Assembly: GCA_031271905.1 (NCBI GenBank)
Contig: JAISUT010000025.1
Coordinates: forward strand, 1 to 64,000
DNA from: Acidobacteriota bacterium
GTDB taxonomy: Bacteria > Acidobacteriota > UBA6911
Direction of reading: 5' to 3'
Length of the DNA: 64,000 nucleotides
Shown: one piece after another, positions 1 through 64,000 of the stretch
How the letters are laid out: the number at the start of each line of letters is the position of its first letter
Position numbering within the stretch: position 1 is the first letter of the stretch
Notes under the pieces: generated by a model
What the model was told of the DNA's origin: nothing
The model's input: only the letters and a program-made list of their open reading frames with translations
The model's database searches: none
Made by a program: the position numbers and the translations under genes

Positions 1-311
1 TCTTGAATTCCTCGTCGTATTTCTGCCTCGTCACAGTCATCGTTTGCCTCCTTGCGTTTCCAAAGGGTTATACCCTTTTTTGTCTAGGCAAACTGTCTAT
101 TTCTTTAACACACTCCCAACCTTTGACTTTGAAGCACTCACCACAGAATCGAAATCATCCGCCGGGAAACGCCGTTGCGGCTTCCCGGCGACGCGCCCAC
201 CCCCGTTCGCGCCAGCCCGCCATGTCACGGCGGCTGGCACGAACGCGAACATCGAGCATCGACACCGAAACGAAGTTTTTCATCCGCTAACTTTTCCAAC
301 GAGGTAGATGA
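1..311. other. Leader region with two hairpins, no gene
   Basis: No convincing gene is seen here. The first 120 bases are AT-richer than the rest of the window. Two inverted repeats lie in front of the first gene. One at 161-189 has an 8-bp outer stem (GCCGGGAA with TTCCCGGC), a 2-base bulge, a 4-bp inner stem and a 3-base loop. One at 211-240 is a 10-bp stem with one bulged C around a 7-base loop. Neither is followed by a T-run, so they look more like leader structure than terminators. A promoter could not be assigned. Confidence 0.4.
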
Positions 312-2699
312 ATGACCGTCGAAGAATTGGCAGAAGAGATCGGTTGCAAATTGACGACCGTCTACGGTGCGGCAAAGGCGTTTGGGCTGTATTTGTGTTC
401 CCCGAAAACACAGGTTTCAGATAGCTTCGTCCCCGCCATTCGGAAACAGAAGTTGGCGAGAGAACAGGCAAGGCAGGAACAGGAGCTGGCGAGAGAACAG
501 GAAATACTGGAACGGAAGCTGGCGAGAGAACAGACAAGGCAGGAAGGACGGCGGAAACGGAAGCTGGCGAGAGAACAGGAAATACTGGAACGGAAGCTGG
601 CGAGAGAACAGGCGAGACGTGAACAAGAGCCAGTGAGAAAAGTGGCAAGACATCTGGCGAGACAGGGAAAGCAGTTCAGCAACCTGTGGACGCTTGCAGA
701 GGATGGGGACGCATGGGAAACGGTGGACGCCAACAGGGTCAATACAAAAAGTTTCGATGTGCAGATTCCGTTTGTTTGTTGCGACCGACAACGGCTTCCA
801 TTGCCAGGGATGATCGACACGGCAGAATACTGGAACACCTCCGACGTTCCCGATGAACTTGGGCAAATCCCACCGTTGCCCGAAGATTGCGGTGTGACGA
901 CGGATTCCGGTAAATTGTCGTTTGCGGAAACGCTTTGGCGTATTTGCGAGCAAGAGCGACGGGAATGCGCCATCGTATTGTCTCAGCCATGGACGCACAA
1001 AGCACGATTCCATCATCGTGAGCATCGGAGCAGGCAGTGGGGGCGTTCTCGGACGTGGGCACCCGTGGGAAACCATCTAAACAGCCTGAACATTGTGGTA
1101 GTTACAACCCACGATGGGGTGGTGTACCTGCAACATCTAAAAGTGCGGCATCGCCCCGACCGTGTTGTGTTACGTCTGGACGCGGTCACAGTGCTAAGTC
1201 GGAATGGGCACCGTCATTTTGTGTCGCAACCGCAATGGGAAGAAAAAACAAACACGATATGGAATCACCTTGCCTTTAATTTTTATTGCAGGGAGCGGAG
1301 TTTGTCACGCTATAAAACGGTTAGGTTGGGAAGATGGTGGGAAAAAGATGGGTATCCATGCACTGCCACTGGTTTCCCATGCACTGCCACTGGTTTCGGT
1401 GCATTCAGAGATCCGGTACCGCCTGATTTTGAAGAATGTGCGGTTTATAGGGCGAATCTACAGACCGCTTTTCAAAAGCCGGGATTCTATTTTGACCCGT
1501 GGAAGTTGTTTCGCAAAAGAAATCGCCGTTGCATCCGGTATTGGGGTGACGGGTTATATGCCGGAGGACAGTTTTTCCAGTTCCTTGCCACGGTGACCTA
1601 TCCCGCCTTCGAGATCGTCGAGAAGGCGGGGTTTGATGGAGCACAGTGGTTCAAAGCCGGAAGAGGATTGCTCGATCCGTGTGCGACAAACCTGCGCGAT
1701 GCCTTCGGGTTGAACATTCGGGAGATCGGCGAAATTCGAGAAAGGGGATATTCTTTCGCCGACGTTTGGTTCTACAAATGCATGAAGGCGCGGAAAACAC
1801 CGGTTTCGTGGACTGTGGCGAGGTTCTTCGCAAGCGAAGTGTACTCCTTCATAACGCAACATCGTTGGCATGAACCTAATTGGAATGACCCTGGGGATCT
1901 ATGGCTTGCTTCGGAGTGCTACTACGAGATAGGCGACTCATACATGCGTGATGTCATGGCAGACAGAATCTGTGGTCAGGTCGGCAAAACATGGATGGAA
2001 GTTTTTTGTGGAACCGAAAGTCTTCTGGTATTCCTATCGGAAATCAGCGGGCGCGACAGCACTCGCTTCTTCACTTGGTTGCACCGGGACAATATGCGGA
2101 TCCGAGACTACTTTGACTATCTAGACGAATGCTTGACATTGGGGTTGGACATCAAGAACCGCGATGTGGTTGCGCCGAAGCACCCGATGGAGGCGCACCG
2201 TAGAACCTCCATGATCATCGCCCAGCAACGGGCGCGGGAACTGGAGGAGCAGCGGCAAGCGTGGCAAGCACGAGAAGCGGAGCAGGAAGCGCAACGCCAG
2301 CACCGCCTCGTCAACCAGGACGAGCAGATAGCCAAAGCGATACGGCGAAACATCCCCGCCGTCCTCGTAAACGGCGCGTTCGAGTCGGGGGCGTACCGGG
2401 CGACCGTCGCCCGGGGCAACGCCGACCTGATCGCCGAAAGCATGGCGCTGGGGCATTGCGTCGGCACTGGCGGCTATGCGAACGAAATGAGCCGGGGGAG
2501 CTCGTTCATCTTCTTCGTCAGGAGACGCGAGTCGTCCGACACGCCTTTCTTCACGATGCAACTTTCGCCGGACTTCCGCATCCTCCAACTGCGGGGCAGG
2601 TTCAACTGCGCCCCGCCGCAGGATGTAAAGGTGTTCGCGAGCGAATTCACCGCTTGGTTGCGTTGCCAAGAGAAGCCCGTCATTGAGAACGCCGCCTAG
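312..2699 (+). CDS. PcfJ-like protein with IF2_N-like N-terminus and tandem repeats
   Basis: This 795-residue protein starts at an ATG six bases after GAGGT (301-305). Residues 1-45 resemble the small helical IF2_N/HTH-like fold (TVEELAEEIG, then a second helix). Residues about 47-110 are a highly charged helical segment made of LAREQ-type 11-residue repeats. The last 110 residues carry the hallmarks of the PcfJ family, named after a protein of conjugative plasmid pCF10: a GHCVG motif, then an RGSSFIFFVRR strand, then LQLRGRFN. The middle (about 120-600) is aromatic-rich and I recognise nothing in it. Base composition is visibly lower in GC up to about 2200 and then matches the window, suggesting a chimeric or acquired gene. 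PcfJ-like proteins are common in mobile regions; their biochemical role is not established. The product is real and near full length, but its function is unknown. Confidence 0.75.
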   Translation: MTVEELAEEIGCKLTTVYGAAKAFGLYLCSPKTQVSDSFVPAIRKQKLAREQARQEQELAREQEILERKLAREQTRQEGRRKRKLAREQEILERKLAREQARREQEPVRKVARHLARQGKQFSNLWTLAEDGDAWETVDANRVNTKSFDVQIPFVCCDRQRLPLPGMIDTAEYWNTSDVPDELGQIPPLPEDCGVTTDSGKLSFAETLWRICEQERRECAIVLSQPWTHKARFHHREHRSRQWGRSRTWAPVGNHLNSLNIVVVTTHDGVVYLQHLKVRHRPDRVVLRLDAVTVLSRNGHRHFVSQPQWEEKTNTIWNHLAFNFYCRERSLSRYKTVRLGRWWEKDGYPCTATGFPCTATGFGAFRDPVPPDFEECAVYRANLQTAFQKPGFYFDPWKLFRKRNRRCIRYWGDGLYAGGQFFQFLATVTYPAFEIVEKAGFDGAQWFKAGRGLLDPCATNLRDAFGLNIREIGEIRERGYSFADVWFYKCMKARKTPVSWTVARFFASEVYSFITQHRWHEPNWNDPGDLWLASECYYEIGDSYMRDVMADRICGQVGKTWMEVFCGTESLLVFLSEISGRDSTRFFTWLHRDNMRIRDYFDYLDECLTLGLDIKNRDVVAPKHPMEAHRRTSMIIAQQRARELEEQRQAWQAREAEQEAQRQHRLVNQDEQIAKAIRRNIPAVLVNGAFESGAYRATVARGNADLIAESMALGHCVGTGGYANEMSRGSSFIFFVRRRESSDTPFFTMQLSPDFRILQLRGRFNCAPPQDVKVFASEFTAWLRCQEKPVIENAA
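451..611 (+). repeat. Five copies of a 17-bp motif at 33-bp spacing, inside the PcfJ-like gene
   Basis: Near-identical 17-mers (AGCTGGCGAGAGAACAG) begin at 451, 484, 517, 562 and 595, so the basic period is 33 bp or 11 codons, with one 45-bp interval. A 51-bp block at 483-533 recurs at 561-611 with about one difference, showing recent duplication. The repeats encode KLAREQ-type coiled-coil units, so copy number can change without breaking the frame. Confidence 0.9.
1356..1397 (+). repeat. Tandem 21-bp duplication inside the PcfJ-like gene
   Basis: Two adjacent 21-bp units (1356-1376 and 1377-1397) are essentially identical and encode PCTATGF twice. The duplication is in frame and probably recent. 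Confidence 0.9.
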
Positions 2700-2945
2700 G
2701 CCGCCCCGTTGTGGCGATGGCGATACAAGGGGGGCGAGCGCAAAGCGCCGTCCCCCTTGAACGCAGGCATACAATACATTTTCAAAAATTCAAAAAAACG
2801 ACTCCCTGCGCAAACGGGGAGAACTTCCCGAACGGGTGCTTCCACCCGCTTGGGGAGACAGGCGAGGCATGTGTCGTAAACGAGTTTTCCACGCGCCTGC
2901 GCCCAGGTTATCGGCCTGCGGTGCGCGCGCTTAAAGGAGGATGAT

Positions 2946-3338
2946 TTGACACTTGAGGAAACCTTGCGGTTGGTCGTTGAAAAGCCTTCGGATGTCCGGG
3001 CCGGAAAGGACGAGGCGGCGGTCAAGGCTGTCGCCCAGACGCTCCTGTGCGCGGCTAGGGCGATCAAGCTGCCGGATGACCGGAACTGGCGCTGGACGCG
3101 CATGGTGCCGGGGCTGAAGGACACCGCAGTCGTCATGAACGACGACGCGAATAGGTTCACCGTACGCTATCGCGATGTTCCCGTCGCCACCATCGCCAAG
3201 ATCGACGGCGACGCCCCTGAAAACGAAAAGAAGTTCAACTGCACGTTTGAAACCGACATCCGCGCCACATCGGCGACGATCGACCGCATGAACTGCGTCG
3301 CCGCGGCGTTGGGGCTTCAAGACAGGTTCCGCCTCTGA
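2946..3338 (+). CDS. Small orphan protein, 130 residues
   Basis: The start is a TTG at 2946. A strong Shine-Dalgarno (AAAGGAGG, 2934-2941) lies five bases upstream, and the ATG at 2941 would hit TGA after two codons. The protein is soluble, with a helical front third (TLEETLRLVVEK), a basic/tryptophan stretch (NWRWTRM) and a helical C-terminus. I recognise no domain. It lies between the PcfJ-like gene and the macro/vWA fusion on the same strand and may belong to the same accessory cassette. The 246-bp gap upstream contains only a short 6-bp hairpin at 2833-2848. Confidence 0.7.
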   Translation: MTLEETLRLVVEKPSDVRAGKDEAAVKAVAQTLLCAARAIKLPDDRNWRWTRMVPGLKDTAVVMNDDANRFTVRYRDVPVATIAKIDGDAPENEKKFNCTFETDIRATSATIDRMNCVAAALGLQDRFRL

Positions 3339-3536
3339 GACAAACGGCGGTTTGTGTCGCACGGGCGCAGGGTGGTGTGGATGCAAGGCGCGAACGCGAG
3401 ATCCTTGAGGCCCCACGGAGGGGCGGTACAAATGTCCGGGGGCATGGCAGTCGCCCAGTTCTTTGAAAATCGCAGGTCCAGTTTTCGAGGGTGGTTTTCA
3501 TAAACGGTTTCACTGCTTTCTCGGAGGCAACACCTT

Positions 3537-4784
3537 ATGGCAAATACGAACGGGAGCATGGGCAGCATGGGGGGAAACACCCAGTACAAGTCGGCGCAGA
3601 TGGGATCGGCGACGGTCGAGCTGGTTTTGGGGGACATCACGGAGCAATGCGTCGACGCCATCGTCAACGCCGCCAACGCACGCCTCGCCGGAGGGGGCGG
3701 GGTGGACGGCGCGGTTCACCGCCGGGGCGGCCCGGCCATCATGGAGGAGACCAGGCAGCGGTATCCCAAGGGCTGCCCGGTCGGCTCCGCCGTCGTGACG
3801 GGCGCGGGCGCCTTGGCGGCGCGATACGTGTTCCACGCCGTCGGCCCGCAGTGGTGCGGCGGCAGGAGCGGCGAGGAGGAGCTGTTGCGCGGCGCCTACC
3901 GCAAGTGCCTGGAGCTCGCCGTGGAGAACCGTTGCGCGAGCATCGCGTTCCCCTCTATAAGCACCGGCGCCTACGGCTACCCGGTCGGCGAAGCCGCCGC
4001 CGTCGCCTTGCAGGCGGTGCGCGACTTCTGCCGCGAGAAGCCCGAGGGCGGCGTCAGGCTCGTCCGCTTCGTGCTGTTCTCCCCCGCGGATTTCGCCGTG
4101 TACGCGGGCGTCCTCGGCAGCGGGGCGGCGGGCGCGGAGCGGAAGTACGTCGGCAAGCCCAAGCCGAACACGATGAGCATCAACATCCTGGCAGACTCCA
4201 GCGGCTCGATGGCAAACATCGCCGAGGACATGTCGGGCTCCCTCAACCAGTTGATGGCGGAAAACAAGGACCTCCCCGCCGAGGTCACCGTCACCTACTC
4301 CATCTTCTCGACCGACTACATGCCGCAGTTCGCCGAGAAGCCGATCGCGGAGGTGCCGCAGTTCCGCATCACGCCGACCAACAGCACGGCGTTGCTGGAG
4401 TCGGCGACGCGGATGATCGAGGAGGTGGACGCGCGCTTCGCGGCGATGCCCGAGCATCCCGAGAAGGTGATGTTCGTCATCGTCACGGACGGGATGGAGA
4501 ACGCCTCGCGCCCCGGCTACACGCGCTCGCGGCTCTTCTCGCTCATCCGGCGGCAGACGGAGGAGCGCAACTGGGTCTTCCTCTACTTCGGGGCGAACCA
4601 GGACGCGATCCAAGAGGCGGCGTCGATGGGGATCCGCCGCGACCGGGCGATGTACTACGAAACAAACGCCCGGGGCGTCCACCGCAACCACGAGCGGCTG
4701 TCCCGCAAGATGGAGCAGTTGCATGAGAGCTCGTTGTCCACACTATGCGATATCGGGTTCGACGCCGAAGACCGCGAGGCGTAG
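3537..4784 (+). CDS. Macro domain - von Willebrand A fusion protein
   Basis: This 415-residue protein has ATG at 3537, nine bases after CGGAGG (3522-3527). Residues about 25-195 form a MacroD-type macro domain with VNAANARLAGGGGVDGAVH, the ADP-ribose-binding loop, and SISTGAYGYPV, the diphosphate loop. Macro domains of this class bind ADP-ribose and often remove it from proteins or nucleic acids. After a short lysine/proline linker, residues about 215-400 form a vWA domain with an intact MIDAS metal site (DSSGS, the STALL threonine, and VTDG). vWA domains of this sort occur in phage and stress proteins. The fusion suggests metal-dependent binding of a partner that presents an ADP-ribosylated target. 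No signal peptide is seen, so it should be cytoplasmic. Assignment of both domains is firm; the biological role is inferred. Confidence 0.85.
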   Translation: MANTNGSMGSMGGNTQYKSAQMGSATVELVLGDITEQCVDAIVNAANARLAGGGGVDGAVHRRGGPAIMEETRQRYPKGCPVGSAVVTGAGALAARYVFHAVGPQWCGGRSGEEELLRGAYRKCLELAVENRCASIAFPSISTGAYGYPVGEAAAVALQAVRDFCREKPEGGVRLVRFVLFSPADFAVYAGVLGSGAAGAERKYVGKPKPNTMSINILADSSGSMANIAEDMSGSLNQLMAENKDLPAEVTVTYSIFSTDYMPQFAEKPIAEVPQFRITPTNSTALLESATRMIEEVDARFAAMPEHPEKVMFVIVTDGMENASRPGYTRSRLFSLIRRQTEERNWVFLYFGANQDAIQEAASMGIRRDRAMYYETNARGVHRNHERLSRKMEQLHESSLSTLCDIGFDAEDREA

Positions 4785-4850
4785 CCGCCTTCGCCCGGCT
4801 CCGCCGCGCATCTCCCTGACGCCCACCGTCCGGCGGCAACGCCGAAGACA

Positions 4851-4884
4851 GCCGCCGCCAGACGGATCGCCCGTCGGCGGCGGC
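4851..4884. terminator. Strong GC hairpin between the macro/vWA gene and tkt
   Basis: GCCGCCGCC-A-GACGG pairs with CCGTCGGCGGCGGC around a 5-base loop, giving a 14-bp stem with one bulged A. No T-run follows, so termination is plausible but not proven. Confidence 0.4.
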
Positions 4885-4971
4885 TTGCCGCGGCTTTCGA
4901 TCGAACAATGAAAACCGGCGGCTGAAAACTAGCCGCTGCGAACACCGGAACACCGCGGGGGAAACCGGAAA

Positions 4972-5000
4972 TTGACATGCGGGGCGGGGCAATCTACATT
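4972..5000 (+). promoter_or_regulatory. Sigma-70-type promoter of tkt
   Basis: A perfect -35 box TTGACA (4972-4977) and TACATT (4995-5000) are separated by 17 bases. The tkt start codon is 58 bases downstream. Confidence 0.7.
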
Positions 5001-5057
5001 TTCCGGTTGATTGCAACCTGTTCCCGGCAACCCGGCGTTTTCCAGCGGAGCTATGGC

Positions 5058-7151
5058 ATGAGCTTGAATCCTTCCTTCTCAAATGTAGACCAACTTTGTG
5101 TGAACTCCATCCGCGCCCTGTCCATCGACGCGATCCAACGCGCCAACAGCGGGCATCCCGGCATGCCGCTCGGCGCCGCGCCGGCGGCCTACGTCCTCTG
5201 GACGCGCTTTTTGCGGCACAACCCCGCCAACCCCCTGTGGCACGACCGCGACCGCTTCGTCCTGTCCGGCGGCCACGGCTCGGCGCTCCTTTACAGCCTC
5301 CTGCACCTGTCCGGCTACGACCTGACGCTGGAGGACGTGCGGAATTTCCGGCAGTGGGGGAGCCGCACGCCGGGACATCCCGAGCGCGGGCTGGTGCCGG
5401 GGGTGGAGGTCACCACCGGCCCCTTGGGGCAGGGGTTCGCCAACGGCGTCGGCATGGCGATGGCGGAGGCGCACCTCGCCGCCCGCTTCAACCGCCCCGG
5501 TTTTGAAATCGTCAACCACTTCACCACGGCGCTGGTCACCGACGGCGACCTCATGGAGGGGGTCGCGGCGGAAGCCGCCTCGCTCGCGGGGCACCTGAAG
5601 CTCGGCAAGCTCGTCTACCTTTACGACGACAACGGCATCTGCCTCGGCGGCACCACGAACCTCTCCTTCACCGAGAACTGCGCCAGGCGCTTCGACTCCT
5701 ACGGCTGGCAGACGGTCATGGTCGATGACGGCAACAACCTCTCCGCCATCTGCGCAGCCCTGCGCGCGGCGCGCGCCGAAACGGACAAGCCGTCGCTCAT
5801 CCTGGTCAAGTCGCACATCGGCTTCGGCTCGCCCCACAAGCAGGACTCCTTCGAGTCGCACGGCTCTCCCCTCGGCGCGGACGAGGTCAGGCTGACCAAG
5901 GAGAACCTGGGGTGGCGGGAGGACGGGCCTTTCAAGGTGCCGGACGCGGCGCGGGCGCACTTCGACCAGGTGAAGGCCGCCGGGCGGGAGGCCGAAGCCC
6001 GGTGGGACACGCTGTTCGAGGAATACGGGAAACAGCATCCCGGCCTCGCCCGGGAATTCGAGCGGGCGATGCGCGACGGGCTCCCGGAGGGTTGGGAGGC
6101 GGCGTTGCCGTCGTACCCTGCCGACCCCAAGGGGATGGCCACGCGCGGCGCGTCGGGCAAGGTCCTGAACGCCGTCGCCGCCGCCGTGCCGGAGCTGGTC
6201 GGGGGCTCCGCCGACCTGAACCCCTCGACGCTGACCGCCATCAAAGACGGCGGCGACTTCGAGCCGCCGAAGCAGGAAGGGGACGGCGGCTCCGCCGTCC
6301 AGGGCGCGGTAGGCGGGGCGTGGGGGTACGGCGGGCGCAACGTCCACTTCGGCATCCGCGAACACGCGATGGGCGCCATCGCCAACGGCATGGCGGCGCA
6401 CGGCGGCGTCATCCCCTACACGGCGACCTTCTTCGTCTTCTCCGACTACATGCGCCCCCCCATGCGCCTGGCGGCGCTCATGGGTCTGGGCGTGATCTTC
6501 GTCTTCACCCACGACAGCGTCGGCGTCGGGGAGGACGGCCCCACGCACCAGCCGGTGGAGCAGTTGGCGGCGCTGCGGGCGATTCCCGGCCTCGCCGTCA
6601 TCCGCCCTGCGGACGCGAACGAGACGGCGGCGGCGTGGCGCGTCGCCATCGAGAGCCGGAACCGCCCGACGGCGCTGGTGCTCACCCGGCAGGAGACCCC
6701 CACGCTCGACCGTGCGGCCTACGCCCCCGCCGACGGCCTGGGCAAGGGCGCGTATGTCCTCGCCGACATGGGGGGCGCGCCGGGAGCGGGCAAGGCGCCG
6801 GAGCTGATCCTGATCGCCTCCGGCTCCGAGGTCGGCCTGGTCGTCGCCGCGCAGAAACATCTGGCTGGCGAAGGGGTCGCCGTGCGCGCCGTCTCCATGC
6901 CGAGCTGGGAGCTTTTCGAGGCGCAGCCGCAGGAATACCGCGACACGGTGCTGCCGCCCGCGGTCTCCGCGCGCCTCGCGGTGGAGGCGGGTGTCTCGCA
7001 GGGTTGGCGCAAGTATGTCGGCGACCGGGGCGACGTCCTCGCCCTCGACCATTTCGGCGCCTCCGCGCCCGGCAAGGTCGTGTTCGAGAAGTTCGGCTTC
7101 ACCGTCGAGAACGTGATCGTCCGTGCGAAAAAACTGATCGGGAAGGCTTGA
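5058..7151 (+). CDS. tkt: Transketolase
   Basis: This thiamine-diphosphate enzyme of the pentose phosphate pathway moves two-carbon ketol units between sugar phosphates. The 697-residue product has the full family layout: an N-terminal TPP domain with [17 protein letters not shown] and the GDGDLMEG diphosphate/Mg site, a middle Pyr domain with IREHAMG (catalytic Glu) and a GPTHQP histidine loop, and a C-terminal domain. I chose ATG 5058 because GGAG lies seven bases upstream and homologues begin near here; the in-frame ATG at 4977 overlaps the -35 box. It is apparently monocistronic, with a promoter just upstream. Confidence 0.95.
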
Positions 7152-7205
7152 TTCGCCAAAGGGCTGTCCACATGCCCGATCACCCCCCGATCACGAGCGT
7201 TGGCA

Positions 7206-7234
7206 TTGACAAGGGCGGCAAATTCACGGATAGT
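7206..7234 (+). promoter_or_regulatory. Sigma-70-type promoter of metK
   Basis: TTGACA (7206-7211) is followed after 17 bases by GATAGT (7229-7234). The leader to metK is only about 40 bases, too short for a SAM riboswitch. Confidence 0.6.
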
Positions 7235-7278
7235 TACCGATTGTCTTAGTAGGGTAACTTACAAGGAGTTTAAAAACG

Positions 7279-8394
7279 ATGACATCTTCCACGGATCGCT
7301 ACATCTTCACTTCTGAATCAGTCACGGAAGGCCACCCGGACAAGGTTTGCGACACCGTCGCCGACTCCATCCTGGACGCCTATTTGCGGCAGGACGCCAA
7401 GAGCCGGGTCGCCTGCGAGGTTCTCTGCAAGGAAGATCTCGTCGTGATCGCCGGTGAGATCACATCCTCCGGCCAGGTGGATCACGAATCCGTCGCCCGC
7501 CAAGCCATCCGCGAGATCGGCTACGTCGATTCCAAGGAGCCGTTCAACGCCGACGGCGTGAAAATCGTCCAGCACGTCTCCAAGCAGTCCGCCGAGATCG
7601 CCCAGGGGGTGAACGTCGAGACGAGCCTGGAATCCGACCAGGGGGCGGGCGACCAGGGGATCATGTTCGGCTACGCTTCGGACGAGACGCCGGAGCTGAT
7701 GCCGCTGCCCATCCATTTGGCGCACAAGCTGGCCTTCGGCCTTTCCGAGGATCGCCGCGCCGGGGTGGACTGGCTGAGGCCGGACGGCAAGACCCAGGTC
7801 TCGGTCTTGTACGAAGACCTCAAACCGGTGGCGGTGACCGACGTCGTGGTCTCCACGCAGCACGCCGCCTCCATCAAGCGCGAAGACATCATCGCCTATG
7901 TGAAGGGGAAGCTTGCGCCCCGCATCTTGGGCGACTGGTTCACCAAGGACATCCGCTTCCATGTGAACCCGACCGGCAGCTTCGTGCTGGGCGGCCCCTC
8001 GGCGGACGCGGGGGTCACGGGCAGGAAGATCATCGTGGACAGCTACGGCGGCGCGGGCAGGCACGGCGGCGGCGCCTTCAGCGGCAAGGATCCCTCGAAG
8101 GTTGACCGCAGCGGCGCCTACTTCAGCCGCTACGTCGCGCGCCAAGTCATCAAGCAGAAGCTGGCGGCGCGGGCCGAAATCCAGATCTCCTACGCCATCG
8201 GCGAAGCCAAGCCCGTCTCCGTGCGCGTGGACACCTTTGGGACCGGCGACGCCGCCAAGGCCGGGGAGTTCGTCAAGACGTTCGACTTCCGCCCGGTCGC
8301 CATCATCAAGCAGCTCGACTTGCTGCGGCCGATCTACCGCCAGACGACGAACTACGGTCACTTCGGCAAGCCCGGCCTGCCTTGGGAGAAGTAG
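7279..8394 (+). CDS. metK: S-adenosylmethionine synthetase
   Basis: It makes S-adenosylmethionine from methionine and ATP in the cytoplasm. The 371-residue product shows the ATP-binding SVTEGHPDK start, the acidic GAGDQG loop, and the C-terminal GGGAFSGKDPSKVDRS motif that binds phosphate and metal. It starts at ATG 7279 with AAGGAG ten bases upstream. Length is slightly below the usual 380-400 residues, without loss of any motif I know. It stands alone between its own promoter and terminator. SAM from this enzyme feeds the radical SAM enzymes in the window. Confidence 0.97.
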   Translation: MTSSTDRYIFTSESVTEGHPDKVCDTVADSILDAYLRQDAKSRVACEVLCKEDLVVIAGEITSSGQVDHESVARQAIREIGYVDSKEPFNADGVKIVQHVSKQSAEIAQGVNVETSLESDQGAGDQGIMFGYASDETPELMPLPIHLAHKLAFGLSEDRRAGVDWLRPDGKTQVSVLYEDLKPVAVTDVVVSTQHAASIKREDIIAYVKGKLAPRILGDWFTKDIRFHVNPTGSFVLGGPSADAGVTGRKIIVDSYGGAGRHGGGAFSGKDPSKVDRSGAYFSRYVARQVIKQKLAARAEIQISYAIGEAKPVSVRVDTFGTGDAAKAGEFVKTFDFRPVAIIKQLDLLRPIYRQTTNYGHFGKPGLPWEK

Positions 8395-8467
8395 GGGCGG
8401 TTTAGAGGCGGCGGCGAGCCGCGCCTGCGGTCGCCGGGAACCGCTTGGGGGGAAGATGAAAGGAAAA

Positions 8468-8495
8468 GGGGCGCTTTTCAGGGCGCCCTTTTTTT
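8468..8495. terminator. Rho-independent terminator after metK, probably bidirectional
   Basis: GGGCGC (8469-8474) pairs with GCGCCC (8483-8488) around an 8-base loop and is followed by seven T. On the other strand the hairpin is followed by CTTTTCC, so it can also serve the leftward gene ending at 8528. Confidence 0.85.
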
Positions 8496-8527
8496 CATCC
8501 CCGTCGCTTCCCGTCGCGCCGTCCGGG

Positions 8528-9340
8528 CTAGACGTCGCACGCCGGCGCGTCTGGGGCGTTGCGCAACCCCGCCAGGATCTCGTCGATCTGCACCATCTCC
8601 TCCTCGGTGGCGGCGCATTCCCTCGCCTTGTTGAGCGATGCGACCGCCGCAGGGATCTTGCGCTCGACGGCGTTGACCAGCCCCAGGTTGAAATGCACGC
8701 TGGCGTTGCCCGGCTCGATGACTGCGGAGATGTCGTAATGCAGGCGGGCGAGTCGCACGTCCTCCGCCTCGAAATAAAGATGCGCCAAGTTGAAATGGGC
8801 TTCGAAGTGGCGCGGGTCGGATTTCAGCGCGTTGGTGAAATGGTCGAACGCCCTGGGGATGTCCCGCGTCTCGTAAGCCAAGATGCCTAGGTTGCAGTAG
8901 GCGTCGGCGACGCACTCCCCGTCCTGGATGGCCTGCATGTACAGCTCGACGGCGCGCTGGTCGCCCTCGTCGTGCAAGGCGAGCGCCTCCTCGAACGACG
9001 AGCGCCGCACCGGCAGTTGCAACAACCGCCCCTGCGCCCCGGCTTCCGGGAACAGGGGCAACTGGCCGCTCAGCTCGGCCTCGATGCGGCGTAACGGCAA
9101 CCCCCGGTTCTTCAACTCCCGGGCGCGGCGAAAGACCTCCAGCGCGTGGAAGTCGAATTGCAACTCCCCGCCCTCCGGCGAAGGCTCGACCGGGCAGACG
9201 ATCTTCTCCTTCATCCAGCGCCTGATGGTGGACTCGCTCCAGCCGAACAGGCGGCGGATGTCGCGAATCGAATAACTGGCCTGTATCCTCTGCAAGCCCT
9301 TTGACGGGGTTGCGTCAGGGAACTGCACGACAACGCTCAT
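8528..9340 (-). CDS. MerR-type HTH protein with TPR repeats
   Basis: This 270-residue protein starts at ATG 9340. Residues about 20-85 form a MerR-like winged helix (YSIRDIRRLFGWSESTIRRW, then RARELKNRGLPLRRIE). From about residue 115 onward there are at least three tetratricopeptide repeats (for example AYCNLGILAY and HFNLAHLYFE). The TPRs replace the usual MerR effector domain, so the likely design is DNA binding at the N-terminus and protein contact at the C-terminus. There is no metal-sensing cysteine cluster. I recall similar MerR-HTH/TPR proteins as common in Acidobacteriota. The target genes are unknown; it is transcribed away from mqnC and toward metK. Confidence 0.8.
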   Translation of the reverse strand: MSVVVQFPDATPSKGLQRIQASYSIRDIRRLFGWSESTIRRWMKEKIVCPVEPSPEGGELQFDFHALEVFRRARELKNRGLPLRRIEAELSGQLPLFPEAGAQGRLLQLPVRRSSFEEALALHDEGDQRAVELYMQAIQDGECVADAYCNLGILAYETRDIPRAFDHFTNALKSDPRHFEAHFNLAHLYFEAEDVRLARLHYDISAVIEPGNASVHFNLGLVNAVERKIPAAVASLNKARECAATEEEMVQIDEILAGLRNAPDAPACDV

Positions 9341-9491
9341 AAGACCCCCGGTTGCGGAAACCGCCCCCGCCCATGCCGATCAGTTGTAGAATCATCATCT
9401 GAAAAGTTTTAATATGCCTGTTTTCACAGCTCGTTGCAACGTTTTGCTACGCGCGGCGCACAGGCTTTTGGCTCAGGGACTGGACATCGCC

Positions 9492-10595
9492 ATGACGAAG
9501 GACGAACCCACCGACGCGATACTCGCCAAGGCGCGGGCCGGCGGGCGCATCTCGCCCGGGGAGGCGCTCGCCATCTACAAGTCCGCCGACTTCCTGAAGG
9601 TGATGGACGCGGGGCGCGCCGTGCGCGAGCGGAGGCTCGGCGCCTCGGTCGCGACTTACACCCTGTTCCGGATCGTGAATTACACCAACGCCTGCACGGC
9701 GGGCTGCGCGTTTTGCGGCTTCCACCGCCCGCCCGGCGACGCGGGGGCGTGGACGCTGACGCCGGAGGAGGTCTTGGGCAAGATGCGCGCCGCCGCAGCC
9801 TTGGGCGCGCGGCAGCTTTTCCTGCAAGGCGGGGTCAACCCCGGCATCCCGTTCGACTACTACTTGCGGGTGCTGGGCGCCGTGAAGGACGAGTTCGGCG
9901 CGGACATGCACATCCGCGCCTTCTCCCCCAGCGAGATCAGGGGCATGGAGGCGCAGACCGGCAAAGACGCCCGCGCCGTCGTGCGCGAATTGAAAAGCGC
10001 GGGGATGGACTCCGTGGCGGGGGCGGGGGCGGAGATCCTCTCCGACCGCGTGCGCCGCGAGCTTTCCCCGAACAAGGTCACGGTCGCGGAGTGGGTGCGA
10101 ATCATGGAGGCGTGTTTCGAGGAGGGGCTGTCGGGCAGCGCCAACATCGTCGTCGGCTCCATCGAGACCCCGGAGGAGGTCGTCGAGCACCTCGGCGTCA
10201 TCCGCGACCTGCAAGACCGCGCCGGGGGGCTGCTCGCCTTCATCCCTTGGACGTTCCAACGGCAGACGGACGGGTTCCCCCTGCGCCGCGTCCCGGCGCG
10301 GGAGTACCTGAAGCTGGTGGGGCTCTGCCGCCTGTTCCTGGACAACGTCCCGCACATCGAGGCGTCCGTCCTCGGCATGGGGCGCGAGGTGGGGGAGCTG
10401 GCGCTGTACGCCGGGGCGGACGACATCTCCTCAGTCGTCATCGAGGAGAACGTCCTCGCCAGCCGCGGGCTCGGCACGGAGGGGGAGGCGCGCGCGTTCA
10501 TCCGCGACAGCGGTTTCCAGCCGGTGCGCCGCGACCTGCTCTATCGGATGCAGGGGCGTCCCGCGCCGCCGCATCCTCCGGATGCCCATTGCTAA
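9492..10595 (+). CDS. mqnC: Cyclic dehypoxanthinyl futalosine synthase (radical SAM)
   Basis: MqnC cyclises dehypoxanthine futalosine in the futalosine pathway to menaquinone. The radical SAM cluster motif CTAGCAFC lies near residues 68-75. Family signatures follow: [19 protein letters not shown], a METTE-like SIETPEE, and FIPWTFQ. ATG 9492 gives the usual length (367 residues); an in-frame ATG at 9414 would add 26 residues unlike the family. No other mqn gene is in the window, so the rest of the pathway must lie elsewhere. The paralogous families MqnE and CofH are alternatives, but the EILSDRVR and FIPWTFQ motifs favour MqnC. Confidence 0.88.
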
Positions 10596-10707
10596 TTGCA
10601 AAAAAATAATTGCGCGCCGGGGTGTTGCGTCATCGGGCGGTGCGTGGTAGCTTTTTCGATTCGTTTGATTCGGAGACGCCATCCGCATCCGGGTCGAGAG
10701 AGCCTTT

Positions 10708-11676
10708 ATGGAGACAATGAAGGTTTATTTTCATAACAACTGCTTCGACGGGCTGGCATCGGCCGCCGTGTTCAGTTGCTTCTACCGCTCCGCCGTCCGC
10801 AAGGATTGCAAGTTCGTATATGAGGGGCTCGCCCACAAGGCGGGAGAGCTTTTCATCGACGTGCAGTTCGACGGGGACGAGAACGCCATCGTCGATTTCA
10901 AATATTCCAGCGACCCCCGGCTGACTTGGTGGTTCGACCACCACCAGAGCGCGTTTTTGAGCAAGGCCGACGAGGAGCACTTCCGGGCGGACGAAAGCGG
11001 CAGGAAGTTCCACGACCCCACCTACCATTCCTGCACCAAGTTCATCGCCGAGATGACGCAAGAACATTTCGGCTACGACTCCAGCCGCCTGGACGAGCTC
11101 GTCCGCTGGGCGGACATCATCGACGGCGCGCAATTCGCGGACGCCAAGACCGCCGTGGAGCTCGGCGAGGCGGCGATGAAGTTGATGATGGTGGTCGAGG
11201 GGGTGCGCGACAACGGCAAGGTCTACCGCCTGATCGAGGAGTTCAAGGAAAAGCCCTTGGCGGAGATCATCGAGGTCGGCTGGGTGCGGGACGAGTTCCG
11301 CCCCCTCTACGAGCGGCACCTGCGGTCGATCGACATCATCCGCAGCCGCGCCGAATGCTCCGACCGCACGATCTCCTTCGACGTCAGCGGCCACGACCTG
11401 GAAGGCTACAACAAGTTCATCCCCTACTACCTGTTCCCCGACGCCACCTATTGCGTGGGGGTGAGCCTGTCCAGCTTCCGGGCGAAGATCTCGGTCGGCT
11501 CGAACCCTTGGGCGCCCCACCCGCGCACGCAGAACCTGGCGCTTCTGTGCGAACGCTACGGCGGCGGCGGCCATCCGGTGGTGGGGGCGATCTCCTTCCC
11601 GCCCGACCAGCTCGAAAAGGCGCGCCGCGTCGCTGGCGAGATCGTGCAAGAACTCCGCACGGCCTCCGTGCGATAA
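10708..11676 (+). CDS. DHH/DHHA1-family phosphoesterase
   Basis: This 322-residue protein carries the DHH phosphoesterase motifs in order: NCFDG near residue 12 (motif I), WWFDHHQS near residue 75 (the DHH box) and GGGGHPVVGAI near the C-terminus (DHHA1 substrate loop). Such enzymes are Mn-dependent and hydrolyse short oligonucleotides, cyclic dinucleotides or pyrophosphate; the substrate cannot be read from sequence. The length suits the NrnA/oligoribonuclease-like group, but motif I is degenerate compared with the classical DxD. It starts at ATG 10708 and lies 112 bases after mqnC on the same strand. Confidence 0.8.
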   Translation: METMKVYFHNNCFDGLASAAVFSCFYRSAVRKDCKFVYEGLAHKAGELFIDVQFDGDENAIVDFKYSSDPRLTWWFDHHQSAFLSKADEEHFRADESGRKFHDPTYHSCTKFIAEMTQEHFGYDSSRLDELVRWADIIDGAQFADAKTAVELGEAAMKLMMVVEGVRDNGKVYRLIEEFKEKPLAEIIEVGWVRDEFRPLYERHLRSIDIIRSRAECSDRTISFDVSGHDLEGYNKFIPYYLFPDATYCVGVSLSSFRAKISVGSNPWAPHPRTQNLALLCERYGGGGHPVVGAISFPPDQLEKARRVAGEIVQELRTASVR

Positions 11677-11744
11677 CGGCCCCCCTTCCCACGACCTCGC
11701 GCTGTCGCGATCCTGGCGCGCGGCGAATGGCAAACTGCCGCGTC

Positions 11745-11771
11745 CGCGATTCCCGCGATTCCCGCGATTCC
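11745..11771 (+). repeat. Three perfect tandem 9-bp repeats
   Basis: CGCGATTCC occurs three times head to tail (11745-11753, 11754-11762, 11763-11771) in the gap before the methyltransferase cassette. It is non-coding; it could be a binding-site array or just a simple repeat. Confidence 0.8.
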
Positions 11772-11897
11772 GTGCTTGCAATTTTTCCCGGATAATGTTG
11801 AAGTATACCCTTGTGTTAGAAGGCTATGGCAGTGGGGGCGGCTTGTGGTCGCGCCTCGTCGCTTGACGGGTGCGCCCCCGCCGGGAGGGGTCCTGCA

Positions 11898-12701
11898 TTG
11901 AAGATAATCGCGGAAAAAATCAACGGGACACGCAAGCGCGTGGCCGAGGCCATAAAAAACCGGGACGCCGCGTTCATACAGGAGTTGGCGAGGCGGCAGG
12001 CGGAGGTGGGCGCCACGACTTGGCTGGACGCCAACGCAGGCACCGCACCCCAGCGCGAACCCGAGGACTTGGTCTGGCTGGTGGAGACCATCCAGGCGGT
12101 CGTCGATACGCCCATCGCCCTTGACAGCGCCAACGCCAAAGCCTTGGAAGCCGCCATCAAGGTGGTCAAGCACAAGCCGCTGATAAACTCCATCAGCCTG
12201 GAGCCGGGACGCATGGCGGTCTATCCCATCGTCGCCGAGAACCACTGTCCGGCGGTCGCGCTGGCGATGGACGAGAAGGGCATACCCAAGACGAAGCAGG
12301 AGCGCCTCGACGCCGTCGGCAAGATCCTCGACAAGACCCGCCCGCTGGGCATCGCCGACGAAGACCTCTACTTCGACCCGCTCGCCATGACCATCGCGAC
12401 GGGGCAGGAGAACGCATTGCTCTTCTTCGACACGGTGCGCGAGATCAAAAAGAGTTTTCCGAAAGTCCACATCACCTGCGGATTGAGCAACATCTCGTTC
12501 GGGATGCCCGCCCGCTCCTTCATCAACCGGACGTTCTTGGCGCTGGCTATGGAGGCGGGGATGGATTGCGCCATCTGCGACCCGAACAACCAGGACATCC
12601 AGACCACGATCCTGGCGACCGAGCTGCTGATGGCGCAGGACAGGCATTGCCTGAAGTTCACCCGCGCGTTCCGAAACGGGGTTTTTGGAAAGCCCGTGTA
12701 A
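11898..12701 (+). CDS. Methyltetrahydrofolate:corrinoid methyltransferase (MT II)
   Basis: This 267-residue TIM-barrel enzyme is of the pterin-binding type related to AcsE/MtvC-like proteins. It begins KIIAEKINGT, has WLDANAG (pterin-binding Asp) and ALDSANAKAL, and ends with a GMDCAICDPNNQ loop. It should move a methyl group between a corrinoid protein and tetrahydrofolate. The start is TTG 11898, seven bases after GGGAGGGG; the in-frame ATG at 11826 adds 24 Gly/Ala/Arg residues not seen in the family. The corrinoid protein starts 52 bases downstream, so they are surely co-expressed. No RACo-type reductive activase is present in the window. Confidence 0.88.
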   Translation: MKIIAEKINGTRKRVAEAIKNRDAAFIQELARRQAEVGATTWLDANAGTAPQREPEDLVWLVETIQAVVDTPIALDSANAKALEAAIKVVKHKPLINSISLEPGRMAVYPIVAENHCPAVALAMDEKGIPKTKQERLDAVGKILDKTRPLGIADEDLYFDPLAMTIATGQENALLFFDTVREIKKSFPKVHITCGLSNISFGMPARSFINRTFLALAMEAGMDCAICDPNNQDIQTTILATELLMAQDRHCLKFTRAFRNGVFGKPV

Positions 12702-12753
12702 AGGGGATTTGAACAAACTTTCATCTTTTCTGTTGTGAAAAAAGGAGAGCCCT

Positions 12754-13392
12754 ATGTCACAGGAATTAATAGATGCCGTCGTGGATATGCGTGAGGAAGA
12801 TGCCGAGAGGATTGCGGACGAGCTGCTGGAATCCGGGGCCGACCCGTTGAGCTTGTTGGAGGACTGTCGGACCGCGCTGGGGATCATCGGCGACAAGTTC
12901 GCCGCCGGCGAGTGCTTCGTTCCTGAACTGATCTTGGGCGGCGAGATGTTGCGCGCCATCGGCGCGAAGGTGAAGCCCCGCATCGCGGCCTCCGGCGAAG
13001 GGGCGCAGAAGAAGCTGGGCAAGGTCGTGTTCGGCACGGTGGAGGGCGACATCCACGACATCGCCAAGGACATCGTGGTGTTCATGCTCGACATCAACGG
13101 GTTCGAAGTCATCGACTTGGGCATCGACGTGCCGGTCAACAAGTTCGTCGAAGCCGTCAGGGAGCACAAGCCGCAGGTCGTCGGGCTCAGCGGCTTCTTG
13201 ACCCTCGCCTACGACCCGATGAAGAACACCGTCCAGGCGCTGGTGGACGCGGGTCTGCGCGACGGCGTGAAGGTCATGATCGGCGGCGGGCAGATGGACG
13301 ACCAGGTCGCGGCCTACGCCAAGGCCGACGCCTATGGCAAGGACGCCATGGCTGCGGTCAACCTGTCCAAAGGCTGGGTGGGGGCGAAATAA
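12754..13392 (+). CDS. Corrinoid (B12-binding) methyl-carrier protein
   Basis: This 212-residue protein has an N-terminal four-helix cap (residues 1-85) and a C-terminal Rossmann B12-binding domain. The cobalt-ligating histidine is present in GDIHDIAKD near residue 100; the canonical motif is DxHDxGK, so the glycine is replaced by alanine. Other B12-fold signatures are SGFLTLAYDPM and IGGGQMDD. It starts at ATG 12754 with AAAGGAG upstream. It is the methyl carrier between the flanking UroD-like methyltransferase and the methyltetrahydrofolate enzyme. The family is that of MtbC/MttC/MtvB-like proteins; the substrate is set by the partner methyltransferase. Confidence 0.92.
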   Translation: MSQELIDAVVDMREEDAERIADELLESGADPLSLLEDCRTALGIIGDKFAAGECFVPELILGGEMLRAIGAKVKPRIAASGEGAQKKLGKVVFGTVEGDIHDIAKDIVVFMLDINGFEVIDLGIDVPVNKFVEAVREHKPQVVGLSGFLTLAYDPMKNTVQALVDAGLRDGVKVMIGGGQMDDQVAAYAKADAYGKDAMAAVNLSKGWVGAK

Positions 13393-13523
13393 CCCCCGGC
13401 AGGGGCAACGGGTTTCCATTAGGTTGAGTTGGGATGATTGAAAAGCGCGGCTCGCCGTGCCACACGCAGTGGGCTGGCAACCGTCCACTGTCCACTGTTT
13501 CACTGATTAAGGGAGGTTTTTGA

Positions 13524-14534
13524 ATGAATCTGAGAAAAGCGTTTTTGGACATCATGAAGGGCGAGGATCCGGTCAAGGTCGGCTGGATGGGCTATGGGTT
13601 CGCGCCGTTCCCGCAGAGCATGTTCCACGTCGTGCTGGATCCCATCTCGTTCTGGGACATCCTGCAGTTCTCGGGCGAGGCGGCCATTGACAACTGGGGC
13701 GGCACGATCCGCTACCTGCCGGAGAAGGGCGATCCCGGCGTCATCCCCATCTCCAACGACGAGAACAAGGTGATCAAGGACATGGAGAAATGGCGCGACT
13801 ACGTCCACTTCCCCGAGATCCCGTCGCTTGACTGGACGGAGGCGAAGAAGCAGGCCGACGCCATCGACCGCGAGACGACCTTCGTCATGGTGCCCAGCTT
13901 CCGCGGCCTGTTCGAACGCGCCCACTGCCTGATGCCGTTCGAGGAAGTGCTCACTTCCCTGTACGAATATCCCGACGAGATGGACGAGTTCTTCGCCGCC
14001 TACGCCGAGTGGAAGATCAAGGTGTTCGAGCAGCTCATCGACAACCTCAATCCCGACATCATCCACTCGCACGACGACTGGGGTTCCAGGACCACCCTGT
14101 TTATGAGCCCCGTCAAGTTCCGCGAGCTCCTCAAGCCGCATTACACCAAGATGTACGAGTACATCCACAAGCGCGGCGTGCTGGTGCAGCACCATTCGGA
14201 CACCAACTGCATGGGCATCGAAACCGACATGGTGGACATGGGCATCGACATGTGGCAGGGCGTCATGCCGACCAACGACATCCAGCAGATCAAGAAGAAC
14301 ACCGGCGGCAAGGTGTTGATGATCGGAGGCATCGAGCAGACCCTCATCGACAAGGCGGACGCGACCGAGGATGTCATCCGCGGCGAAGTCCGCCGGGTGA
14401 TCGACGAATACGCCCCGGGCGGCTCGTTCCTCCCCTGCATCCCCAGCTTGGAGTGCATCAACACCCATGTGACCCCCATCGCCATCGACGAGATGAACCG
14501 TTACGGCGCGGAGTGGCTGAAAAAGCAGAAGTAG
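13524..14534 (+). CDS. UroD-family (MtaA/MtbA/O-demethylase-like) methyltransferase
   Basis: This 336-residue protein belongs to the uroporphyrinogen decarboxylase superfamily branch used as corrinoid methyltransferases. It starts at ATG 13524 with GGGAGG upstream. Visible features are the HSHDDWGSRTTLFMSP stretch, the QHHSDTN zinc-ligand region and a late CIPSLECINTH loop. In the cassette it should take a methyl group from an unknown donor (methoxy-aromatic, methylamine or similar) to the corrinoid protein. It lacks the arginines typical of true UroD. A terminator follows directly. The donor cannot be read from sequence; the aryl-CoA genes elsewhere in the window make a methoxylated aromatic attractive, but this is inference. 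Confidence 0.85.
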   Translation: MNLRKAFLDIMKGEDPVKVGWMGYGFAPFPQSMFHVVLDPISFWDILQFSGEAAIDNWGGTIRYLPEKGDPGVIPISNDENKVIKDMEKWRDYVHFPEIPSLDWTEAKKQADAIDRETTFVMVPSFRGLFERAHCLMPFEEVLTSLYEYPDEMDEFFAAYAEWKIKVFEQLIDNLNPDIIHSHDDWGSRTTLFMSPVKFRELLKPHYTKMYEYIHKRGVLVQHHSDTNCMGIETDMVDMGIDMWQGVMPTNDIQQIKKNTGGKVLMIGGIEQTLIDKADATEDVIRGEVRRVIDEYAPGGSFLPCIPSLECINTHVTPIAIDEMNRYGAEWLKKQK

Positions 14535-14563
14535 CCGTCGTCCGATTTCGATGGCAATTCCCC

Positions 14564-14597
14564 AAGCCGCGGGCGGTCGCCGTCCCGCGGCTTTTTT
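14564..14597 (+). terminator. Rho-independent terminator of the methyltransferase cassette
   Basis: AAGCCGCGGG (14564-14573) pairs with CCCGCGGCTT (14584-14593) around a 10-base loop and runs into a stretch of T. Confidence 0.9.
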
Positions 14598-14600
14598 ATG

Positions 14601-14719
14601 GGAACCTCTGAAAACCTCGCAGACAAGGCGTCTCCGCAGGTCGAAAAGCGGGGTCTGCTGAGGCGAATGGGCATTTTCGACCAAGGCGCGACGCGGCATC
14701 CGGGGTTTTTAGAGGTTCC
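14601..14719. mobile_element. Folded MITE-like repeat, copy 1 (119 bp)
   Basis: A 119-bp element with 14-bp terminal inverted repeats (GGAACCTCTGAAAA and TTTTTAGAGGTTCC, one mismatch). Inside is a second inverted repeat (GGTCGAAAA with TTTTCGACC), so the whole folds on itself. It is flanked by a perfect 6-bp direct repeat TTTATG (14595-14600 and 14720-14725), which looks like a target-site duplication. A second copy of exactly the same length lies inverted at 42461-42579, with about 12 differences by eye. It encodes no protein and would need a transposase in trans. Confidence 0.8.
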
Positions 14720-14779
14720 TTTATGGCAGGGCGCGGCGGGCGCACCGCCCCGAAGGCGGTCGCCGCGCGCGAATCACAG

Positions 14780-15325
14780 ATGACAGAAGGTAGAATAGAA
14801 TATTTGATAAAAGAGGCGCGGGAGGCGGGGTTCGACGCCGCCGGCGGGCTGGATCGCTCCACCGTCGCGCTCTATCCCGACGTGCGCGCGGCGTGCGAGG
14901 TCAACCGTTGCGGGCGTTTCGGCAAGAGCTGGTCGTGCCCGCCCGCCTGCGGGACTTTGGAGGAGTGCGCGGCGCGCCTCGGAAAATATTCCGCCGGCCT
15001 GATCGTCCAGACGGTGGGGCGGCTCGAGGACGAGTTCGACGCCGAGGGGATGGATGCCGCAGGGCGGCGGCACGCGGAGAGTTTCCGCGCGCTTTCCGAA
15101 CGGCTGTGGGGGGAGTTCCCCGACATGCTCCCGGTCGGGACGGCGAGTTGCTCCCTCTGCGGACGGTGCACCTGGCCAGATGCGCCCTGCCGCAACCCGC
15201 GCGGCGCTTTCGCGCCGATGGAGGCTTACGGGATGATGGTTTCGGAGATCTGCCGCCGGAACGGGCTGGACTACTACCACGGCAAGGGCACCATCACCTT
15301 CACCGCCTGCTACTTTCTGGAATAA
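14780..15325 (+). CDS. DUF2284 cysteine-rich metal-binding protein
   Basis: This 181-residue protein has the DUF2284 pattern: CGRFGKSWSCPPACG near residue 45 and CSLCGRCTWPDAPC near residue 125. The clustered cysteines suggest an iron-sulfur or zinc site. Members often sit beside corrinoid methyltransferase or energy-conservation genes in anaerobes, and here it follows such a cassette. ATG 14780 gives the family length but has no clear Shine-Dalgarno. The in-frame ATG at 14723 is preceded at seven bases by AGAGG, which is the end of the MITE-like repeat, so translation might begin there and add 19 Arg/Ala-rich residues. Confidence 0.75.
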   Translation: MTEGRIEYLIKEAREAGFDAAGGLDRSTVALYPDVRAACEVNRCGRFGKSWSCPPACGTLEECAARLGKYSAGLIVQTVGRLEDEFDAEGMDAAGRRHAESFRALSERLWGEFPDMLPVGTASCSLCGRCTWPDAPCRNPRGAFAPMEAYGMMVSEICRRNGLDYYHGKGTITFTACYFLE

Positions 15326-15352
15326 CCGCAGACGCCGCCGGGGAAACCGACC

Positions 15353-15880
15353 ATGCCCACGATCATCACGCACGCCGCCCCCGTCCTCGCCTCCGGCATC
15401 GCCGTCGGACGGCGTCGCCTCCCGATGCGGCTTTTCTGGCTCGCCGTCGTTTGCTCGATGCTCCCCGACTTCGACGTCGCCGGCTTCCTCGTAGGCGTCC
15501 GGTACGCCGACCTGCTGGGGCACCGGGGCTTCTCCCACTCGCTGCTTTTCGCCGCCCTGTGCGGCGGGGCGGCGGCATTGGCCGCGCCGCTCCTGCGCTG
15601 CCGCCGTCGGCTGGCGGCCGTGGTCGCCTTCCTCGCCGTCGCGAGCCACATCTTCCTCGACGCCCTCACCAGCGGCGGGCTGGGCGTCGCCGCCTTCTGG
15701 CCTTTCGACGAGGGGCGTTTTTTCCTCCCTTGGCGCCCCATCCGGGTCTCCCCATTCAACCCGCGCGCGTTCGCGTCTGCGCGCGGCATAGCCGTGATAT
15801 TGTCGGAACTGCGCTGGGTCTGGCTGCCCTGCTTCATCGCCGCCGGCGGCGTGCGCCTCTGGCTGGAAAAGAAAAAATAA
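15353..15880 (+). CDS. Membrane-bound metal-dependent hydrolase-like protein (YdjM/DUF457)
   Basis: A 175-residue membrane protein with about four transmembrane helices. The conserved acidic/histidine motifs of the YdjM/DUF457 family are visible: SMLPDFD near residue 38, GHRGFSHSLLFA near residue 60 and SHIFLDALTSGG near residue 100. These resemble a metal site at the membrane. The function of the family is poorly known. It starts at ATG 15353, 27 bases after the DUF2284 stop, so the two are probably co-transcribed. Confidence 0.75.
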   Translation: MPTIITHAAPVLASGIAVGRRRLPMRLFWLAVVCSMLPDFDVAGFLVGVRYADLLGHRGFSHSLLFAALCGGAAALAAPLLRCRRRLAAVVAFLAVASHIFLDALTSGGLGVAAFWPFDEGRFFLPWRPIRVSPFNPRAFASARGIAVILSELRWVWLPCFIAAGGVRLWLEKKK

Positions 15881-15907
15881 GCCCGGTCGGGGAGGCGACG
15901 TGCGGCG

Positions 15908-15920
15908 CCCCCCCCCCCCC
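15908..15920 (+). repeat. Run of 13 C
   Basis: A 13-base homopolymer lies in the intergenic gap between two convergent genes. It may vary in length by slippage or be a sequencing weak point. Confidence 0.8.
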
Positions 15921-16009
15921 GCGTGTGCGCCGGCGAGTCCATCGTGCGTCCTATGCGGCGAAGCGCTTCATAAGGAGGGGGGCGACGGGGCTTGCACGGG
16001 GGCGTTTCG

Positions 16010-17671
16010 CTAGTAGTTCATCTTCATGGCGATGGGCATCCGGCGTCCCGAGCCGAAGGCGCGGCTGGTCACCTTCAGCCCCGGCGCGGCTTGGCGCCGT
16101 TTGTATTCGTTGGCGTAGACCATCCGCAGCACCTTGTCCACCGTCGCCCGGTCGTAGCCCCGCGCCGCGATCTCCGCAGCGTCCAACTGCTCCTCGACGC
16201 AGGCGTGGACGATGCCGTCCAAGGTGTCGTAGTCCGGCAACGTGTCCTGGTCGGTCTGGTCGGGGCGCAACTCCGCCGAGGGGGGGCGCACCAAGGTGTT
16301 GCGCGGGATGATTTCGCGCTCGCGGTTGATGTGCGCCGCCAGCTTGTAGACCAGCGTCTTGGGCACGTCGGAGATCACCGCCAGCCCCCCCGCCATGTCG
16401 CCGTAGAGCGTGCAGTACCCCGCCGCCGTCTCCGACTTGTTCCCCGTGCTGAGGACCAGGTGGCCGAACTTGTTCGAGAGCGCCATCAACAGCGTGCCCC
16501 GGATGCGCGCCTGGAGGTTCTCCTCGGTGACGTCCGCCCCGCGTCCGGCGAAGGGGTGGGCGAGCGCCGCGACGAACGCCTCGTAGGCGGGGCGGATGGG
16601 GATGACCTCGAACTTGATCCCGAGGTTCGCGGCGAGGTCGCGGGCGTCGTCGTGGCTCTCGGGCGCGGAATACATCGAAGGCATCGACACCCCCGTGACG
16701 TTCTCCGCGCCCATCGCCGCCGCCGCGAGGCATGCGACGACCGCCGAGTCGATGCCGCCGCTCAGCCCCAGCACCGCCGACTTGAAGCGGCACTTGCGCG
16801 CATAGTCGCGCACCCCCAGCACCAAGGCGCGGAAAAGGTCGTCGAGATCCCCGTCCGTCCGGAACCCTGGTCCCGGCGCGGCGGCGGCGGAAGCGGCCAA
16901 GGCGCCGCCGCCGACTTCGACCATCAGCAGATCCTCGGCGCACCCCCTCCCCTGCGCCAACAAGCGCCCGTCCGGACCCAACGCCAGGCTGTTGCCGTCG
17001 AAGACGAGGTCGTCGTTGCCGCCGGCGAGGTTGACGTAGACCAGGGGGACGCGGTGCCGGACGGCGTGGTCGCGCAACATGTCGAAGCGGAAACGCGGCT
17101 TGCCCAGCTCGAACGGGGAGGCGGAGATGTTGACGAGCAGGTCTGCGCCCGCCTCCGCCTGCCTGCGTATGGGATCGACGTCATAAAGCGGCTTGGGCCA
17201 GAAACCCCCGGAGTTCCAGGCGTCCTCGCAGATCGAGACGCCGATCTTGCGCCCCTTGAACCCGACCGGCGGGGCGGGCGCCCCCTTTGCGAAATACCTG
17301 TCCTCGTCGAAGACGTCGTAGGTCGGGAGCAGGGTCTTGTGGGCGACCGCCCGCACCGCCCCCTCCGTGGCGAAGGCGGCGGCGTTGTAAAAAGGCTTCC
17401 CGCCTTTCCCGCGGTTCCGGTCCACGAAGCCGATGACGACACCCATCCCCCCGGTGCGGGACGCGACCTCGTCCAGCGCGCGCAGGTTCGCCTCCACGAA
17501 GCCGTGCAATGACAGGAGGTCTTTGGGCGGGTAGCCGGTCAGGCTCAGCTCGGGGAAGACCACGAGGTCTGCGCCGCGCCGCCCCGCCTGCGACATGGCG
17601 TCCAAGACGAGGTCGCGGTTGCCGGCGACGTCGCCCACGGTGGTGTTGATCTGCGCCAAGGCTATCTTCAT
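16010..17671 (-). CDS. nadE: Glutamine-dependent NAD+ synthetase
   Basis: It converts deamido-NAD to NAD using ammonia taken from glutamine. The 553-residue product has an N-terminal nitrilase-type glutaminase (about 1-260) with the Glu-Lys-Cys triad visible in VFPELSLTGYPP, HKTLLP and CEDAWN. A C-terminal ATP-pyrophosphatase domain has LSGGIDSAV near residue 300 and STGNKSE. Length is typical of the two-domain enzyme. It starts at ATG 17671. The pyrF stop lies 19 bases upstream, so both are probably one leftward operon. Confidence 0.96.
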   Translation of the reverse strand: MKIALAQINTTVGDVAGNRDLVLDAMSQAGRRGADLVVFPELSLTGYPPKDLLSLHGFVEANLRALDEVASRTGGMGVVIGFVDRNRGKGGKPFYNAAAFATEGAVRAVAHKTLLPTYDVFDEDRYFAKGAPAPPVGFKGRKIGVSICEDAWNSGGFWPKPLYDVDPIRRQAEAGADLLVNISASPFELGKPRFRFDMLRDHAVRHRVPLVYVNLAGGNDDLVFDGNSLALGPDGRLLAQGRGCAEDLLMVEVGGGALAASAAAAPGPGFRTDGDLDDLFRALVLGVRDYARKCRFKSAVLGLSGGIDSAVVACLAAAAMGAENVTGVSMPSMYSAPESHDDARDLAANLGIKFEVIPIRPAYEAFVAALAHPFAGRGADVTEENLQARIRGTLLMALSNKFGHLVLSTGNKSETAAGYCTLYGDMAGGLAVISDVPKTLVYKLAAHINREREIIPRNTLVRPPSAELRPDQTDQDTLPDYDTLDGIVHACVEEQLDAAEIAARGYDRATVDKVLRMVYANEYKRRQAAPGLKVTSRAFGSGRRMPIAMKMNY

Positions 17672-17690
17672 CGTGACTCGAACTTCCTGG

Positions 17691-18428
17691 TCAAAGCGCC
17701 TGCCGGACCTCCGCGACGATGGCGTCCGCCGCCGCCCCGGGATCGTCCGCGTTGAGGATCGGCCGACCCACGACGATGAAGTCCGCTCCCGCGAGGATGG
17801 CGGCGCCCGGCGTCGCCGTGCGCGACTGGTCCTGGGTCGCCGCCCCGGCTGGGCGGATGCCCGGTATCACCAGCTCCATCCCGTCGTCGAACCTCCGGCG
17901 CAACGCAGGCAACTCCTTGCTGGAGGCGACCAGCCCCCGCACCCCCGCGCCGTGGGCGATGGAGGCGAGGGTCTCGACCCATTGCTCCACCCCCTGCCCG
18001 ACGCCGAGCCGCGCCACGTCGTCCTCGGAGAGGCTGGTGAGGGCGGTGACCGCCAGGATCAGCGGCTGCGCCGCCGCCTCCTGCGCCGCATCGACGGCCG
18101 CCCGCAACATGGCTGCGCCGCCCGAGGCGTGGACGGTCAGCATCTTGACGCCCAGCTTGCAGGCGGAACGCACCGCCCCGGCGACGGTGTTGGGGATGTC
18201 GTGCAGCTTCAGGTCGAGGAAGATGTCCTCGCCCCGGTCGCGTATCTCCTCGACCAGTCGCGGCCCTTCGGCGGAGAAGATCTCCAATCCGAGTTTGAAG
18301 CAACCAACCCTGCCGGAGAGCAGATCGACCTTTTCCAGCGCGGTCGCCCGGTCTGGCACGTCCAGGGCGACGATCAGCCGTGATTTCGCGTCTTTGCCGT
18401 CCGGTGCGTCTTTCGGGGTCTTGTCCAT
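17691..18428 (-). CDS. pyrF: Orotidine 5'-phosphate decarboxylase
   Basis: It performs the last step of UMP synthesis, decarboxylation of OMP. The 245-residue TIM-barrel has the signature FLDLKLHDIPNT near residue 70 with catalytic Asp and Lys, plus IPGIRP and VVGRPI at the phosphate site. A 15-residue charged N-terminal extension precedes the first strand (SRLIVALDV); a later start is not available. It is the first gene of the pyrF-nadE pair. Confidence 0.95.
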   Translation of the reverse strand: MDKTPKDAPDGKDAKSRLIVALDVPDRATALEKVDLLSGRVGCFKLGLEIFSAEGPRLVEEIRDRGEDIFLDLKLHDIPNTVAGAVRSACKLGVKMLTVHASGGAAMLRAAVDAAQEAAAQPLILAVTALTSLSEDDVARLGVGQGVEQWVETLASIAHGAGVRGLVASSKELPALRRRFDDGMELVIPGIRPAGAATQDQSRTATPGAAILAGADFIVVGRPILNADDPGAAADAIVAEVRQAL

Positions 18429-18622
18429 GTCGTGTCCCGCCTTTCAAGCAATCCAACAGTATAGGGGCTCGCGTCCGGGTTTTGAAGGGCGCCCGCGACG
18501 GATATTTGCCGGGGCGCTCGCCCCGCAGTGATCATCGTAGTAAATAAACCTGTCGCCATTGTGGTAAAATGACGATCTTATTATTCGGCATTTTGCAGGT
18601 TTTCATAGGGGAAGGGGAGCGC

Positions 18623-20341
18623 TTGGGCATCAGAATCGAGTCTCTCAGGGCGAAGGAGCCCATCGGGCAGGTCTTCCTGCGGCGCGGGTTGATCGACGAT
18701 GAAGAGCTGAAGACCGCCCTCAACCTCCAGACGGAGTCGCGGGAGAAGCTGGGCAAGATCTTGGTCGATCTCGGTTACGTCTCCGAGCGCGACTGCCTCG
18801 CCGTCGTCTCGGAGCACATCCAAGTCCCGGCGGTCACCGCTGCGGAATACCCCAAAGTCCCGGTCTTGGACAACTCCCTCTCCCTCCGGTTCATGAAACA
18901 ATGCAAGTTCGTGCCGGTCTCGCTCGAAGGGGACGTGCTGACGTTGGCGATGACCGACCCCTTGGACGGCGCGACGCTCGATTCGGTGCGCCAGGCGACC
19001 GGGCTCCGGACGCGCGCGCTGCTCGGCGCGGAGAGCGAGGTCATGGACGCCTTGGAGCGCTTCTACGGATCTTCCGCGAGCGTCTTGGGGCGCATCATCG
19101 AAGGCATCGACGAGGACGACGTCGAGAGCTTGTCGGACGACATCGACGACATCGAGCAACTGAAGGATCTGGCGTCGGAGGCCCCCGTCATCCGGCTGGT
19201 CAACCTGCTGATCTCCAAGGCCGTCGAGAGCCGCGCCAGCGACATCCACATCGAGCCGTTCGAGAAGGATCTGAAGGTCCGCTACCGCATCGACGGCATC
19301 CTGCACGACGTGGAGTCGCCGCCCAAGAAGCTCAAGGCCGCCGTCATCAGCCGCATCAAGATCATGGCGCGGCTCAACATCGCCGAGCGGCGGCTGCCGC
19401 AGGACGGGCGCATCAAGCTGAAGGTGCTGGGCAAGGACATCGACCTGCGCGTCTCCACGCTCCCCACCCTCTACGGCGAGAGCGTGGTCATGCGCATCCT
19501 CGACAAGAGCAACTCCAGCCTCTACGACATCCGCAAGCTGGGCTTCCCCGAAGACTCGCTGGAGGTGTTCGAGTCGCTCATCCACCGCCCGCACGGCATC
19601 TTCCTGGTCACCGGGCCCACCGGCAGCGGCAAGACGACGACGCTCTACAGCGCCTTGTCCGCCATCAACCTGCCCGACAAGAAGATCATCACCATCGAGG
19701 ACCCTATCGAGTACCAGATCGAGGGGGTCAACCAGATACACGTCAACGCGCAAATCGGCCTGACCTTCGGCGCGGGCTTGCGACACATCGTGCGCCAGGA
19801 CCCGGACGTCATCATGGTCGGCGAGGTCCGCGACCTCGAGACCGCCGAGATCGCCATCCGCGCGGCGCTCACCGGGCACCTGGTGTTCTCGACGCTGCAC
19901 ACGAACGACGCCCCGAGCGCCATCACGCGGCTGGTGGACATGGGGGCGGAGGACTACCTGATCGCCTCCTCCGTGCTGGGCATCTTGGCGCAACGACTGG
20001 TGCGCGTCATCTGCCCGCACTGCAAGACGGAGACGAGCCCCGTGCCGGAGATGTTGCGCGAGATCGGCTTCAAGGGGGACGGGGATGACCGCTTCTACGA
20101 GGGGCGCGGCTGCGCCGAGTGCGGCAACACCGGGTTCATCGGCCGCGTGGGGATATACGAGCTGATGATCGTCAACGACGACATCCGCAAGATGACCGTC
20201 GCCAAGGCCGACTCCAGCATGATCCGCAAGAAGGCCGTCGAGAACGGGATGCGGACGTTGCGGGAAGACGGCTGGTTGAAGGTGCGCCAAGGGGTCACCA
20301 GCGTCGCCGAAGTCCTGCGCGTCACGCAGGAGGAGGCGTGA
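18623..20341 (+). CDS. gspE: Type II secretion ATPase GspE
   Basis: The cytoplasmic ATPase that powers the type II secretion pseudopilus. It has an N-terminal T2SSE_N domain (about 10-150), then the ATPase core with Walker A GPTGSGKTTT near residue 331, an Asp box (TIEDPIEYQI), Walker B (DPDVIMVGEVRD), a His box (TLHTNDA) and a C-terminal zinc site (CPHC and CAEC). I prefer TTG 18623, which has GAAGGGGAG just upstream and matches family starts; ATG 18569 has no Shine-Dalgarno and would add 18 residues. It is the first gene of an eleven-gene secretion cluster. Confidence 0.93.
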   Translation: MGIRIESLRAKEPIGQVFLRRGLIDDEELKTALNLQTESREKLGKILVDLGYVSERDCLAVVSEHIQVPAVTAAEYPKVPVLDNSLSLRFMKQCKFVPVSLEGDVLTLAMTDPLDGATLDSVRQATGLRTRALLGAESEVMDALERFYGSSASVLGRIIEGIDEDDVESLSDDIDDIEQLKDLASEAPVIRLVNLLISKAVESRASDIHIEPFEKDLKVRYRIDGILHDVESPPKKLKAAVISRIKIMARLNIAERRLPQDGRIKLKVLGKDIDLRVSTLPTLYGESVVMRILDKSNSSLYDIRKLGFPEDSLEVFESLIHRPHGIFLVTGPTGSGKTTTLYSALSAINLPDKKIITIEDPIEYQIEGVNQIHVNAQIGLTFGAGLRHIVRQDPDVIMVGEVRDLETAEIAIRAALTGHLVFSTLHTNDAPSAITRLVDMGAEDYLIASSVLGILAQRLVRVICPHCKTETSPVPEMLREIGFKGDGDDRFYEGRGCAECGNTGFIGRVGIYELMIVNDDIRKMTVAKADSSMIRKKAVENGMRTLREDGWLKVRQGVTSVAEVLRVTQEEA

Positions 20342-20399
20342 GAGGGCGCCGCGCGGCGCCGCAAGCCGGTTCGACCGGCGAAGTGGGATCGGGTGGGAG

Positions 20400-21620
20400 A
20401 TGACATCGTACAACTATCGTGCCAGCACCATGGAAGGGAAGATCGTCGAGGGCAGCATGGACGCCGCCGACGACGGGACCGTGTCCCTGAAGCTCCAGGA
20501 GATGGGCTTGTTGCCGATCCACATCGGGGGCGTCGGGCGGAAGACCGCCCTCTCCCGCGAACTCGACTGGCCGTGGAAGTCGTCCAGGGTGCAATCCAAG
20601 GACGTGCTGGTGTTCACCCAGGAGTTGCGCACGCTGACGCATGCGGGCTTCCCGCTGGACCGCAGCCTCGCCATCCTCGCCCAGCTCGCCGAGAGCCCGG
20701 CGATGGCGGAGATCGTCCACGATGTGCTCAAGGAGGTGAAGGGGGGCAAGTCCTTCTCCGAGGGGTTGGCGAAATACCCGGAGGTCTTCCCCAAGGTCTA
20801 CGTCAACATGGTCAAGGCGGGGGAGGCGGGCGGCGTGCTCGACGACATCCTCGCGCGCCTGGAGACGTTCATGGAGAGCGCCAACGAGCTTCGCTCCTAC
20901 ATCGTCGGGGCGTTGATCTACCCGTCGCTCCTCGCCGTCGTCGGCATATTCAGCGTCGTCGTCCTGACGGTCTTCGTCGTCCCCCGCTTCGTCACGATCT
21001 TCAGCGACATGGGGGTGGACTTGCCGCTGCCGATGGTGGTGCTGGACACGGCGAGCAAGGTCCTTTCCGGGTATTGGTGGCTCATCGCGCTGGCGCTCGC
21101 CGCCGCCGCCTACGCCCTCAAGCGCTTCCGCGACAGCGAGGCGGGGCGGCTCAAATGGGACAGGAAGATGCTGGGCGTCCCGTTGCTCGGCAAGGTGCTG
21201 CAAAAGGTCGAGATCGCCCGCTTCTCCCGGACGCTGGGGATGTTGCTGCGCGGCGGGGTTCCGTTGCTCCACTCGATGACCATCGTGCGCGACGTGATCA
21301 ACAACCAGAGCATCGCCAAGATGATCGAACCGATACGCAGCGGCATCAAAAAGGGCGAGGGCATCGCCCAGCCGATGCGCCAGAGCGGCGTGTTCCCGCC
21401 GCTGGCGATGCACCTGGTGGAGGTGGGCGAGGAGTCGGGCAAGCTGGACGCGATGTTGCTCCAGGTCGCCGACACGTATGACGTCGAGGTGCGGAGCGGC
21501 GTCAAGCGCCTGGTCTCGTTCTTCGAGCCGGCGCTCATCCTGTTCATGGGGGTCGTCATCGGCACCATCGTGGTCTCGATGCTGCTGGCGATCTTCAGCA
21601 TCAACGACGTGCCGTTGTGA
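20400..21620 (+). CDS. gspF: Type II secretion inner-membrane protein GspF
   Basis: A polytopic platform protein of 406 residues with two T2SSF domains (about 70-195 and 270-395) and three transmembrane helices. Typical signatures are FTQELRTLTHAGFPLD and FSRTLGMLLRGGVPLL, the paired repeats of the family, and VGEESGKLD. It starts at ATG 20400 with GGGAG upstream, 58 bases after gspE. It links the ATPase to pseudopilin assembly. Confidence 0.95.
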   Translation: MTSYNYRASTMEGKIVEGSMDAADDGTVSLKLQEMGLLPIHIGGVGRKTALSRELDWPWKSSRVQSKDVLVFTQELRTLTHAGFPLDRSLAILAQLAESPAMAEIVHDVLKEVKGGKSFSEGLAKYPEVFPKVYVNMVKAGEAGGVLDDILARLETFMESANELRSYIVGALIYPSLLAVVGIFSVVVLTVFVVPRFVTIFSDMGVDLPLPMVVLDTASKVLSGYWWLIALALAAAAYALKRFRDSEAGRLKWDRKMLGVPLLGKVLQKVEIARFSRTLGMLLRGGVPLLHSMTIVRDVINNQSIAKMIEPIRSGIKKGEGIAQPMRQSGVFPPLAMHLVEVGEESGKLDAMLLQVADTYDVEVRSGVKRLVSFFEPALILFMGVVIGTIVVSMLLAIFSINDVPL

Positions 21621-21727
21621 CGCGCCGCCGTGCGAGGGTTGCGCGCCCGGGCGCAGTCGCTGATAGTGGAACGTTTTCCGGCGATTGTCGTTTGTGTTTT
21701 TTACCGGACAAGGTCACTGGAGGGGAT

Positions 21728-22159
21728 ATGCGGGCTGATTGGGATGGGACGGTAGGCGGGAGGTCCGAGGAGGGCTGGACGCTCATGGAGTTGATCGTCG
21801 TCCTGGTGATACTCGGGATGCTCGCCGCGGTGGTGGGCCCCAAGGTCTACGACAAGATCATCCAAAGCAAGGATCAGATCGCCAAGATACAGATCGGCGA
21901 GCTGGAGGGGGCGTTGCAGCTCTACTCCTTCGACCTCGGGCGCTTCCCTTCGACCGCCGAAGGCTTGCAGGCGCTGGTGCAGAACCCCACCGGCGCCGAC
22001 TCTTGGAAGGGCCCCTATCTGAAGAAGGGGGTTCCCGCCGATCCGTGGGAGAGGCCGTACGCCTACAAGAGCCCCGGCGACCACAGCGATTTCGACCTTT
22101 TCTCCTTTGGGGCGGACGGCGACGAAGGGACCGAAGATGACATCTGCAACTGGGAGTGA
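21728..22159 (+). CDS. gspG: Major pseudopilin GspG
   Basis: This 143-residue type IV pilin-like protein has a short leader ending in glycine and the mature start WTLMELIVV, with Glu5 conserved and tryptophan instead of the usual phenylalanine at +1. A hydrophobic helix follows, then the GspG core with RFPSTAEGLQAL and a C-terminal acidic calcium-type loop (DGDEGTEDD). ATG 21728 follows GGAGGGG. The gene ends 23 bases inside gspH, so translation is coupled. Confidence 0.94.
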   Translation: MRADWDGTVGGRSEEGWTLMELIVVLVILGMLAAVVGPKVYDKIIQSKDQIAKIQIGELEGALQLYSFDLGRFPSTAEGLQALVQNPTGADSWKGPYLKKGVPADPWERPYAYKSPGDHSDFDLFSFGADGDEGTEDDICNWE

Positions 22160-22622
22160 TGCGGGCGAGGCGGGCTTCACCCTGCTGGAGCTGATCGCGG
22201 TGGTGTTCATCATCGCCTTGGTCTTGGGCATCAGCTACCCGTCCATGTCGCGCGGCTCCAGCGCCCTGCATTTGCGGACTGCGAGCCGCGACCTGGTCAA
22301 CACCTTCCGCTTCGCGCGGGAGAAGGCGGTTTCCGAGCAGGAGAGCCTGCAACTCGTCATCGACCGCAAAGGGCGGAAGGTCGTGCTGGCCGACGTCCTG
22401 GGGACGCCCCTGCGGACTTACACGCTGCCGGAGGACGTGAGGATCAAGGAGATGTCGCGCGCCGGCGTCGAGGTGGGCGAGGATGCGATGACCGTCCGTT
22501 TCCTGCCGAGCGGGGGGTTGGAGAGCGCGGGGATACGCCTCGAGGCCGACGGCGGTTCGATGATGCAGGTGGTCGCCGACCCGCTCAGCGGCGGCGCCCG
22601 CATGGAGCCGGTCTATGAGTGA
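22137..22622 (+). CDS. gspH: Minor pseudopilin GspH
   Basis: This 161-residue pseudopilin has the cleavage motif AGFTLLELIAVV near residue 15. A mostly beta C-terminal domain follows, with a conserved FAREKAVSEQ helix-turn typical of GspH/FimT-like proteins. The start at ATG 22137 lies inside the end of gspG, and its stop overlaps the start of gspI by eight bases. Confidence 0.85.
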   Translation: MTSATGSDAGEAGFTLLELIAVVFIIALVLGISYPSMSRGSSALHLRTASRDLVNTFRFAREKAVSEQESLQLVIDRKGRKVVLADVLGTPLRTYTLPEDVRIKEMSRAGVEVGEDAMTVRFLPSGGLESAGIRLEADGGSMMQVVADPLSGGARMEPVYE

Positions 22623-23154
22623 CTGGGGAAGCCGACGGCGCGTCCGTTGCGGGAGGCACAGGGACGCGGCTGCGTGCGGCGCGGCGCGCCCTCCCCGCCG
22701 CCGCGCTTCCCGGGGGGGCGCCGCAGGCTTCACCCTGTTGGAGGTGCTGGTGTCCCTGACGGTGCTGGCGGTGGGCATCGCCTTGGCGGTCTCCCTCATC
22801 AGCAACTCCCTGGGCAACATCCGCAAGGTCGAGAAGCGGGTGCAGATCGTCGAGCACGCCGGCTCGGTCTTGGAGTTGGCGCTGCTTGACGACGCCATCC
22901 AGGGGCCGACGGCGCTGGACGGGGACTTCGCCGACGGGACGCGCTGGGCCGTCCGGGTGGAGGAGCACGTCGTCGAGGACGCCGCCGTGCGGCCGCCGCA
23001 GAACATGCCCGTGAAGCTGCTCTCTTACACGGTGGAGTTGTCCTACCCCGGCTCCGGCTCCGTGGACTACCGGTTGCGGACGTTGAAGCTGGTGCCGGTG
23101 CAGCAGGGCGCGGGGCAGTCGCAGGCGACGGCGGTGCAGGATCTGGTCAGGTGA
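22615..23154 (+). CDS. gspI: Minor pseudopilin GspI
   Basis: This 179-residue pseudopilin has the motif AGFTLLEVLVSLTVLAVG. The leader before it is unusually long (about 37 residues) and very basic, rich in Arg, Ala and Cys. Normal leaders are 6-15 residues. No later start codon with a Shine-Dalgarno lies before the motif, so the long leader may be real. GspI forms the pseudopilus tip with GspJ and GspK. Confidence 0.85.
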   Translation: MSDWGSRRRVRCGRHRDAAACGAARPPRRRASRGGAAGFTLLEVLVSLTVLAVGIALAVSLISNSLGNIRKVEKRVQIVEHAGSVLELALLDDAIQGPTALDGDFADGTRWAVRVEEHVVEDAAVRPPQNMPVKLLSYTVELSYPGSGSVDYRLRTLKLVPVQQGAGQSQATAVQDLVR

Positions 23155-23163
23155 CGGGCGGAA

Positions 23164-24012
23164 ATGTCTTTTCACGGGCGCCCCAAAGGCGGGTTTGCGA
23201 TGGAGACGAAGGCGACGGCAGGCGGGATGCGGCGCAAAGCGGGCGCGCCCGCGTGCGTCCGCGCCGTGGGGGAGCGCGGCTTCACATTGCTGGAGCTGCT
23301 GGTCGCCGTCACGCTGGTCGCGCTGATGGTGGTCGGCATCTGGACGGCGCTCACAATCTGCATCAACTCCTGGGTGCGCGGGGTCGAGACGATCGACATC
23401 AACCAGCGGGATCGCAACACGATGGACATGGTGCGCAAGCAGATCGCATCCGCCTATCCGCTGGTGCCGAACTCCGTCACGTATTCGCCTGCGACGAACA
23501 CGGCGACGATGTCCTCGACGCCGCCGATAGTGTTCCGTGGCGCTGCGGCGAGCCTCCAGTTCGTCAGCCCGAACTCCCTGATGTCGTTGGAGGGCGCGGG
23601 GCTGATGATGGTCGCCTACGAGGTCGAGGAGGATTCGGACGGCAACACGGCGCTGATGGCGAAAGAGGCGCGCTACACCGGGCAAAGCGTGGGTTCCGCA
23701 GGCTTCACCAGCTCCGTCCCGGTGTTCTTCAACCTTGAGGAGTGCCTTTTCGAGTATTACGACCCCGGGGACGCCGACGAGCCCGCCGCATGGGCGACCG
23801 AGTGGGACACCGGCGTGAAACAGCGGTTGCCTGCGGCGGTGCGCCTGTCGATGGTCGCCAAGGAGACCGGCTTCGGCTCGCGCACGCGGCAACTGGTCAT
23901 CCCGATGCGGGCGCAGGCGGACGTCGGCACCATGTCGCTCCGGCCGTCCAACGGCAGGCGCCGGCGGGTGGGGCGTCCGACGGAAGGGCGCGTCCCGGGC
24001 GGCGCAGAGTAG
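23164..24012 (+). CDS. gspJ: Minor pseudopilin GspJ
   Basis: This 282-residue pseudopilin has the motif RGFTLLELLVAVTLVAL near residue 39. A long C-terminal region follows, with an acidic ECLFEYYDPGDADE segment and a basic tail. Start choice is uncertain: ATG 23164, or ATG 23200, which would shorten the leader by 12 residues. It is the usual tip partner of GspI and GspK, in the expected gene order. Confidence 0.82.
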   Translation: MSFHGRPKGGFAMETKATAGGMRRKAGAPACVRAVGERGFTLLELLVAVTLVALMVVGIWTALTICINSWVRGVETIDINQRDRNTMDMVRKQIASAYPLVPNSVTYSPATNTATMSSTPPIVFRGAAASLQFVSPNSLMSLEGAGLMMVAYEVEEDSDGNTALMAKEARYTGQSVGSAGFTSSVPVFFNLEECLFEYYDPGDADEPAAWATEWDTGVKQRLPAAVRLSMVAKETGFGSRTRQLVIPMRAQADVGTMSLRPSNGRRRRVGRPTEGRVPGGAE

Positions 24013-24103
24013 GCGCGGGTCAGGCGTGAGACGGGTGGGGCGGGGCGGGCTTCCTCCGCAACCAGAGGTTTTCTTGGGAGTCGCGAGGCGGGACGGTGGT
24101 TCG

Positions 24104-25204
24104 ATGACGACGGGTGCGAAGGCGATGACGGGTGCGGTTCCGCGGCAAGTCCGCGACCGGCGCCCCTGCGCGCGTCCGCGCCCCCGCGTCCCCGCAAGCG
24201 CCGACGGCGAGGGCGGGGTCATCCTGATCGTGATGCTCTGGATCCTGACCGCCTTGGCGGTGCTGACCCTCAGCTTCGCGCGCGAGGGGCGCATGGAGGT
24301 CTTGGCCGCCCGCAACGCGCGGGCGCTGGAGCAGTCCTACTACATCGCCCGCGCAGGCATCGAATGCACCGTCTACCAGATCCTCGCCAAGCGCCTCGAC
24401 GCGTCCTCCGGCATGACTGCGGTGCAGGACGAGCCCGACCCGGTGGACCTGGGCAGGGTGACCGGCGCCTACGACGGCGGCGTCTGGCAGGTGGACGTGC
24501 AGGACGAGTCGGGCAAGGTCAGCCTCAACACCGTGTCCGAGCAACAGCTCCGCGCGCTGGTCGCCGCCGCCGGCATCGAGGAGCCCGACGCCTCCGTCAT
24601 CGCCGATTCCATCCTGGACTGGCGCGACACCGACTCGATGCCGCGCGAGAACGGCGCGGAGACCGAGTATTACCAGGCGCTCCGGCCGGCGTACTCCGCC
24701 AAGAACAGCGGGCGGTTCGACGCCGTCGAGGAGCTGCTGCTGGTGCGGGGCATGACGCGCGACTACTATTACGGCAAGGCGGAGCGGGCGGCGGACGGGA
24801 CGGTGGCGTACAAGTACGGCTTGGCGCGGTTCCTCACCGTCTATTCGACGCGCGACCAGGTCAACGTCAACCACGCCGCCCTGCCGGTGCTGCTCTCCAT
24901 CCCCGGCATGACGCCCGAGGCGGCGAGCCTGATCTACGAGAGGCGCCAGACGCAGCCGTTCCGCTCGGCGGCGGAACTCAACAGCGAGCTCCCCGTCGCG
25001 CTCGGCGCGGGGGTCATGAACCGGCTCACCACGGCGCAGGCGGGCATCCTCACCCTCACGGCGGAGGCGCACCCGGAGGGCTCCAAAGTGCGGCGGGTGG
25101 TGCGCGCCGTCATCAGCCTCAACGCGACGGGTGTACAAAACCCCTATCAGACCCTATACTGGAACGAAAATATTTCCGATTATGAGGGTGGTGGAGCGTC
25201 ATGA
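24104..25204 (+). CDS. gspK: Type II secretion tip protein GspK
   Basis: This 366-residue protein has a hydrophobic segment VILIVMLWILTALAVLTLSF near residue 42 and no Glu5, as is normal for GspK. A GspK-type body follows, with SGKVSLNT, SILDWRDTD and two helix-hairpin-helix-like stretches (AVEELLLVRGM, LLSIPGMTPEAA). ATG 24104 was preferred over a GTG at 24026, which gives a longer arginine-rich leader. The stop overlaps the next start (ATGA at 25201). Confidence 0.88.
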   Translation: MTTGAKAMTGAVPRQVRDRRPCARPRPRVPASADGEGGVILIVMLWILTALAVLTLSFAREGRMEVLAARNARALEQSYYIARAGIECTVYQILAKRLDASSGMTAVQDEPDPVDLGRVTGAYDGGVWQVDVQDESGKVSLNTVSEQQLRALVAAAGIEEPDASVIADSILDWRDTDSMPRENGAETEYYQALRPAYSAKNSGRFDAVEELLLVRGMTRDYYYGKAERAADGTVAYKYGLARFLTVYSTRDQVNVNHAALPVLLSIPGMTPEAASLIYERRQTQPFRSAAELNSELPVALGAGVMNRLTTAQAGILTLTAEAHPEGSKVRRVVRAVISLNATGVQNPYQTLYWNENISDYEGGGAS

Positions 25205-26598
25205 TCTATTTGAAGACCGGCGTGGGCATCGAATTGCGGGACGGGGACATGCTCCTTTCCGCGTTGCAAAGCAACTTCTCGAAGGCGACGTTCACATGCT
25301 TTGAGAGGATAGCGGACTGCCTGGGCATCGGGCGCAAGGAACTCGCCGACAGGGTGGGGCGCTTCTTCCATGACAACGGGCTGGGGAGGGATGCGGTCGT
25401 GCTGGGCGTCCCGCGCGAGGAGGTCGTGTTCCGCCACCTCGACCTCCCGGCGGAGGTCAAGGACAACCTCAAGGATGTCGTCCGCTACCAGGTGCAGGCG
25501 TTCGAGCCCTCGGAGGAGAGCGGCGTCTATTACGACTATGCGCCGCCGGGGGGGCAGGCGGGCTCGAAGCGCCTGACGGTCTTGGTGGCGATGGTGCGCA
25601 AGGCGTATCTCGACAAGCAGCTCGCCCTGTTGCGCGAATGCGGGATAAGGCCTGCGGCGGTCAGTTGCGGGTCGATGGGTTTGGGCGGCCTCTGGCTGCA
25701 CGGGCGGAAGGACGCGGCGGGCAAGACGTTCTTCCTCGCCGAGGTGGGCAGGGCGGGGCTGGAGCTTTTCGCCCTGCACCGGGGGCGGTTCGCCTACTCC
25801 CGCGAAGTCGCCAAGGACGACGCGCGGGATTGGGGCGACCTGTTGCTCGGCGAGGTGAACGAGGCGGCGTCCCGGCTGCGGCTCGCCCCCGGCGACGTGG
25901 TGGAGAAGATCGTCCTCTCGGGCGACTGCGCCGAGGAGGCGCTGGAGGCGGTGCGGGGGCGCATCCCCGACTGCGAGCTGGTGGACAGGTCTTTCCCCTT
26001 CGACGCGGTGGAAAAGACGCGGCCCGCCATCGTCTCCGCCGCCGCCTCGGTCGGGCTGGCGTTCGCGGGCGCGACGGCGCACCCCGCCGTCGGCTTGAAC
26101 CTGCTGCCGCCTGAGCTGACGCGCCACCGGGGGCGCTGGGGCGTCGCCATCGCCGCCGCCCTGGGGGGGCTGGCGCTCTTGCTGCTGGCGGGTCTGGGGG
26201 TGCGCGAGACCGTGCAGAACCGGGCGCTGCTGTCCCGCCTGAAGGAGGAGAACAAGAAGCTTGATGCGCCCGTGCGCCAGGTGCGCGCCTTGGAGTCGAA
26301 GGAGCGGGCGCTCGCGACCGAGGAGAAGGTGCTGGAAGGCCTCGTGAACGACAGGGATCGGAACCTGGACATCCTCAAGGAGCTGACGACGATCTTTCCC
26401 GAGGACACGTTCCTCACGAACTACAGCAATAAAAACGGCGTCATCCAACTGGTCGGGCAGAGCGGCTCGTCCTCCGACCTGATCCCGCAGTTGGAGAAGT
26501 CGCCGCTGTTGAAGGACGTGGTGCAAAAAGGGGGCATCTTCAAAGACCAGGCGACCGGCCGCGACCGGTTCACCTTCGAGGCGAGGATGGAGAAGTAG
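25201..26598 (+). CDS. gspL: GspL-like assembly protein (PilM/PilN-type fusion)
   Basis: This 465-residue protein has an N-terminal actin-like fold of the GspL/PilM type (residues about 1-300, with VVLGVPREEV and YQVQAFEPSEE). A single transmembrane helix lies near residues 316-337. A short coiled coil (LSRLKEENKKLD) and a PilN-like C-terminal domain follow. GspL recruits GspE to the membrane. The layout is equivalent to PilM fused to PilN. Its ATG overlaps the gspK stop. Confidence 0.82.
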   Translation: MIYLKTGVGIELRDGDMLLSALQSNFSKATFTCFERIADCLGIGRKELADRVGRFFHDNGLGRDAVVLGVPREEVVFRHLDLPAEVKDNLKDVVRYQVQAFEPSEESGVYYDYAPPGGQAGSKRLTVLVAMVRKAYLDKQLALLRECGIRPAAVSCGSMGLGGLWLHGRKDAAGKTFFLAEVGRAGLELFALHRGRFAYSREVAKDDARDWGDLLLGEVNEAASRLRLAPGDVVEKIVLSGDCAEEALEAVRGRIPDCELVDRSFPFDAVEKTRPAIVSAAASVGLAFAGATAHPAVGLNLLPPELTRHRGRWGVAIAAALGGLALLLLAGLGVRETVQNRALLSRLKEENKKLDAPVRQVRALESKERALATEEKVLEGLVNDRDRNLDILKELTTIFPEDTFLTNYSNKNGVIQLVGQSGSSSDLIPQLEKSPLLKDVVQKGGIFKDQATGRDRFTFEARMEK

Positions 26599-26736
26599 GC
26601 TGGCAGCCCGTCGGGAGGGACGGGCGCGGCGCCCGGGCCTTGCGGGCGCATGGGGATTGAGATCGGGTAAAGCGCCGACGAGGGATGGCGGTCGGCGAGC
26701 CGGATGGTGTCCGCCGCCATCCATAAGGAGAGATTC

Positions 26737-27381
26737 GTGAAGGTTGCCGGGAGGGAGAAGAAGGTTCTTTACGCCGGGGTCGTGCTCGCCGCCGCCATCC
26801 TCGTCTATTATGCGGCGAGCACGTTCCTGCCGGACGGCGAGCGCGTCCGGGGGGACGTGGAGACGCAAAAGGAGCTGTTGCTCCGCCAGCGCACGCTGCT
26901 CGCCCAGGAAGGCGCCTATAAGAAGCGCGCGGACGCGACCCAGGGGGAGCTGGCGCAGGTCATGACGCGCCTCCTGCCCGGGGACAACGCCAGCGTCGCG
27001 GGTGCGGAGCTGCAACGCATCCTGAAGGAGTTCGCGGATCAGAACGACGTGGAGATCACGCAAAAGAACAACCTCGCGGAAAGGAAGGTCCCGGACAGCG
27101 ACTCGCTGGTCAAGGTCTCCGTACGCATCGAGACCAACTGCGGCCTCGACGAGCTGGTGGATTTCTTGACCGCCATCGAAAACTACGAGAAGTTCTTGAA
27201 GGTCGAGGAATTGGTCATCAACAGCATCCGGGTGCAGAAGCAGTACCGCATCCGCCCCAGCCTGACCGTCGTCGGCTACATCAACGTCCCGGCGGCTCCG
27301 GCGGCTCCCGACGCCGATCCTGCGGGGAATCCCTCCGGGTCGGGCGGCGCGGCGCGCACGACGGCGGTGGCGAACAGGTAA
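26737..27381 (+). CDS. gspM: GspM/PilO-like assembly protein
   Basis: This 214-residue bitopic protein has one N-terminal helix (VLYAGVVLAAAILVYYAAS), a coiled-coil stretch and a ferredoxin-like C-terminal domain (GLDELVDFLTAIENYEKFLKV). It ends in a Pro/Ala/Gly tail. GTG 26737 was chosen because AAGGAG lies six bases upstream; ATG 26704 has no ribosome site. It pairs with GspL at the inner membrane. The name rests on position and architecture more than on motif. Confidence 0.75.
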   Translation: MKVAGREKKVLYAGVVLAAAILVYYAASTFLPDGERVRGDVETQKELLLRQRTLLAQEGAYKKRADATQGELAQVMTRLLPGDNASVAGAELQRILKEFADQNDVEITQKNNLAERKVPDSDSLVKVSVRIETNCGLDELVDFLTAIENYEKFLKVEELVINSIRVQKQYRIRPSLTVVGYINVPAAPAAPDADPAGNPSGSGGAARTTAVANR

Positions 27382-27395
27382 GGACAGGGAAGCCT

Positions 27396-28289
27396 ATGGC
27401 GAAGAAATGGATTGCGATCAACATGGTGCTGCTGGTGGCGGTGATGTTGCTGGGCAGGGAGCTGTACCGCTCCGTACAAGGGTTCGACGCGGCGAACGAC
27501 CCCGCCCGCATCCAGCCCGCCACGTCTGGGGATACGGCGGCTGCGGTCGCCCCGGCCGTCCCGGCGGTCGCGGGCGCGTCCCCGAACGCCGACTATTCCA
27601 TGATCCCGGAGCGCACGATCTTCTCCGACCTGCGCGGACAGGAGGAGGAGGAGGTCGCGTCCGTGGCGCCGACGACGCCTCCGCTGGCGCAGAACCAGAA
27701 GCCGATCCTGGTCGGGACGCTCATGGTCGAAGACCAGTACCAGGCGCTGGTGGTCGAGCCGACGACTGCGGCGCGCGGGGGTTCGCGCCGCGCCCAGACC
27801 CGCCGCGTCGGCGACCAGTACCGGGGCTACACGATCACGAGCATCGCCGCCGACCGGATGGTGTTGGAAAACGGCTCGCGCCGCGAGGTCATCGAGCTGC
27901 GCGGCGACGCGCGCCGCCCCGCGGGGCCTGCGGCGAGGCCGGGCGCCGGGGGGGCGACGAACGTCGTCTGGATCGGCGCGGGCAAGTCGGGCGGCGGAGC
28001 GCTCTCGGTGGCGACGGCGGCTACGCCACCGCCGGTTCGCGGGGAGGCGGCCACGCGGCAGGTCAGGGGACCCCAGACCGCTGCGGGTGGCGCGGGCGGC
28101 GGCGTCCCGACGCGGCAGCCGGGCACCGCCCCGCAGCAGGACGACGCGGCGGACAACCCGGTGACGCCGACGACGCCGACGACGCCCGCGGCGGCGAGCC
28201 CCTCCAGGCCGTCCCGACCCGCCGCCCCCGGCGGGCAGCGGGTGATACGCTCGCCCTTTGGCGACATCATCCGCCCCGGTTCGGAGTGA
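27396..28289 (+). CDS. GspC-like / PilP-like secretion protein
   Basis: This 297-residue protein has one N-terminal transmembrane helix (INMVLLVAVMLLG). A small HR-like beta domain at about 85-160 (PILVGTLMVEDQYQALV, YRGYTITSIAADRMVL) matches the GspC/PilP homology region that contacts the secretin. The last 130 residues are low-complexity Ala/Pro/Thr/Gly. It lies directly before the secretin gene, so it is the probable inner-to-outer membrane connector. Confidence 0.75.
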   Translation: MAKKWIAINMVLLVAVMLLGRELYRSVQGFDAANDPARIQPATSGDTAAAVAPAVPAVAGASPNADYSMIPERTIFSDLRGQEEEEVASVAPTTPPLAQNQKPILVGTLMVEDQYQALVVEPTTAARGGSRRAQTRRVGDQYRGYTITSIAADRMVLENGSRREVIELRGDARRPAGPAARPGAGGATNVVWIGAGKSGGGALSVATAATPPPVRGEAATRQVRGPQTAAGGAGGGVPTRQPGTAPQQDDAADNPVTPTTPTTPAAASPSRPSRPAAPGGQRVIRSPFGDIIRPGSE

Positions 28290-28447
28290 AAGCCGGTTGG
28301 AGGATGTCGGGGCGCGGCGTGCCGTGCCTGAGGATGCGCATGATGTGAAACCGGGAAACCGGCGTTTGTCGCAATGGTCGCGACGTGGGGGGCGCGGAGG
28401 CGTTTTCCGCCGCGCCCAGACCACGCCTTTTAGAGAGAGAGAACAGA

Positions 28448-30862
28448 ATGTTCCTACGCAATCATAAAGTAAGAGCCTTGGCGTTCTTGGTCGGCGCGGC
28501 TTTGGTGTTGCACCCGATCCCGGGCGCCGCGCAGACGCCGACGCCGAACAGTCCGCGCAAGCCCATCCCCGGCGGCGCCAGGAACGGGTCGCGCCAGCCC
28601 GTCCTGTCCGGCACCCCGACGCCGGGCGTCGCGGATGACGCGACGCGCCAGCCCGCCGCAAGCGAGCCCGCGACAGCGTCCCGTCCGGCGGCGCGAAAGT
28701 CGGGGGCGGGGATGGTCACGTTGAACCTCGACAACGCGGACATGTACGACTTCATCAACCAGATGTCGAGCATCCTCGGGTTGTCGCCGGTGTTGCTCGA
28801 CCCTGCGGTGACCGGGAGCGTCAGCCTGATCGCGCCGGGACCCATGTCCCGCGATGACGCCTTCTCGCTCTTCAACCTGATACTCAAGAGCCGGAGCGCC
28901 GCCCTGGTCAACAACCAAGGGGTCTACCAGGTCGTGCCGCTGTCCTCGGCGTTGAGAAACGACCTGGAGCTCATCGACCACCTGCCGGACGACGCCTCGC
29001 CGGGGGCGGCGTCCGCGCCGGTCGTGCAGCCCCCCGCGCCCGACCGCAAGCCGGATGACGCGAAGGGGGCGCCCTTGGCGACCCACGTCATCCGCGTGGA
29101 GTTCGTGCCCGTCAAGGATCTCGTCGAACCGGTCAAGCTGTTCGCGACCGAAGGTGTCAGCATCCTCGCCTACGAGCGGCTGAACATGCTGATCTTCACC
29201 GACTACGCCGCCAGCGCCGCCAAGATACAGGAGCTGGTGCGGATGCTGGACAAGTCTTTCCTCGACCCCGAGCTGGTGGAGCTGGTCAAGATCGAGTACA
29301 ACGCAGCCGCCGACGTCGCCGACGACCTGAAGCAGATCTTCGGCTCCGGCTCCGGCGACTCCTCGGCGACGGGCATCGCCTTCTTGCCGCTGGAGCGCCT
29401 CAACGCGATCTTCGTGATGGCGTCCACCAAGCGGGGGTTGGCCGAGGCAAAGCGCTGGATAAAGGATCTGGACACCAACGCCAGCAACAAGTTCCAGACC
29501 TTCGTCTACGTCGTGCAGAACTCCACCGCCTCCAACATCGCCATGATGATCTCGGCGCTGTATGGCGGCGACAGCTCCGGCTCCGACCTGTCGGCGTCCT
29601 CCGGCGGCCTGGGCGGGGGCGTCGGAGGCGGCACCTCCCAGAATGGGCGCAACTCGCAAGGGGTCGGCTCCTCCAGCAGCGGCTCCCGCTTCGGCTCGTC
29701 CAGCTCCCTGAGCAGTTCCGGCTCGATGTTCGGCAGCCAGGGATCCGGCTCGTCCTACTCGGATTACGGCTACGGCTCTGGCGGCGGCACGTTCGGCTCT
29801 GGCTCCTCCTTGGGGCCGCAACTGAACACCGGCGCCCGCTCCGTGACCTCGATAATCCTGAAGGGCGGGACTTTCAGCGGCCTGCGGGACGTGGTGCGGG
29901 TGGTGGTGGACGACATCAACAACTCGCTCATCATCCAGTCCACCCCCGCCGACTACCGCTACATCCTGGGGACGATCGAGAAGATGGACGTGTTGCCGCG
30001 TCAGGCGATCATAGACGCGCAAATCTACGAGGTCGACCTTACCAGCGAGCTGAGTTACGGGTTGCGCGGCATGTTGGAGGGCAGGACGGAAGACAACCTG
30101 ACCACGGCGGGGGTGTCCGACAGCGGGTTGCTCTCGGGGAGCACCTTCGCCTACGTCGGCAACTCGCGCCAGCTCATGCTGGCGTTGGACGCGCTCAAGA
30201 CCAAGACCAACGTGAAGGTCTTGGAGCATCCGTCGCTGCACGCGATGGACGGCACCCCGTCCTACATCATGGTCGGTGCGGAGGTCCCCTATCCGGCGGG
30301 CGGCTACACCGCCTCCTCGGGCGGCTACACCAGCAGCGTGTCCTACCGCAACACCGGCATCTACCTGAGCGTCCTGCCCCGGATATCCGCGTCGGGGATG
30401 GTGACGCTGGAGATATCGCAGGAGGTCAGCAACTTCGGCGCCGACCTCTCCATCGGCGACGCTTCCGCGCCCGTCTTCCCCAAGACCAGCGTCGAGACGA
30501 CCTTGTCCGTGCGGGACGGCGAGACGGTGGCGATCGCGGGCTTGATCCGCGACCAGAACAAGTGGGGGCGCGGGGGGGTGCCGATCCTCTCGGACATCCC
30601 GGTGGTGGGCGGCCTGTTCGGCGCCACGACCCGCAACAAGACGCGCACCGAACTGATCATCCTGATCACGCCGCACGTCATCCGCACGCCGGACAAGTTC
30701 CAGGAGACGACGCAGGAGTTGAAGGACTCCCTGCGTAACGTGCGCAAGATGGCGGACGATGTGGAGGATGAGCGCATCGAGGACATGGAGGACGCCCGCA
30801 AGGATCGCGAGAAGAAGGAGCTCTCGAACATCAAGAAGGTCAAGCCTCCGCAGCAAAAGTAG
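28448..30862 (+). CDS. gspD: Type II secretion outer-membrane secretin GspD
   Basis: An 804-residue secretin. ATG 28448 opens a signal peptide (cleavage near PGAAQ, residue about 30) after AGAGAGAG. A Pro-rich linker leads to N0-N3 domains. Between N2 and N3 (residues about 373-456) is a long Gly/Ser insert. The secretin core follows, with VPYPAGGY, SVETTLSVRDGETVAIAGL and VPILSDIPVVGGLFG. The C-terminus is charged and may bind a pilotin. It forms the exit pore for folded exoproteins and closes the secretion cluster. Confidence 0.93.
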   Translation: MFLRNHKVRALAFLVGAALVLHPIPGAAQTPTPNSPRKPIPGGARNGSRQPVLSGTPTPGVADDATRQPAASEPATASRPAARKSGAGMVTLNLDNADMYDFINQMSSILGLSPVLLDPAVTGSVSLIAPGPMSRDDAFSLFNLILKSRSAALVNNQGVYQVVPLSSALRNDLELIDHLPDDASPGAASAPVVQPPAPDRKPDDAKGAPLATHVIRVEFVPVKDLVEPVKLFATEGVSILAYERLNMLIFTDYAASAAKIQELVRMLDKSFLDPELVELVKIEYNAAADVADDLKQIFGSGSGDSSATGIAFLPLERLNAIFVMASTKRGLAEAKRWIKDLDTNASNKFQTFVYVVQNSTASNIAMMISALYGGDSSGSDLSASSGGLGGGVGGGTSQNGRNSQGVGSSSSGSRFGSSSSLSSSGSMFGSQGSGSSYSDYGYGSGGGTFGSGSSLGPQLNTGARSVTSIILKGGTFSGLRDVVRVVVDDINNSLIIQSTPADYRYILGTIEKMDVLPRQAIIDAQIYEVDLTSELSYGLRGMLEGRTEDNLTTAGVSDSGLLSGSTFAYVGNSRQLMLALDALKTKTNVKVLEHPSLHAMDGTPSYIMVGAEVPYPAGGYTASSGGYTSSVSYRNTGIYLSVLPRISASGMVTLEISQEVSNFGADLSIGDASAPVFPKTSVETTLSVRDGETVAIAGLIRDQNKWGRGGVPILSDIPVVGGLFGATTRNKTRTELIILITPHVIRTPDKFQETTQELKDSLRNVRKMADDVEDERIEDMEDARKDREKKELSNIKKVKPPQQK

Positions 30863-30951
30863 CGGGCGTCGACGCCGGCGGCGCGCAGCCGCCGTCTGGG
30901 TCCGCCACAAACGGCTTGGACGGCGCTCGTGCCGCGACTGCCGTGATTCCA

Positions 30952-30980
30952 CCGCCATGCCGCGAACGGCATGGCGGTTT
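30952..30980. terminator. Perfect hairpin between convergent gspD and the radical SAM gene
   Basis: CCGCCATGCCG (30952-30962) pairs perfectly with CGGCATGGCGG (30967-30977) around CGAA, which reads TTCG on the other strand. Only three T follow on the plus strand. The position suggests termination for one or both convergent units. Confidence 0.55.
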
Positions 30981-31049
30981 GCGTTTGCGCAGCGCGTCCG
31001 GCGCCCCAGCCCCACGCCCCAGCCCTCGCGCCCGGGTTCGGACCGCGCC

Positions 31050-32717
31050 TTACCCCCCGGCGTCCCCCTCTTGGAAAAACCGCACGGATTCCGGCTCTGC
31101 GTCCCCGCCGCTCCCGCCGCCGCGAAGATGGGCGCCTTGGTTGAGGAAATGCCCGGGGGTGTGGAACGCCCCGCGCACCCGCCGCCGGTCTTGCGGCGAC
31201 AGCCGCTTGCCCCCGCGACATACGAGCCGCCAGCAGGTGTGCGGCGTCGCCTCCATGAGGAACGCCGCCCAGTCCCCGAAGCGGGGGGATTCGGCGACCT
31301 CCGCGTCCAGCAGCACCGTGACGGAGTTGGCGAGCCGCGTCGCGTCCACTTGCCGACTGGGTGCCGTCGCCAGATCCACCCGCCGCAGATCCAGTTCCGA
31401 CACCAGCGGCGCGGGCACCTCCGGCGCCTTGGGGGAGACGGGCGGGAAGTAGTCTATCCCCTGCCTCCGCTCCAGTATCTCGATGGCGGCGCAGAAGTCC
31501 TCCGGCGCCATCTTTGAAGTGGAGCGCACCCAGTAGGGCGGGCGCGCCATGGCGACCATGCCCCAACGTCCCGCGTCCACGCCACGGCGCAACGCCGTCC
31601 CGGGCAGGGCGGCGAGGACGTAGCACTCCGCCGTCGCCAGCAACTGGACGTCCTCCAGGAAATCGAGCGTGGAGAGGAATTCCCCCAGGCCGTCCTCCGG
31701 CAGCCCGATGATGACCCCTGTGCGGATTTCGACGCCGCGTTCCTGCAACAGGCGCGCGCCGCGCGCGAAAGCCCCCAAGTCCGCGGGACGCCCCACGGCG
31801 GCGAGTGCCCTCGGGTTGCTCGATTGCAGACCCGCCTCCACCGAGCGGACGCCCGCCGCCGCCATGGCGTCGGCGACTTCCGCGTCGATCGACTCCAGGC
31901 GCACTTCCGCATGTATCGGGATCGCGGCGGGGTTGTGGCGCGCCACCAGGCGCAGGTGGTCGGTGAGCCCGGCGCGGCCGTTGAGCGTCGGATCCATGAA
32001 ATAGACTTCGGACGCGCCGCGTTGGACGGCGAGCCGGAAGACGCCGGAGACGCGCTCGGGGGGGAACAGGCGCTCTCTGCGGCTGTTCTTCCCGTAGTAG
32101 CAATAGGCGCACCGGCTGGCGCAGCCGCGCATCTGCTCGAAGTGGACGATGTCGCCGGAACGCACCGGCACGATCCCTTCGAGGTAGGGGTTGGGGACGC
32201 TCCCCAGGTCTGCGACCTCCCGCGCCGTGTGAACCACGGGACGCGCATCCGGCGACCTGCCATCCCCCCGGACGGGGGCGCGGTCGAGGAAGCCGGCGAA
32301 GAACTCCTCGCCTTCGCCGACGCAGAGGATGTCGATGCCGGGGAAATCCGCAGGGATGCGTCCGGCACAGGCTTCCGGCGTGACTTCCGGGCCGCCGGCG
32401 ACCGTGAGGAGCGTCGGTCGGCGCCTTTTGGCGGCGCGGGCGAGGAACAGGCTGCGGTCGCGGTTCCAAAGGTAGAGCGTGAAAAAGACCGCGTCGAACC
32501 CCCCGCGCCCGTCGCCGCCGTGGAGCATCCAGTCGAGGATGGCGGCGTCGCCACCGTAGTCGGCGAGGTGATCCGGAAGTATCTCCGCCTCCCAGTCCGC
32601 GCCGAGGCGGTGCCGGCGCGCGAAGGCGACCATGTATCCGGCGGCCAGCGGACGGTTGGCTTTGGCGTAATGGGCCCCGTGGTCTGGGACTGGCAGTTGG
32701 ATGAATCCCACGCGCAT
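31050..32717 (-). CDS. B12-binding-domain radical SAM protein
   Basis: This 555-residue protein has an N-terminal cobalamin-binding-like Rossmann region (GGPEVTPEA, DILCVGEGEEFF) and a radical SAM core with CASRCAYC near residue 195. TPR-free C-terminal regions follow, rich in Pro and Arg. The class resembles BchE/P-methylase-type enzymes; the substrate is unknown. ATG 32717 was chosen because the MRVGFIQLPV start is typical and longer versions run into recR. It shares a strand with recR and dnaX, 122 bases downstream of recR. It may form a modified metabolite or lipid, but nothing nearby identifies it. Confidence 0.8.
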   Translation of the reverse strand: MRVGFIQLPVPDHGAHYAKANRPLAAGYMVAFARRHRLGADWEAEILPDHLADYGGDAAILDWMLHGGDGRGGFDAVFFTLYLWNRDRSLFLARAAKRRRPTLLTVAGGPEVTPEACAGRIPADFPGIDILCVGEGEEFFAGFLDRAPVRGDGRSPDARPVVHTAREVADLGSVPNPYLEGIVPVRSGDIVHFEQMRGCASRCAYCYYGKNSRRERLFPPERVSGVFRLAVQRGASEVYFMDPTLNGRAGLTDHLRLVARHNPAAIPIHAEVRLESIDAEVADAMAAAGVRSVEAGLQSSNPRALAAVGRPADLGAFARGARLLQERGVEIRTGVIIGLPEDGLGEFLSTLDFLEDVQLLATAECYVLAALPGTALRRGVDAGRWGMVAMARPPYWVRSTSKMAPEDFCAAIEILERRQGIDYFPPVSPKAPEVPAPLVSELDLRRVDLATAPSRQVDATRLANSVTVLLDAEVAESPRFGDWAAFLMEATPHTCWRLVCRGGKRLSPQDRRRVRGAFHTPGHFLNQGAHLRGGGSGGDAEPESVRFFQEGDAGG

Positions 32718-32839
32718 GGTGTGTCGGGCTCCGCACCGCATCCTGCGAGACGGCGGTGCGTGATGCAAGGCATTGTGCCGGGTGGGCGCCGCGTTGACGC
32801 TTGTCGCTGCGGGACGAGCCGGCGGCACGCCCCACCCCG

Positions 32840-33439
32840 TTACATTTCGTGGCGGTGCTCCAACGCCTTGGACATCGTCATCTCGTCGGCGTACTCCAAG
32901 TCGCTCCCGACCGGGACTCCCAGCGCGATGCGACTCACCCGCACCCCGATCGGTTTCAGCAGCTTCGCGAGGTAGATCGCCGTCGCCTCCCCCTCCACGT
33001 TGGGGTTCGTGGCGAGGATGATCTCCTTCGCCACCCCCTCGCGCAACCTTTCCAGCAGATTCCCTATCATGAGGTCGGCGGGGCCGACGCCGTTGATGGG
33101 CGAGAGCGCGCCGTGCAGGACGTGATATTGCCCATGGTATTCGCGCGTCTTCTCCACCGCCAGGATGTCCCGGGGCTCCTCGACCACGCAGATGACCTCC
33201 GGGGAGCGCGTCGGGCTGGAGCAGTAGCGGCAAGGATCGGAGTCGGAGAAGTTGTTGCAACGGGAGCAGGTGCGGATCTTATCCTTCACGTCGGCGATGG
33301 CGCGCCGCAACCGCTCGGCGTCCTCCCGGCTGCGGCGCAGGACGATGTATGCCATCCGTTGCGCACCCTTCGCCCCGATGCCAGGGAAGCGCCTGAACTC
33401 GTCGATGAGCCTTTCGATCGGTTCCGCGTAGTCGCCCAT
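32840..33439 (-). CDS. recR: Recombination mediator RecR
   Basis: RecR works with RecF and RecO to load RecA at gaps. The 199-residue product has a helix-hairpin-helix ([14 protein letters not shown]), a Cys4 zinc finger (CSRC then CRYC) and a Toprim domain ([10 protein letters not shown]). It starts at ATG 33439, overlapping the dnaX stop in ATGA, so the two are translationally coupled in the classic dnaX-recR arrangement, here without the usual ybaB gene between them. Confidence 0.96.
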
Positions 33440-35133
33440 CAGTCGATCTTCTCGGCGCTGCGCTCGCCGGGGAAGTTGTCAAAGAAGGAGCGCATCACCG
33501 GGTGCTGCTGCGCCTTTTCCATCAGCGCGTCCTTCTCCGAATCCGGCGAGGAACCCGATGGACTTGGCGAACTCGGGGCGGGTTGCGGCTTCGGAGCCTT
33601 TGCCGGCGCGGGCGTGGGTGCCGACGCGCCGGGAAGCTCCCCCGCCATGACGGCGGAGACCTGCCTGCCGAAGACACCGGAGGCGATGGTGGAGAGCTCC
33701 CCCAAATTCCGGCGGAGGCTGTTCTTGGTGAAATCGTTGGCATCGCCCGGATCGAGTACGAGCCGATCCCCCTCCAGGCGAGCCCCGGCCAACGACTGCA
33801 ACAAGGAGCGCAAGGACTCCTGTTGCACCGCCATCGCGACTTGAACGAGCAATTCGTCCGCACCTGCCGGCGCGTCCGCAGGCGAATCTTTTTGCGGCGC
33901 GCCGGCGGACGGCGTCCTTTGCTGCGCGGGAGGCGTCTGCGGCCGCGCCGGCCGCGCCGTCGGGCGTGTCGCGCCTTCGGGGGCGCTCTCCGCCCCCCCC
34001 GCCCGTCCGGCGAACTCCGCGATCAAATCTTCTATCGGGCGCAGGCGGGCGACGTGCGACAGTTCGATCAGCCCCATTTCGAGCTGGAAACGCACCTGCG
34101 CCGCGTATTTCATCGCCGCCTCGATCTTCTGGAACGTGTCGAACAGGCGTATCAAGTCCTCGCGGGAGAAGAGATCCGCCTGCGTGCGCAACTCCGGCAG
34201 CAGGCTTTCCGGCACGCCGAGCATCGCCGTGTCCGTCACCCCCGCCTTGAGCACCATCAAGTTGCGGAACTGCCCCGAGAGCCGTCGGCAGAAGTTGTTG
34301 AGGTCTTGCCCCGACTCCACCAGATCCGCGACCACCTGCAACAATGTCGCCGTGTCGCCGCCGGCGATGGCGTGCACGGTGCGCCCCAAGACCTTCGTCT
34401 CGACCAGCCCCAGCAGGGCGGCGACATCCTCGTCGCGCACCTCGCTGCCGGAGAACGCCAGCACCTGGTCCAGCGCCGACATGGCGTCGCGCATGCTGCC
34501 GCCGCTGGCGAAGGTCACCTGTTCCAAGGCGCCGTCGCTGATCTGGACGCCCTCCGCCTGGGCGATCTCGCGCAGGCGGTCGAGGATCATCGGGTAGGGG
34601 ATCAGCTTGAAGGTGTACTTCTGGCAACGCGACAAGATCGTCGCCGGGACTTTGTGGTACTCCGTGGTCGCCAAGATGAAGACGACGTTTGGCGGCGGTT
34701 CCTCCAACGTCTTCAGGAGCGCGTTGAACGCCTCCGTCGTGAGCATGTGGACTTCGTCGATGATGAATATCTTGTTGCGGTCGCGCGCCGGGTTGTAGCG
34801 GACTTCGTCCCTCAGCTCGCGGATGTCGTCGATGCCGCGGTTGGACGCCGCGTCGATCTCAAGGACGTCCATCGAGGTGCCGGCGGCGACCTCGACGCAG
34901 GAGGGGCACTCGTCGCACGGCTCACCCGGCTTGCCCGCGTGGCAGTTCAGAGCCTTGGCGAGGATGCGCGCCGATGTGGTCTTACCCGACCCGCGCGGGC
35001 CGGAGAAGAGGAATGCGTGCGCCAGCCGCCCTCCGGTGAGGGCGTTCAGCAGCGAGCGGGAGACGTGCTCCTGTCCCACCAGCTCATGGAAGTTGCGGGG
35101 GCGCCATTTGCGTGCGAGAACTTGATATTGCAT
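33439..35133 (-). CDS. dnaX: DNA polymerase III subunit gamma/tau
   Basis: The clamp-loader motor, 564 residues. Walker [12 protein letters not shown] lies near residue 45, followed by the zinc cysteines (CHAG, then CDECPSC), the DEVHML Walker B and the sensor motif [10 protein letters not shown] Pro/Ala-rich linker follows from about 385, and then a tau-type C-terminus. ATG 35133 gives the canonical [12 protein letters not shown] start; an upstream in-frame start would run into the SRP RNA gene. I see no convincing programmed frameshift site. Confidence 0.96.
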
Positions 35134-35162
35134 AGCCGTTGTTGCACAGGGAAAAAGGGTCG

Positions 35163-35272
35163 AGCCCCGGGAGACCTGTTGCACATGTAAGGAACCTCTT
35201 AATGCTGCTTCCTTCCGGACCTGACATGGTTCGAGGGTTACATTGCACAGGGCCCGAGGCCCGTCAATCGAC
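35163..35272 (-). ncRNA. ffs: Signal recognition particle RNA (4.5S type)
   Basis: The universally conserved SRP hairpin core GTCAGGTCCGGAAGGAAGC is read on the minus strand (35225-35204 region), with the GGAA tetraloop. Outer arms pair: TTACAT with ATGTAA and CCTGT with ACAGG, then a G/C-rich closing stem (CCCCGGG with CCTCGGG). This gives a short bacterial-type RNA of about 110 bases. It ends about 30 bases before dnaX on the same strand. Ends are approximate. Confidence 0.9.
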
Positions 35273-35423
35273 CAGCGCCTTCCAGCATGGCACCGGTCGT
35301 CAGTTGAAGGGACATCTTAAGGCATCCGCCGGTTGGAAACAAGCGGTTTCACGCACTTCGGGCACTTCGGGCGTATCTCACGGTATCTGAATAAATTGCT
35401 CAAACAACCGGCGTTTTTGCGGG

Positions 35424-35429
35424 TATAAT
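35424..35429 (+). promoter_or_regulatory. Consensus -10 box of the iorAB operon
   Basis: A perfect TATAAT at 35424-35429 lies upstream of iorA. The -35 region is poor (CAAACA at 17 bases; TTGCTC at 22 bases). Transcription should start near 35436, giving a leader of about 29 bases to TTG 35465. Confidence 0.5.
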
Positions 35430-35464
35430 GCCACCCGCGAAATGAGTTGAAGGTGGGGACGGAG

Positions 35465-37432
35465 TTGGCTCGAAAACTGCTCATGGGGAACGAGGCTATC
35501 GCCGAAGGGGCGATTCGCGCGGGTGTCGCGGTGGCGACCGGCTATCCGGGCACCCCCTCGTCGGAAATCCTGGAGGCCATCGCCCGCCGCCGCCCCGACG
35601 GGGTCTACGCCGAGTGGTCGGCGAACGAGAAGGCGGCGCTGGAGGTGGCGGCCGGAGCGGCCATCGCCGGGGCGCGGGCGCTGGTCACGATGAAGCAGGT
35701 CGGCCTGAACGTCGCCTCCGACCCGCTCATGAGCCTGAACTACGTCGGCGTCAAGGGCGGGATGGTGGTCGTGGTCGCGGACGATCCCGGCCCGATCTCC
35801 TCGCAGACCGAGCAGGACACGCGCCGCTTCGGGCAGTTCGCCAAGTTCGCCGTCTTCGACCCCTCGACGCCCGAGGAAGCCTACGCGATGGTCGCCGACG
35901 CCTTCGACCTCTCTGAGGAAATCGGCCGCCCCGTCCTTTTCCGTCCCACCACGCGCGTCTGCCACAGCTACGCCTCGGTGGAGCTGCTGCCCGACCTGCC
36001 GCGCCGCGCGCCGGAAGGTTTTATTAAAGACGACGGTCGCTGGGTCATCTTCCCCCGCCTCGCCTACCGCAACAAAATCGAAATCGAAAAGACGTTGCGC
36101 CGCCTAGGGCGCGAGCTCGTCTGCCATAGCGGGGTCTCCCATTTCGATGCCGCCCCGCGCACGGACGCGGACGGGGGCTCGCGCGACGGCGACGATGCTC
36201 CCGCCGTCAAAGGCATCGCGGCGGGGGGCGTCAGTTGGTGCTATGTGCGGGAGGCGCTGGCCGTCGTCAGGGAGCGCCTTGGGGCGCGCCGGGCGCGCGG
36301 GGAAGGGGAAGGCGGCGGCGTCCCCCCCGTCCGTCTGCTCAAGGTCGGCACGGTTCCTTTTGCGGAACGGCTCGGCGTCGAGTTCTTGGACGGCTTGGAC
36401 GAAGCGCTCGTCGTCGAAGAACTCGATCCGGTGATCGAGGACTCGCTGATACGCCTCTGCGGATTGCGCGGACTGAAGGCGAAGATTCGCGGCAAGGCGA
36501 CCGGCGACGGCATCCTCGCGGGGGAGAACACGGTCGAGGCGCTGGTGGACGCCATTTGCAACTTCCTGGGGGGCGGCAGCGCCGATGTGGTCGGCGCCAC
36601 CGCCGACGCCGACCACTCCGGGGAAGCGGGGAAGACGGATGACGAAGCCCCCGCGCTCCCTGTCCGCCCCCCCGTCCTGTGCGCGGGCTGTCCGCACCGG
36701 GGCGCGTTCTTCGCGGTCAAGGAGGCTGCCAAAGCCGCGTCGGGGAAGAAAGCGGTCTTTTCCGGCGACATCGGCTGCTACACGCTCGGCAACGCCCTCC
36801 CGCTCGACATGGTGGACACCTGCCTTTGCATGGGCGCGGGGCTTACGCAGGCACAGGGGCTGGGCCGGGCGGAGCCGGACGCGACGCATTTCGCCTTCAT
36901 CGGCGACTCGACCTTTTTCCATTCCGGCGTCACGGGCCTGGTCAACGCGGTCTGGAACGGCGCGGACGTGGCGGTCGTCATCCTGGACAACGGCACGACG
37001 GCGATGACCGGCGGCCAGCCCCACCCCGGCATGGCGCGGACGCTCATGGGCGAGCCCGCGCGGCGGGTCTCGATCTATGAAGTCTGCAAAGGGGTCGGCG
37101 TCCAGGACATCCAGCGGGTGAATGTCTTCGACCACGCGGCGGCCAAAGAAGCGGCCATGCGCGCCGCCGCCGCGCGCGGGGTGCGCGTCATCATCTACGA
37201 AGGGCCTTGCGTCAACATCGTCCCCAAAGGCGACGCGCTCGCGGTCGCTTCCGACGCCTGCCGCGCCTGCGGGCTCTGCGTCCGCAAACTCGGCTGCCCC
37301 GCCCTGTCAGAGGGCGCGGACGGGAAGGCCGCCATCGACGGCATCCTCTGCACCGGTTGCGGGCTGTGCCGGAGCGTCTGCCCCTTCGACGCCATAGGCG
37401 CCGGGGAAGCCGTGGAAGGCGGTGCGCGATGA
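35465..37432 (+). CDS. iorA: Indolepyruvate:ferredoxin oxidoreductase, alpha subunit
   Basis: IorA oxidises aryl pyruvates (from Trp, Phe, Tyr) to aryl-acetyl-CoA, reducing ferredoxin. The 655-residue product has the pyruvate-ferredoxin domain (LLMGNEAIAEGAI, TGYPGTPSSEI), a TPP domain (CAGCPHRG, GDIGCYTLG, FIGDSTFFHSG), and a C-terminal two-cluster ferredoxin (CRACGLCVRKLGCP, CTGCGLCRSVCP). TTG 35465 was chosen: AAGGTGG lies eight bases upstream, whereas TTG 35447 has no ribosome site so near the promoter. A Gly/Asp/Ala-rich stretch near 240-265 is unusual. iorB overlaps by four bases. Confidence 0.94.
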   Translation: MARKLLMGNEAIAEGAIRAGVAVATGYPGTPSSEILEAIARRRPDGVYAEWSANEKAALEVAAGAAIAGARALVTMKQVGLNVASDPLMSLNYVGVKGGMVVVVADDPGPISSQTEQDTRRFGQFAKFAVFDPSTPEEAYAMVADAFDLSEEIGRPVLFRPTTRVCHSYASVELLPDLPRRAPEGFIKDDGRWVIFPRLAYRNKIEIEKTLRRLGRELVCHSGVSHFDAAPRTDADGGSRDGDDAPAVKGIAAGGVSWCYVREALAVVRERLGARRARGEGEGGGVPPVRLLKVGTVPFAERLGVEFLDGLDEALVVEELDPVIEDSLIRLCGLRGLKAKIRGKATGDGILAGENTVEALVDAICNFLGGGSADVVGATADADHSGEAGKTDDEAPALPVRPPVLCAGCPHRGAFFAVKEAAKAASGKKAVFSGDIGCYTLGNALPLDMVDTCLCMGAGLTQAQGLGRAEPDATHFAFIGDSTFFHSGVTGLVNAVWNGADVAVVILDNGTTAMTGGQPHPGMARTLMGEPARRVSIYEVCKGVGVQDIQRVNVFDHAAAKEAAMRAAAARGVRVIIYEGPCVNIVPKGDALAVASDACRACGLCVRKLGCPALSEGADGKAAIDGILCTGCGLCRSVCPFDAIGAGEAVEGGAR

Positions 37433-38004
37433 ACACGGCCAACTGCCTGATAGCGGGGGTGGGGGGGCAGGGGACGGTGTTGGCGGCGCGCATCCTGGGC
37501 GCGGCGGCGATGGCGGCCGGCCTCGACGTGCGCGGCAGCGAGACCATCGGCATGGCCCAGCGCGGCGGCAGCGTGACCAGCCATGTGCGCATGGGGCGGG
37601 ACATCGCCTCCCCCCTCATCCCGCGCGGGCGCGCCGACGTCATCCTCGCCTTCGAGCCGGGCGAGGCGGCGCGGGTGCGCGACTACCTGGCGCCGGGCGG
37701 GACGTTCCTCGTCTGCGACCGCCCGCTGGCCCCGGCGGTCAAGGGCGGCTACGACGGCGCGGCGGCGGCGCGGTGGCTAAAGGCCCGGTGCGGCGCGCGC
37801 GTCGTCTCGGGCGAGGACGTGATACGGCATTGCGGGGCGCGGAGCCTCAACATCGCGCTCATCGGCGCGGCGGCGGCGGCGGGGGCGTTCCCCTTCGGCA
37901 CGGACGAGCTTCTGGCGGCGCTCGCCGAGCGGGTGAACGCGAAGTTCCTGGCGATGAACATCGCCGCGCTGAACTACGGCGCAAGCCTGTTCAGACAGTT
38001 TTGA
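37429..38004 (+). CDS. iorB: Indolepyruvate:ferredoxin oxidoreductase, beta subunit
   Basis: This 191-residue gamma-type subunit of the 2-oxoacid:ferredoxin family begins with CLIAGVGGQGTVLAARIL and contains RGGSVTSHVRMG, as in IorB. Its start codon overlaps the iorA stop (ATGA), so expression is coupled. It completes the IorAB complex. The product aryl-acetyl-CoA could be interconverted with the free acid by the next gene. Confidence 0.95.
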   Translation: MNTANCLIAGVGGQGTVLAARILGAAAMAAGLDVRGSETIGMAQRGGSVTSHVRMGRDIASPLIPRGRADVILAFEPGEAARVRDYLAPGGTFLVCDRPLAPAVKGGYDGAAAARWLKARCGARVVSGEDVIRHCGARSLNIALIGAAAAAGAFPFGTDELLAALAERVNAKFLAMNIAALNYGASLFRQF

Positions 38005-38065
38005 CGCGGCACGGTGACGCGGCACAGTCATTAATTGCGGTTGACAATGGGGAAAGCAGGCAATC

Positions 38066-39301
38066 ATGGATATGACCAAGGAAACGCTGGCCGAAATCAG
38101 GAAAAACATCCGGCGCGCGAAAAAGAGCGAGTTCTACAAAAAACATTTCGCGGGCATCGACCCGGAGGACGTCAAGGCCGAGGCCGACTTCCTGAAGCTG
38201 CCGTTCACCGACAAGGAGGATCTGCGCAACGCCTACCCGCTGGGCCTGTGCGCCGTGCCGGAGGAGCGCATTGTCCGCATCCACTCCTCGTCGGGGACGA
38301 CGGGGACGCCGGTCATCATCCCCTACACCCGCAAGGACGTGCTGGACTGGGCGAAGATGTTCAAGCGGTGCTACGAGTTCGCCGGCGTCACGGCGAAGGA
38401 CAAGATACAGATCACCCCCGGCTACGGGCTGTGGACGGCGGGCATCGGCTTCCAGCTCGGCGCGGAGCTGCTGGGCGCGATGGCGCTGCCGCTCGGCCCG
38501 GGCAACACCGACAAGCAGATCAAGATGATGATCGACATGGGGACGACGGTGCTCACCGCCACCTCGTCCTACGCGCTGCTGCTGGCGGAGGAGATCGCCA
38601 AGCGCGGCGTGAAGGACAAGATACGGCTGAAGAAGGGGGTCATCGGCTCCGAGCGCTGGGGCAAGAAGATGCGCAAGCGCATCGCCGACGAGCTCGGCGT
38701 GGAGCTTTACGACATCTACGGGCTGACGGAGGTGTACGGGCCCGGCATCGGCATCAACTGCATGCACGACGCGGCCATGCACATGTGGACCGACTACATG
38801 TACTACGAGATCATCGACCCGGCTACGGGCGAGCCGGTCAAGGAGGGGGAGCGCGGCGAGCTGGTCATCACGACCCTGCAAAAGGAGGGGGCGCCGCTGA
38901 TCCGCTACCGCACCCACGACCTGACGCGGGAAGTCCTCGGCAAATGCGCCTGCGGGCAAGACTACCCGCGCATCGCCGCCATCGACGGGCGTTCGGACGA
39001 CATGGTGAAGGTCAAGGGGACGATCATCTTCCCCAGCCGTGTGGACGAGCTGCTGTCAGGTGTGGACGGGGTGAGCAGCGAATACCAGATCATGATCGAC
39101 CACGTGAACGGCAAGGACGTGGTGACGGTCTTCTTCGAGACCGCGCGCAAGTCGGACGGGGAGCGCCGCGACCTGGAAAAGACGGTGGAGCGCGAGTTCA
39201 AGGTGTCGGTCGGCATGACGCCCAAGGCCAAGGCGGTCGGCATGGGCGAGCTGCCGCGCAGCGAGAAGAAGACCCCCCGCATCTTCGACAACCGCTATTA
39301 G
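38066..39301 (+). CDS. Phenylacetate-CoA ligase-family protein
   Basis: This 411-residue AMP-forming acyl-CoA synthetase of the PaaK family shows the ATP loop HSSSGTTGTP near residue 74, YGLTEVYGPG, and a C-terminal GRSDDMVKVKG hinge. ATG 38066 follows 61 bases after iorB. In archaea and anaerobic bacteria an ADP-forming or AMP-forming ligase often accompanies IorAB to convert aryl-acetyl-CoA to the acid with energy gain or to activate the acid; the same is likely here. The exact acid (phenylacetate, indoleacetate) cannot be read. Confidence 0.9.
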   Translation: MDMTKETLAEIRKNIRRAKKSEFYKKHFAGIDPEDVKAEADFLKLPFTDKEDLRNAYPLGLCAVPEERIVRIHSSSGTTGTPVIIPYTRKDVLDWAKMFKRCYEFAGVTAKDKIQITPGYGLWTAGIGFQLGAELLGAMALPLGPGNTDKQIKMMIDMGTTVLTATSSYALLLAEEIAKRGVKDKIRLKKGVIGSERWGKKMRKRIADELGVELYDIYGLTEVYGPGIGINCMHDAAMHMWTDYMYYEIIDPATGEPVKEGERGELVITTLQKEGAPLIRYRTHDLTREVLGKCACGQDYPRIAAIDGRSDDMVKVKGTIIFPSRVDELLSGVDGVSSEYQIMIDHVNGKDVVTVFFETARKSDGERRDLEKTVEREFKVSVGMTPKAKAVGMGELPRSEKKTPRIFDNRY

Positions 39302-39312
39302 CGTTAGCGCAA

Positions 39313-39338
39313 GCCGGGAGCGGCTCGCCGCTCCCGGC
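39313..39338. terminator. Perfect 11-bp hairpin between convergent genes
   Basis: GCCGGGAGCGG pairs with CCGCTCCCGGC around a CTCG tetraloop in the gap between the ligase gene and the leftward NYN gene. No T-run is present on either side. Confidence 0.45.
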
Positions 39339-39435
39339 CGAGCCGCCCGGGTCAAGGACGTGACGGTCGAACCCCCGCGCCGCCGCACCGGCACCATGCG
39401 AACTGCGCGGCGCGCGGCGCGGCGGCAATGCGGCG

Positions 39436-40323
39436 TCATCTCTCATCGAGGACGGTCACCATGTGGGCGCGGTAGCGCGGGACCCCGTCGCGCTTAGTCC
39501 GTTCCGCGTCCTCCTCGACCCTGTACTTGACCCTCATGCCCGAGTCGAGGTCGGCGAAGTCCCGGTTGGTCAACGCGCCGTAGTGGAAGAAGACGTTGTT
39601 GCGTTCGACGTCGCGGATGAAGCCGAAGCCGTTCGTGTTGAGGGATAGGATGGTGGAAAAGTATTCCTGCGCCCGTATGTCGTTGACGGTGTTGTCCGTC
39701 ATGAAGAGGTTGCGGATGTCTTCGCCGTTTTCCTCGTCGATGCGCTGGCTCATCACCACCGGGCAGAACACTTCGTCGAGAAGCTGCCGCGAAGTCCGCG
39801 TCTCCATCAGGTCGCCGTTCTCGTTGTGATAGGAGAAGTCCCAGCAAAGCAGCATCACCTGGGTTCCCAGCGTATGGAGTTTGCGCACGAGCGGGACGTA
39901 GTCGCCGTCGCCGGCCACCAGCACCAGGACGTCGAAGTGCTTGTAGATGGAAAGCTCATACGCCTCCAAGGCGAGCCACACGTCGATGCCCTTCTCCTGG
40001 TGGCCGATGCGAAGGGGCAGGTAATGCGTGACGATGTTTTCGCGCATGAGGATGTCCTCGAACACCCGTTCGTTTTGAACCTTCTCGCCGAGCTCCTTCG
40101 CCGAAGAGCGCCCCCGGAAATAGTGCGAATCGATGATCTGGCATTGCCGGAAGTCCGTCTTGGTGAGATCCCCCACCTTTTTGCGGATGAAATTCTGCAA
40201 CCCCGAGATGCTGATGCGCGATTTGCGAATGTGTTCGTATTTGTAATAATTACTTACTTTGTAAAAATAGTAACCATCGTAAAATACGCCTATCCTGATG
40301 ATGTCTAGAAGATTTTTCTCCAT
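39436..40323 (-). CDS. NYN (PIN-like) nuclease fused to a cold-shock domain
   Basis: This 295-residue protein has an N-terminal NYN/LabA-type domain: IGVFYDGYYFYK near residue 10, KGIDVWLALEAY near 110 and VLVAGDGDYVPLV near 130. These supply the acidic metal residues of a PIN-like ribonuclease. The last 75 residues are a cold-shock OB-fold (NTNGFGFIRD, VFFHYGAL). The pairing suggests an RNA-binding nuclease. ATG 40323 gives a tidy start, with AGAGG at a rather long 12 bases; ATG 40353 overlaps the pepA stop but has GGAGG too close. It is part of the leftward pepA-smpB set. Confidence 0.82.
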   Translation of the reverse strand: MEKNLLDIIRIGVFYDGYYFYKVSNYYKYEHIRKSRISISGLQNFIRKKVGDLTKTDFRQCQIIDSHYFRGRSSAKELGEKVQNERVFEDILMRENIVTHYLPLRIGHQEKGIDVWLALEAYELSIYKHFDVLVLVAGDGDYVPLVRKLHTLGTQVMLLCWDFSYHNENGDLMETRTSRQLLDEVFCPVVMSQRIDEENGEDIRNLFMTDNTVNDIRAQEYFSTILSLNTNGFGFIRDVERNNVFFHYGALTNRDFADLDSGMRVKYRVEEDAERTKRDGVPRYRAHMVTVLDER

Positions 40324-40349
40324 GCTCGATATATGCCTCTGAAACCGGG

Positions 40350-41879
40350 TCATCCCTCCAGTAATTGCACGAAAGTCCTCACGCCGAAGCCGGTCGCGCC
40401 CTTGCAGGCGAAGGGGCGTCCCTCCGTGTCGATGTCCATGCCTGCGATGTCCAAGTGGACCCAAGGGGTGTCCTCCACGAATTCCTGTAGGAACTTCGCG
40501 GCGGTGATGGTGCCGCCCGCGCGCCCGCCGACGTTCTTCATGTCGGCGATCTCGCTGCGGATGGCCTTCTTGTACTCGTCGTCGATGGGCAGTTGCCAGA
40601 ACTTCTCGCCCGTGGCTGCGCAGTTGGCGCGGAGGCGGTCGATGGTCGCCTGGTCAGTCCCCAGCATCCCGGCGTTGACGGTGCCGAGCGCCACGACGCA
40701 CGCCCCCGTCAGCGTGGCGGCGTCGAGAATCCGCGTCGCGCCGAGGGTTCTTGCATAAGCCAAGGCGTCGGCGAGGATCAGCCGTCCCTCCGCATCGGTG
40801 TTGATGATCTCGATGGTCTTGCCCGAGAGCGACTTCACCACGTCGCCGGGCTTGGTCGCCTTGCCGCCGGGCAGGTTTTCCGTGAGGGGGACGAGCCCTA
40901 GGAGCGGCTTTTGCGGGCAGAGCCGCCCGAGCGCGAGCATGGCGCCCAGCACCGCCGCGCCGCCAGCCATGTCGCCTTTCATCTCCTCCATCTTGTCGGA
41001 GGGCTTGAGCGAGATGCCGCCGCTGTCGAAGGTGACCCCCTTGCCGACGAGGGCGGTCAGCGGCACCCCCGCGTTTTCCCCCACCGCGCCGGGGGTGCGC
41101 AACAGGAGCAGCTTGGGCGGCTGGTCGCTGCCCCGGCTCACGGCCAGCAGGGCGTTCATGCCGAGCGCCTCCATCCCCTCCCGTTCCATTACCTGCGCTT
41201 CCAGACCCGCCTTGGCGCACTCGTCCAAGGCGCGCTGGACGAATTGCGCCGGCGTCAGGACGTTGGCGGGCTCGTTGACCAGCGTGCGTGCGAAGTTCGT
41301 CGCCTCGCCGACAGCCACTCCGCGCCGGACGCCCTCCGCGACCTCGCCCCCATCCGCCTTCCCGCTGGCTTCGCCCTCGAAGAGCAACTGGCAGTCCGTC
41401 ACGTCGCCGCCCTCCCGATCCTTCGTCTTGTACAGATCCGCGTCGTAGTTCGCGTACAGGGATCCTTCCACCGCCATCTGCGCCGCCAGCCGCGCCGGGA
41501 AGGCGTCGCGGCAGACCAAGGCGATCTTTTTGCAATGGGACGCCCGCGCCGCGCGCACCGCCACCCCCGCCACTTCGCGCAACCGCGCCGGGGTGAACTC
41601 CGACCGCTTCCCCGCCCCCACCAGCAACAGCCGCTCCGCCTGGAGCTGCGCCGGACGGTGGAGCTTGCAACAGCGGTGCAACTCCGGCTTGAACTCCGTG
41701 GACGCCAGCAGGGCGCTGACGGCATGGCCAGTGGCTGCGTCCAGCGCCTTCAACGGCGCGGAGGACGGCGTTGCGGGATCCGCCGGCGAAGGCTTCGAGA
41801 CGTCGTCATCGAAGACCGGGTATGCCAAGAGGTCGCAGGCGATGGAAGGGTGGCTTTCCGGGCTATAGGCGAACTGCAT
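40350..41879 (-). CDS. pepA: Leucyl aminopeptidase (M17)
   Basis: A metal-dependent cytoplasmic aminopeptidase of 509 residues. The catalytic C-terminal domain shows VGKGVTFDSGGISLKP, DMAGGAAVLGAM and NTDAEGRLILADAL, which hold the two metal ions and the catalytic lysine and arginine. The N-terminal macro-like domain is less conserved. It starts at ATG 41879, 90 bases after smpB on the same strand. Confidence 0.95.
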   Translation of the reverse strand: MQFAYSPESHPSIACDLLAYPVFDDDVSKPSPADPATPSSAPLKALDAATGHAVSALLASTEFKPELHRCCKLHRPAQLQAERLLLVGAGKRSEFTPARLREVAGVAVRAARASHCKKIALVCRDAFPARLAAQMAVEGSLYANYDADLYKTKDREGGDVTDCQLLFEGEASGKADGGEVAEGVRRGVAVGEATNFARTLVNEPANVLTPAQFVQRALDECAKAGLEAQVMEREGMEALGMNALLAVSRGSDQPPKLLLLRTPGAVGENAGVPLTALVGKGVTFDSGGISLKPSDKMEEMKGDMAGGAAVLGAMLALGRLCPQKPLLGLVPLTENLPGGKATKPGDVVKSLSGKTIEIINTDAEGRLILADALAYARTLGATRILDAATLTGACVVALGTVNAGMLGTDQATIDRLRANCAATGEKFWQLPIDDEYKKAIRSEIADMKNVGGRAGGTITAAKFLQEFVEDTPWVHLDIAGMDIDTEGRPFACKGATGFGVRTFVQLLEG

Positions 41880-41969
41880 GATCTAAAGGCCTCCTTACTG
41901 GTTCTAGGACGCCCGCGAAGAACCCCGGCGCTGTCTGCGGGGAGCTCGCGGCACACCCCTTATACGCTT

Positions 41970-42440
41970 TCATCGCCGCCGGTATTTCATGGCGGCTGCG
42001 GCTTCGCGGTCGGCTTCCTTGCGCCGCTCCGTCTCCCGCTTGTCCATGAGCTTCTTGCCGCGCGCCACGCCCAGCTCCACCTTCACGCGCCCGCGTTTGA
42101 AGTAGACGCGCAACGGCGTCAGCGTCAGCCCCTTCTCCTGCGTCTTGCCGATCAGCTTGCGGATCTCCCGCGCGTGCAACAGCAGCTTGCGGGTGCGCGT
42201 GGGCTCGTGGTTTTCGCGGTTGCCGTGCGAGTAGGGGCTGATGTGGCAATTGAACAGCATCGCCTCGCCCTTCTGTATGATGGCGTAGCTGTCCTTGAGG
42301 TTCAGCCGCCCCTCCCGGATGGACTTGACCTCCGTCCCGAGCAGGCACACGCCCGCCTCCAGCTTCTCGAGGATGAAGTAGTCGTGAAACGCCTTTTTAT
42401 TCGTGGCGACGACCTTCTCGCCCGTCGGTTTCTCGGTCAT
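41970..42440 (-). CDS. smpB: SsrA-binding protein SmpB
   Basis: SmpB binds tmRNA and guides it to stalled ribosomes for trans-translation. The 156-residue product has [30 protein letters not shown] and GKKLMDKRE, ending in a basic tail. It starts at ATG 42440. No tmRNA gene is seen in this window. A MITE-like repeat lies immediately upstream. Confidence 0.97.
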
Positions 42441-42460
42441 AGATAGCCCTGTCTTTAAAG

Positions 42461-42579
42461 GGGACCTCTAAAAACCCCGGATGCTGCGTTGCGCCTTGGT
42501 CGAAAATGCTCATTCGCCTTGGTAGGCTCCGCTTTTCGACCTGCGGCGACGCCTTGTCTGCGAGTTTTTTAGAGGTTCC
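42461..42579. mobile_element. Folded MITE-like repeat, copy 2 (119 bp)
   Basis: It has the same 119-bp length as copy 1 at 14601-14719 but opposite orientation, with about 12 mismatches by eye, mostly in the centre. Its ends are GGGACCTCTAAAAA and TTTTTAGAGGTTCC. The flanks, TTTAAAG and CTAAATG, share only TAAA, so a target duplication is imperfect here. The gap from 42580 to 42755 holds nothing else I recognise. Confidence 0.8.
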
Positions 42580-42755
42580 CTAAATGCCTGGGGTGCCGCC
42601 TGCGCCGTCGAGACCTCGCCATCGCATCGTTTGCGTTTCCGGCGACCGAACGGGGGAAGGCTCTCCCGCGACGGTGTTCAAACGAACGACGGCGGGCGGC
42701 GAGGCGGCCGCGCTCCAAGTCGGGAAGGCTGCCACCCCGTTTTTACGCATCCGTG

Positions 42756-44411
42756 TCATTCTTCCGCGGCTTCTTCGGCGACCGCCGCGACCGCCGGAGC
42801 GGGGGCGTTGACTTTGAAGTCCGTCGCGGTGACCAGGCGGTTGTTTGAGATCTTGTCCAAGACGTGGATCTCCAACTTGTAGTCCCCCGGGGCGAGTTGG
42901 CCGACCGGCACCCTGCCGACCAGCACCACGCGCGCCCCGTAGAAGAACTGCTCCGAATTGATGGCGGAATTTTCGACCTCCGCGACGACGTCCCCGCCTT
43001 TTTTGATGACGAACTCCACGTCCAGCGACGGCTGCTGGGTGGTCTGGTCGATCTCCATGCCGTAGATCTGCATGTAGGGGATCAGGTTCTGCCCCGGCAC
43101 ATATGCGGCATTCACGTTCGGCACGATGCGCATGTCCCCGATGACGTACTGGTCGAGGGAGGTGGAGTTCGCCGGCGCGGCGGTGATGGTGTTCGCCAAG
43201 ATGATGCTGCTGGACTGCAATCCGGGGTCGGCGTACTTGGGCACGTTCAACCCCAGGCTCAAGGCGCCGATCTTCTTGCTGTTCACGTCCTTCAGCACGA
43301 GGTCCAACTTGTAGCGTTGCCCCGGGGGGAGCGCCACGATGCGCTGGTACTCCGACTTTTTCTCCTTCCCTTGGTCGAAATAGACGTCGAGGAAGTCGCG
43401 GACGATCTCGTCCTCCCATTCGGCGTGGATCTTGTTGGTCAGCCCGGTGATGATGCCGTACACGTTGATCTTGGCGCGGTTGAAGTCCTTCTCCTTCTTG
43501 AACTCCAGCTCCGTGTTGCTGATCTCGACGGTTATGGGGACCAGCACCTTGTCCTCCGACAGCCGGATGTAGTCGGTGCGCACGTCGTAAAAGAGCGAGC
43601 TGTAGCTGACGTGCGTCGTGACCACGCTCTTCAGATCCTCGAACTTGATCTTGGGCGGGCGCTGCACGCTGAAGTACCGCTCCATCTGCGAGAAGGGCGA
43701 ATCCTTCGTGTTGCGCCCGTACCGGTTCGGGTTGTTGTAGTCGTACCAGCCGCTCGGGTTGAAGTAGACGCGGTCTCGCTTGTCGGCGAGCCCCATTTCT
43801 TCCGCCAAGGTCAACCCCATGCCGGGGACGTTGATCAGCGCGTCCTTCTCCTCCGGGCTCATGGCGAGGCGGTACTCCCCGCTGTTGGAGCTGTCCACGA
43901 ACTCCAGTTCGATGTCATCGCCGACGCCGTCGATGTGCCGGTACCACCAACGCTCGAAGGGGAAGGTGGATGTGGAGCCGCCCCCTTCGTAGGACTGGCG
44001 GTAGTAGATGCCGCCGGTGGGGTGCGTCTCTTTTTGGTCGGGCTCCCCCCAGAGGATGTAGATGCGTCCGCGGTCGGTGCGCCAGCCGGGGATGCCGGAG
44101 GTGAACCGCTCGTTCGCGTAGGCGATGCGGCGGTAATGCTCTTCCTTGAATTCGTTGTACGGGGAGCGGGGGTCGGGGTTGCGGCGATCCCAGAACTGCT
44201 GGATGAAGCTCTCCTTCTCCTCGTCGTTTTTCAAGGACTTGAAGAACGACTTCTCCTCGTCGGAGATGATGTATACGACGTCCTTGTTGAGCCAGTCCTT
44301 GTAATATTGCGCCCCCCCGCCCTCACGCTTCTTTTGGGCGGCGCCGGTCAGGCTGAAGCCTAGGCCTAGGGCGACAAGGGTTAAAACTGCGAAAGACTTT
44401 CGGACGCGCAT
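42756..44411 (-). CDS. Exported GWxTD-domain protein
   Basis: This 551-residue protein has a signal peptide (residues 1-23, cleavage near TGAAQ) starting at ATG 44411 after GGAGAGG. Residues about 30-170 match the GWxTD domain: DWLNKDVVYIIS, FIQQFWDRRNPDP, RIYILWGEPDQ. The rest is beta-rich and ends in a short Ala/Pro/Glu tail. Such proteins are widespread in Acidobacteriota and Bacteroidota and appear to be exported or secreted; the function is unknown. It does not overlap the divergent fumarase gene. Confidence 0.88.
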   Translation of the reverse strand: MRVRKSFAVLTLVALGLGFSLTGAAQKKREGGGAQYYKDWLNKDVVYIISDEEKSFFKSLKNDEEKESFIQQFWDRRNPDPRSPYNEFKEEHYRRIAYANERFTSGIPGWRTDRGRIYILWGEPDQKETHPTGGIYYRQSYEGGGSTSTFPFERWWYRHIDGVGDDIELEFVDSSNSGEYRLAMSPEEKDALINVPGMGLTLAEEMGLADKRDRVYFNPSGWYDYNNPNRYGRNTKDSPFSQMERYFSVQRPPKIKFEDLKSVVTTHVSYSSLFYDVRTDYIRLSEDKVLVPITVEISNTELEFKKEKDFNRAKINVYGIITGLTNKIHAEWEDEIVRDFLDVYFDQGKEKKSEYQRIVALPPGQRYKLDLVLKDVNSKKIGALSLGLNVPKYADPGLQSSSIILANTITAAPANSTSLDQYVIGDMRIVPNVNAAYVPGQNLIPYMQIYGMEIDQTTQQPSLDVEFVIKKGGDVVAEVENSAINSEQFFYGARVVLVGRVPVGQLAPGDYKLEIHVLDKISNNRLVTATDFKVNAPAPAVAAVAEEAAEE

Positions 44412-44587
44412 ATCCTCTCCTTGCATCGCCCTCCTTGCGGGCGATTGCGATGCTGGCAATTATAGGCGTTCCCCCGCCATCGAGTCAACGAGGGCGGCGC
44501 GCTTGGGGACTTTCTCCGCCGGTGGCTTCGCCCTCGACTCAATGTTATGATCTATCCAGTTATTGACTTGACATGGGAGGTCACACA

Positions 44588-46201
44588 GTGGAATTCAAGT
44601 ACCAAGACCCGTTCCCGCTTTCGGGGGACGACACATCCTACCGCTTGCTCACGAAAGACCATGTGGGCGTCGCCGACTTCGGCGGGGAGAAAATCCTGAA
44701 AATCGAGCCGGAGGGCTTGACGCTGCTCGCCGCCCAGGCGATGCGCGACGTCTCGTTCCTCCTGCGGGCGAGGCACAACGAGCAGGTGGCGCGCATCCTC
44801 GACGACCCGGAGGCGTCCCCGAACGACCGGGGCGTCGCCATCGCCATGCTGCGCAACGCCGAGGTCTCCGCCAAGTTCGAGCTCCCCTTCTGCCAGGACA
44901 CCGGCACGGCCATCGTCATCGGCAAGAAGGGGCAGCGCGTCTGGACCGGCTGCCGCGACGAGGAGCTCCTCTCCAAAGGCGTTTTCCAGACCTACACCGG
45001 CGAGGCGCTCCGCTATTCGCAGACCATCCCGCTGGACATGTACAAGGAGGTCAACTCCGGCAACAACCTGCCCGCGCAGATCGACCTTTACGCCACGCCC
45101 GGCGACGAATACACGTTCCTGTTCGTCGCCAAGGGGGGCGGCAGCGCCAACAAGACCTACCTGTTCCAGGAGACCAAGGCGCTGTTGAACCCGGAGAGCC
45201 TGGAGAAGTTCCTGGTCGCCAAGATGAAGACGCTCGGCACCGCCGCCTGCCCTCCCTACCACCTGGCGTTCGTCGTCGGCGGCACCAGCGCCGAAAGCAC
45301 GCTCAAGACGGTGAAGCTGGCCTCCACGGGCTACCTCGACCACCTGCCCACCTCCGGCAACGAGGGGGGGCGGGCGTTCCGCGACCTCGAGCTCGAGGCG
45401 AAGCTGCTCGCGGCGGCGCAAAGCTGCGGCATCGGCGCGCAGTTCGGCGGCAAGTATTTCGCGCATGACGTGCGCGTCGTCCGCCTGCCGCGCCACGGCG
45501 CCTCCTGTCCGGTCGGCATGGGCGTCTCCTGCTCCGCCGACCGCAACATCAAGGCCAAGATCGACAAGGGCGGCATCTGGCTGGAGGAGATGGACCGCGA
45601 CCCGGGCCGCCTGATACCGGAAAAGTATCGCGGCAAGCACTCGCGCGGCGTGGTCAAGGTCAACCTCGACCAGCCGATGAAGGACATCCTGGCCGAGCTG
45701 ACCAAGCACCCGGTCGCCACGCAGCTCTCCCTGGACGGCACGATCATCGTCGGGCGCGACATCGCGCACGCCAAGTTCAAGGCGCTGCTGGACGCGGGCA
45801 AGCCCCTGCCCGGCTACCTGAAAGACCATCCCATCTACTACGCGGGCCCTGCCAAGACCCCGGCGGGCAAGCCCTCCGGCTCCTTCGGGCCGACCACCGC
45901 CGGGCGCATGGACTCCTACGTGGACCTTCTGCAAAGCAACGGCGGCTCGCTGGTCATGATCGCCAAGGGGAACCGCTCCCGGCAGGTCACGGACGCCTGC
46001 AAGAAGCATGGCGGCTTCTACCTCGGCTCCATCGGCGGTCCGGCCGCGCTCCTGGCCGAGGAGAACATCAAGAAGGTCGAGTGCGTCGATTACCCGGAGC
46101 TGGGGATGGAGGCGGTCTGGAAGATCGAGGTGGTCGATTTCCCGGCGTTCATCCTCGTGGACGACAAGGGCAACGACTTCTTCAGCGGTCTGCTGGTGTA
46201 A
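44588..46201 (+). CDS. fumA: Class I (iron-sulfur) fumarate hydratase
   Basis: It interconverts fumarate and malate using an oxygen-sensitive [4Fe-4S] cluster. The 537-residue single chain has the alpha region with cluster cysteines in [19 protein letters not shown] and [10 protein letters not shown], and the beta region with [12 protein letters not shown] 44588 is chosen because GGAGG lies seven bases upstream; the ATG at 44573 has no Shine-Dalgarno. Use of this class rather than class II fits low-oxygen life. Confidence 0.95.
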
Positions 46202-46277
46202 CGGCGCGCCCCTCCGCCGTTTCGCCGTCCCGGCGGCGCGGCGCGCCTTGGAAATGCGGCGGCTTGCCGCAGATGGA

Positions 46278-47351
46278 ATGGCGATGCCGATGAGAACGCG
46301 ATGGCTGTGCAGCTTGGTGATGGCTGTGTCCCTGCTCTGCGGCGGGGGGGGGCGGCTCCGCCCCGCCGCAGCGCAAACCCCTCCCGAACCCCAGGACGGG
46401 GAGGGGTTCCGTTTCCGCGCGGCGACCAACCTGGTCAAAGTCCCGATCAGCGTCTTTGACGGCCGCGGCCTCCTCGTGGGCGACCTCAGGAAAGAGGATT
46501 TCCGGTTGTGGGAGGACAAGGAGCGGCAGGATATCCGCAGCGTCGGCGTGGACGCCGGCGCCATGTCGGTGGTGCTGGTCTTGGACACCAGCCCCAGCAG
46601 CAAGTCGGAATGGAAGAAGATCAAGTCCGCCGCCGAGGACTTCGCAAAAAAGCTGGGGCGTGAAGATCAAATCTCCTTGATCACGTTCGACGACGAGGTG
46701 AACCTCGTGCTCGACTGGACGGGCGACCGGAAGAAGGTGGACAAGGCGCTTGACAAGATCCGCCCCGGATACCGCACGGCGCTTTACGACGCCATGTACC
46801 TGGCTGCGAGCGAACAGTTGCGCGGCGTGGAGGGGCAGCGGGCGATCATCCTGCTGACCGACTGCCTGAACAATTGGAGCCGGGTCGGTTTCGGGGAGGC
46901 GGCGCGCGCCGTCGCCAAGTCCCAGGCGTCTTTTTACGTCGTGTCCAAGACCGCCATCATAAAGGAGGACGCGCGGCAGAATCGGCGAGTGGCGATCATC
47001 ACCGACATCTACAGGAGGCTTTTCGGCGAGGATTGGGACGGCTACGTCGATGAATTCTTCGCCCAGCGGGAGGCGGAGATGGCCGCGCTGGCGGAGGAGA
47101 CCGGCGGGCGCGTCTTCTTCCCGGCGGACTACGACGCCATCCGGGACGTCTACCGGGAGATCGCGCAGGAGTTGAAGAACAAATACTACCTGACCTACGT
47201 TTCGAACCAGAGCCTGGAGCCCGACTCCGAGCACCGCATCGCCGTCGAGTACCTGCGCCCCGCCTCCGGGCTCCGCTACCGCCGCAGCTACTACTACCGC
47301 CCCCAGACGCCGCGCAGGGCGCTCGCCCCCGCCTTCGCCTCGCCCAAGTAG
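46278..47351 (+). CDS. Exported VWFA-related protein (acidobacterial type)
   Basis: This 357-residue protein has a signal peptide (cleavage near PAAAQ, residue 36) and then a vWA domain with DTSPSS MIDAS start near residue 100 and LLTDCLNN. The N-terminal VKVPISVFDGRG and the closing KNKYYLTYVSNQS are typical of the VWFA-related family that is expanded in Acidobacteriota. The start could be ATG 46278, 46284 or 46290. It follows fumarase by 76 bases and converges with the TPR gene (12 bases apart). It probably binds partners in the envelope. Confidence 0.85.
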   Translation: MAMPMRTRWLCSLVMAVSLLCGGGGRLRPAAAQTPPEPQDGEGFRFRAATNLVKVPISVFDGRGLLVGDLRKEDFRLWEDKERQDIRSVGVDAGAMSVVLVLDTSPSSKSEWKKIKSAAEDFAKKLGREDQISLITFDDEVNLVLDWTGDRKKVDKALDKIRPGYRTALYDAMYLAASEQLRGVEGQRAIILLTDCLNNWSRVGFGEAARAVAKSQASFYVVSKTAIIKEDARQNRRVAIITDIYRRLFGEDWDGYVDEFFAQREAEMAALAEETGGRVFFPADYDAIRDVYREIAQELKNKYYLTYVSNQSLEPDSEHRIAVEYLRPASGLRYRRSYYYRPQTPRRALAPAFASPK

Positions 47352-47363
47352 CGCCTGCACCCC

Positions 47364-48338
47364 TCATTTCTTGGTGGCGAAACGGTCTACCGCCTCCTTG
47401 AGCTCCGGCGACGGGTTCAACTCATAGGCTTTCTTGTATGCTTTCAGCGCCTGGTCCCGCTTGTTCTGCTTCTCGTATACCAGTCCCAGCCGCGTGAACA
47501 CGCCCGCGTTGTCCGGCAGGCGGGAGCTCGCCTGGAGGAGCGCCTTTTCCGCTGCGGGATACTGCTTCTGGAACAGGTGCGCCTCCGCGAGGTTGTAATC
47601 GACGTAGCCGTTGTCCGGGTCGTAGGATTTCGCTTTCGTCAACGCCTGCACGGCGGCGGCGTATTGCTTGCCGGAAAGCGCCTGCGCCCCCTTTTTCAAG
47701 TACGCCTTCCCCAAGACGTCCTTGGCGTTCGCCTCGCCCGGTTTCAATGCGAGCGCCCGCTCCAGCGCCGGGATCGCCTCGTCCGTGCGGTTCAGGTTGA
47801 AGTAGGAGATGCCCAACATGGAATGGAGCGTCCAGTCGGAGGCGTTGGCGCGCACAGCCCCCTGCAAGTCCTCGACGGCGTCGGCGTAGCGTCTGGAGCG
47901 GTAATACGCCGCCCCCCGTATGAGCTGTATCCTCGCCCTCTCCGCGCCCGGGTTCCCCTCTTTGGCTGCCAGCGGCTCGGCGCGGTTCAAGGACGCGATG
48001 GCGTCGCTGTAACGTTGCATGTTGAAGTACGCCTGCCCCAGCCCGTAGTAGGTGGAGAAGGCGGTGGACTTCAGCTCCGCCGCGCGCGACAACGACGAGA
48101 CCGCGAGGGCGTTGTTGTTGACGCCGAGGTAGCAAAGCCCCAGCAGGCGATGCCCGAACTCCCAGTTCGGAGACTTGTCCAAATCCGGCTTCAACTCTTG
48201 TATCGCCCGGTTGTAGTCCCCTTGGGAATAGTAGCTGGCGGCCTGCTTGTAGTCGGCGCGCGCCGGTCGCGGCGATGCGGTCGTCGCGACCGCCGCCAGC
48301 AACAGGCACAGCGGATAGGTGAAAACGTGTCGTCTCAT
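47364..48338 (-). CDS. Exported tetratricopeptide-repeat protein
   Basis: This 324-residue protein has a signal peptide (residues 1-28, cleavage near ARADY), starting at ATG 48338 after GGGAGG. Roughly eight TPR units follow (for example FSTYYGLGQAYFNM and HSMLGISYFNLNR). It should scaffold protein contacts in the periplasm. Nothing in the neighbourhood identifies the partners. Confidence 0.85.
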   Translation of the reverse strand: MRRHVFTYPLCLLLAAVATTASPRPARADYKQAASYYSQGDYNRAIQELKPDLDKSPNWEFGHRLLGLCYLGVNNNALAVSSLSRAAELKSTAFSTYYGLGQAYFNMQRYSDAIASLNRAEPLAAKEGNPGAERARIQLIRGAAYYRSRRYADAVEDLQGAVRANASDWTLHSMLGISYFNLNRTDEAIPALERALALKPGEANAKDVLGKAYLKKGAQALSGKQYAAAVQALTKAKSYDPDNGYVDYNLAEAHLFQKQYPAAEKALLQASSRLPDNAGVFTRLGLVYEKQNKRDQALKAYKKAYELNPSPELKEAVDRFATKK

Positions 48339-48456
48339 GCGCCCTCCCGGTCTTGCCCGCACCGATGGCGCGAGCCCGAAGCATCAGATACGTTAACGGC
48401 ACGGAGCGATCAAGTCAATCAATCAAGACGCTCGGGGGCTCGGGAAGGCGCCCGGG

Positions 48457-49023
48457 TCACTCCATGAGATGCTGTACGAGGATGCGCACGCCGATGGCGA
48501 CCAGGATGAGCCCGCCGGCGGCCTCGACCCGCCGCCCCCAGTGCGCGCCGATGCGCCGCCCCAGCAACATCCCCGCCAGGGTGAAGGCGGCGGCGACCAG
48601 GCCGATCACCGCCGCCGGGGCCAGGATGCCCGATCCGAGCGCGGCGAGCGAAAGCCCCACCGCCAAGGCGTCGATGCTGGTGGCGACGGAGAGGGCGACC
48701 AGCTCCCACCCGGAGGTCGGATCGACGCGGGGGGCGTCCCCGTCCATCCCGCCCCGGAGCGCGCCCCAAAACATCCTGCCGCCGACAAAGCCCAGCAGGG
48801 CGAAGGCCATCCAGTGGTCGAAGGCGCTGATGTAGCCGTAGACGGCGCGCCCCGCCGCCCAGCCGAGCATCGGCATCAACGCTTGGAACAGACCGAAGTG
48901 GAACGACATGCGAAAGAGCCGTCGCCCGGTCAGGGGATGCAGCGTCAGCCCCGTGACCAGCGCCACGGCGAGGGCGTCCATAGCCAGCGCCACCGCCATC
49001 GCCAACAGGTTCAACCAATCCAT
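48457..49023 (-). CDS. mntP: Manganese efflux pump MntP-like
   Basis: A six-helix membrane protein of 188 residues with the two internal repeats of the MntP/DUF204 family, marked by AMALAMDALAVAL at the N-terminus and SIDALAVGLSLA mid-protein; the Asp residues lie in the transport path. ATG 49023 begins MDWLNLL; a longer in-frame start would overlap the molybdenum enzyme gene. It is ten bases downstream of that gene on the same strand, so probably co-transcribed. Manganese export is a family property; the substrate here is inferred. Confidence 0.85.
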   Translation of the reverse strand: MDWLNLLAMAVALAMDALAVALVTGLTLHPLTGRRLFRMSFHFGLFQALMPMLGWAAGRAVYGYISAFDHWMAFALLGFVGGRMFWGALRGGMDGDAPRVDPTSGWELVALSVATSIDALAVGLSLAALGSGILAPAAVIGLVAAAFTLAGMLLGRRIGAHWGRRVEAAGGLILVAIGVRILVQHLME

Positions 49024-49033
49024 GGAACCTGCC

Positions 49034-51295
49034 CTACGCCTTGCCCAGCGCCCGGAGGATCTTGTCGGGCGTGGCGGGCGGCTCGACCCATTTGCCGATG
49101 GCGTTGGCGACGGCGCAGACCGGCAGCAGCGGCGCGGCCATGCAGTGGCTGATGCCCGATGCGCCGTAGCAGGCGTTCCCCGAACGGGTCTCGACCGCAT
49201 GGGTCTCTATCGGCCCCAAGTCCGCTATCGTGGGCTTTTTGTACTCCCACATGTTCGTACTGAGCTTCACCCCCGTGCCCTTGTCGAACACGAACTCCTC
49301 CGTGAGCCCCCCGCCCTGGCTGAAGAACATCGCCTGGTGCAACTGCCCCTCGAACGAGGTCATGCGCAGCACCTTGCCCGGGTCGCAGACCACCACGAAC
49401 TTGGTGACCTCCACGCCGCCCGTGTCGGGATCGACCGCCACCTCGCAGAAGCTGGCGTTCATGACGTCCAGGATCCGCCCCGCCTCGTTCCAGGTGGTCG
49501 CGGGGGGGCGCCCGAAGAAGGTCGCCGCGATGTCCTTGTCGTGGTCGTTGAACCCCTCGTCGGCGATGAACTGCCCGAAGGGGATGGCGTTGGAGGGGTC
49601 GGACTTCAAAAAGACCTTCGTGTCCTTGGTGTCCAGGTCCTCCGGCTTGGCCTTGAACTTGGGCGCGGCCAGCTCCAGCAGAGCCTTGCGGCAGAGCACC
49701 GCCGCCTCCTTCATGACCCACGCCGAGGCGGTGGTGCCGTCCGAGCCGCCGCCGACCGGCGTGAAGAGCGCCTTGTTGTCGTACAGCAGGATCACGTCCT
49801 CGACCCGCGCCCCCATCTCCTCGGCGACCACCAGGGCGCAGGCGTCGGCGGCGTAGACGCCTATCCACGGGCCTTTGAGCGGCACGTAGACCTTGTTGTC
49901 CCCTTGGATGGTCACGGTCGCGGTGTAGGGCGCCATCGCATGGCGCGGCGACTGGGCGTAGCGGAAGCTCAGGCCGTGCAGCCGCCCGTCGGGGAGGCGC
50001 TTGGCGCCGGCGGGATGCCACTGCCAGTTCATCGCCTTTTTGCCTTTCGCGATGCACTCGACAAGGCCGGGCGGGACGCCGGGGTCGCTCTGCGACGCGG
50101 GGCCGTGGACGTTCTTGAGCGCCACGTCGGTCGGATCCATCCCCAGTTTCTCGGCGATGAGCTGCTCGGCGATGGTCATCGCGTCCCAGTTGAAGGGCGA
50201 GGTCTGGCTGCCGGTGTTCTTGCCCGAGCTGGTGTAGGCGCTGACCGACGTGCTTTTCAGGTTGGTGCAGCGCGTGGTGTTGAATGGGCTGAACATCGCC
50301 TCGTACGAGCCGAAGCCGCCCCCGCCCTTCGTGCGCTTGTTGGGCGCGCCGCTGTCGCCGACCTTGCTCTCCTCGACGCCGAGGATGGTCCCGTCCGCCT
50401 TGAACGCGATCTTGACGTGCGAATAGCTTTGCGGGTTCGCCGGATAGTAGTCGTTCATCCGCGTGTTGACGCAGCGGACCGGCCGTCCCGCCCTCTTGGC
50501 CAAGAGCGGCGTGATGAGCTGGGAGCGGCGGATCATCCAATCGCAGTATTTGCCGCCCTGGAACGTGGTGCCGCGCTGGAGCTTGTCGAAGGGGAGGTTG
50601 TACAGCGGCCGCAGGCGGAAGGAGCCCCATGTGGGACAGATGCCTTCGATGTACAGCGAGTCGCCGCGCGTCCCCAAGGGGTCTTGCGCCCACCAGGAGA
50701 CGCTTCCGTTCGGGTTGGGGATGTGCGAGGCCATCAGCGCCTGCGCCCAGTCGAACTCGATGATGTGGTCGGCATCCTTGAACGCCTTCTCCACGTCGCC
50801 CGCGACGAAGGGCTGGGACTTCGCCGCCTTCGGGTCGACGCGGACGAAGGTGCCTCCCGGCTTGAACGCCTCGCGCGGATCGACGATGGTCGGCAGCACC
50901 TCCCAGTCCACTTCGATGAGCCGGAGCGCCTCGTCGCATATCTCCGGCGTCTCGGCGACGACCACCGCGCCGATCTCCTCGTCCTCCGTGTCCGACTCGT
51001 CCTCGAACAGCGGCTCCACCACCCATTTCGAGTCGGCGATCTCCGGGTCGTCCCAGCGCAGGATGTCCACCACCCCCGCCAGCGCCTTCGCCTTGGAGAC
51101 GTCCATGCCCTTGATTTTCGCCCGCCCGTGCGGGTTCCGCAAAAACTTGGCGTGCAGCATGTCGGGGACGACGTAGTCGCTGCCGAATTTCGCCATGCCC
51201 GTGGCGATGCTGAACGAGAGCCGGCCCGGCACGTTCGCCCGTCCGACCGCCTTGAATTCCGTCCTCTGCCCGTTGCTTCCGTCAAGATCCGCCAT
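49034..51295 (-). CDS. Xanthine-dehydrogenase-family molybdopterin-binding subunit, orphan
   Basis: This 753-residue protein has the large-subunit layout of molybdenum hydroxylases: an N-terminal ald/xan hammerhead domain (1-150, FLRNPHGRAKIKGM), then Mo-binding domains with GGGGFGSYEA, GGGSDGTTAS and a C-terminal AVANAIGKWVEPPATPDKIL. The glutamate expected in the late GxGExP motif is not evident: the aligned stretch reads YGASGISH. No [2Fe-2S] or FAD subunit gene adjoins. ATG 51295 has AGAGG upstream; a GTG at 51304 is an alternative. The partner genes are an exported VOC protein upstream and mntP downstream. The reaction is unknown. Confidence 0.85.
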   Translation of the reverse strand: MADLDGSNGQRTEFKAVGRANVPGRLSFSIATGMAKFGSDYVVPDMLHAKFLRNPHGRAKIKGMDVSKAKALAGVVDILRWDDPEIADSKWVVEPLFEDESDTEDEEIGAVVVAETPEICDEALRLIEVDWEVLPTIVDPREAFKPGGTFVRVDPKAAKSQPFVAGDVEKAFKDADHIIEFDWAQALMASHIPNPNGSVSWWAQDPLGTRGDSLYIEGICPTWGSFRLRPLYNLPFDKLQRGTTFQGGKYCDWMIRRSQLITPLLAKRAGRPVRCVNTRMNDYYPANPQSYSHVKIAFKADGTILGVEESKVGDSGAPNKRTKGGGGFGSYEAMFSPFNTTRCTNLKSTSVSAYTSSGKNTGSQTSPFNWDAMTIAEQLIAEKLGMDPTDVALKNVHGPASQSDPGVPPGLVECIAKGKKAMNWQWHPAGAKRLPDGRLHGLSFRYAQSPRHAMAPYTATVTIQGDNKVYVPLKGPWIGVYAADACALVVAEEMGARVEDVILLYDNKALFTPVGGGSDGTTASAWVMKEAAVLCRKALLELAAPKFKAKPEDLDTKDTKVFLKSDPSNAIPFGQFIADEGFNDHDKDIAATFFGRPPATTWNEAGRILDVMNASFCEVAVDPDTGGVEVTKFVVVCDPGKVLRMTSFEGQLHQAMFFSQGGGLTEEFVFDKGTGVKLSTNMWEYKKPTIADLGPIETHAVETRSGNACYGASGISHCMAAPLLPVCAVANAIGKWVEPPATPDKILRALGKA

Positions 51296-51381
51296 GTCTT
51301 TCACCTCTTTAGTTGACTTGCCACGCCCTTTACCTTAAACGCCTTGAAAGCCGCCGTCACGGTTTTCGCCGATGTGCGCGC

Positions 51382-51918
51382 CTATTTCCCGGCGGCTCCG
51401 ACGTTCTTGTACTGGATCAGCTCGAAGCAGTTGCCCGCGTTGTCGCGCACGAAGCCGAAGACGATGCCGGGCAGGTCGAGCGGCTCCATGGCGATCTCCG
51501 CGCCCTTGGCGCGCAGCTCCTTGAACGCCGCCATCGCGTCCTCGACCTGGAAGGCGAAATGTTTCAAGCCGTGTACGCGGAAATCGACGGACGGGTCGCG
51601 CCGGTATTCGGGCAGGGGCTTCGCCCCCTCGACCTCGAACAGCTCGATGTAGGCGTCGCCGCGCTTGATGTGGACGACCTTCATCTTGTTGGCGGCGTCC
51701 TCGGTCATCCGCGTGACCACTTCGAAGCCCAGCATCTTCTTGTACCATGCCGCCGACGCCTCGGCGTCCGGCACGCTCAGCGCGACGTGATGCGGCGCGA
51801 TCTTGAAACTCACGGGCGCGTCTTGCGCCCGGGCCGATGCCATGTCCATGACCCCCACCCCCAATGCGGTGAACAAAACCAAAGCCAGCGTCGCCGCGAA
51901 ATCCCTCTTCATGCCCAT
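51382..51918 (-). CDS. Exported VOC (glyoxalase-fold) protein
   Basis: This 178-residue protein has a signal peptide (about residues 1-32, cleavage near ARAQD) and a single VOC domain: HHVALSVPDAEASAAWY, AYIELFEVEG, GLKHFAFQV and NCFELIQYK. Metal-ligand residues His, Glu, His and Glu are in place, so it may be a periplasmic metal enzyme or binder. ATG 51918 follows GGAGG. It is the first gene of a leftward group with the molybdenum enzyme (86 bases) and mntP. Most VOC proteins are cytoplasmic, so export is notable. Confidence 0.8.
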   Translation of the reverse strand: MGMKRDFAATLALVLFTALGVGVMDMASARAQDAPVSFKIAPHHVALSVPDAEASAAWYKKMLGFEVVTRMTEDAANKMKVVHIKRGDAYIELFEVEGAKPLPEYRRDPSVDFRVHGLKHFAFQVEDAMAAFKELRAKGAEIAMEPLDLPGIVFGFVRDNAGNCFELIQYKNVGAAGK

Positions 51919-52081
51919 ACTTCGCCTCCTCCGCTTTATATGTGCCCCACGCCGCCGATTATAACCGCACCCGCCGTTTTTTCATCCATAAGAAAAAATA
52001 TCCGGGAAATAATTGCCGCGCCGCCCGTACGGGCGAGAGTATGATTACCGTTTCGGGGGGATTCGCGAAGAGGACATGGCC

Positions 52082-53107
52082 ATGGATATGAAACGGATGA
52101 CATTGGGCAGGACGGGCATAGAGGCGTGGCGGCTGGGCTTCGGGGGCATCCCCATACAGCGCGTCAGCGAAGGACAGGCTGTGGACACGGTGCTTTACGC
52201 GCTGGAGAAGGGGGTGGACTTCATCGACACCTCCCGCATGTACACCACGAGCGAGACCCGCATCGGGCTGGCGTTGCGGCAGACCGACAAGAAGCCGGTG
52301 CTCGCCACCAAGTCGTTCGCCCGCACGTCGGACGGCATCCGCAAGGACGTGGACGTCAGCCGCCGCGAGCTGCACCGGGACGTGCTCGACATCTACCAGT
52401 GCCACAGCATCGGCACGCCGGACGAGTACAAGAAGATCACCGCCAAGGACGGCGCCTACGAAGGGCTGCTCAAGGCTCGGGAGGAGGGGTTGGTGCGCCA
52501 CATCGGGATCACGAGCCACAGCCTCGACGTGCTTGACAAGGCGCTCGACGACGACTTGTTCGACACCGTCATGGTCTGCTTCAGCTTCCTCGAACCGGCG
52601 GCGCAGGACAAGGTGATCCCCAAGGCGCTGGCGAAGGGCGTCGGAGTCCTCGCCATGAAGCCGCTCTCGGGCGGCGTCATCGAGGCGCCGGAGGCCGCGC
52701 TCAAGTGGTCGTTCGGCCGCGAAGGGACGCTGGTGCTGGTCGGGGTCGAAAGCCGCGAGCTTATCGACCAGAACTGGCGCGTGTTCGAGGGGGGCTGGGA
52801 TCTGACCGAAGCCGACCGCGCGGACATCGCCGCGATCAGCCAAGAGTATGACAAAAAGTTCTGCCGCCGTTGCGACTACTGCCTCCCCTGTCCGGCGGGG
52901 ATACCCATCCAGTTCGTGCTGGGGGCGAAGTCCTTCCTGAAGCGGATGGGGCCCGGCGCGATCAAGAACCCGATGTTCGCCGACATCTGGGACAAGGCGG
53001 AGAACTGCACGGAATGCGGTCAGTGCATGGAGCGTTGCCCCTACGGGCTGCCGATCCCGGAGATCGTCAAGGCCAACCTGGCGTGGCGCAAGGGGCTGGA
53101 CTTGTAG
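52082..53107 (+). CDS. Aldo/keto reductase with C-terminal iron-sulfur domain
   Basis: This 341-residue protein combines an aldo/keto reductase barrel (residues 1-260, TLGRTGIEAWRLGFGG, DTSRMY catalytic Tyr, ATKSF Lys, CHSIG His) with a C-terminal ferredoxin-like part (CRRCDYCLPC and CTECGQCMERCP). Such AKR/4Fe-4S proteins are common in anaerobes, with unclear substrates. Of several ATGs, 52082 has GAAGAGG at eight bases; 52076 and 52088 are alternatives. It stands alone. Confidence 0.88.
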   Translation: MDMKRMTLGRTGIEAWRLGFGGIPIQRVSEGQAVDTVLYALEKGVDFIDTSRMYTTSETRIGLALRQTDKKPVLATKSFARTSDGIRKDVDVSRRELHRDVLDIYQCHSIGTPDEYKKITAKDGAYEGLLKAREEGLVRHIGITSHSLDVLDKALDDDLFDTVMVCFSFLEPAAQDKVIPKALAKGVGVLAMKPLSGGVIEAPEAALKWSFGREGTLVLVGVESRELIDQNWRVFEGGWDLTEADRADIAAISQEYDKKFCRRCDYCLPCPAGIPIQFVLGAKSFLKRMGPGAIKNPMFADIWDKAENCTECGQCMERCPYGLPIPEIVKANLAWRKGLDL

Positions 53108-53294
53108 CCGGGCTGGAAAAACCAAGGGTGGACACGGACGGGCGCGGGTGGGCGCGGGCAAAAAAGGGAACCCGAGGCGCGACGTCGTTTTCCGCCGCCA
53201 TTCGCGCCAAGCCGCGTCCGTCCGCGGTTGAAGGACCTCCGCGCTTTTCGCGGTTTAAAAACCATGCCGTCGAGGGAACCTCGATCCGCGGCTT

Positions 53295-54587
53295 CTATGC
53301 CGTCCCCGTCCGCGCGTGGAACTTCTTCACAGTCACGCCGTAGAGCGTCATCGCGACGATGGCGCACGCCAATATCCCCAGCATCGCCCCCGCCATCGAG
53401 AGCGTCGTCCCCCAGATCAGGGTGACGAACTCGGACGCCACCGGGTTGGCGATGAGGATGATAAACCCTTGGCAAGAGGCTGCCAGGCCGCGCTGTGAGG
53501 GGAAAAGGTCCAGCGATAGGAGCGTGAGGCTGGGCGAGGCGGTGGACATCCCCAGCACATAGACGAAGATCGGCGCCAGCGTCCAAGGGAGCGCAGGCGG
53601 GACGGTCAGGTTCAGGAGCACGTTGCCGACGGCGGCGACCGCCATGATGATGAAGCCGACGACGATGGTGCGGATGCCTGTCATCTTTCCGGCGCAGCGT
53701 CCGGAGATCCACGCGCCGATCACCATGGCGATGGAGACGGGGATGAATAGGATGAAATACTGCTTCTCGCTCAGCTTGAGGTGCTCCTCGAGGAACATCG
53801 GGGCGCCGAGGATGTAGATGAAAAAGCCGATGTTGACCAGCGACAGCGCCGCGCAGGACATGGTGAAGGGCACGGCGGAGCCCACCTTCCAATAGGATCG
53901 CGCCAGGAATGCGATGTCGAGGCGTTGGCGGTGCTCGCGGGGCAGGGTTTCCGGCAAGGCGAACCAGCAGCAGACGAACATGCAGGCGGACATGCCCGCC
54001 ATGAAGAAGAAGATGGCGCGCCAACCGAACCAGCCTTGGAACAAGCCGCCGAGGATCGGCGCCATCACCGGGGCGATGGCGAAGATGGTGGCGACGTGAG
54101 ACATGAGCCGCTGGGCGGCGGCGCCTTCGAACAGGTCGCGGATCACGGCGCGCCCGATGATCATGCCCGCCCCCACGGTCGCGCCCTGCATGGCGCGGAA
54201 GACCATCAGGAGGGTGACGTTGCCGGCAAAGGCGCAGCCGAGCGACGCGCCGCAGAAGATCGCCAGCGTGACCAGGATGGGGCGGCGCCGGCCGTAGGCG
54301 TCCGCGAGGGCGCCGTGCCAGAGCGACATGACGGCGAGGAAGAGCATGAACGCCGTCATGGTCAACTGCACGTCGTCTTTGGAGACCTGCATGTGTTTGG
54401 CGATCGCCGAGAACGACGGCAGGTAGGCGTCGATGGCGAACGGCCCCATCCAGGAGAGCACGGCGAGGACGAAGGTGATGCCCGCGATGGAAAAGCCTTT
54501 GGGCGTCGGGCGTCCCGGGTTCTCGGCGGGCGCTGGTTGCGAAGCGGGCGGGTTGTCGGTTTGCGAGGCTGCGGGTCTTGTGGTCAT
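53295..54587 (-). CDS. Bcr/CflA-type drug-export MFS transporter
   Basis: A 430-residue inner-membrane proton-driven exporter with twelve predicted helices after a Pro/Ser-rich 30-residue N-terminal tail. Family signatures include IDAYLPSF in helix 1, ADAYGRRRPIL between helices 2 and 3, GMIIGRAVIRDLF in helix 4 and PETLP before the central loop. It starts at ATG 54587. It converges with the aldo/keto reductase gene (187-base gap, no hairpin seen). The substrate (drug, sulfonamide, bicyclomycin-like or metabolite) cannot be read. Confidence 0.9.
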   Translation of the reverse strand: MTTRPAASQTDNPPASQPAPAENPGRPTPKGFSIAGITFVLAVLSWMGPFAIDAYLPSFSAIAKHMQVSKDDVQLTMTAFMLFLAVMSLWHGALADAYGRRRPILVTLAIFCGASLGCAFAGNVTLLMVFRAMQGATVGAGMIIGRAVIRDLFEGAAAQRLMSHVATIFAIAPVMAPILGGLFQGWFGWRAIFFFMAGMSACMFVCCWFALPETLPREHRQRLDIAFLARSYWKVGSAVPFTMSCAALSLVNIGFFIYILGAPMFLEEHLKLSEKQYFILFIPVSIAMVIGAWISGRCAGKMTGIRTIVVGFIIMAVAAVGNVLLNLTVPPALPWTLAPIFVYVLGMSTASPSLTLLSLDLFPSQRGLAASCQGFIILIANPVASEFVTLIWGTTLSMAGAMLGILACAIVAMTLYGVTVKKFHARTGTA

Positions 54588-54827
54588 GGATGCGATTTCC
54601 GAGGTCTTGAAATATTGGCGAAATCTCGTTGCCGAAACCTCATGGCGTGAAACGTCCTTGGGCTATGTCGCACCGCCTTGGTGCCAACCCCTTGCTGCCA
54701 GCCATCAGGTAAAACCACGCATTCTACCACACGGGAACGACCTCCGGGGGCAATTCGGAAATATAAAATTAAGGGAACAGCTTAACAGGTGACAACGGGG
54801 GCGGGACGGGCTAACATTGCGGCTTGT

Positions 54828-54913
54828 GCCGGGGTGGCGGAACTGGCAGACGCACAGGACTTAAAATCCTGGGCCCCGCAAGGGGCGTGTGGGTTCGATC
54901 CCCACCCTCGGTA
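54828..54913 (+). tRNA. tRNA-Leu (anticodon UAA)
   Basis: An 86-base class II tRNA. The acceptor GCCGGGG pairs with CCTCGGT (G-U at the first and fifth pair). The anticodon stem CAGGA/TCCTG encloses the loop CTTAAAA with anticodon TAA at 54862-54864. A long variable arm (GGGCCCCGCAAGGGGC) and the T arm GTGGG-TTCGATC-CCCAC follow. The 3' CCA is not encoded. Confidence 0.95.
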
Positions 54914-55250
54914 GGACGGTCATTCGTTGGCCGCCCGCCCGCTCTTTCGTCGGCGTCCCCTTCAAATCATCCGATGTCGCCGTCTGAACGCACTGCCTGG
55001 TTTTTTCTCGACAACTGCTTTCCTGTCGCGCTTTGATCGGTTTCCAACCTGTTCCGCTTGCTATAAACGCGGTCGTCGAGGCGTTCGCCGGCTCGCCGGG
55101 GCGCAGCCATATCCACAGACCCGGCGTGGCGTGCGCCTGCGCCGACCCGCTTTGACATTGATTAAGGAAATCGAAGGCGCGCCGATCCCCGCAGGCGGCG
55201 TTGAAGGGCGCGCCGCAGAGCCAAGCCGAGCCGCGCGGCACTTTGTCGCG
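54914..55250. other. Intergenic region between tRNA-Leu and uvrA
   Basis: No gene, repeat or strong hairpin was found in these 337 bases. Open frames across it are GC-driven and lack ribosome sites. The tRNA terminator was not identified. Confidence 0.5.
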
Positions 55251-58200
55251 TCACAGCACCGGTCGCAGCTCGCGACCGGTGTGCGACGCCTCGCATCGCG
55301 CCAGTTCCTCGGGCGTCCCCGCGAACACCAGCCGCCCGCCGCCGTCCCCGCCCTCCGGCCCGAGGTCGATGACCCAGTCGGCGGTCTTGATCACGTCCAG
55401 GTTGTGTTCAATCACCACCAGGGAGTTCCCCGCCGCGAGCAGCTTGTCGAAGGCGGCGAGCAGCTTGTGGATGTCGTCGAAATGCAACCCCGTCGTCGGC
55501 TCGTCGAAGACAAACAGGGTGTTCTTCGTCCCCGCCTGCGAGATGTACGCCGCCAGCTTGATGCGCTGCGCCTCGCCCCCCGAGAGCGACGTCGCCGACT
55601 GGCCGAGGCGCAGATAGCCCAGCCCGATCTCGTCCAGGGTTTTCAGCTTGCGCACCAGCGTCGCTCGCCCCACGAAGAAGTCGATGGCCTCGCGCACGGT
55701 CAGCTCCAGCGCCTCGGCGATGTTCAGCGACTTGTAGCGCACCTCCAGCACGGAGTTCTGGAAGCGCCGCCCGCCGCAGTCCTCGCACGTCAGCTCCACG
55801 TCGGCAAGGAACTGCATCTCGACCGTCACCGTGCCGTTGCCCTGGCAGGTGGGGCAACGCCCCGCATCCATGTTGAAGGAGAAGTGGCCTGGCCCGAAGC
55901 CGCGCCCTGCGGCGTCGCGCGTCTCGGCGAAGACCTTGCGGATGTCGTCGAACGCCTTGACGTAGGTCGCCGGGTTCGAGCGCGGGGTGCGTCCGATGGG
56001 CGACTGATCGACCAGCACGATGTCGTCGATGCGCCCCACGGTCTCGATGCCGCCCAGCCCGGCGGGCAGTTCACGGCCCCCTCCGTTGACCTTCTTGAGG
56101 GCGGGATAGAGGATGTCATGCACCAGGGTGGACTTGCCGCTGCCGGAGACGCCGGTGACGCAGACGAAGGTGTCGAGCGGGATGTCCACGTCGATGCCTT
56201 TCAAGTTGTGTTTGCGCGCGCCGCGAAGCCGCACCATCCGTTGCGTCGGCTTGCGCCGGAAGATCGGGACGGGGATGCGCAGCTCGCCGGACAGGTATTT
56301 GCGGGTGAGCGAGTCGGCGGCGCGCGCCCCGTCGCCGAGCAAGGCGTCGTACGCCCCCTCGAAGACCACCCGCCCTCCGCCTTCGCCCGCGCGCGGCCCG
56401 ATGTCGATGACGTGGTCGGCGGCGCGGATGATCTCCGGGTCGTGCTCCACCACCAGCACCGTGTTCCCCAGCTCCTTCAGGTTTTTCAGTATCCCCACCA
56501 GGCGGCGGCTGTCGCGCGCGTGCAGGCCGATCGACGGCTCGTCTAGGACGTAGAGCGCGCCCACCAGGTTCGAGCCGAGTGCGGTCGCCAGTTGGATGCG
56601 CTGCGCCTCGCCCCCCGAAAGGGTCGAGGAAAGCCGGTCGAGCGACAGGTAGTCCAGCCCCACGCGCACCAGCAGGTCGAGCCGCCGCCGGATCTCCTCC
56701 AGCAGCCTTTCGGCGATCCCCGCCTGTTGCGCCGTCAACTCGAGTTCCGCGAAAAAGCGCGCCGCCTCGCTCACGGTCATCTTGCCGATGGCGGTGATGG
56801 ATCTGCCGCCGACCCGCACCGCGCGCGCCTCGTCGCGCAACCGCTCGCCGCCGCACCTCAGGCATGGGGCGTAGCCCCGGTACCGGCTCAGGAAGATGCG
56901 GACGTACATCTTGTACTTCTTGCCTTCGAGGTATTCGAAAAAGCCCAATATGCCGGGGAAGCGCCCTTTGCCGCGCGTGACCTTCTCGCGCGCCTCCTCC
57001 GGGAGGTCGCGCCAGGGGACGTCGGTCGGGATGCCTTCGTCTCCGGCGAATTGGACGAGCAGCGCCTGCAACCGCTTGAAACGCGGCGTAGACCAGGGGT
57101 GGATGGCGCCTTCGGCGAGCGTCTTCTCGGAATTGGGGATCACGCGCCCCAGGTCGAGCGTCATGGTGTTGCCGAACCCTTGGCACTCCGGGCAGGCGCC
57201 GAAGGGGTTGTTGAAGGAGAACAGGCGCGGCTCCGGCTCCTGGTAGGCGATGTGGCACGTCTGGCACTCGAAGGCTTCGCTGAAGCGGCACAGGACGCCA
57301 TCGGGGCGCAGGACGTGGCGCACGCCGGGGTGTTTCGCGTCGATCAGGTCGCCGAGCGCCCGGGCGTCCCCGCCGCTCGCCAGCAGCAGGGTCTCAATAT
57401 GCCCGCCGGAGTCGCGGGAGCAGGTTTCGAGCGAATCGGCCAGGCGCGCGCGGACGTCCTCGCCGTCGCGCAAGACGACCCGGTCTACGACGACGCGGAC
57501 TTCCGCGACCCCGTCGCGCCCCGCGCTCTCCCGCAGGGCGTCCAAGGCGTCGGGCAGATCGACGAGCCGCCCGCCGACAAGAAGCCGCACGATCCCCTGC
57601 CGTTGCAGGTCGGGCAGCGAGGCGGCGAGCCTCGCCTCCGCCTCCTTTTGCGCCTTCGCCGCGTCGGGCGGTGCGGACGATGCCGCCGCCTTGGCGCGGG
57701 GTTTGGCGGGCGCCTTCTTGACCATGCGGCGCGGCTCGACGGAGACCTTCCCCCCGGCCGGGGGCGCCTCGGGCGCGAGTTCCAGCCGCCGGCAGACGTA
57801 CAGGCGCAACGAGCCGCCGAAGGACGGGGGCAGCAACGCGGGGAGCGACAGGAGGAAGGCGGCGGCGCTTTGCGGCGAGTCTTTGGAGACGGGCTTGCCG
57901 CATTTCAGACAGTGGGTGACGCCGACGCGTGCGAACAGGAGGCGCAGGTAGTCGTTGATCTCGGTGACGGTGCCGACCGTGGAGCGCGGGTTTTTCGAAT
58001 GGTTCTTCTGCCGGATGGCGAGGGCGGGGCAGATGCCTTCGATCTCGTCCACGTCGGGGCGGTCGATGCGTTCGAGGAACTGCCGCGCGTAGGCGGACAG
58101 GGAGGCGAGGTAGCGGCGCTGCCCCTCGGCGTACAGGGTGTCGAAGGCGAAGCTGCTCTTGCCGCTGCCGGAGACGCCGGTGACGACGGTCAGCGAATGG

Positions 58201-58295
58201 AGCGGGACGTGCGCGGTGACGTCCTTGAGGTTGTGGACCCGCGCCCCCTTGACGACGATGGCGTCCCCGTGCTTGTCGCCCCCATGCTTGTCCAA
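55251..58295 (-). CDS. uvrA: Excinuclease ABC subunit UvrA
   Basis: The damage-recognition ATPase of nucleotide excision repair, 1014 residues. Both ABC modules are complete: Walker A GVSGSGKSSFAFDTL and GVSGSGKSTLVHD, signature loops LSGGEAQRIQLA and LSGGEAQRIKLA, and zinc cysteines (CLKCGK; CPTCQGNG with CEDCGG). An Ala/Lys/Pro-rich insert of about 45 residues lies near residues 185-228, making the protein longer than the usual 940. The start is a TTG at 58295 with AAAGG about ten bases upstream; no in-frame ATG exists near the first strand. No LexA-like box was identified upstream. Confidence 0.96.
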   Translation of the reverse strand: MDKHGGDKHGDAIVVKGARVHNLKDVTAHVPLHSLTVVTGVSGSGKSSFAFDTLYAEGQRRYLASLSAYARQFLERIDRPDVDEIEGICPALAIRQKNHSKNPRSTVGTVTEINDYLRLLFARVGVTHCLKCGKPVSKDSPQSAAAFLLSLPALLPPSFGGSLRLYVCRRLELAPEAPPAGGKVSVEPRRMVKKAPAKPRAKAAASSAPPDAAKAQKEAEARLAASLPDLQRQGIVRLLVGGRLVDLPDALDALRESAGRDGVAEVRVVVDRVVLRDGEDVRARLADSLETCSRDSGGHIETLLLASGGDARALGDLIDAKHPGVRHVLRPDGVLCRFSEAFECQTCHIAYQEPEPRLFSFNNPFGACPECQGFGNTMTLDLGRVIPNSEKTLAEGAIHPWSTPRFKRLQALLVQFAGDEGIPTDVPWRDLPEEAREKVTRGKGRFPGILGFFEYLEGKKYKMYVRIFLSRYRGYAPCLRCGGERLRDEARAVRVGGRSITAIGKMTVSEAARFFAELELTAQQAGIAERLLEEIRRRLDLLVRVGLDYLSLDRLSSTLSGGEAQRIQLATALGSNLVGALYVLDEPSIGLHARDSRRLVGILKNLKELGNTVLVVEHDPEIIRAADHVIDIGPRAGEGGGRVVFEGAYDALLGDGARAADSLTRKYLSGELRIPVPIFRRKPTQRMVRLRGARKHNLKGIDVDIPLDTFVCVTGVSGSGKSTLVHDILYPALKKVNGGGRELPAGLGGIETVGRIDDIVLVDQSPIGRTPRSNPATYVKAFDDIRKVFAETRDAAGRGFGPGHFSFNMDAGRCPTCQGNGTVTVEMQFLADVELTCEDCGGRRFQNSVLEVRYKSLNIAEALELTVREAIDFFVGRATLVRKLKTLDEIGLGYLRLGQSATSLSGGEAQRIKLAAYISQAGTKNTLFVFDEPTTGLHFDDIHKLLAAFDKLLAAGNSLVVIEHNLDVIKTADWVIDLGPEGGDGGGRLVFAGTPEELARCEASHTGRELRPVL

Positions 58296-58435
58296 AGGTG
58301 TCCGACCTTTCAGGAAAAGAAGAAATGTTATTTTCCCCGACCCGCCTTGTCAATCAGCCGATACGGCACGTGTCGATACGGCACGGGGTGGGCATGGGAA
58401 TCCAGGCGGTGGGGACGGGTGTCACGCCCCATGAA

Positions 58436-58455
58436 AATTCCACCTCGGTGAAATT
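58436..58455. promoter_or_regulatory. Candidate operator palindrome upstream of the selenoprotein promoter
   Basis: AATTCCAC, CTCG, GTGAAATT forms an 8-bp inverted repeat with one mismatch, just upstream of the -35 box. A regulator-binding role is only suggested by position. Confidence 0.3.
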
Positions 58456-58456
58456 C

Positions 58457-58486
58457 TTGTTTTTTTATGACGTAAATAACTATATG
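58457..58486 (+). promoter_or_regulatory. Candidate promoter of the selenoprotein gene
   Basis: TTGTTT (58457-58462) and TATATG (58481-58486) with 18 bases between them lie in a locally AT-rich patch, 147 bases before the start codon. Confidence 0.45.
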
Positions 58487-58633
58487 CTCAGTGCGTCACG
58501 GTCGTGGTGATCGCATTCGGCTAAGGGGATTGCACCGCTGCGCCGATCTGCACGGGAGCGGTTCCCGCGAAAGTGGCGGCATGTGAGCATATTGATTGGC
58601 ATCATGAATATAAAAACAAACGGAGGAACAAGC

Positions 58634-60379
58634 ATGAAATTGCGCATTGCAGTGATCGCGGCTTTATGCGCGGGCTTGGTCTGTGGCGTGTGCGTCACGG
58701 GCAACGCCCAGGTCGCGGCCGCGGCCAAGGTTACCGTGCTCAACCCGATGGGCACGCCACCGCCCATCCAGTTGAAGCAGATGGCGGAGCGCCCGACGAC
58801 GCTCGACGGCAAGACCATATACCTGGTCAACACCGGCTTTGTCGGCACCGAACGCCTCATGGAAGTGATGGAGGAGTGGTTCAAGGAAAACCACCCCAAG
58901 ACCACCATCGTCTCCAAACGCAACCCCAGCATGGATGTGGCCGACAAGGCCCTCTGGGCTGAAATCCAAGAGAAGGCCGACGGCGTCGTCATCGGCCTCG
59001 GCCATTGAAGTGTCTGTGCGCCTGGGGCGGTCCGCCTCAGCATAGACATCGAATCCAACCTTAAGAAACCCTCGATCCCCCTCATCCTGAACGATTTCTA
59101 CGAGCAGGAGAAGGAAGTCGCCTACACGAGCGGCATGCCCGGCCTCCGCATCCAGTATTTCCGGGGCCCGGTCTGGGGCAAGACGCACGACCAGCTCCGC
59201 AAGATGATCATCCAGGGCAACAACCCGATCACGGGCAAGCCCGTGATGCCGGAGATCATCGAGAAGCTGACCAAGCCGCTGACCGCCGAGGAGAAGAAGA
59301 CCGGCACCGCCACGCTGGACGTGGGGCCGGACACCTACACCGGCACGCCGGACGAGTTGCAGCAGTTGTACCTCGACAAGCGGTACACCGACTTCATGCC
59401 GATCATCCTGCCCACCGTGGAAAAGGTGGAGGAGATGCTCAAGGGCACCAGCCATGAGCCCGACGAGATCGTCGGCCGCATGAACCCCGGCTCCGAAGCC
59501 GGAGACACCTGGTCCTACACGGTGAAAGACGTCGCCATCAGCGCCGTCATGGCGGGCGCCAAGCCGGAATACCTCCCGGTCATCCTGGCGCTGGCATCCA
59601 CCGGCACCACCCCGGTCAACGTCTCGGACAACGGCTTCATGGCGGGCGCGGTCATCAACGGCGCCATCCGCCAGGAGATCGGCCTGAACTACGAGATCGG
59701 AGCGGTGGGGCCCTACGCCCACGCCAACACGACCATCGGCCGCGCGTGGAACCTGGTCGCCATCAACGGCGCCAACTGCGGCAAGGTCGGCACCACCTAC
59801 ATGGGGACGGTCGGCAACCCGATGAACGCCATCGACGTCATCATCGCCGAGAACGAGGAGCAGTCGCCGTTCGAGCCGTTCGCGGTCCGGCGCGGCTTCA
59901 AGAAAGACGAGAACATCGTCACCGTGTTCATGGGCTGGGGCATCCTTTCGGCGAAGAACTGGAAGGCCGACGTCTGGGGTCCGAACATGAACTATCCGCA
60001 GATCATCAAGGACATCTACAACCAGCAGGACGCCATGTTCGGGACCGTCGCGGTCCTGAGCCCGCCGATCGCCGATTTCGTCCGCGACGGCGGCCACGCC
60101 ACGGTGGAGGACTTCACCAAGTGGGTGCAGGCCGACGCCTTGGCGGCAGGTCCGATGACGGCTTTCGGCCCCGCCAAGCCCGAGGGGAAACCCGCGGGCG
60201 AAGGCAAGCCCCCCGCCGGGAAGGCGCCCGCAGGCAAGGGCGCGTCCAAGGGCAAGGGCGGCTTCGGCCCGATGGCGCCGCAGTTCAACGTGGTCGTCAC
60301 CGGCGGCACCAACAACAACTACTTCATGATGGGCGGCATGGTTCCGGCCGCGTCCGTCCAGATCGACAAGTGGCGGTAG
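58634..60379 (+). CDS. Exported UGSC-type selenoprotein with in-frame TGA (Sec125)
   Basis: The frame from ATG 58634 (GGAGG seven bases upstream) to the stop at 60377-60379 contains a single TGA at 59006-59008. Read as selenocysteine it gives 581 residues. Residues 1-25 are a signal peptide (cleavage near GNAQV). Residues 35-250 resemble the UGSC-like thiol/selenol domain (LDGKTIYLVNTGF, GVVIGLGH), with Sec125-Ser-Val-Cys128 in the place of the family U-G-S-C motif. The C-terminal half (310-520; AVMAGAKPEYLPVILAL, IGRAWNLVAINGA, IAENEEQSPFEPF) looks like the conserved partner domain of those proteins. A Pro/Gly/Lys linker precedes the last strand. A SECIS hairpin follows the TGA directly. No ribosome site exists for a separate downstream gene (next ATG 59135). 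The family name is from memory; the redox role is inferred. Confidence 0.85.
59006..59047 (+). promoter_or_regulatory. Selenocysteine codon and bacterial SECIS element
   Basis: TGA (59006-59008) is followed three bases later by a stem-loop. The outer stem is GTCTGTGC (59012-59019) with GCATAGAC (59040-59047), 8 bp with one G-U. There is a three-base 5' bulge (59020-59022). The inner stem is TGGGGC (59023-59028) with GCCTCA (59034-59039), 6 bp with one G-U. The apical loop is GGUCC (59029-59033). The first loop G is 21 bases after the end of TGA, within the known bacterial range, and GGUC matches the loop of the E. coli fdhF element. Confidence 0.85.
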
Positions 60380-60410
60380 CGCGGTAGCGTTGCAGCCGTT
60401 TGCGTCACCT

Positions 60411-60447
60411 GCCGGCGGTGGGAGCGATTCCCGCCGCCGGCTTTTTT
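60411..60447 (+). terminator. Rho-independent terminator after the selenoprotein gene
   Basis: GCCGGCGGTGGGA pairs with TCCCGCCGCCGGC around a short loop and runs into six T (60442-60447). It separates the selenoprotein gene from korDABC. Confidence 0.92.
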
Positions 60448-60489
60448 CATGTGGCGAACACCCTTCGGCCGGGATCCCGAGATTGCTTA

Positions 60490-60518
60490 TTGCCCTGACG
60501 GGCCTTGGCGGGTAGATT
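60490..60518 (+). promoter_or_regulatory. Candidate promoter of korDABC
   Basis: TTGCCC (60490-60495) and TAGATT (60513-60518) are 17 bases apart in an AT-rich stretch just before the korD ribosome site. Confidence 0.45.
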
Positions 60519-60541
60519 AATAAGTTAAAAAAGGAGCAGGC

Positions 60542-60790
60542 ATGGCCGAAGCGAAGAAACCGAAAAGCCCCAAGGGGACGGTCGCGATCAATGTCGAGTT
60601 GTGCAAAGGCTGCGGCTTTTGCATCGCCTTCTGCCCGTCGGGGGTGCTGGAGTTTTCGGACAAGTTCAACAGCAAGGGGTACCATCCGCCGCACGCCGCG
60701 AACCCTGAGAAGTGCGTCGGTTGCGGCCTTTGCGGCATGTACTGCCCCGACTTCGCGATTTTCGGGACGCGCAACAAGGAAGTCGCGTGA
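60542..60790 (+). CDS. korD: 2-Oxoacid:ferredoxin oxidoreductase ferredoxin subunit (delta)
   Basis: This 82-residue two-cluster ferredoxin has CKGCGFCIAFCP and CVGCGLCGMYCP. It starts at ATG 60542 after AAAAAAGGAG. It carries electrons from the Kor active site to free ferredoxin. It is the first gene of a tightly packed four-gene operon ordered D-A-B-C. Confidence 0.93.
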   Translation: MAEAKKPKSPKGTVAINVELCKGCGFCIAFCPSGVLEFSDKFNSKGYHPPHAANPEKCVGCGLCGMYCPDFAIFGTRNKEVA

Positions 60791-60845
60791 GGATGCGGCG
60801 CGCCTGCGACGCCGGGCGCGGGGAAGCAGTTGGAAAGGAGAACAG

Positions 60846-62045
60846 TTGAAAGCGGATCCCAAAGGAGTTTTGACCGGCGCCCATTTTTTGGACGGTGACC
60901 ACGCCTGTTGCGAGGGGGCGCTGGCCGCAGGCTGCCGGTTCGCCGCAGGCTACCCCATCACCCCCTCGACAGAGGTCGTGGAACGCATCGCGGCGCGGTT
61001 CCCGTCCGTGGGCGGCATCTTCATCCAGATGGAGGACGAGCTGGCGTCGTCCATCGCCCTGCAGGGGGCGGTCTGGGGCGGCGCCAAGGCGATGACGGTG
61101 ACCTCCGGGCCGGGCTTTTCGCTCATGATGGAGCACATCGGCTACGCCGCCATGGTCGAGACGCCGTGCGTCTTCGTCGATGTGCAGCGCAGCGGCCCCT
61201 CGACGGGCTTGCCGACCCTGCCGGCGCAGGCCGACATGATGCAGGCGCGCTGGGGGAGCCACGGCGACTACGAGGTCATCGCCCTCTGCCCGAACTCGCC
61301 CCAGGAGTGCTTCGACCTGACGATCAAGGCGTTCAACCTGGCCGAGGTCTACCGCGTGCCGGTCATGATGATGATGGACGAGTGCGTCGGCCACATGACC
61401 GAGAAAGTGGTCATCCCCAAGGCGAGCGAGATCCATGTCGAGCCGCGCCGCTATACCACGGCCAAGCCCGAGGACTACCTCCCCTTCAAGGCCGAGAAGA
61501 ACTCCGCGCCGCCGATGGTTCGGGCGGGGGACGGCTACCGCTTCCATGTGACCGGTCTGACGCACGACGAGCGCGGCTACCCGGTCACGAACGCCGAGGT
61601 GCAGGACCGCTGCGTGCGCCGCCTGGTGGACAAGATCCGCGCCAACGCCCGGCAGATCATCATGCTGGAGGAGAGCGACACCTCCGACGCCGACATCGTG
61701 GTGGTCTCCTACGGCATCACCTCGCGCGTCGCGGTCAAGGCCATCCAGCAGGCGCGGGAGGACGGCTACAAGGTCGGGCACCTGCGGCTGGTCACCGCGT
61801 GGCCCTTCCCGGAGAAGCGCCTGCGCACGCTCGCCTCGCACGTCAAGGCGTTCATCATGCCGGAGCTGAACCTGGGCCAGATGTATTTCGAGATGCAACG
61901 TTGCGTCGAGGGGCGCGCCGCCACCTACCTGCTGCCCCACGCGGGCGGGAGCGTCCACGACCCCGAACTCATCTACCAGAAGATCGCCTACGCGGCCCGG
62001 CACATGCGCGTGAAGGAAGGCAAGGAAAAGGAGGCTGCCAAGTGA
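60846..62045 (+). CDS. korA: 2-Oxoglutarate:ferredoxin oxidoreductase, alpha subunit
   Basis: This 399-residue subunit has CRFAAGYPITPSTEV, MEDELASSIALQGA and TSGPGFSLMMEHIG, typical of KorA/VorB-type alpha chains. The start is TTG 60846 with AAAGGAG five bases upstream. The stop overlaps the korB start. 2-Oxoglutarate is the most likely substrate from subunit layout; a branched-chain 2-oxoacid is the alternative. Confidence 0.92.
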   Translation: MKADPKGVLTGAHFLDGDHACCEGALAAGCRFAAGYPITPSTEVVERIAARFPSVGGIFIQMEDELASSIALQGAVWGGAKAMTVTSGPGFSLMMEHIGYAAMVETPCVFVDVQRSGPSTGLPTLPAQADMMQARWGSHGDYEVIALCPNSPQECFDLTIKAFNLAEVYRVPVMMMMDECVGHMTEKVVIPKASEIHVEPRRYTTAKPEDYLPFKAEKNSAPPMVRAGDGYRFHVTGLTHDERGYPVTNAEVQDRCVRRLVDKIRANARQIIMLEESDTSDADIVVVSYGITSRVAVKAIQQAREDGYKVGHLRLVTAWPFPEKRLRTLASHVKAFIMPELNLGQMYFEMQRCVEGRAATYLLPHAGGSVHDPELIYQKIAYAARHMRVKEGKEKEAAK

Positions 62046-62899
62046 GCCCCACGACGAAGAACCCGCGGAACCAGTACCTGCGCACGGATCGGATGCCGCA
62101 CATCTGGTGCCCCGGCTGCGGGCTGGGGACGACCATCAACTGCTTCATCACCGCCGTCGAGGAGTGCGGGCTGCCGTTGGACCTCATCAGCGTGGTCTCC
62201 GGCATCGGCTGCACGGGCCGCATCGCCGGCTACCTGAAGCTGGACAGCTTCCACACCACGCACGGCCGCCCGATTCCGTTCGCCACCGGGCTGAAGCTCG
62301 CCAACCCCAAGCTCAAGGTGGTGGTCTTCAGCGGCGACGGCGACCTGTGCGCCATCGGCGGCAACCACTTCATCCACGCCGCGCGGCGCAACATGGACTT
62401 GACCATCATCTGCGTCAACAACTTCACCTACGGCATGACGGGCGGGCAGGTGACGCCGACCACCCCGATGGAGGCGGTCTCCTCGACCACCCCCTACGGC
62501 AACATCGAGGAGCCGTTCAACCTGCCGTTCTTGGCCGACTGCTCCGGCGCGGTCTACGTGGCGCGCTGGACCACGTTCCACGTCCGGCAGGCCGCCAAGG
62601 CGATGCGCGAGGCCATCCAGAAGAACGGCTTCAGCTTCGTGGAGATCATCAGCCCCTGCCCGACGCTCTACGGGCGGCGCAACAAGCTGGGCGACGGGCT
62701 CAAGATGATGCAGGCGTTCAAGGACAACAGCGTGGTCTGCAACGACGCCGACACGCGCTCCGTGGCGCTCGACTTCCGCGGCAAGATCGCCTGCGGGAAG
62801 TTCGTGGATCGCGAGAAGACCTCGTTCCTTGACATGTACAACACCAAGATGGCCGAGCGGTTCGGGCCTTTCTACGAGCCGTACGAGGGCGTGAAATGA
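62042..62899 (+). CDS. korB: 2-Oxoglutarate:ferredoxin oxidoreductase, beta (TPP) subunit
   Basis: This 285-residue thiamine-diphosphate subunit has HIWCPGCGLG, SGIGCTGRIAGY, SGDGDLCAIGGNHF and NNFTYGMTGGQ. These provide the cluster ligands and the TPP/Mg site. The start is GTG 62042, overlapping the korA stop (GTGA), so translation is coupled. The korC start overlaps its stop in turn. Confidence 0.93.
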   Translation: MSPTTKNPRNQYLRTDRMPHIWCPGCGLGTTINCFITAVEECGLPLDLISVVSGIGCTGRIAGYLKLDSFHTTHGRPIPFATGLKLANPKLKVVVFSGDGDLCAIGGNHFIHAARRNMDLTIICVNNFTYGMTGGQVTPTTPMEAVSSTTPYGNIEEPFNLPFLADCSGAVYVARWTTFHVRQAAKAMREAIQKNGFSFVEIISPCPTLYGRRNKLGDGLKMMQAFKDNSVVCNDADTRSVALDFRGKIACGKFVDREKTSFLDMYNTKMAERFGPFYEPYEGVK

Positions 62900-63435
62900 C
62901 GACGGAGATAAAATTCGGCGGCTTCGGCGGACAGGGGGTGATCTTGGCGGGGATCATCATCGGGCGCGCCGCCAGCATCCTGGACCACAAATACGCGACG
63001 CTGACGCAGAGCTTCGGGCCGGAGGCGCGCGGCGGGGCCTGCAGCGCCCAAGTCATCATCTCCGACGACAAGATCCTGTACCCCTACGTGACCCGTCCGG
63101 AGATACTGGTCGCCATGTCGCAGGAGGCGTGCAACAAGTTCCTGCCCGAGGCGGCGGACGACGCGACGGTCATCATCGAGGAAGACCTGGTCAAGCCCAG
63201 GGGGGTCAAGCCGGGGATGAGCGTCTTCGCCATCCCGGCCACGCGCTTCGCCGAGGAGCTGGGGCCCAAGATGATCCTGAACATCGTGATGGTCGGCTTT
63301 TTCACCGCGGTGACGAAGCTCGTCTCCCACAAGTCGGTGCGCGAGACGGTCAAGGGCTCCGTGCCGCTGGGCACCGAGACGATGAACTTGATGGCGTTCG
63401 ACCGCGGCTACGAGTACGGCCAGGCGCTGGTCTGA
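62896..63435 (+). CDS. korC: 2-Oxoglutarate:ferredoxin oxidoreductase, gamma subunit
   Basis: This 179-residue subunit shows FGGFGGQGVILAG and SFGPEARGGACSAQV, the CoA-binding gamma-chain motifs. It starts at ATG 62896, overlapping the korB stop (ATGA). It is a paralogue of iorB in the same window. The operon ends here; no terminator was identified. Confidence 0.93.
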   Translation: MTTEIKFGGFGGQGVILAGIIIGRAASILDHKYATLTQSFGPEARGGACSAQVIISDDKILYPYVTRPEILVAMSQEACNKFLPEAADDATVIIEEDLVKPRGVKPGMSVFAIPATRFAEELGPKMILNIVMVGFFTAVTKLVSHKSVRETVKGSVPLGTETMNLMAFDRGYEYGQALV

Positions 63436-63557
63436 GCGCAAGGGGGCGGAGGCCGAGGAGCGGGCGCACCGAGAAAACTATCGACCTATGGCTTCTGCAA
63501 AGTCTGGTATCATCACCGGGTGAAGATCATTCACCATCGGAGGTGGGGGGGGTGCCT

Positions 63558-64000
63558 ATGGGCTACCAAGCGAACGAGAATGACGGACGCGACCTGGAGT
63601 TGAACAACCGCACACTGACCATGCTCTTTGTCGGGTTGCTGGCTATTTGCGGTGTTTTTTTCGTCGCGGGGAGGTCGATGCGCCCCGCCGCCGACCTTGC
63701 GGCGGAGACGGAATACGGCGAAGGATATGCGTCGTCGGAGACCGCCCCCTTCGAGGATGGCGACGCCGCCGTCACGGATCCCGGCGGGCGACGCGACGCG
63801 GCCGAGCCAGAGTCGGCGACGCGGCCGAACGAGGCTTCGACACCCCCCGCCGCCACGGAAGAGCCTGCGTCGCCGGCGGCTTCCACCCCTCCCCCGCAGG
63901 TCGCCGTAGTCGTGCCGCCCCCGGCGCCCAAGCCTAAGCCCGCAGTCGAGGAAAAACCCAAGCCGGCACCGCCTAAAGAGGCGCCCAAGCCCGCCGCCGA
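63558..64000 (+). CDS. Membrane-anchored proline-rich protein, partial at the window end
   Basis: The frame is open to the end of the window, so the gene is truncated. It has a short charged N-terminus, one transmembrane helix (TLTMLFVGLLAICGVFFVAG, residues about 20-39), and then a low-complexity Glu/Ala/Pro/Lys region that ends in Pro-Lys repeats. Such an anchor plus Pro-rich stalk often carries a C-terminal SPOR or TonB-like domain, but that part is not visible. The start may instead be GTG 63552, which has GGAGG at eight bases. Confidence 0.65.
   Translation, partial: MGYQANENDGRDLELNNRTLTMLFVGLLAICGVFFVAGRSMRPAADLAAETEYGEGYASSETAPFEDGDAAVTDPGGRRDAAEPESATRPNEASTPPAATEEPASPAASTPPPQVAVVVPPPAPKPKPAVEEKPKPAPPKEAPKPAA

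Follow-up and report, generated by a model that had tools for sequence, protein, structure and literature searches.

A miniature inverted-repeat element of an Acidobacteriota genome carries a hairpin core conserved across bacterial phyla

Introduction

MITEPsy1 of P. syringae moves in vivo, a movement ascribed to the IS5-family element ISPsy2, and the accessible text of PMC3189936 gives it a length of 100 nt, no genes, the right tip GTATCCTCTGAAAAAGCC, a 4-nt duplication at CTAG or YTAA, and few copies in P. syringae relatives only. The accessible text of PMC2229807 describes the Correia/NEMIS elements of Neisseria as high-copy MITEs in forms of ~107 and 155 bp that a 50-bp internal piece sets apart, with folded transcripts and TA at their ends, and describes no cross-phylum core for them. 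ERIC sequences of enterobacteria are presented there as intergenic, ~127 bp long and targeted to TA, and their orientation is said to be crucial for their effect on mRNA. REP sequences, according to the accessible part of PMC3733652, are intergenic, 20-40 bp long, tagged by GTAG or CGTC, built on a conserved imperfect hairpin and associated with a tyrosine transposase (RAYT).

The window analysed here, a stretch of 64,000 nucleotides (G000:C42:1-64000), holds two copies of an element that resembles each of these systems in part. It shares with MITEPsy1 the lack of genes, the 4-bp duplication and a similar tip (GGGAACCTCTGAAAA), and unlike MITEPsy1 it is neither low in copy number nor limited to relatives of P. 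syringae. Like Correia/NEMIS it is abundant and occurs in two lengths, 63 and 121 bp, whereas its 4-bp, C-TTAA-G-like target differs from theirs as far as descriptions can be compared. ERIC is similar in length and intergenic position and has other ends, and a 70-base Pseudomonas-type segment of the core described below had no match in 5,426 E. coli genomes. The REP-like feature is the imperfect hairpin, which is here enclosed by inverted tips and a 4-bp duplication.

Results

The two copies have the same length and opposite orientations, as the earlier note had recognized, and differ at 13 of 121 positions, roughly the 12 counted there. The length of 119 bp given at that time requires correction: an outer G/C pair is part of the element and therefore sets the borders listed in Table 1. 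The terminal inverted repeats, whose 19-nt arms are 89% complementary, and the nested inverted repeat (GGTCGAAAA/TTTTCGACC) noted previously are both present, and either strand of both copies folds far beyond shuffled sequence (z -5.8 to -6.9; 0 of 200 shuffles). There is no space in 121 bp for a transposase gene, in agreement with the observation that none is encoded.

Copy 1 begins 65 bp past the URO-D gene, behind the native terminator-like hairpin of that gene, and the first ATG of the adjoining DUF2284 reading frame is formed by the duplication TTAT and a following G, our own gene call favouring a start at 14804. Copy 2 lies within the smpB 5' leader, 19 bp ahead of the smpB ATG. Thus, the statement that both copies sit near gene ends applies to a transcript end for copy 1 only. 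The suggested role as transcript-end structures is not established, as copies across the genome are found in 5' leaders as well as at 3' ends, and a terminator-like hairpin was already in place ahead of copy 1.

Table 1. Positions of the two element copies, their parts and the neighbouring genes in the window.
Feature	Positions	Strand	Remarks
MITE copy 1	14600..14720	+	121 bp; sense relative to both neighbour genes
MITE copy 2	42460..42580	-	121 bp; sense relative to both neighbour genes
Left tip of copy 1, GGGAACCTCTGAAAA	14600..14614	+	
Right tip of copy 1	14706..14720	-	final base mutated C -> T
Left target duplication of copy 1, TTAT	14596..14599	.	length set from 150 copies
Right target duplication of copy 1, TTAT	14721..14724	.	
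Conserved core hairpin of copy 1	14644..14677	+	AAAAGC..GCATTTT, 34 bp
CAAGGCG, direct repeat 1	14624..14630	+	edge of the 58 bp missing in short forms
CAAGGCG, direct repeat 2	14682..14688	+	
Target duplication of copy 2	42456..42459	.	TAAA on plus strand
Target duplication of copy 2	42581..42584	.	TAAA on plus strand
Conserved core hairpin of copy 2	42503..42536	-	
Native terminator-like hairpin and T tract	14564..14598	+	from URO-D gene to copy 1; outside the element
URO-D family gene	13524..14534	+	upstream of copy 1
DUF2284 gene	14723..15325	+	adjoins copy 1
smpB	41970..42440	-	leader contains copy 2
Gene with GWxTD domain	42756..44411	-	upstream of copy 2; start from own gene call

The description of the pair as MITE-like gains support from the rest of the genome, where a covariance model built from 19 copies and run on all 3.40 Mb found at least 150 long copies, of which only two lie in the window; the refuting case named in the earlier note, a genome with just these two, does not apply. 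A search for the 15-base end with up to one mismatch gives 321 matches, compared with 4 for the reversed pattern. When flanks are read from the 121-bp borders, 48 of the 150 long copies have an exact 4-bp duplication (3.1 expected from mispaired flanks), and 93 have one if up to one mismatch is allowed (19.1 expected). An exact 5-bp duplication was found once (0.5 expected), longer ones were not enriched, and neither were 2-bp duplications (8 observed, 9.6 expected), so that a TA-dinucleotide target of the Correia or ERIC kind was not found. The target is C-TTAA-G-like and A+T-rich, with a consensus TTAA within C..G that is more degenerate than YTAR. In the congener G002, 21 of 69 copies have the exact 4-bp duplication (1.3 expected), these being the copies with both flanks among 73 places after duplicate-strand and weaker rows were left out.

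The perfect 6-bp duplication TTTATG previously read at copy 1 is therefore the 4-bp TTAT, which extends to six letters by coincidence because the last C of the element became T. A 6-bp duplication was rejected for the family as well: at 119-bp borders it is exact in 9 of 150 copies, and only 2 of the 29 exact-4 copies without the outer C extend. Copy 2, for which the earlier note gave no duplication, has a perfect TTTA. With terminal inverted repeats, a fixed duplication, a short non-coding body and many copies, it is nearly certain that the element is a MITE.

The copies have a mean pairwise identity of 0.83 and no two are identical, from which we conclude that they are old. Because their lengths differ by 1-3 bp, a small reading frame starting at the core ATG was dropped as a candidate. 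Within 626 kb of the genome we found 35 short forms of 62-66 bp. They lack the centre as part of a 58-bp stretch whose edges carry the direct repeat CAAGGCG, and could therefore be either products of a deletion or the precursor. Of 38 genomes from the class, this one and G002 alone have the ends in number (the G002 elements match copy 1 at 69-74%), and single tip matches in five other genomes were discarded since no element surrounds them.

Several individual loci stand out. Solitary 15-bp tips without a partner (C6:16564 in L084 and C39:279 in L115 of this genome; L073, L081 and L095 in G002) are probably remnants. At G000:C5:14400-15062 (within L082) two long copies lie 420 bp apart between matching outer 4-bp flanks (TTGA), which would fit joint movement of the pair as a composite element. 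At G000:C64:133521-133641 (L060) a copy sits inside the left tip of another, with the duplication TTAG. Left and right element halves at C19:15785 and C19:20387 (L101) are 4.6 kb apart, with reading frames between them that resemble thrS and infC, and represent either a split element or two remnants by chance. Near positions 36140-36300 of C67 a sequence that by eye resembles tRNA-Leu lies between two copies 160 bp apart.

The centre of the element is not local to this genome. A degenerate core pattern (AAAAGCGGRGTTYRC-N2-8-GYRAATGRG), with a chance expectation of ~1 (about 0.8, from 21 informative bases at uniform composition), matched at least 118 stretches of public genomes in the GTDB collection, 80 of which were listed. 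Among the matches listed, carriers include Pseudomonas, Halomonas and relatives, Nitrosomonadales, Mariprofundales, Alistipes, Tannerellaceae, Prevotellaceae, Lentimicrobiaceae and others, as well as single metagenome contigs labelled Acidobacteriota and Oligoflexia. The pattern requires an exact core and so overstates its overall conservation, an effect that leaves the free positions untouched: in the 74 of 84 matches used for flank analysis (10 lay too near a locus edge), the six degenerate pattern positions are fixed in 72-74, and CATTTT, the six bases that directly follow the pattern and are not specified by it, is kept in 67-72. Of the 74, 47 have AAGGC upstream and 59 have AACG downstream (6 and 12, respectively, after shuffling). 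The hairpin core is thus conserved across phyla.

The core also travels within elements of the same build. Inverted tips surround it at 68 of the 72 loci with long flanks (from 84 matches), and an exact 4-bp duplication is present at 23 of these 68, compared with 1 of 72 when the right flank was taken from another locus. The tips vary more than the core, and in Pseudomonas CAGGCCGTTGAAAAACG, GGAGCCTCTGAAAAACG and GGCCACTTTTAAAAACG each precede similar inner sequence. Only 1 of 58 copies in this wider family lies inside a gene. For five of six Pseudomonas insertions, whose joined flanks were searched in 14 genomes, at least one relative has an uninterrupted site, including L283 (empty in five genomes at 91-96%) and L291 (empty in four), where the filled site CTAG, 140 bp, CTAA corresponds to a single CTAA in L428 and L429. 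For the sixth, L294, two other genomes carry the insertion at the corresponding position, and no empty site is among the matches listed from those 14 genomes. On one Mariprofundales contig (L349) two cores, at 3910 and 4019, are arranged in tandem 109 bp apart.

Rfam scans of the copy 1 region gave sub-threshold matches only, none overlapping the element, and the 8 core loci scanned, out of 80, matched no family. The 70-base Pseudomonas-type segment had no match in phage records and matched 17 plasmid records at E 0.1, mostly from Pseudomonas. Text searches, among them ones for the strings gcggagtttac and gtaaatgagcatttt, brought up no description of the core in the titles and abstracts listed, a search that reaches neither sequences printed in figures nor subscription journals, and the hairpin is absent from the searched text of PMC2229807, PMC10969869 and PMC3733652.

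We aligned 37 diverse sequences (35 of the 80 core loci, chosen for diversity, and the two window copies) and found that the core forms an imperfect hairpin, AAAAGC-GGA-GUUUAC..GUAAAU-GA-GC-A-UUUU. Its two inner helices are paired in 98% of cells and hardly vary. In the outer ten-pair helix, every pair shows changes on both sides (105 cells, compared with 42.3 in shuffles), and the covariation score of 0.50 (0.18 shuffled) is best at the true register, although a slide of one column keeps 0.40. The helices are separated by three features that scarcely change: a GGA/GA internal loop, a bulged A and a G.U pair. As a duplex site would not need such mismatches, their near invariance points to a folded single strand. 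The presence of this hairpin, little altered, in similar elements of bacteria as distant as Pseudomonas and gut Bacteroidota suggests that the hairpin itself does something.

The plus strand carries the purine loops, and folds more stably as RNA than the minus strand in 122 of 150 copies of this genome, 67 of 69 in G002 and 64 of the 66 folded among 68 in the wider family, counts that come from copies of shared ancestry and are not independent tests. DNA parameters give the same asymmetry (63 of 66 wider-family copies), and thus readings as RNA and as DNA are inseparable on this basis. Within this genome covariation is modest and may follow subfamilies. Single-arm changes there yield ~358 G.U and ~301 A.C cells (pairs 5-117, 18-104 and 54-69, where the consensus itself is G.T, being left out), a near symmetry that indicates no wobble tolerance and speaks against selected RNA pairing in this genome. 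Subfamily positions apart, the interior columns differ from the consensus by about 2-6% and the tips by 6-20%, and copies with a decayed duplication or decayed tips show no significant increase in interior divergence (Spearman 0.06 and 0.12). The low interior divergence hints at constraint after insertion, or at gene conversion, and carries little weight as the search model favours intact interiors.

In this genome the copies are strongly oriented relative to genes. Our own calls of 612 genes in 626 kb place 122 copies in tandem gaps, of which 100 point in the direction of the genes (82 of 103 long, 18 of 19 short; binomial p 4.5e-13, a fair guide because each copy is a separate insertion), and the bias persists when stratified by contig (odds ratio 18.5, p 9.5e-6), which rules out replication direction as its cause. 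An asymmetry of the target sequence was also rejected, as base preference predicts a sense/antisense ratio of 0.89-1.15. The bias reaches 33:3 where a start lies within 40 bp downstream, is 51:15 in long gaps, and it is the same for copies with intact and decayed duplications (36:7 and 85:19). Of the 100 sense copies in tandem gaps, 45 begin at most 20 bp past a stop codon. In divergent gaps 21 of 25 copies are sense to the nearest gene, and sense copies there also lie in 5' leaders, 16-60 bp ahead of start codons. Convergent gaps show no bias (16 of 27), which is neutral towards a role in termination, since both strands end in U5. Orientation in G002 is 24:10 (p 0.024, weak), and the wider core family shows no bias (22:16). 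The orientation bias is therefore a trait of this genus, most pronounced in this genome, and does not extend to the family at large.

The transposase with matching terminal repeats that the earlier note had hoped to find was not recovered from this genome by searches for PF01609 (one fragment without ends) and PF05598 (none). Partner transposases are often lost in MITE families. PF01609 proteins of this genome and G002 were rejected as drivers because their ends do not match. One of them, encoded on the same contig as a G002 element copy (G002:C313, L063), is a transposase-like reading frame, presumably IS1380-like, with a different inverted repeat, TAGTCCTAAA. A PF05598 search of ten genomes identified, in two Pseudomonas genomes, an IS5-family element of ~1.19 kb with an open frame of 326 residues, whose left ends (GGGAAACTCTGAAGAAG in L407, AGGAAACTCTGAAAAAG in L406) resemble the window tip; the core is absent from the first 37 bases of these elements, which are the bases compared. 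Given these tips and the precedent of MITEPsy1 and ISPsy2, a driver of IS5 type is the best inference and is likely.

Discussion

We consider it probable, at about 0.65, that the element is a MITE moved by an IS5-type transposase, that it represents a single branch of a larger family found in several bacterial groups, with differing tips and an almost invariant centre, and that its core is read as a folded single strand. An IS5-family transposase would move the element in trans by cut-and-paste, recognizing the tips (GGGAACCTCTRAAAA) and duplicating 4 bp of A+T-rich target; in this genome the copies are old, and the PF01609 and PF05598 searches gave no driver. The core would be recognized as a folded single strand, either as RNA in transcripts or as DNA during transposition, and such recognition, the most likely function and our best reading of the core, would explain why the mismatches are kept. 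Copies that place the minus strand into a transcript may have been lost, or never gained, in this genome.

More tentatively, and with somewhat less than even confidence, we suggest that the core is an old, undescribed hairpin module ranging from Pseudomonadota to Bacteroidota and this genus, read as a folded single strand by a widely conserved factor and carried on exchangeable, transposase-specific tips, of which well over 100 copies here have become parts of sense-strand transcripts.

It is unlikely, if still a serious alternative, that this is an ordinary IS5-type MITE without function, its centre inherited from one horizontally spread parent and its orientation bias left by the loss of insertions that disturb genes. 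MITE anatomy and duplications fit such an origin, as do a core that Rfam scans assign to no known function or family, the unbiased orientation of the wider family, and a bias equally strong beside intact and decayed duplications. However, the stem sequence has fully diverged and still pairs, while the core sequence has stayed constant, for which recent spread alone is insufficient, and the tips, which a transposase needs, vary more than the core.

Somewhat less probable again is that the copies serve mainly as intrinsic transcription terminators or as stabilizers of mRNA 3' ends, the plus strand providing a GC-rich stem followed by UUUUU. The sense bias and the many sense copies that closely follow a stop codon agree with this, as does a C.A mismatch at the stem base of the minus strand that the plus strand does not have. 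Yet sense copies also occupy 5' leaders, including that of smpB (copy 2), a place where termination should do harm, and copy 1 stands behind a native terminator-like hairpin.

Single-strand transposases (HUH, RAYT-like) read a conserved mismatched hairpin on one strand, and HUH transposition leaves no 4-bp duplication. That the core is the substrate of such an enzyme, as for REP, with the IS5-like tips secondary, would suit its mismatched hairpin but is very improbable, as the element leaves a 4-bp duplication when it moves, its consensus has no GTAG tag, 587 kb around 80 core loci contain no HUH-motif reading frame, and the only such frame in all stretches examined (L411) has no core beside it.

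A MITE is usually recognized by its ends, and its middle counts as disposable, whereas here the ends have been exchanged between lineages and the middle is nearly invariant across phyla. The orientation bias makes the effect of the copies on transcripts directly testable. Additionally, the invariant core and the covarying stem point to a reader of the hairpin, and the core itself is a probe with which that reader may be found.

Follow-up and report, generated by a model that had tools for sequence, protein, structure and literature searches.

The gene at positions 58634-60379 of the window, by which we mean the whole analysed stretch of 64,000 nucleotides from an Acidobacteriota bacterium, almost certainly encodes a selenoprotein. 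An in-frame UGA at codon 125 is read as selenocysteine (Sec125), paired with Cys128 in an N-terminal UGSC domain fused to a second, C-terminal domain. Taken as a whole, we consider this reading, with export of the product, likely; more tentatively, we propose that the family consists of substrate-specific selenol reductases. In the following, we lay out the evidence for the selenocysteine, for the two domains and for the expansion of the family, and discuss what the protein may do.

Table 1. Features of the selenoprotein gene and its product (positions in the window)
Feature	Position	Strand	Details and basis
UGSC-fusion selenoprotein gene	58634..60379	+	581 residues with UGA as Sec125; direct reading, full-length orthologues
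Ribosome-binding site GGAGG	58622..58626	+	7 bases 5' of the ATG; direct reading
Predicted signal peptide region at the N-terminus (MKLRIAVIAALCAGLVCGVC...), residues 1-32	58634..58729	+	Mean hydropathy 2.86 over 12 residues; similar N-termini in orthologues
UGSC domain, residues 33-200	58730..59233	+	PF24696, E 2e-18; pLDDT about 95; HH 99.9% to standalone UGSC; flavodoxin-like alpha/beta in the model
In-frame UGA, selenocysteine 125	59006..59008	+	Direct reading; TGA in all orthologues
SECIS-like hairpin	59010..59049	+	GUC apical loop (59030-59032), 21 bases downstream of the UGA; folding, constrained scan, covarying stem pairs across the family
Cys128 of the U-S-V-C motif, presumed to be the resolving cysteine	59015..59017	+	117/117 UGA paralogues; start of helix 128-142 in the model
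C-terminal partner domain, residues 204-581	59243..60376	+	Separate gene elsewhere; profile match 100%, E 3e-116; models
Low-confidence linker 508-547 inside the partner domain	60155..60274	+	Model
Intrinsic terminator	60411..60441	+	14-pair stem, then TTTTTT; strong

The in-frame UGA

Read directly, the frame runs from the ATG over 124 codons to the TGA, the only one in an otherwise unbroken frame, and over a further 456 codons to the TAG at 60377-60379. This is how an earlier note on the same DNA had described it, and its observation that the downstream half has no ribosome-binding site also holds, the first in-frame ATG (59135) lying 127 bases beyond the TGA. As TGA is a stop codon under table 11, the locus could be taken for two separate proteins or a pseudogene, the UGA then being either a genuine stop or a nonsense mutation and the downstream half being translated on its own or not at all. 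We give these readings practically no credence, since they are refuted by the conservation of the codon: eight orthologues from MAGs of other Acidobacteriota cover the full length, with 63-71% best-segment identity, and each of the eight has TGA at the identical codon and Cys at +3 (S-V/L-C after the TGA); strict conservation of the UGA and of the protein sequence flanking it extends over all orthologues and 117 members of the family. A stop would, moreover, cut the UGSC domain midway and leave a downstream half with neither a ribosome site nor an ATG before 59135, in a genome with complete Sec machinery. Likewise, the eight orthologous TGAs and the Cys at +3 in 117/117 family members exclude chance or a sequencing error at 59006, the latter a concern of the earlier note, and wholesale reassignment of TGA is refuted by the adjacent ferredoxin gene (60542-60790), which terminates in an ordinary TGA. 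Homologues have Sec at position 125, and never Cys; the Sec-free paralogues are described below.

The host genome, which is 99.8% complete, encodes SelA, SelB, SelD and a tRNA-Sec with the anticodon TCA (70 bits). Its SelD gene (L209, C3:17258-18190) itself has one in-frame TGA (G-U-A-A-K).

In bacterial Sec insertion, SelB reads a hairpin just after the UGA, with an apical loop about 16-37 bases downstream and a G in the first two loop positions. The hairpin in Table 1 agrees with this in both loop position and loop sequence, and SelB and tRNA-Sec would act on it just 3' of UGA 59006 if insertion follows the established bacterial route. The 45 bases from the UGA (59006-59050), where the earlier note had proposed to search for such an element, fold with -24 kcal/mol (z = -4.7), a stability reached by none of 200 shuffles. 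Across the family, the difference in energy is modest, with a constrained hairpin mean of -12.5 after the UGA versus -10.0 at in-frame positions picked at random within these genes (48 UGA genes, p 3e-4) and of -11.2 in seven non-UGA paralogues. Better evidence comes from covariation within the stem, where G-C to A-T, G-C to C-G and C-G to T-A exchanges affect both sides at several positions, and from an increased identity of the codons for conserved residues downstream of the UGA (SSC, p 0.01; PGC, p 0.003; DSC, p 0.002), both being counts that ignore the relatedness among the sequences. The orthologues themselves keep the stem less well, weak folding behind the UGA being seen in several SLC members, and for codon conservation the SVC/SLC class offers one usable column only. 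Because the TGA is kept in all orthologues, the Sec machinery is present and the hairpin is strong, we regard the insertion of Sec at UGA 59006 as close to certain; the computational checks suggested in the earlier note thus speak for its reading.

With its own GGAGG and a terminator behind it, the gene looks monocistronic and probably has its own transcript end at 60411-60441. Its neighbours, named from sequence reading, are a uvrA-like gene upstream on the other strand and, immediately 3' (60542-63435), the ferredoxin gene and 2-oxoacid:ferredoxin oxidoreductase-like genes; the latter group was not seen beside the orthologues, whose neighbours vary from locus to locus, and we saw no conserved gene neighbourhood. 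Two long open frames on the minus strand (58480-59085 and 58664-60862) overlie the gene, as expected in G+C-rich coding DNA, and bear no sign of being genes. No match pointed to a phage origin of the selenoprotein gene.

The UGSC domain

The N-terminal domain belongs to the UGSC family, as the earlier note had suggested: residues 35-191 match PF24696 with 67 bits against a gathering score of 25, and a profile comparison with standalone UGSC proteins gives 99.9% at an E-value of 1e-36. The cut-off of the narrower equivalog NF041046, which describes standalone UGSC, is missed with 37 bits against 125; the protein is a relative of this equivalog, not a member. It shares with the standalone proteins (PF24696, NF041046) the N-terminal domain, the Sec position, the UxxC motif and the flanking sequence, but differs from them in its fusion to a second domain, its predicted signal peptide and its USVC in place of UGSC. 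The note was right that USVC departs from the literal Sec-Gly-Ser-Cys, but the departure is not a singular oddity, since UGSC occurs in just 22 of the 117 UGA-containing family members, and SVC is one of eleven forms found after the UGA (SSC, DGC, GSC, SLC, WGC, DSC, SVC, PGC, HGC, SQC and STC).

In an AlphaFold2 model of the full protein (pLDDT 86, pTM 0.84), Sec125 comes after strand 117-123 and before helix 128-142 in a domain of parallel alpha/beta type. PDB entries match the model weakly; flavodoxin, flavodiiron, PTS IIB and hydantoin racemase are among them, and the best 50 contain no thioredoxin. The UGSC domain thus appears, as modelled, to be flavodoxin-like: it shares the U-x-x-C at a helix start with thioredoxin-fold selenoproteins, but is predicted to form a parallel flavodoxin-like sandwich without thioredoxin topology. 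A Trx-like fold, suggested in the passages on UGSC of a 2008 survey (PMC2398784), is not supported by this predicted model.

A more distant resemblance may exist to the GrdB-type proteins. GrdB and PrdB are Sec subunits of glycine and proline reductases, which act together with a partner subunit. When GrdB-type proteins are read through their UGA, the UGSC domain aligns with them, Sec on Sec, at an HH score of 82% and an E-value of 1e-5, in a single, weak comparison over 53 columns. The likeness to GrdB/PrdB (PF07355) is limited to a short core, in which the U-x-x-C follows a strand with D-A-V and precedes a helix with E-x-x-G-I-P-T, and we treat the relation as a lead. The partner domain of the protein described here, by contrast, is not of the GrdE/PrdA type (PF09338), for which the profile probability is 0.1-0.2% and no match was obtained. 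Separately, PF07355 matches in other Acidobacteriota (L195-L208) include small GrdB-like frames whose end falls immediately ahead of a UGA, with P-x-C or P-x-x-C encoded behind it; with the UGA translated, these resemble another widespread family of selenoproteins, which annotation would truncate.

The C-terminal partner domain and the fusion

The fused partner domain of the earlier note is real. Elsewhere in the Acidobacteriota it stands alone as a protein of some 350-450 residues, whose gene adjoins a standalone, UGA-containing UGSC gene at ten of the loci examined, and the fused and standalone versions match at 100% (E 3e-116). The gene at 58634-60379 is therefore a joining of two genes that are neighbours in other genomes. 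Among Pfam, NCBIfam and PDB sequences, we found no meaningful relatives of the domain. A standalone partner was modelled with a pLDDT of 80 and a pTM of 0.83, and the PDB structure search with the partner domain gave no significant match; a fumarate hydratase subunit, its best match with an E-value of 1.1e-3, is not meaningful at a TM score of 0.25.

The fusion itself does not fall outside what is known, for the passages on UGSC in the 2008 survey of the Global Ocean Sampling data report that a UGSC selenoprotein is joined to a conserved, uncharacterised domain, Unknown_1 (PMC2398784, Figure S1A). Our fusion resembles it in combining UGSC with an uncharacterised domain, although Unknown_1 can be likened to the partner domain by description only. 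Those same passages include neither an expansion of the family nor a separate neighbouring partner gene, both of which are seen here.

Expansion of the family in the genus

Family copies number 11-30 per genome in all ten genomes of the genus, mostly with one TGA, although these genomes are drafts with an estimated contamination of 1-7%, so that counts for individual species may be off. The host genome has 11 matches, six of them with one TGA, so that the gene described here has at least five UGA-containing paralogues beside it in its genome; one genome (G007) has 18 UGA-containing fused genes, which were read individually (L055, L094-L111), and another (G005) has 18 entries with one TGA. Of five genomes from the remainder of the taxonomic family, one has a single copy. 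In the tree, the same paralogue classes turn up in different species.

Among 133 distinct fused proteins, 117 contain the UGA, and every one of these has Cys at +3. The remaining 16 have Ser (11), Thr, Gly, Leu, Asn or Ala at the Sec position, none has Cys there, and 15 of them have also lost the Cys at +3. The tree (FastTree, with some long branches) forces at least four changes between UGA and non-UGA states on well-supported branches. As the two residues are lost together in 15 of 16 cases and through at least four changes, Sec and Cys behave as one unit. These comparisons of paralogues make it as good as shown that Sec125 works as a pair with Cys128, and bear out the earlier description of Sec-Ser-Val-Cys as a UxxC redox pair. 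The sixteenth protein (L175, contig C178 of G008) retains the Cys behind a Leu (GQLDTC), possibly through a recent loss of Sec or an assembly error.

The family members also differ at their N-termini. Export, proposed in the earlier note, is predicted for the copy at 58634-60379 from its hydrophobic N-terminus, on inspection of the sequence, but does not extend to some paralogue classes, which have no signal. With start codons chosen by rule, and counts therefore approximate, lipoprotein boxes are seen in some of the other paralogues and no signal in others, and 8 of the 16 Sec-free members begin with a Tat-like RR-x-F/L motif; several DGC and PGC members appear to be cytoplasmic. In the host genome, the Sec-free paralogues L044 (4224-9974 on contig C67, in tandem) and L045 (5174-7078 on contig C19, single) have twin-arginine-type signals (TRRGFIK and TRRSFLK) and lack both Sec and the Cys at +3.

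Possible function

We found no biochemistry on this family. The relation of the C-terminal domain to the UGSC domain as neighbour or fusion partner, its conserved polar residues N365, R370 and E406, and the diversification of the family suggest that this domain may be a substrate binder, with paralogues differing in their substrate. Tentatively, and with a little less than even confidence, we propose the following mechanism. The selenol of Sec125, at a helix start on the flavodoxin-like core, would attack a substrate held by the C-terminal domain; Cys128 would resolve the intermediate to a selenide-sulfide, which an envelope thiol reductase would re-reduce. The paralogues, which differ in the Sec-Cys spacer and in their N-terminal signals, may then have specialised by substrate or compartment.

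The main rival to a substrate-specific reductase is a general thiol or peroxide reductase of the envelope, in which the Sec-Cys pair only passes electrons, as in thioredoxins or peroxiredoxins, and the partner serves as a docking or assembly module. UxxC is indeed a classical redox pair, and one standalone partner protein (L083, 2206-3498), divergent to its adjoining UGSC gene, starts with an extra thioredoxin-like CPTC stretch with weak Pfam and thioredoxin matches, which might point to an electron donor. We nevertheless think this role unlikely, since the model is flavodoxin-like with no thioredoxin among its 50 best structure matches, such a reductase would hardly need 11-30 diverged paralogues, and N365, R370 and E406 are kept even in copies without Sec and Cys. 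Exposed U-x-x-C pairs can also bind soft metals, and a selenol-thiol pair might handle metals or metalloids in the envelope. This appears very improbable, given that no metal-resistance genes were noticed adjoining the gene, that its neighbours are not conserved and that the Sec-free paralogues retain the rest of the protein.

Returning to substrate-specific reduction, its widest form is a possibility that we hold with some reserve: in this uncultured genus, a single selenoprotein may have given rise to a large family of mostly exported selenol reductases, each combining a GrdB-like Sec domain with a predicted, hitherto unnamed substrate-binding domain of new fold and a varied Sec-Cys spacer, with repeated conversion to Sec-free members (several of them Tat-type) that kept the fold and not the redox pair.

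Implications

A bacterial genome usually holds one member, or a few, of any given selenoprotein family. In the open-access literature searched, we found no report of a genus-wide amplification of the UGSC fusion; UGSC selenoproteins and one UGSC fusion were already described in the passages cited above (PMC2398784), and it is the expansion of the family that is unusual. A single family here supplies up to 18 UGA genes per genome, compared with 57 and 63 genes in the largest whole bacterial selenoproteomes reported (PMC13188914). Annotation without UGA read-through splits more than 100 genes of this genus in two. The absence of any Sec-to-Cys change among 133 distinct proteins from ten genomes amounts to a natural experiment on the retention of Sec, and the uncharacterised UGSC family gains a partner, a predicted fold and a testable two-domain mechanism.

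Follow-up and report, generated by a model that had tools for sequence, protein, structure and literature searches.

An in-frame UGA followed by a conserved SECIS-type hairpin in a fused UGSC-family gene of an Acidobacteriota bacterium

The hairpin lying directly behind an in-frame TGA codon in the window (the whole stretch of DNA analyzed, 64,000 nucleotides) is almost certainly a bacterial SECIS element, through which UGA would be read as selenocysteine (Sec) at residue 125 of a UGSC-family redox protein that is probably exported. This identity, put forward in the first-pass annotation, is supported in the sequences by a TGA retained at the same codon in homologs, Sec synthesis and insertion genes in the same genome, compensatory changes in the stem, a freezing of synonymous codons, and the absence of any qualifying hairpin from paralogs that lack the TGA. 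The features concerned, all on the forward strand, are as follows.

58622-58626, forward: GGAGG Shine-Dalgarno-like site, from the sequence
58634-60379, forward: predicted fused selenoprotein gene of the UGSC family, 581 amino acids with TGA translated as U, in-frame TGA at codon 125 (PF24696 match)
58736-59206, forward: UGSC domain, residues 35-191 (PF24696 match; AlphaFold model)
59006-59008, forward: UGA predicted to be read as selenocysteine 125
59010-59049, forward: entire hairpin in the minimum-energy fold, comprising a 10-bp lower stem that is not conserved, a GCC bulge and the upper stem
59015-59017, forward: codon of Cys128, putative UxxC partner of Sec, a nearly invariant alignment column
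59023-59039, forward: conserved core of the putative SECIS, a 6-7 bp upper stem (TGGGGCG/CGCCTCA) with apical loop GUC, or GGUCC with the top pair open, delimited by pairing in relatives, the lowest synonymous diversity in the gene and the open loop
59297-60151, forward: C-terminal domain, residues 222-506, whose relatives are separate genes near the UGSC gene in some other Acidobacteriota

In the minimum-energy fold, positions 59010-59019 pair with 59040-59049 to form a lower stem of 10 bp, GCC at 59020-59022 bulges out on the 5' side, and 59023-59029 pair with 59033-59039 in an upper stem of 7 bp. The hairpin described earlier was thus recovered, and extends slightly beyond what had been drawn: both stems of its 14-bp two-part structure and the three-base 5' bulge were found, but with 10 and 7 bp rather than 8 and 6. 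The two G-U pairs noted at the time lie one in each stem (59016-59043 in the lower, 59025-59037 in the upper), and a third, 59010-59049, is added by the extended lower stem. Over the 45 nt that follow the TGA the minimum free energy is -24.0 kcal/mol, and the upper stem-loop alone contributes a structure of -8.9 kcal/mol. None of 500 shuffles preserving both the protein sequence and codon usage was as stable as -24.0 kcal/mol (z -3.9), indicating that the hairpin is no by-product of the coding sequence and bearing out the view that such a fold would rarely arise here by chance. An alternative fold that hid the loop had been named as grounds for doubting the structure; partition functions for contexts of 41-251 nt gave 59030-59032, the bases of the loop, an unpaired probability of 1.0 throughout, so no rival fold conceals the loop, and the inner upper-stem pairs 59024-59028 formed with a probability of 1.0 in contexts of up to 251 nt.

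Published constraints for bacterial SECIS (bSECIS) elements call for an apical loop of 3-9 nt on an upper stem of 4-16 bp, a G at loop position 1 or 2 that is usually followed by G or U, a spacing of 16-37 nt between the Sec-UGA and the loop, and a minimum free energy of -7.5 kcal/mol or lower (PMC13188914). The hairpin lies within all four, and it is for this published model that the match to known requirements claimed in the first-pass annotation holds: its loop is 3 nt on a 7-bp stem, with G first and U second (GUC, or GGUCC if the top pair opens), 21 nt (59009-59029) separate the UGA from GUC, and the energies of the upper stem-loop and of the entire hairpin are both below the threshold. 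The distance of 21 bases had been assigned to a GGUCC loop; it holds for GUC, and 20 nt is the value for GGUCC. In these respects the hairpin resembles the consensus bSECIS (PMC13188914), from which it differs in having a long extra lower stem and a bulge of 3 nt, neither of them kept by relatives. Viewed against a single well-known element, the similarity is again in the loop. The SECIS of Escherichia coli fdhF carries G-U in a small apical loop shortly past the UGA, as does the hairpin here, and has in its upper stem a single bulged U that matters for SelB; the upper stem here is without a bulged U.

The two stems differ sharply in their conservation. In an alignment of 20 CAPGAVRL-type relatives that is gapless from the TGA, 92.1% of upper-stem cells are paired, compared with 86.1% in shuffled sequences and 49-66% in slid registers (65.7% at most), and neither this pairing nor the upper-stem covariation score was reached by any of 500 shuffles. 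Both sides have changed in five sequences at pair 18-34 and in L080 at pair 21-31, where G-C has become A-U. The covariation proposed as a check on the hairpin is therefore present at two upper-stem pairs. The lower stem is only 60% paired in the 20 relatives, and its inclusion erases most of the excess over shuffles. The same boundary is seen in codon usage. Gly131 (GGG in 15/15), Ala132 (GCG in 18/19), Arg134 (CGC in 19/19), and Leu135 (CTC in 18/18) are nearly frozen, Ala129, Pro130, and Ser136 are each encoded by four or five different codons, and the only variation at Val133 (GTC/GTT) falls on a loop base; among the 283 seven-codon windows of the gene, the one beginning at 131 ranks lowest in relative synonymous diversity. 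Synonymous freezing and the footprint of pairing thus coincide, showing that the coding sequence is under a second constraint at the upper stem, which upholds for that part the earlier proposal of a hairpin under double constraint. Selection on structure among homologs that keep the UGA was accordingly found for the upper stem only, and the conserved element, as judged from these alignments, is the upper stem of 6-7 bp with its G-U loop.

A rather unlikely variant of this reading would have Sec inserted at the UGA but the entire 17-bp hairpin, lower stem included, serving as the functional SECIS of the window gene. The lower stem does supply much of the stability, and a mismatched version of it is retained by L032 and L033, the closest relatives; it is specific to them and the window gene. 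Its poor pairing across the 20 relatives and the free variation of codons 129-130, which lie next to and within it, point instead to the upper stem. The description of a textbook two-part stem is correct for the upper stem and G-U loop, and since the lower stem is not conserved, it is correct only in part.

Conservation of the TGA itself was followed through 396 genomes of the phylum. Fused homologs with one TGA are present in all 10 sampled genomes of the genus, and at the position of codon 125 a TGA is found in 111 of 125 distinct homologous sequences, the other 14 having Ser, Thr, Met, Leu, or Asn, although two of these 14 come from a single locus (L165) and are possibly imperfectly aligned. 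A quickly built tree requires the TGA/non-TGA label to change six times, and just one of these changes is forced by well-supported branches. A true stop at this codon, yielding a 124-aa product or marking a decayed gene beside a hairpin that is fortuitous or regulatory, is very improbable: a plain bacterial ORF caller does end the frame at 59008, but 456 codons continue past the TGA with the usual strong third-position GC, many residues in them are invariant in full-length homologs with a TGA at the same place, and only at the upper stem are synonymous codons frozen.

The genome (3.4 Mb in 67 contigs, 99.8% complete) encodes a tRNA-Sec whose anticodon is TCA (70.3 bits, cut-off 47) together with selA, a selB for full-length SelB, and selD, completing a Sec-decoding set. 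MAGs of Acidobacteria are its nearest named relatives. The selD gene (L018:1531) has an in-frame TGA near its start, and 17 nt downstream of it a hairpin of 6 bp closes a GGA loop; for this reason SelD is probably a selenoprotein too. That the TGA is read as some other amino acid, through suppression or code reassignment, would agree with open-frame conservation taken by itself but can be practically dismissed, as TGA is a common stop that ends 18 of the 41 likely genes in the window and is thus not reassigned, the genome carries tRNA-Sec with selA, selB, and selD, and the codon falls within the UxxC motif of a family published as selenoproteins (PMC2398784). Elsewhere in the window, the reverse strand carries a bacterial small signal recognition particle RNA at 35162-35259 (Rfam RF00169, 65.1 bits). 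Downstream of the selenoprotein gene, at 60542-63435 on the forward strand, are four genes of a 2-oxoacid:ferredoxin oxidoreductase (4Fe-4S protein, POR_N, TPP enzyme, and POR gamma). Operon context was considered as a clue to function; the oxidoreductase genes do not adjoin the close relative L028, whose neighbors are AsmA-like and ABC-ATPase genes, and the functional link was therefore dropped.

The preferred reading, a SECIS element consisting of the upper stem and loop, was also assessed across the family. Loss of the stem was to be sought in homologs with Cys in place of Sec; none was present among the 125 homologous sequences, so non-TGA paralogs were taken as the control. An earlier hairpin score for the relatives had been chosen after seeing the data, and the test was repeated with the published constraints. 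By these, a gapless bSECIS hairpin at or below -7.5 kcal/mol occurs in 66 of the 111 TGA sequences, where codon shuffles would lead one to expect about 10.6, and in 0 of the 14 non-TGA sequences. This is a family-level result: many relatives are not significant alone in codon-shuffle tests, and among 26 TGA sequences added later only one had p <= 0.05 by itself. In 11 non-TGA paralogs (L063, L064, L066, L069, L071, L125, L130, L133, L138, L141, and L146) the Sec and its partner Cys have both been lost; two of them, L064 and L069, have twin-arginine-like motifs at their start (RRGF and RRSF).

The form of the hairpin varies between subfamilies. In paralogs of the QCAP/SSCSP type the stem is 6 bp long, carries a G-U loop of four bases (AGUU or GGUC) and lies some 3-4 nt nearer the TGA; in 12 sequences this stem is 97.2% paired, and at two of its pairs both sides have changed. 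For the canonical UGSC genes found in other Acidobacteriota, the usual form is a stem of 6-9 bp and a three-base G-U loop 19 nt past the TGA. In the UGSCTKF/YL genes, represented by 13 sequences (L123, L127, L151, L163, L166, L167, L169, L170, L171, L173, L174, L175, and L177), the TGA is kept and no hairpin fits the bSECIS model; given also the weak hairpins of several other TGA homologs, conservation of the TGA is not always accompanied by bSECIS structure. These 13 genes share a different element in which AAAGU-U-CCUCG pairs with CGAGG-ACUUU, giving two 5-bp stems that flank one unpaired base and close a loop of 19 nt; it is 98.5% paired but shows only one compensatory pair, and is for that reason put forward as a suggestion. 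A covariance model (R1) used to search the genome found only the window gene and one paralog, making it unfit as a general SECIS finder. In a further paralog, L142 (G104:C289:15121-15639), two consecutive in-frame TGA codons (UUGC) occur after position 1582 on the reverse strand, and a hairpin of 7 bp with a G-U loop comes next; in paralogs the residue after the TGA is Trp, Asp, His, or Pro, so the second TGA may have arisen from TGG or be a sequencing error.

The predicted protein belongs to the UGSC family by its match to PF24696 (E 2.2e-18, 67.4 bits against a gathering score of 25), but its match to NF041046 (E 2.4e-9, 37.3 bits) falls short of the cut-off of 125. On these profile scores the gene is best taken as a divergent, fused UGSC branch and not as the NF041046 equivalog itself. 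Like the family described by PF24696 and NF041046 it has a UGSC-type domain with Sec followed by Cys three residues on, and it differs in reading U-S-V-C within GHUSVCAPG (U125 to C128, a UxxC motif), rather than U-G-S-C, and in being fused to a long C-terminal domain, which has no match in Pfam or NCBIfam. A UGSC/Unknown_1 fusion has been depicted from marine metagenomes of the Global Ocean Sampling (PMC2398784, Fig. S1A), in a paper that presents UGSC as a selenoprotein family abundant in aquatic metagenomes; the two fusions are comparable at the level of architecture only, each joining a UGSC domain to an uncharacterized one. In some other Acidobacteriota the TGA-containing UGSC domain and the C-terminal domain are encoded by separate genes lying close together (G367:C25, G259:C2, G257:C11, G275:C3, G122:C123, and G214:C1). 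No report on selenoproteins of this lineage was found among open-access papers, and phage records gave no match.

In the AlphaFold model (mean pLDDT 82) the UGSC domain consists of alternating strands and helices, with Sec125 placed just past strand 117-123, the third of the domain core, and before helix 128-142. A fold search with the full model matched the N-terminal domain to common alpha/beta folds only (best Z 10.2, to AerR and a designed protein), and such matches say little about function. No protein of the Trx fold, which PMC2398784 suggests for UGSC, was noticed among the fold-search matches listed, and a profile search of solved structures returned nothing convincing. The N-terminus, judged by eye, looks like a signal peptide, and the protein is probably exported.

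Taken as a working scheme, the upper stem and G-U loop of the mRNA, with the loop set 21 nt past the UGA, would be the binding site for the C-terminal part of SelB, and SelB would deliver Sec-tRNA-Sec to a ribosome with the UGA at 59006-59008 in its A site. Residue 125 would thereby become selenocysteine, and Sec125 with Cys128 may form a UxxC selenol-thiol redox pair at the end of a strand of the alpha/beta fold.

The genus has an unusually large set of TGA-containing UGSC paralogs. In the six genomes counted (G000, G104, G113, G188, G250, and G266; loci L061-L071, L097, L121-L147, and L150-L179) there are 6-20 per genome: an in-frame TGA is present in 6 of the 11 PF24696 domains in the genome of the window, 20/28 in G104, 18/19 in G113, 17/27 in G266, 16/16 in G250, and 11/12 in G188. 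The largest selenoproteome known in 2006 comprised 31 genes of many families (PMC1794560). Here a single selenoprotein family may, quite tentatively, have expanded to as many as 20 TGA copies per genome, presumably as exported two-domain redox enzymes diversifying on different substrates, with one SelB reading SECIS elements that have drifted into different registers and that include, in the UGSCTKF/YL genes, an element of a different class.

On its own, the hairpin is an ordinary bacterial SECIS, a known type of signal in a known selenoprotein family, and the gene that carries it would be truncated at the TGA by standard ORF calling. The wider interest of the hairpin is in the company it keeps, as its roughly one hundred related genes, all from one phylum and many of them sharing a genome, provide a natural panel in which the conserved part of the SECIS, the upper stem and G-U loop, can be recognized and the extent to which its register can move can be followed. 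The number of Sec copies of an uncharacterized, probably exported family raises the question of its chemistry.
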